Assembly (NCBI GenBank): GCA_030146905.1
Contig: JASLAV010000644.1
Location: 1-14,396, forward strand
Origin: Lentzea sp.
GTDB lineage: Bacteria; Actinomycetota; Actinomycetes; Mycobacteriales; Pseudonocardiaceae
Length of the DNA stretch: 14,396 bases
Direction of reading: 5' to 3'
A program made the translations under genes and the position numbers. This document shows, piece by piece, positions 1-14,396 of this stretch (its first letter is position 1; every line of letters begins with the position of its first letter). The notes beneath the pieces were generated by a model that saw nothing but the letters and a program-made list of their open reading frames with translations, was not told the origin of the DNA and ran no database searches.

Positions 1-1686
1 CGGCCTGCCCCAGTTCCCCGCCGACGCGACCTTCTCCAGCACCGCCCGAGCCCGGTCGTCGCGGAGGAAACCGAGGCGGAACCGCAACGGGTCCTGGTTC
101 ATCTTCGCCGCCAGCCCGTCGACGATCAGCTCACGCGCGCAGGCGACGTCGGGGGAGTAGACGTTGCGCATGCTGCCGGTGTTGAAGCCTTTGTCCGTCT
201 CAGCCAACAAGTGGGTGGCGGTGCCGAAGTTGTACGGCATCGATTGTGAAAGGTGGAAGAACGTCTGGGAGAAGCCGATGTCGCCTACCGGCAGCCGTGC
301 GGCCATGGCGGTGAACAGCTCGCCGAGCCCGTGGCTCAGGTCGGTGCAGACGCTGGTGTGCCGTTGGGCGTAGCTCAGCACGGTGTTGCCCACATAGGAC
401 ACTCGTACGCGTGAGGTGGCCATGGGGTGTGCGCGTCCCTGGCGGGTATCGTCGGCTCGGTGCCACATGAGCTTGACGGGCTTGCCGATTTTGCGGGAAA
501 CCTCCGCGGCCTCCAGCGCTGCGTCGAAGAAGAGCTTGCGTCCGAACGAACCACCGCCTTCGGTCACGTGCACGGTGACCGCGTTCGCCGGCAGTCCGAG
601 CTTGGCGGCGATCAGTTTCTGGGCGACGATCGGGGCTTTCACCGAGGACCAGATCTCCGCTCGGCCTGGCCGCACGTCGGCGATGGCGCAGTTGGGTTCC
701 AGGGCGCTGTTGCCGCGGAAGTAGAAGGTGAACCTTCCTTCCACGGTCGGCGTCAGCGGCGGCGGGCCGAGCAGGAGTTCCGCCGCACGGAGCTCCGCCA
801 GCACGGTGTCGTCGGATTTTCCCTCTGCTGTACCGGGTCTCCACGACACCAGCAGCGCGCGCACGCCGTCGATGCACTGGCCGAAAGTGTCCGCGCGCAC
901 CGCGACCCCGGTCGAGATGACCACGACGTCGGTAACGCCTGGCAGTGCGCGGACCTCGGCAAGGTTCAGCACCGAGCCCACCTTGCCGTTGATGGTCGGA
1001 GGGCGGCACACCATCGTCGGCAGAGCGCCGGGCACGGTGAGATCCATCGTGAACTTCTTGCGCCCGGTCACGGCGGCCACCCCGTCGACCCGGTTGTGCG
1101 GCTTGCCTATGACGGTGAAGCTCTGCCGCGGTTTGAGCGTCACGACCACTTGCTGCGATTGGGTGCTCGCGGCTTTCCCGGCCAGAGCACCGATACCGAC
1201 CCTGCGGCCGGCACCGATCACCACCCCGTCCTCGATCACGAGATCTTTCGTGCCGAGTTCCGTCGCTGCGGCCTCCAGCAAGCGCAGCCGGGCGGTTGCG
1301 GCGGCGACCCGGATAGGGGTGTAGGTCGCGATGGTCGTGTTGGACGCGCCGGTGAGCTGGTTGAACAGCAACTCGGGGCGTGCGTCGGCCAGTGAGACGC
1401 GGACCCGGTCCGGCGACACGTCCATCTCCTCGGCGATCAGCATCGCCGTGGACGTGGTGATGCCCTGCCCGACCTCGGCCCGCGGCAGCGAGAACAGCAC
1501 GATGCCGTCGGCATCGACCTCCACCGTGATGAGTCCGGAGGTCGGCAGCGCCGCCGCGGTCATCACGTCGTTGAGGTCGACCAGCCGCGTGAGGTCCGGC
1601 GAGGGGATCTCCTCCTCACCGAACCTGGCTGCGGTCACAAGCGTCGGTGCCGCCAGCACGTACCCGAGGAACCGGCGTCGTTTCAC
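1..1686 (-). CDS. oxiB: Molybdopterin-binding large subunit of aldehyde oxidase/dehydrogenase (OxiB/IorB-like), 3' end cut by window edge
   Basis: The reading frame stays open for 562 codons to the window edge; the family is usually over 700 aa, so the C-terminus with the catalytic Glu lies outside. Seen: a GTG start overlapping the lcp stop (GTGA), an N-terminal twin-arginine motif (KRRRFLGY, residues 2-9) with a short hydrophobic stretch, the ALEPNC motif at 328-333, a GGGSFGRK motif at 377-384 typical of isoquinoline 1-oxidoreductase beta subunits, and a conserved SMRNVYSP segment near 505-512. The family binds a molybdopterin cytosine dinucleotide cofactor and works with a small 2Fe-2S subunit (OxiA/IorA), expected just beyond the left edge. 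Family knowledge: in the rubber degrader Streptomyces sp. K30, oxiA/oxiB sit beside lcp and are thought to oxidise the aldehyde ends of cleaved polyisoprene. The same role is inferred here. The Tat motif suggests periplasmic/extracellular placement, with the Fe-S subunit possibly co-exported. The family is secure; the substrate is inferred. Confidence 0.88.
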   Translation of the reverse strand, partial: MKRRRFLGYVLAAPTLVTAARFGEEEIPSPDLTRLVDLNDVMTAAALPTSGLITVEVDADGIVLFSLPRAEVGQGITTSTAMLIAEEMDVSPDRVRVSLADARPELLFNQLTGASNTTIATYTPIRVAAATARLRLLEAAATELGTKDLVIEDGVVIGAGRRVGIGALAGKAASTQSQQVVVTLKPRQSFTVIGKPHNRVDGVAAVTGRKKFTMDLTVPGALPTMVCRPPTINGKVGSVLNLAEVRALPGVTDVVVISTGVAVRADTFGQCIDGVRALLVSWRPGTAEGKSDDTVLAELRAAELLLGPPPLTPTVEGRFTFYFRGNSALEPNCAIADVRPGRAEIWSSVKAPIVAQKLIAAKLGLPANAVTVHVTEGGGSFGRKLFFDAALEAAEVSRKIGKPVKLMWHRADDTRQGRAHPMATSRVRVSYVGNTVLSYAQRHTSVCTDLSHGLGELFTAMAARLPVGDIGFSQTFFHLSQSMPYNFGTATHLLAETDKGFNTGSMRNVYSPDVACARELIVDGLAAKMNQDPLRFRLGFLRDDRARAVLEKVASAGNWGRP

Positions 1687-2897
1687 GACGGCCTGTTCAT
1701 GTCGGGGATTTCGATCGAGATGCGCCGTCCCTCGGAGAAGAACAGCAGCACGAACCGGCGGATGACTTCTTCGAGCGTCCACGCGGCGTCCGGGATGAGC
1801 GGCAACGGGATCAGGTGCTCGCGGAACGCCACCAGCTTCGGCCAGGCGGAGCCGATCAGCGTCTCCCAGAAGGGTTCGCGGCTCAGACCGATCCAGTTGC
1901 CGATCCGGTCGCCGACGGTGTAGCGGGAGAACGCGTTGATCATCGGCCGGGTCAGGCCGCCGTCGACCTCCGCGACGATGCCGAGCAGGTCGTCCGCCAG
2001 CGCCATGCCCTCGCGGGTGGGGCCGAGAGCGGGGTCGAGCAGCTGCTTCGACTGCGCGTTGGCCGCCTCCCACGTCGCTGGGATGTACTCGTCGCGGATG
2101 CCGAGCATGTGCGCCGTGACCTGCCAGACGTGCAGGTACGCGGCCGAGTCCGACGGACTGACCCGCACGCCCCATTCCAGCATCTTGCGCATGACGAACG
2201 TGGGCAGGCTGTGCCAGGTGACGAGCATGTCCGCGAGGCTGATCGGGATCTTCTGGCCGCCGTTCGTGCCGGACCACCCCGGCGACTTCGGCAGCAGGTG
2301 CCGCACCGCCGCGTGCACCATGCGGGTCTTCACCGCGGTCACGATCATTTCGCCCTGCGGCTGGTACGCGTCCAGGTCACCTACGTCGTAGCCGAGTTTC
2401 GCCGTCTTGGCGACGCGGTCCTTCATGTCCGCGCCGCCCTTGGAGTAGTAGACGGCGCGGGCTTCCTTGGGAATCGCTGTGCTCATCAGCCCGCTGCCCA
2501 GTCCATACAGGACACCGACGTAGATTCCCTTGGTCCTGTTGAACTGTGCCGCGGCGTCGAGCTTGCGCTGGTCCGCCCAGGTCGGTAAGCGGCGTGCCCG
2601 CTCCATGAAGTCGCGCAGATCGGCCGGCAGCCCATCGGGTAACGGCTGGTCGTTGCGGGTCCAGGTGCGCAGCAGCTGGTTGACGCGTGGGACGTCACCG
2701 CGGTCGATCACCGCGGCGAGCAACTGGTCGGCCTCGTCATCCCACACCCAGTTCGGGTCGGTGCCGGTGCCGGAACCCGCGAGGGACCCGCTGGGCGACC
2801 ACGTCCACAGCGCGCTCGCGTTGGCGGGGGAGGCGAGGCACAGCGCGCCCAGCGTCCCACCCGCGACCAACATCCTGCGCCTGCTGATTTCGTTCAT
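1683..2897 (-). CDS. lcp: Latex-clearing protein (rubber oxygenase, heme b, DUF2236), first paralogue
   Basis: 404 aa, the usual Lcp length. Lcp is a secreted heme b dioxygenase that cuts cis-1,4-polyisoprene into oligo-isoprenoids with aldehyde and keto ends. Seen: a Tat signal (SRRRML at 5-10, hydrophobic core, AxA-type cleavage near residue 27 or 29) and the conserved YYSKGGADM segment. The residues known from Lcp of Streptomyces K30 all appear with a constant offset of -3: E145 (E148, base), R161 (R164), K164 (K167, distal ligand), T165 (T168), H195 (H198, proximal heme ligand) and T227 (T230). The ATG start has a GAGGAG ribosome site 8-10 nt upstream. It lies 29 bp downstream of a second lcp and overlaps the oxidase gene by 4 bp, so co-transcription is likely. 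Other DUF2236 proteins lack this combination of Tat signal, length and residues. The K30 numbering is recalled from the literature, not aligned by software. Confidence 0.93.
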   Translation of the reverse strand: MNEISRRRMLVAGGTLGALCLASPANASALWTWSPSGSLAGSGTGTDPNWVWDDEADQLLAAVIDRGDVPRVNQLLRTWTRNDQPLPDGLPADLRDFMERARRLPTWADQRKLDAAAQFNRTKGIYVGVLYGLGSGLMSTAIPKEARAVYYSKGGADMKDRVAKTAKLGYDVGDLDAYQPQGEMIVTAVKTRMVHAAVRHLLPKSPGWSGTNGGQKIPISLADMLVTWHSLPTFVMRKMLEWGVRVSPSDSAAYLHVWQVTAHMLGIRDEYIPATWEAANAQSKQLLDPALGPTREGMALADDLLGIVAEVDGGLTRPMINAFSRYTVGDRIGNWIGLSREPFWETLIGSAWPKLVAFREHLIPLPLIPDAAWTLEEVIRRFVLLFFSEGRRISIEIPDMNRPS

Positions 2898-2926
2898 GAC
2901 AGGAGCTCCTCGTCGAGTCCGCGTGC

Positions 2927-4153
2927 TCAGGAAGGCCGGTTGGTGTCGGGGATCTCGATGTGCACCTCACGCCCCTTGGTGAGGTAGAACATGATGTAGC
3001 GGCGTGCGGCCTCGTCGAGCGTCCAGGCGAGCTGCGGCACCAGCGGCAACGGGATCAGCTTCTCCCGGAAGCTCACGAGCTTCGGCCAGACCGAGGCGAT
3101 GGTCGGGTCCCAGAACGGTTCTCGTTCGATGCCGTCCCAGTCCGCGATCTGGTCGCCGACGAGGTAGCGCGCCAGCGCGTTGACCATGGGGCGGCTGGTG
3201 CTCGCGGGACTGGTCTGCTCCGCGAGCTGGCCGAGCAGGATGTCCGTCAGCTCCATCCCCTCGCGCGTCGGGCCGAGCACGGGGTCGAGCAGCTGGCGCG
3301 ACTGGGCGTTGGCCGCGTCCCACGTCGCCGGGATGTATTCGTCGCGGATGCCGAGCAGGTGCGCGGTCACCTGCCACACGTGCAGGTACGCCGTGGACTC
3401 TGCGGAGGTGATCGGGACCCGCCACTCCAGCATCTTGCGCATCGCGTAGGTCGGCAGGGTGTGCCAGGTGACGAGCATGTCCGCCAGGCTGATCGGGATC
3501 TTCTGGCCGCCGCTCGTGTCGGACCACCCCGGTGACTTCGGCAGCAGGTGCCGCACGGCCGCGTGCACCATCCTGGTCTTGACCGCCTCGACGATGATCG
3601 CGCCGCTGGGCTGGTAGGCGTCCAGGTCTCCGACCGCGAAACCGAGGCGGCTGGTCTTCGCGACGCGGTCCTCCATGTCGGCGCCGCCCTTGGAGTAGTA
3701 CACGGCGCGGGCCTCGCGCGGGATCGCCGTGCTCAACATGCCGCCGCCGACACCGTTGAGCAGGTTGAGGTAGAAGCCCCTGCTGACGTTGAACCTGGCC
3801 GCGACGTCGAGCTTGCGCTGATCGGCCCACGCCGGCAGCTGCCGGGCCCGCTGCATGAAGTCGCGCACGTCCGCCGGCAGTCCGTCCGGCAACGGCTGGT
3901 CGTTGCGGGTCCAGGCGCGCATCACCTGGTTGACGCGCGGGACGTCACCGCGGTCGATCACCGACGCGAGCAGCTGGTCGGCCTCGTCGTCCCAGACCCA
4001 GTTCGGGTCGGCGCCCGCGCCGGAGCCCGCCACCGACCCGGCGGGCGCCCAGGTCCACTCCCGTCCCAGCGCGGGGGAGGCCATGCCGAGCGCCCCCAGC
4101 GCTCCGAGCGTGCCGCCCGCGATCAACATGTTGCGCCTGCTGAGTCCGTCCAT
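2927..4153 (-). CDS. lcp: Latex-clearing protein (rubber oxygenase, heme b, DUF2236), second paralogue, promoter-proximal
   Basis: 408 aa from the chosen ATG, which has GAGGAGG about 10 nt upstream. An in-frame ATG at 4195 would add 14 residues (MYQRDIEV...), but it has no good ribosome site, abuts the proposed operator, and would place a charged stretch before the Tat signal. Seen: a Tat signal (SRRNML at 5-10, cleavage near residue 30) and the same heme and catalytic set, at offset -1 from Lcp K30: E147, R163, K166, T167, H197, T229. It closely resembles its neighbour along the whole length. The clearest differences are around residues 122-140 (NVSRGFYLNLLNGVGGG against NRTKGIYVGVLYGLGSG), the 307-320 loop and the C-terminal helix. 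It is the first gene of the lcp-lcp-oxidase unit and is divergent from a TetR gene. The role is the same polyisoprene cleavage; a difference in substrate length or product profile between the two copies is possible but not visible here. Confidence 0.92.
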   Translation of the reverse strand: MDGLSRRNMLIAGGTLGALGALGMASPALGREWTWAPAGSVAGSGAGADPNWVWDDEADQLLASVIDRGDVPRVNQVMRAWTRNDQPLPDGLPADVRDFMQRARQLPAWADQRKLDVAARFNVSRGFYLNLLNGVGGGMLSTAIPREARAVYYSKGGADMEDRVAKTSRLGFAVGDLDAYQPSGAIIVEAVKTRMVHAAVRHLLPKSPGWSDTSGGQKIPISLADMLVTWHTLPTYAMRKMLEWRVPITSAESTAYLHVWQVTAHLLGIRDEYIPATWDAANAQSRQLLDPVLGPTREGMELTDILLGQLAEQTSPASTSRPMVNALARYLVGDQIADWDGIEREPFWDPTIASVWPKLVSFREKLIPLPLVPQLAWTLDEAARRYIMFYLTKGREVHIEIPDTNRPS

Positions 4154-4186
4154 CAGGTGGGAGTCCTCCTCGACTTCGATGTCGCG

Positions 4187-4222
4187 TTGATACAATGAAA
4201 CAAGGTGAGTATCTCTGTATCA
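4187..4222. promoter_or_regulatory. Probable operator/promoter between the lcp unit and the tetR gene
   Basis: TGATACA (4188-4194) and TGTATCA (4216-4222) form a perfect 7-bp inverted repeat with a 21-nt spacer. A further GTATC at 4209-4213 is a direct repeat of the one at 4217-4221, so three copies of GATAC/GTATC fall within 33 bp. On the plus strand TTGATA (4187-4192), a 17-nt spacer and TATCTC (4210-4215) fit a weak sigma-70-type promoter for the regulator gene, which would place the repeats across its -35 and -10. TetR regulators commonly bind such repeats in the divergent gap beside their own gene. The exact protected sequence, and any minus-strand promoter for lcp, cannot be fixed by eye. 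Confidence 0.5.
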
Positions 4223-4273
4223 TGGGAGCACAGGCGTGCTCATGATCGCCAGAGTTCGTCAGGGGGAACGAGG

Positions 4274-4957
4274 TTGGAACCTGTACCGTCGACCGCCATG
4301 AGTTCCCCGGACGCCCGTTCGGTGCTGGAGCTGGCGTTCAGCGAAGCGGTCGAGGGCGCGGACGCCGACGACGAGGTCACCACGCGCCTGCTCGACGCCG
4401 CGCACGAGCAGTTCCGCCGCAGGGGCATCAAGCGGTCCACGATGGCGGACGTCGCGAAGCTCGCCGGCCTGTCGCGGATCACTGTCTACCGCCGGTTCGC
4501 GACCAAGGACGCGTTGGTGGAACACGTGGTGCGGCGCGAGTTCCGGCGCTACTTCGACCAGTTCATCATCGACGTCCGGGGCGCCGAGACCGTGGCGGAC
4601 CGGGTCGTCGTGGGATTCGTGAGCTCGTTGCGCGCCATCCGCGACAACCCGCTCATCGGCGGCCTGATGGACGTCGAACCGGACGCCGTCGTGCCGTCCA
4701 TGATCAGTGATGAGGGCCGGACGCTGGCCGCCGTGCGGGAGTTCGTCGCGAGCAGGCTGCGCTGGGAGCAGCACGCGGGCACCGTGTCGCACGCCGTCGA
4801 CGTCGACGTGGTGGCCGAGATGATGGTCCGCATCTCCGCCTCCTTCCTGGTGATCCCCAGCCACGTCATAGACCTCGACGACGACGAGCAGCTGCGCTCG
4901 GTGGCCCGGCGGTTCCTGGTGCCGATGCTCGAGCCACCGCGCGAGCCTCACTCGTAG
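4274..4957 (+). CDS. TetR-family regulator divergent from the lcp genes (LcpR-like)
   Basis: 227 aa from a TTG start chosen because AGGGGG (4261-4266) lies 7 nt upstream; the ATG at 4298 is an alternative with a poor ribosome site. The frame extends up to a GTG at 4205, but that codon lies inside the likely promoter, so it is unlikely to be translated. Seen: a TetR N-terminal helix-turn-helix (RLLDAAHEQFRRRGIKRSTM, then DVAKLAGLSRITVYRRFATKDAL, about residues 36-80) and a helical C-terminal ligand domain of the usual length. Family knowledge: in Gordonia polyisoprenivorans VH2 a TetR regulator, LcpR, controls lcp. The divergent position and the repeat-containing gap support the same job here, probably repression of lcp and of itself until a cleavage product binds. 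Its last 10 bp overlap the end of the convergent fadB. The fold is certain; the target is inferred. Confidence 0.87.
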   Translation: MEPVPSTAMSSPDARSVLELAFSEAVEGADADDEVTTRLLDAAHEQFRRRGIKRSTMADVAKLAGLSRITVYRRFATKDALVEHVVRREFRRYFDQFIIDVRGAETVADRVVVGFVSSLRAIRDNPLIGGLMDVEPDAVVPSMISDEGRTLAAVREFVASRLRWEQHAGTVSHAVDVDVVAEMMVRISASFLVIPSHVIDLDDDEQLRSVARRFLVPMLEPPREPHS

Positions 4958-7053
4958 CGCTCGCCCCTCGCGGCCTTCTCCCGCAGCGAGGCCGGTGGCG
5001 CGAACCGATCTCCGTACGCGGCAGCCAGTTCCTCCGCGCGCGCGACGAATCCGGGGAGCCCGCCGGGGTAGCCGTTGACGTACTGCAGCACCCCGCCGGT
5101 CCACGCCGGGAAGCCGATGCCCAGGATCGAGCCGACGTTGGCGTCGGGCACGGACCGCAGCACGCCCTCGTCCAGGCAACGGATCGAGTCGAGTGCCTCG
5201 GCGAACAGCATCCGCTCCTTCATGTCCTCGAACGGGATCTCGCGGCCCGGCACGGTGAAGTGCTCGCGCAGCCCCGGCCACAGCCCGGTCCGCTTGCCGT
5301 CGGCGTACTCGTAGAAGCCCGCCCCGCTCGACCGGCCACCGCGGCCGAACTCGTCGATCATGCGGTCGACGACGACCTCGGCACCGTGCGCGTGCCACTG
5401 TCCGCCCTCGGCCAGCACCGCAGCCTTGGTCTCCTCGCGGATCTTGCGCGGCAGCGTCAACGTCAGCTCGTCCAGCAACCGCAGCGGCGGCGCGGGATAG
5501 CCCGCCTGGGAGCCTGCCTGCTCGATCGACGCGGGGTGCAGGCCCTCACCGAGCATCGCCACCGCCTCGTCGATGAACCGGCCGATCACCCGGCTGGTGA
5601 AGAACCCCCGGCTGTCGTTGACCACGATCGGCGTCTTGCCGATCTGCCGGGCGATGTCGACGGCCTTGGCAATGGTCTGCTCGCTGGTCTTCTCACCGAC
5701 GACGATCTCCAGCAATGGCATCTTGTCCACCGGTGAGAAGAAGTGCAGGCCGATGAAGTCCTCCGGCCGCCCGACCCCCTCGGCCAGCTTCGTGATCGGC
5801 AACGTCGACGTGTTGGACCCCAGCACCGCGTCCGCCGTGACGACGCCCTCGATCTCGGCGAACACCTTCTGCTTGACATCCGGGTCCTCGAAGACCGCCT
5901 CGATCACCAGGTCGCAGCCGGCGAGATCGGTGGCGTCGGCGGTCGGCGTGATCCGCGCGAACGCGTCGGGTGTCTTCGCGGAGTACTGCCTGCCCTTCTC
6001 CGCCGCGTCGAGCGAGACGTCCTTGAGCACGACCTCCAGCCCGGCTTTGGCGCAGGAGTAGGCGATCCCGGCCCCCATCATGCCCGCGCCCAGCACGGCG
6101 ACCTTGCGCGCGGCGTGCCTCGGGTGGCCGAGCGGGCGGTTGCCCCCGGAGTTGACGTGCTGCATGTCGTAGAAGAACGCCTGCATCATGTTCTTCGCGA
6201 CCTGGCCGGTCATCAGCTCGACCAGGTAGGTCGTCTCGACCTTCTCCCCGGCCTCGAAGCTCAACTGCGCGCTTTCGACGGCGGCGGCCAGGATGTTGCG
6301 CGGTGCAGGCATGTTCGCGCCCTTGAGCTGCTTGCGCAGGTTGGCGGGGAACGCGGGCAGCATCGCCGCGACCTTCGGGTTCGACACCGCGCCACCGGGC
6401 ATCCGGTAGCCCGCCACGTCCCACGGCTGCTTCGCGTCCGGGTTGGCGAGCACCCACTCCCTGGCCTTGGCGAGCATTTCCTCCGGCGTCGCGGCGAGCT
6501 CGTCGACCAGGCCCTTGGCGAGCGCCTTCGCCGGGCGGTGGCGGGTGCCGGTCAGCAGCATGTCCGTCAACGCCGTCCGCAACCCGAGCAGCCGCACGGT
6601 CCTGGTCACACCGCCACAGCCCGGCAGCAGCCCCAGCGTGACCTCCGGCAGGCCGAACCGGCTGTCGGCGGCATCCAGCGCGACGCGGTGGTGGCAGGCG
6701 AGCGCGATCTCGTAGCCACCGCCGAGCGCCGTGCCGTTCAACGCAGCGGCGACCGGCCTGCCGAACGTCTCCAGTCGGCGCAGCTGGGCCTTGAGCACCC
6801 GGCACACCTCGCTGATCTCGGCGGCGTTCTCCGGTCGCGCCCTGCTCATGAACCCGACGTCACCGCCGGCGAAGAAGCTCGCCTTGGCCGAGGTGAGCAC
6901 GACACCGGTGACGGTCTCGCGCTCGGCCTCCAGCCTGGTGACGACGGCCTCCATGGCGTCCACATAGGACTGATTCATCGTGTTGACTGGCTGGTCGGGG
7001 TCGTCCATGGTCATCACGACGACGCCGTCAGAGCCCTGCTCCCAGCGGATCAC
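4948..7053 (-). CDS. fadB: Multifunctional fatty-acid oxidation protein: enoyl-CoA hydratase / 3-hydroxyacyl-CoA dehydrogenase (FadB-like)
   Basis: 701 aa, the normal length of a FadB alpha subunit. It hydrates 2-enoyl-CoA and then oxidises the 3-hydroxyacyl-CoA with NAD in the cytoplasm. Seen: an N-terminal crotonase domain (about 1-190) with an oxyanion segment ([10 protein letters not shown], 60-69), GGGYEIALA containing E115, and [14 protein letters not shown] containing E137, the two catalytic glutamates; a Rossmann motif GAGMMGAG at 322-329; and [17 protein letters not shown] with the dehydrogenase catalytic His at 437. A C-terminal hydroxyacyl dehydrogenase domain follows. The start is GTG with GGGAGG 7 nt upstream. 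It lies 15 bp after the thiolase gene, so the two form the usual fadA-fadB pair making the trifunctional-type complex. Its 3' end overlaps the convergent tetR stop by 10 bp with no terminator between them. Involvement in catabolism of oxidised isoprenoids is inferred from position only. Confidence 0.95.
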
Positions 7054-7068
7054 GGTGTTACCTCCCGG

Positions 7069-8277
7069 TCAGAGACGTTCGACGACGGTCGCGATGCCGA
7101 TGCCGCCACCGGCGCACAGGCTGACCACGGCCCGACGCGCGTCCCGGCGTTCCAGCTCGTCGACGACGGTGCCGACGAGCATCGCCCCGGTGGCCCCGAG
7201 CGGATGGCCCATGGCGATCGCGCCGCCGTTGACGTTGACCTTGTCCCACGGCAGGCCGAGGTCCCTGACGTACTTGAGGACCACCGACGCGAAAGCCTCG
7301 TTGATCTCGAACAGGTCGATGTCGTCCACGGTCAGACCGGCCAGGCCGAGTGCCTTGCGGGTAGCGGGCGCCGGACCGGTGAGCATGATCGTCGGATCGG
7401 CTCCGCTGACCGCGGCGGCCACGATCCGGGCGCGCGGGGTGAGACCGTGCTCCACGCCGGCCTGCTTCGAGCCGACCAGCACCAGCGCTGCGCCGTCCAC
7501 GACACCTGAGGAGTTGCCAGGGGTGTGGACGTGCTCGATGCGCTCGACCCAGTGGTACTTCAGCAGCGCCACCGCGTCGAAGCCGCCCATCTCACCGATG
7601 CCAGCGAACGACGGCTGCAGCTCGCCCAGAGTCTCCTCGGATGTGTGCGGGCGCATGTGTTCGTCCTGGGCCAGCACGGTGACGCCGTTGCGGTCCTTCA
7701 CCGGGATGACGGACTTGGTGAAGTAGCCGCCGGTCCACGCCTGCGCGGCCAGCAACTGCGACCGGACCGCGTAGGCGTCCACGTCGTGGCGGGTGAAGCC
7801 CTCGGTCGTCGCGATGAGGTCGGCGCTTATGCCTTGCGGCACGAAGTACGTGTCGTAGGCCGTCTCCGGGTCGGCGGCCATCGCCCCGCCGTCACTGCCC
7901 ATAGGCACGCGGGACATCGACTCGACACCGCCCGCGAGGACGAGCTGGTCCCAGCCGGACCGGACCTTCTGCGCCGCGGTGTTCACCGCCTCCAGCCCGG
8001 AGGCGCAGAACCGGTTGAGCTGCGCGCCCGCGGTGGTGTCCGGTAACCCGGCCGCGAGCACCGCCGCCTTGGCGAGGTTCATGCCCTGGTCGCCGACCGG
8101 CGTGACGACCCCGAGGAGGACGTCGTCCAGCCGCGCCGGGTCCAGGTTCGGCTGGCGGTGCCGCAGCTCACCTATCAGGCCTGTCACCAGGGACACCGGT
8201 TTGACGTGGTGCAAAGCGCCGCCGCGGCCCTTGCCGCGCGGGGTGCGGATGGCGTCGTAGATGAATGCTTCGGTCAC
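7069..8277 (-). CDS. fadA: Acetyl-CoA C-acyltransferase (thiolase, FadA-like)
   Basis: 402 aa, typical for a thiolase. It cleaves 3-ketoacyl-CoA with CoA, releasing acetyl-CoA (or propionyl-CoA from methyl-branched chains). Seen: the acyl-accepting cysteine at C91 in [15 protein letters not shown], the INEAFAS segment at 325-331, the GHP motif with H358 in [15 protein letters not shown], and the second active-site cysteine C388 in [11 protein letters not shown]. All catalytic residues are intact. The start is GTG, preceded by GAGG a few bases upstream. It is the first gene of the minus-strand fadA-fadB unit and lies downstream of one of the paired operators in the divergent gap. Acetyl-CoA acetyltransferases have similar motifs, but the neighbouring fadB argues for a degradative thiolase. 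Chain-length preference cannot be judged from sequence. Confidence 0.95.
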
Positions 8278-8333
8278 TGGTCCTCACGCTTCCTCTTCGC
8301 CCGCGGCAGGTCCGGCGGGGACAGGTGGTGGGG

Positions 8334-8353
8334 CTGTTGACTGACTGTCAATA
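8334..8353 (-). promoter_or_regulatory. Operator site A, in front of fadA-fadB
   Basis: Read on the minus strand it is TATTGACA-GTC-AGTCAACAG, with a perfect inverted repeat TTGAC-N5-GTCAA at 8337-8351. It matches site B at 17 of 20 positions; the only differences are the three central bases. It contains TTGACA, a consensus -35 hexamer pointing toward fadA, although no convincing -10 is visible 17-18 nt further on. It is centred 67 bp upstream of the fadA start. The likely ligand is the TetR protein encoded at 10333-10953. Confidence 0.65.
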
Positions 8354-8434
8354 ACGTCGAACGTAGCAGCGATCCGTTCGAACGCAACAGGATCTCGTTC
8401 TGAATCGACACTGACGAGCCAGGTGCGACGGCGC

Positions 8435-8454
8435 TATTGACATCGAGTCAACAG
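8435..8454 (+). promoter_or_regulatory. Operator site B, in front of the acyl-CoA synthetase operon
   Basis: Plus strand TATTGACA-TCG-AGTCAACAG, with the perfect inverted repeat TTGAC-N5-GTCAA at 8437-8451. It is the mirror-oriented twin of site A, with centres exactly 100 bp apart (8344 and 8444). TTGACA at 8437-8442 could serve as a -35 for the operon starting at 8516. The conserved flanks outside the palindrome (TA on one side, CAG on the other) keep the same orientation relative to the downstream gene in both sites. A regulator bound here would block or recruit polymerase at both promoters together. Confidence 0.65.
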
Positions 8455-8515
8455 TGGCGGCACGGTGGAACTCGCTCAGCCGAGACCAGTTGGTTCGCGA
8501 TGGAGGGAACCCGCC

Positions 8516-10332
<1,817 letters not shown>

Positions 10333-10336
<4 letters not shown>

Positions 10337-10953
10337 GCGGTCAACGCCAGGCACAGCGACGCAGGATGGAACCGGACGCGCGGCGTGCGGAGATTCTGGG
10401 CGCCGCCCGCCGGCTCTTCGGTGCCAACGGGTACAACTCTGTGTCCACGACGGACATCGCGACCGAGGCGGGCGTGACCCGTGCGTTGATCCACCACTAC
10501 TTCGACACCAAGCGCGCCCTCTACTTGGAGGTAGTGCGGCAGATGATGGTCGTGCCCGCGTCGGTTTCCGAACGGCTGCCGCCCACCGACGCCGCGGAAC
10601 GGGTCTCGATCTGCGTCGACCGGTGGCTGGAGGTCGTCGAGCGCAACCAGGAGATGTGGCTCTTCGCAATCGGCCTGGAGAACCAGGGCAACGACCCGGA
10701 GATCGACCGGATCATGCTGGAGGCCGACGAGATCGCGACCGACCGCGTCCTCGAAGCCGTGATGATGACCGACGTCGCCGAGGGTCAGCAGAAGCTGCGG
10801 GCGATGATCCGCGCCCACAGCGGCATGCTCAAGGCCGCCTCCCGCGAGTGGCTCGTACGCGGCACCCTCAGCCGCGCCGACCTGCACATGATGCTCACCC
10901 GCACCGTTCTGCACCTGGTCGGCACCGTCTTCCCCGCCGTGCGAGACGACTGA
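10333..10953 (+). CDS. TetR-family regulator inside the beta-oxidation operon
   Basis: 206 aa, normal TetR size. Seen: an N-terminal DNA-binding domain (about 18-65) with ILGAARRLFGANGYNSVSTT and then DIATEAGVTRALIHHYFDTK, including the typical helix-3 aromatic HHYF. A helical ligand-binding part follows without a recognisable specific motif. It is translationally coupled to the acyl-CoA synthetase (ATGA overlap) and followed after 13 bp by the acyl-CoA dehydrogenase, so it is co-expressed with the enzymes it probably controls. The natural targets are the paired TTGAC-N5-GTCAA sites between fadA and fadD, with an acyl-CoA as the likely ligand, as for other TetR regulators of fatty-acid degradation. 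It is only distantly similar to the lcp-linked TetR, so the two blocks probably have separate regulators. Confidence 0.9.
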
Positions 10954-10966
10954 GGAGTCCCCCGTC

Positions 10967-12079
10967 ATGCCGAGAAACTTGACCGACGAACGCCGCGATC
11001 TGGTCAACGCGATCGGCGACTTCTGCCGCCGCGAGCGTCGCACCAAGGACGAACCGCACGACCAGGTGGTCTACGAGAAGATGGCCGCGCTGGGCTGGCT
11101 GGGCATCGCCGTGCCCGAACAGTACGGCGGCGCCGGCCTGGGCATGACCGACCTGTGCCTCTTCCTCGAGGAGACCGCCTACGGTCTCGCGCCGATCAGC
11201 GGATTCGGCACCACCATCATCGCCGCAGCCGCCTACGAGAAGTTCGGCACGGAGGAGCAGAAACACGTCGTGCTCGAAGGCGTGGTCAGGGGCCGCGTCG
11301 CGTCCATCTCGATGTCGGAGCCCGGCGCGGGCTCGGACGTGAGCGCGCTGACGTGCCGCGCCGACCGGGTCGATGGCGGCTGGCTGGTCAACGGCCAGAA
11401 GACCTGGTGCTCCAACGCCCACTTCGCCGACCACATCCTGCTCATCGCCCGTTCCTCGCAGGAGAAGTCGCGGCACCAGGGGCTGACGCAGTTCATGGTG
11501 CCCACCAACGCCGACGGCCTGCAGATCAAGGGCATCGACACGATGGGCGGGCGTGAAGTCAACGACCTGTACTTCACCGACTGCTTCGTACCGGACTCGG
11601 CGGTCGTCGGCGCGGTGGGCAACGCGTGGACCCAGTTGATGGCCGGGCTCAACCTGGAACGGATGATCCTCGCCGCGCTGATGCTCGGCGTTGCGAGGCG
11701 CGCCTTCGACGACACGCTGAGCTATGTGCGCCAGCGCGAGCAGTTCGGCCGCCCCATCGGATCGTTCCAGGCGCTCAAACACCGGATCGCCGACATGGCC
11801 ACCGAACTCGAATGCGCCCGGTTGCTGCTTGACGACGTCGCCACCGCGATCACCGCCGAGCCGGACCGCGTCTTCGCCCGCGAGGCGTCCATGGTCAAGC
11901 TCAAGTGCACCGAGCTCGCCAAACACGTCGCCCTCGAAGGCATGCAGATGATGGGCGGCTACGGCTACGCCATCGAGTACGGGATGGAAGCCCTCCTGCG
12001 CTCGGCCGTCGTGTCCACCGTCTACGGGGGAACGAGCGAGATCCAGCGGGACATCATCGGCAAGACGTACGGGTTGTAG
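10967..12079 (+). CDS. Acyl-CoA dehydrogenase
   Basis: 370 aa, slightly short but complete. It is an FAD enzyme that introduces the 2,3-double bond of an acyl-CoA, the first oxidation step of beta-oxidation. Seen: PEQYGGAGLG near 50-59, the flavin/substrate motif SISMSEPGAGSDVS (113-126), QREQFGRPIGSFQALKHRIADM in the C-terminal helical domain, and YGMEALLRSA...VYGGTSEIQR near the end. E341 aligns with the catalytic Glu of medium-chain acyl-CoA dehydrogenase (YxxEKLMRD-type context). The ATG is preceded by GAGGAG in the 13-bp gap after tetR. Chain or branch preference is not evident. With fadD, fadB and fadA it completes the enzymes for one turn of the spiral. Confidence 0.94.
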   Translation: MPRNLTDERRDLVNAIGDFCRRERRTKDEPHDQVVYEKMAALGWLGIAVPEQYGGAGLGMTDLCLFLEETAYGLAPISGFGTTIIAAAAYEKFGTEEQKHVVLEGVVRGRVASISMSEPGAGSDVSALTCRADRVDGGWLVNGQKTWCSNAHFADHILLIARSSQEKSRHQGLTQFMVPTNADGLQIKGIDTMGGREVNDLYFTDCFVPDSAVVGAVGNAWTQLMAGLNLERMILAALMLGVARRAFDDTLSYVRQREQFGRPIGSFQALKHRIADMATELECARLLLDDVATAITAEPDRVFAREASMVKLKCTELAKHVALEGMQMMGGYGYAIEYGMEALLRSAVVSTVYGGTSEIQRDIIGKTYGL

Positions 12080-12087
12080 GGGAGTAG

Positions 12088-13065
<978 letters not shown>

Positions 13066-13463
13066 GGCGATCAAGGAGTCGACCACTTCGACATCAAAGC
13101 TTCCACGCCGGCAGCGGCATGGCCGCAGGGGTGTCGACCGTGTGGGACACCAGAAGTCAGCGTCATAGCTCTGACCTGCGAGGCGGCCGTCGCTGCTCTG
13201 CGCTCACCGATCAAGACGTGTCGATGAGGGAGCTGTCCGTAGCCACAGCACTTTTGATGCTGGTGACAGTCTTGGCCACTTGATATGCGTGGGCGTTCGA
13301 TGCTCGCAGCGGTCGACACAGGCTTGTTGCGGGAGGAAGATGGGAGAAAATTGGGAGAAGTCAAGGTGTGGCAACAGGGTCGAGCTGCATTCAAGTGCAC
13401 CCAACTACGCCGCTGCGACCTGCCGATTCGACGTTTCCGCAGCTCAGGCGATAATCTGGTCCA
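13066..13463. other. Non-coding stretch with no recognisable gene
   Basis: About 400 bp that looks less GC-rich than the genes before it and has short overlapping frames in several registers, none with family motifs or a good ribosome site. Only weak hairpins are present (GGTGTC 13130-13135 with GACACC 13146-13151), and no clear terminator follows the operon. It ends abruptly at a tRNA-Pro 3' fragment. It may be the edge of an integrated element that has lost its integrase, or decayed chromosome. Confidence 0.55.
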
Positions 13464-13505
13464 CTGGGGGTCAAGGGGTCGCAGGTTCAAATCCTGTCGT
13501 CCCGA
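13464..13505 (+). pseudogene. 3' fragment of a tRNA-Pro(GGG) gene, probable attachment-site remnant (att)
   Basis: The 42 nt match the second half of an actinobacterial tRNA-Pro: anticodon loop CTGGGGG with anticodon GGG (13466-13468 or the adjacent frame in the run of G), 3' anticodon strand TCAAG (13471-13475), T arm GCAGG-TTCAAAT-CCTGT (13481-13497), and acceptor strand CGTCCCG plus discriminator A (13498-13505). The 5' half is missing: no GGGACG acceptor partner and no CTTGA anticodon-stem strand precede it, so it cannot fold as a tRNA. Established knowledge: actinomycete integrative elements such as pSAM2 integrate in tRNA-Pro genes using the 3' half as core, leaving a 3' fragment at one end. 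By that logic the element, or its remains, would lie to the left and the native downstream flank to the right. Confidence 0.72.
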
Positions 13506-13535
13506 CGGTCTGAATCAGCCCGCCGATTCTGGGTG

Positions 13536-13559
13536 AAAGCCCAGGTCGGTGGGCTTTTT
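13536..13559 (+). terminator. Rho-independent terminator downstream of the tRNA-Pro fragment
   Basis: AAAGCCCA (13536-13543) pairs perfectly with TGGGCTTT (13550-13557) around a 6-nt loop and ends in five T. It starts 31 bp after the tRNA discriminator base, where a tRNA gene's own terminator would sit. This supports reading the DNA to the right of the fragment as the original tRNA downstream flank. An alternative small stem, CTGGG/CCCAG (13529-13544), overlaps it. Confidence 0.75.
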
Positions 13560-13760
13560 GTGCCGTCTTTTTGATCTTGAGGTGACTGTCCACAGTGGTC
13601 TGGCAACAGCAGGCGCCCGCGGTGGAACCGCCCGCGGGGATCGGGCACGATAACAACGGAAACTCCTGGCAGAGCGGCGCTTCGACAACGTCCGATCTAC
13701 CAGGAGTTCCCTCGTCTGCGCACCAAACGGCTCTCACTTGCTCAACTCGGAAACAGGCAC
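13560..13760. other. Non-coding spacer with a long-loop inverted repeat
   Basis: No gene is recognised. AACTCCTGG (13661-13669) and CCAGGAGTT (13700-13708) form a perfect 9-bp inverted repeat with a 30-nt loop. It may be a structural relic of a mobile element, since IS3 debris starts just after it. The surrounding frames carry no family motif. Confidence 0.45.
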
Positions 13761-14002
13761 TAAGAAGGCTTCTTCGCGAACGAGACCCGGTGAACGTGTA
13801 TCCGTTCATCGATGCGGAGAACGCCGGCAACGTCAAGCGCGCCTGCGAGTTGCTCAAGGTCTCCCGTGCCGCCTACTGCAACCGCAGCGCCACCGGCCCG
13901 TCCGCCCGAGTGCGTCGACGCCACGCTGACCGAGAAGATCATCGAGGTGCCCGACGGGTCGGACGGCACTTACGGGGCACCGCGGATCCATGCCGAGCTG
14001 AG
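13761..14002 (+). pseudogene. Truncated, frameshifted IS3-family transposase remnant (end of orfA, start of orfB)
   Basis: Seen: an orfA tail ...FFANETR* ending at 13793, overlapped as GTGA by the orfB start at 13790 in the -1 frame, the classic IS3 arrangement. OrfB begins VNVYPFIDAENAGNVKRACE, then LLKVSRAAYCNRSATGPSARV, the N-terminal helix-turn-helix part of IS3 OrfB. The family wording resumes one base out of register near 13912-13917 as DATLTEKIIEV...DGTYGAPRIHAEL and stops at about 14000. Roughly 70 of the usual 280 or so residues remain and the DDE catalytic core is absent, so it cannot transpose. Upstream, only the last few codons of orfA are recognisable. The right boundary abuts the terminator region of a CBM2 gene, so the missing part was deleted. 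Confidence 0.8.
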
Positions 14003-14040
14003 TGGTAGCGGCTCAGCCGCGAGGCCGGTTGAAGCGAGCC

Positions 14041-14075
14041 GGTCCGTCCGCCGCCGTCGAGGCGGCGGGCGGACC
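14041..14075 (-). terminator. GC-rich hairpin terminator for the CBM2 gene
   Basis: A 15-bp stem (14041-14055 with 14061-14075, one G-U pair) closes a 5-nt loop. It lies 9 bp past the stop of the minus-strand CBM2 gene and has no T run, the form often seen in actinomycetes. It is nearly symmetric, so it could also stop plus-strand transcription from the IS remnant. Confidence 0.7.
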
Positions 14076-14084
14076 GACGCGGGA

Positions 14085-14396
14085 TCAGGACGCGGTGCAG
14101 GTGAGGGTTGGGGTACCCGCGGTTCCGGAGGCGACGAAACCGAACGTGGTGCTGGCGCCCGCGCCCACGGCGCCGTTGTAGGCGGCGTTGCGGGCGGTGA
14201 TCGTAGGCCCGCTCGTGGTCAAGGCCGCGCTCCACGAGGAGTTGATCCGCTCACCGTTGGTGAACGTCCAGCTCACCGTCCAGCCGGAGATCGCCGTCGC
14301 GCCGGCGGTCACGCGCGCTTCGGCCTGGAAGCCATCGGACCACTGCGAGGTCACCTGGAAGGTGGCCGAGCAGCCCGCCGAGGGGTTGCCGGTCGT
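14085..14396 (-). CDS. C-terminal CBM2 cellulose-binding domain of a secreted protein (5' part outside window)
   Basis: The last 103 codons and stop (TGA) of a gene entering from the right. Seen: a family 2 carbohydrate-binding module with first cysteine in SAGCSATF, QWSDGFQAEARV, ISGWTVSWTFTNGERINSSWSA, ITARNAAYNGAVGAGASTTFGF, and the closing cysteine in TPTLTCTAS*. Three conserved tryptophans (in QW, SGW and SW contexts) and the two terminal cysteines for the disulfide are present. The module sits at the very C-terminus, as is usual in actinomycete cellulases, xylanases and AA10 lytic polysaccharide monooxygenases. The catalytic part is not visible, so the enzyme class is unknown. The upstream residues TTGNPSAG look like the end of a linker. 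It is unrelated in function to the rubber genes and probably belongs to the native flank. Confidence 0.9.
   Translation of the reverse strand, partial: TTGNPSAGCSATFQVTSQWSDGFQAEARVTAGATAISGWTVSWTFTNGERINSSWSAALTTSGPTITARNAAYNGAVGAGASTTFGFVASGTAGTPTLTCTAS

Follow-up and report, generated by a model that had tools for sequence, protein, structure and literature searches.

In Actinoplanes sp. OR16, the genes lcp1-lcp2-oxiB-oxiA form one transcript by RT-PCR, and the adjacent TetR protein ACTI_59620 binds before lcp1, according to passages of PMC7413915. Excerpts on Dactylosporangium (PMC11169899), Streptomyces CFMR7 (PMC9108482) and Microtetraspora (PMC8538451) also report a pair of neighbouring lcp genes accompanied by oxiB and oxiA. 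Streptomyces sp. K30, as told in parts of PMC3426405 and PMC9108482, has oxiB and oxiA beside a single lcp. For Gordonia polyisoprenivorans VH2, passages of PMC7413915 and PMC8235351 describe the TetR regulator LcpR-VH2 with palindromic sites before lcp, and a passage of PMC11169899 states that neither oxiA nor oxiB was detected in Gordonia.

We analysed a stretch of 14,396 nt from Lentzea sp. (GCA_030146905.1, contig JASLAV010000644.1, positions 1-14,396, forward strand), here called the window. It resembles the OR16 operon in gene order, adjacent TetR gene, tandem lcp and OxiB (the oxiA position falls outside the window); lcp1, lcp2 and oxiB follow the OR16 order on one strand with tight spacing. 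As in K30, lcp lies beside oxiB, but the window has two lcp genes; as in VH2, a TetR regulator is accompanied by a palindromic site before lcp, and unlike Gordonia the window has oxiB. The first-pass annotation had presented the tandem lcp pair with the oxidase as a more complete arrangement than those known, a claim that is overtaken by the OR16, Dactylosporangium, CFMR7 and Microtetraspora accounts. Since other rubber-degrading actinomycetes with this core gene order have already been published, this is a good but ordinary rubber island, in which the on/off switch is clearer and the helper genes are more numerous than first noted.

Our main reading, to which we give a probability of about 0.88, is that two exported Lcps, OxiAB and FadD11-like and beta-oxidation steps act together, with the lcp operon held by TetR at 4189-4221. 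Two Tat-exported Lcp haem dioxygenases would cut the polymer extracellularly, giving oligo-isoprenoids that end in aldehyde and keto groups, and OxiAB, a molybdenum oxidase whose large subunit has a Tat signal, would convert the aldehydes to acids. After uptake, the FadD11-like ligase would activate the acids, and the acyl-CoA dehydrogenase, FadJ-like enzyme and thiolase, whose genes lie to the right, would shorten them. The divergently encoded TetR would bind its 33-bp operator and repress lcp1-lcp2-oxiB-oxiA until a breakdown product frees it. The window has a well-kept, near-complete rubber catabolic set, probably of Lentzea, and growth of the host on latex is a fair prediction. Among the matches listed in a literature search naming the genus, rubber catabolism in Lentzea is not mentioned.

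Gene identities, catalytic residues, export signals, operator conservation and linkage were computed here. The related-locus set comprises 27 loci (L001-L027); the 26 comparison loci were collected via two seven-residue patterns and are therefore close relatives only. Genome surveys covered 26 whole lcp genomes, 150 Pseudonocardiaceae and 199 Streptomyces. Operon-type Lcps were taken at >=510 bits in the Pseudonocardiaceae survey and >=660 bits in the Streptomyces survey (K30-type), and any Lcp at >=390 bits in the Pseudonocardiaceae survey, cuts that we picked from gaps in the score lists. Some of the neighbourhood lists kept ORFs according to their third-position GC and may therefore miss genes of different composition.

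The lcp genes and the oxidase

The genes lcp1 (2927-4153, minus strand, 408 aa) and lcp2 (1683-2897, minus strand, 404 aa) are separated by 29 bp. Both products pass the cut-off of Pfam MPAB_Lcp_cat (PF09995) and match LcpK30 (PDB 5o1l) over the full length, Lcp1 at 579 bits with 247/406 identical residues (61%) and Lcp2 at 665 bits with 292/404 (72%); because of this identity to 5o1l, we take the Lcp fold as plain. The two are 72% identical to each other, and both have LcpK30 Glu148, Arg164, Lys167, Thr168 and His198, so that the two Lcp rubber oxygenases named at first stand. The NCBIfam search returned no family for Lcp1 or Lcp2. Twin-arginine signals, SRRNML and SRRRML as judged by eye, lie close to the Lcp N-termini. 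An alternative in-frame TTG for lcp1 is found at 4195.

The oxiB-type molybdenum oxidase large subunit (1-1686, minus strand) has a GTG start and 562 visible residues, its 3' part lying past the window edge. As originally noted, its ORF overlaps lcp2 by 4 bp (GTGA, 1683-1686). The protein contains two molybdopterin-binding Pfam domains above cut-off, MoCoBD_1 and MoCoBD_2, with sub-cut-off NCBIfam matches only, and carries the Tat signal KRRRFLGYVLAA; the motif RRxFLG recurs in 24 of 26 related loci, with near variants in L019 and L024. Identity to its relatives is 72-78% in every one of the 26 related loci except L024, where it is 51%. An aldehyde-oxidising enzyme of the OxiB kind is a well supported assignment, with the function predicted from similarity. 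Likewise, polyisoprene is the well supported predicted substrate of Lcp1 and Lcp2, and the initial assignment of the genes to polyisoprene cleavage and aldehyde oxidation holds at that strength. An oxiB gene occurs in 26 of the 27 related loci and is directly followed by oxiA in all 26; L026 has neither within 8 kb. We infer that oxiA lies to the left of the window here.

The TetR regulator and its operator

The divergent TetR gene on the plus strand encodes a protein above the Pfam cut-off for TetR_N and below that for TetR_C_36. The listed start at 4205 would fall within the operator, and most homologues are readable (by eye) from a conserved (V/M/L)EP or VES that corresponds to TTG 4274 in the window. 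The gene described earlier is thus retained as a divergent TetR gene with a corrected start, probably TTG 4274 (4274-4957, 227 aa). The TetR of L025 is without the conserved start. By its position beside lcp and the layout of the 33-bp site, the regulator would be of the LcpR-VH2 type.

The operator (4189-4221, no strand) is a 33-bp element of four half-sites, 35 bp before the lcp1 ATG, that reads GATAC-N3-GATAC-N7-GTTTC-N3-GTATC towards lcp1 with 0 mismatches to the pattern. At <=4 mismatches the pattern precedes an lcp in 27/27 related loci. A search of the 26 whole lcp genomes at <=3 mismatches gave sites in 24 of them. Of these 31 sites, 30 precede an lcp, and the remaining one, in G014, precedes the fadD of the same island; the reversed control pattern gave 1 site. 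Of the 150 Pseudonocardiaceae, 31 have an operon-type Lcp, preceded by the operator in 28; the remaining 119 include 7 with a site at any position (five of them at 3 mismatches), and the control pattern matched in none. Five of nine Streptomyces with a K30-type Lcp have it at <=3 mismatches, and both of the two others examined have it at 4. On the VH2 plasmid stretch, the pattern is matched best by the palindrome that LcpR-VH2 binds, as given in a passage of PMC7413915; this palindrome has 3 mismatches, against 7 for the next site, and stands just before lcp2. It has the same half-site spacing as the window operator and is less perfect; a different sequence is given for the site preceding lcp1-VH2. 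The pattern offers a cheap sequence test for rubber-type regulation.

We also considered the operator as a structured hairpin. Its single-strand fold is no better than shuffles, so we interpret the repeat as a palindrome that binds protein. Scanning 4100-4320 for promoters yielded a single sigma-70-like site (9/12; mean of shuffles 0.0), which spans the operator on the plus strand in the direction of TetR, and no such site towards lcp1. Operator sites outside lcp loci also adjoin other TetR genes (G060, G246). Operator-like sites at 4 mismatches and >400 bp from any lcp occur in L016 (15329) and L023 (12821, beside a TetR gene).

Beta-oxidation genes beside the rubber genes

The genes had first been called a self-contained unit, but in relatives the conserved block extends to ~13065. 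On the minus strand lie a FadJ/FadB-like enoyl-CoA hydratase / 3-hydroxyacyl-CoA dehydrogenase (4948-7053; Pfam ECH_1, 3HCDH), which adjoins the rubber genes in L002, L005, L007, L008, L009 and L032, and a 3-ketoacyl-CoA thiolase (7069-8277; NCBIfam PRK08242 above cut-off), whose copies in the same six loci are 83-85% alike. On the plus strand follow a FadD11-like acyl-CoA ligase (8465-10336; Pfam AMP-binding), assigned with its linkage to lcp and with FadD11 as best NCBIfam match, under cut-off; a second TetR (10333-10953; TetR_N), retained in island loci, which aligns with the first over barely more than the HTH and is not close to it; an acyl-CoA dehydrogenase (10967-12079; Pfam Acyl-CoA_dh_1/M/N), found near lcp in many loci; and a nitronate monooxygenase / FabK-like flavoprotein (12091-13065; Pfam NMO), kept beside the dehydrogenase and 84-86% identical in L029, L032 and L049. 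A search for a tRNA at the window's right end found none.

For the step after OxiAB, a passage of PMC8538451 gives lists of candidate genes. In that account, the lcp region of Microtetraspora sp. AC03309 has a fatty-acid CoA ligase, an acyl-CoA dehydrogenase, oxiA, oxiB, lcp1, lcp2 and two TetR genes adjoining and, unlike the window, no FadJ or thiolase among the listed genes; the OR16 passages of PMC7413915, again unlike the window's neighbourhood, tie no beta-oxidation genes to the operon. In several Lentzea relatives and in Streptomyces, but not everywhere, the beta-oxidation genes are linked to lcp, and this linkage points to the ligase and acyl-CoA dehydrogenase as the likely enzymes taking over after OxiAB.

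It is rather unlikely that the lcp-oxiB operon alone is the rubber unit and that the beta-oxidation genes are ordinary fatty-acid genes merely adjoining it. Such thiolases are core genes, present in 144/150 Pseudonocardiaceae (E 1e-150) and 185/199 Streptomyces (E 1e-180), and one above 80% occurs in just 1 of 199 Streptomyces; still, G001, G046 and G084 each have two copies, the island thiolase and a second one that is 65-66% alike. An island ligase or dehydrogenase is missing within 8 kb of lcp in 11/27 loci (L011-L014, L018-L020, L022, L023, L026, L027), and FadJ with thiolase is seen in only 5/27 (L002, L005, L007-L009). No operator at <=6 mismatches precedes the beta-oxidation genes in the window, where the pattern occurs at 4189-4221 only, so they may be controlled by the second TetR or by neither regulator. 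Against such mere adjacency, the FadD orthologue is uncommon and co-occurs with lcp: it occurs in 4/199 Streptomyces, all four among the nine with a K30-type Lcp and within ~10 kb of lcp. With the centre genome G003 excluded, this is 3/198, all three among eight, a co-occurrence with a chance of ~4e-5 as calculated by hand with relatedness ignored. The lcp operator before fadD in G014 also speaks against mere adjacency. The same holds for Nonomuraea (L001, L017), Pseudofrankia, Actinophytocola and Herbihabitans, where lcp adjoins a dehydrogenase (59-72%) and a ligase that is more distant (53-57%). In G050 and G088, the FadD orthologue is distant from lcp. In the main reading, the beta-oxidation genes would serve to degrade the rubber acids.

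Two Lcp clades

In a tree built without L028 and L038 (repeats of L015 and L022) and with a third Lcp type as outgroup (five entries, namely L034-L037 and the first lcp in L023), Lcp2 falls in group II, near LcpK30, and Lcp1 in group III. The Lcp1 group is marked, in LcpK30 numbering, by N131, N134, G138, L141, E162, S169, F173 and A174; two of the 12 diagnostic positions, 328 and 333, lie past an indel with unclear LcpK30 numbering and are excluded from the claim. Judged by these alignments, Lcp1 is a member of a separate Lcp clade with fixed changes, which the LcpK30 numbering in PMC5522427 would place near the haem gate. The OR16 Lcps are 57% and 54% alike to LcpK30 and 52% to each other (in a table of PMC7413915), lower than the 61%, 72% and 72% of the window, and the OR16 tandem pair is therefore made of other paralogues.

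A wider synthesis, held tentatively and well short of even odds, would see a whole polymer-to-acetyl-CoA island in which a dedicated ligase, an acyl-CoA dehydrogenase, FadJ and a thiolase are passed on together with the rubber genes (the ligase under an LcpR operator in at least one genome). It would add two kinds of Lcp enzyme, Lcp1 having a rebuilt haem gate and so another substrate range or product length, and a four-half-site operator marking a wider TetR family that governs other PF09995 oxygenases too.

That Lcp1 is a spent copy kept by linkage alone, with Lcp2 doing the work, is improbable. Lcp1 is the farther of the two from LcpK30, and the roughly 7-fold higher activity of OR16 Lcp1 over OR16 Lcp2, given in a passage of PMC7413915, means that tandem copies can differ; yet the Lcp1 group is found in 10/10 tandem loci of the window's type, retains all five catalytic residues and is the copy adjoining oxiB in other families. 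More improbable still is action on another isoprenoid or unsaturated hydrocarbon, such as a plant or fungal terpenoid, with rubber incidental: PF09995 by its family name also includes non-rubber oxygenases, G060, a genome without a match in the Lcp search, has a perfect operator flanked by a related TetR (41%) and by another PF09995 protein, and Lcp1 is changed near the haem gate, but Lcp2 is 72% identical to LcpK30 and, in the passages of PMC7413915 and PMC11169899, the tested Lcps of OR16 and Dactylosporangium all act on rubber. Lcp1 is 96% identical to a protein of Lentzea guizhouensis.

Published precedents of the lcp-oxiB operon

The rubber oxygenase genes lcp1 (2927-4153) and lcp2 (1683-2897) lie on the minus strand, next to a gene encoding a molybdenum oxidase large subunit (oxiB, 1-1686, minus strand). 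The window holds the first 562 codons of oxiB, with two molybdopterin-binding domains, and the rest lies beyond its edge. A TetR gene on the plus strand, in the left third of the window, is divergent from lcp1. The first-pass annotation had named two Lcps, an oxidase large subunit and a TetR gene, and all were found, the Lcps and the oxidase by domain matches and the Lcps also by similarity to LcpK30, the Streptomyces sp. K30 enzyme (PDB 5o1l). Both Lcps carry the PF09995 rubber oxygenase domain and match LcpK30 along their full length (Lcp1 579 bits, 247/406 identical residues; Lcp2 665 bits, 292/404), and the two share 72% identity. Lcp1 matches a Lentzea guizhouensis protein at 96% identity, which points to a Lentzea as the probable source of the window. 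Alignment showed that five LcpK30 residues under discussion in PMC5522427 and PMC6311187 are conserved in both.

For comparison, 26 loci (L002-L027) were collected in one scan of genome contigs, and L001 was added from a search of a plasmid collection, giving 27 related loci. L001 is an 11.85 Mb Nonomuraea gerenzanensis record classed as a plasmid, probably a chromosome given its size. oxiB is present in 26 of the 27 loci, while L026 has neither oxiB nor oxiA, the 2Fe-2S small subunit gene, within 8 kb. Since oxiA directly follows oxiB in all 26, it would be expected to the left of window base 1. The window oxidase has a twin-arginine start, and the motif RRxFLG recurs in 24/26 related oxiB genes, while L019 and L024 keep the RR within a closely similar motif. 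From this we infer that aldehyde oxidation likewise takes place outside the cytoplasm.

The arrangement had been thought fuller than any known, a claim that falls because lcp-lcp-oxiB-oxiA loci are already in print. According to PMC7413915, Actinoplanes OR16 has TetR, lcp1, lcp2, oxiB and oxiA, RT-PCR products span lcp1-lcp2, lcp2-oxiB and oxiB-oxiA, the purified Lcps show oxygen uptake, and TetR binds before lcp1. Two neighbouring lcp genes with oxiB and oxiA are likewise described for Dactylosporangium, Streptomyces CFMR7 and Microtetraspora (PMC11169899, PMC9108482, PMC8538451). The rubber island is sound and well conserved, and the finding as first stated is known biology. Its interest lies in an operator that can serve as a marker, in the identification of downstream genes and in the presence of two kinds of Lcp.

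An operator shared by rubber operons

Between TetR and lcp1, 35 bp before the lcp1 ATG, is a 33-bp repeat of four half-sites (4189-4221), GATAC-AGA-GATAC-TCACCTT-GTTTC-ATT-GTATC when read towards lcp1. The listed TetR ORF start, 4205, falls within this operator. By eye, a start followed by Glu-(Pro/Ser) is readable in most TetR homologues, several with a clear ribosome-binding site, and its equivalent in the window is TTG 4274. We searched with the pattern GATACNNNGATACN7GTWTCNNNGTATC, using the reversed pattern as control. When up to 4 mismatches are allowed, a site precedes an lcp in 27/27 related loci, 16-57 bp ahead of the matched lcp start for 29 of 32 sites and 139-161 bp for the other three (L018, L021, L024). 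The separately standing second lcp is preceded by a site of its own in four loci (L015, L016, L021 and L022), and by none in L024. The palindrome of LcpR-VH2, the TetR regulator of Gordonia polyisoprenivorans VH2, as quoted in PMC7413915, lies just before lcp2 on VH2 plasmid p174 and is the best match to our pattern there (3 mismatches, next best 7); the window TetR is therefore best read as a putative LcpR of the VH2 kind.

In 26 whole genomes, sites at up to 3 mismatches occur in 24, at 31 places, 30 of them before an lcp and one, in genome G014, ahead of the island's own fadD gene; the sites of G004 and G006 carry 4 mismatches and so fall outside this count. The control matched once. Among 150 Pseudonocardiaceae there are 42 places in 35 genomes (control 0), 29 of them preceding an lcp. 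Of the 31 genomes that carry an operon-type Lcp, 28 account for these 29 places; the other three (G095, G126 and G144) have no site before their lcp. The 13 other places are one each in G014, G084, G060, G091, G069 and G102 and seven at 3 mismatches, which are taken for chance matches. The G014 (Actinophytocola algeriensis) site, at 3 mismatches, stands ahead of fadD-acd, the ligase and dehydrogenase genes of its rubber island (L044 3102-3134). G060, which gave no match in the Lcp search, has a perfect site (L042 6962-6994) between a TetR 41% identical to that of the window and another PF09995 oxygenase of the MPAB family, which suggests that use of this operator probably extends beyond rubber genes.

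A site with 2 mismatches in G091 (L041 6673-6705) lies 5 bp upstream of an ORF for a truncated globin (PF01152), ~83 kb from the lcp operon on the same contig. G069 (L043 9031-9063), and likewise G102, has a second operator-like site with 2 mismatches after an lcp gene.

Of 199 Streptomyces genomes, seven have an operator site (control: 4 matches in 3 genomes). Five of these belong to the nine genomes carrying a K30-type Lcp, and both of the two further genomes of the nine that were inspected have a site at 4 mismatches; the sites in G246 and G340 are away from any lcp. In G246, a Streptomyces without an Lcp match, the operator-like site is just before the start of a TetR 42% alike (L046 7484-8181).

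Two kinds of Lcp

A tree of 69 Lcp sequences resolves three groups (I, II, III) in these operons, plus a third-type outgroup. The order group III, group II, oxiB is found in the window and 10 loci (L002-L010, L025) of Saccharothrix, Actinosynnema and Streptomyces, and group I, group III, oxiB in 10 loci (L001, L011-L014, L017-L020, L027) of Nonomuraea and Streptosporangium. Group III adjoins oxiB, with a separate group I lcp, in L015, L016, L021, L022 and L024; in L023 a third-type lcp comes first, and L026 combines groups I and III but lacks oxiB. The window thus shares the gene order of the OR16 operon, with other paralogues in the tandem pair.

Lcp1 belongs to group III (n=32), which is separated from the other 37 sequences by fixed or nearly fixed residue differences at ten positions that number cleanly on LcpK30. 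Of these, eight fall at 131-141 and 162-174 and are close in sequence to Glu148 and Arg164/Lys167/Thr168, and at all eight LcpK30 and VH2 Lcp2 carry the non-group-III state, except for Ser at 131 in VH2. N131 and N134 are common to 118 of the best 120 proteins listed by closeness to Lcp1, as expected since these were selected by Lcp1 similarity. That group III differs in function from other Lcps is a guess.

The beta-oxidation genes to the right

Genes for a FadJ-like enzyme, a thiolase, a FadD11-like ligase, a second TetR, an acyl-CoA dehydrogenase and a nitronate-monooxygenase-like flavoprotein occupy 4948-13065, and they may be part of a wider rubber island. The order from dehydrogenase to FadJ is kept beside rubber genes in Saccharothrix L002, Actinosynnema L008, L032 (G046) and Streptomyces L005, L007 and L009. 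A ligase orthologue (E 1e-220) occurs in 4/199 Streptomyces, all within the nine with a K30-type Lcp and ~1 to 10 kb from that lcp; the chance of this overlap is 2e-6, or 4e-5 with the centre genome (G003) omitted, by simple hand counting that ignores relatedness. In Pseudonocardiaceae, a ligase of at least 71% is found in 7/150 genomes, all with some Lcp, against Lcp at 390 bits or more in 44/150. It is by lcp in G001, G043, G046 and G153, within a decayed island in G084, and away from lcp in G050 and G088. G001, G046 and G084 have the island thiolase in addition to a second one. However, ligase and dehydrogenase are absent nearby in 11/27 loci, FadJ and thiolase were seen in 5/27, this type of thiolase is widespread as a core gene, and no lcp operator precedes the block in the window. 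The adjacency of ligase and dehydrogenase to lcp is already in print, as a figure legend of PMC8538451 shows it. A shared regulon is named in none of the titles and abstract openings among the matches listed from the open-licence literature.

The decayed rubber operon of G084 (L029 13005-15057) retains the operator (2 mismatches), with oxiB and TetR shortened, and the beta-oxidation half of that island is intact; an lcp match is absent there at 1e-10, with only scraps visible by eye. Past the right end of the conserved block in the window, a weak HTH_21 match below cut-off (13812-14010) resembles an insertion-sequence remnant, and a CBM_2 cellulose-binding domain at the right end (14085-14354, minus strand) perhaps belongs to a secreted enzyme whose gene is truncated by the window edge.
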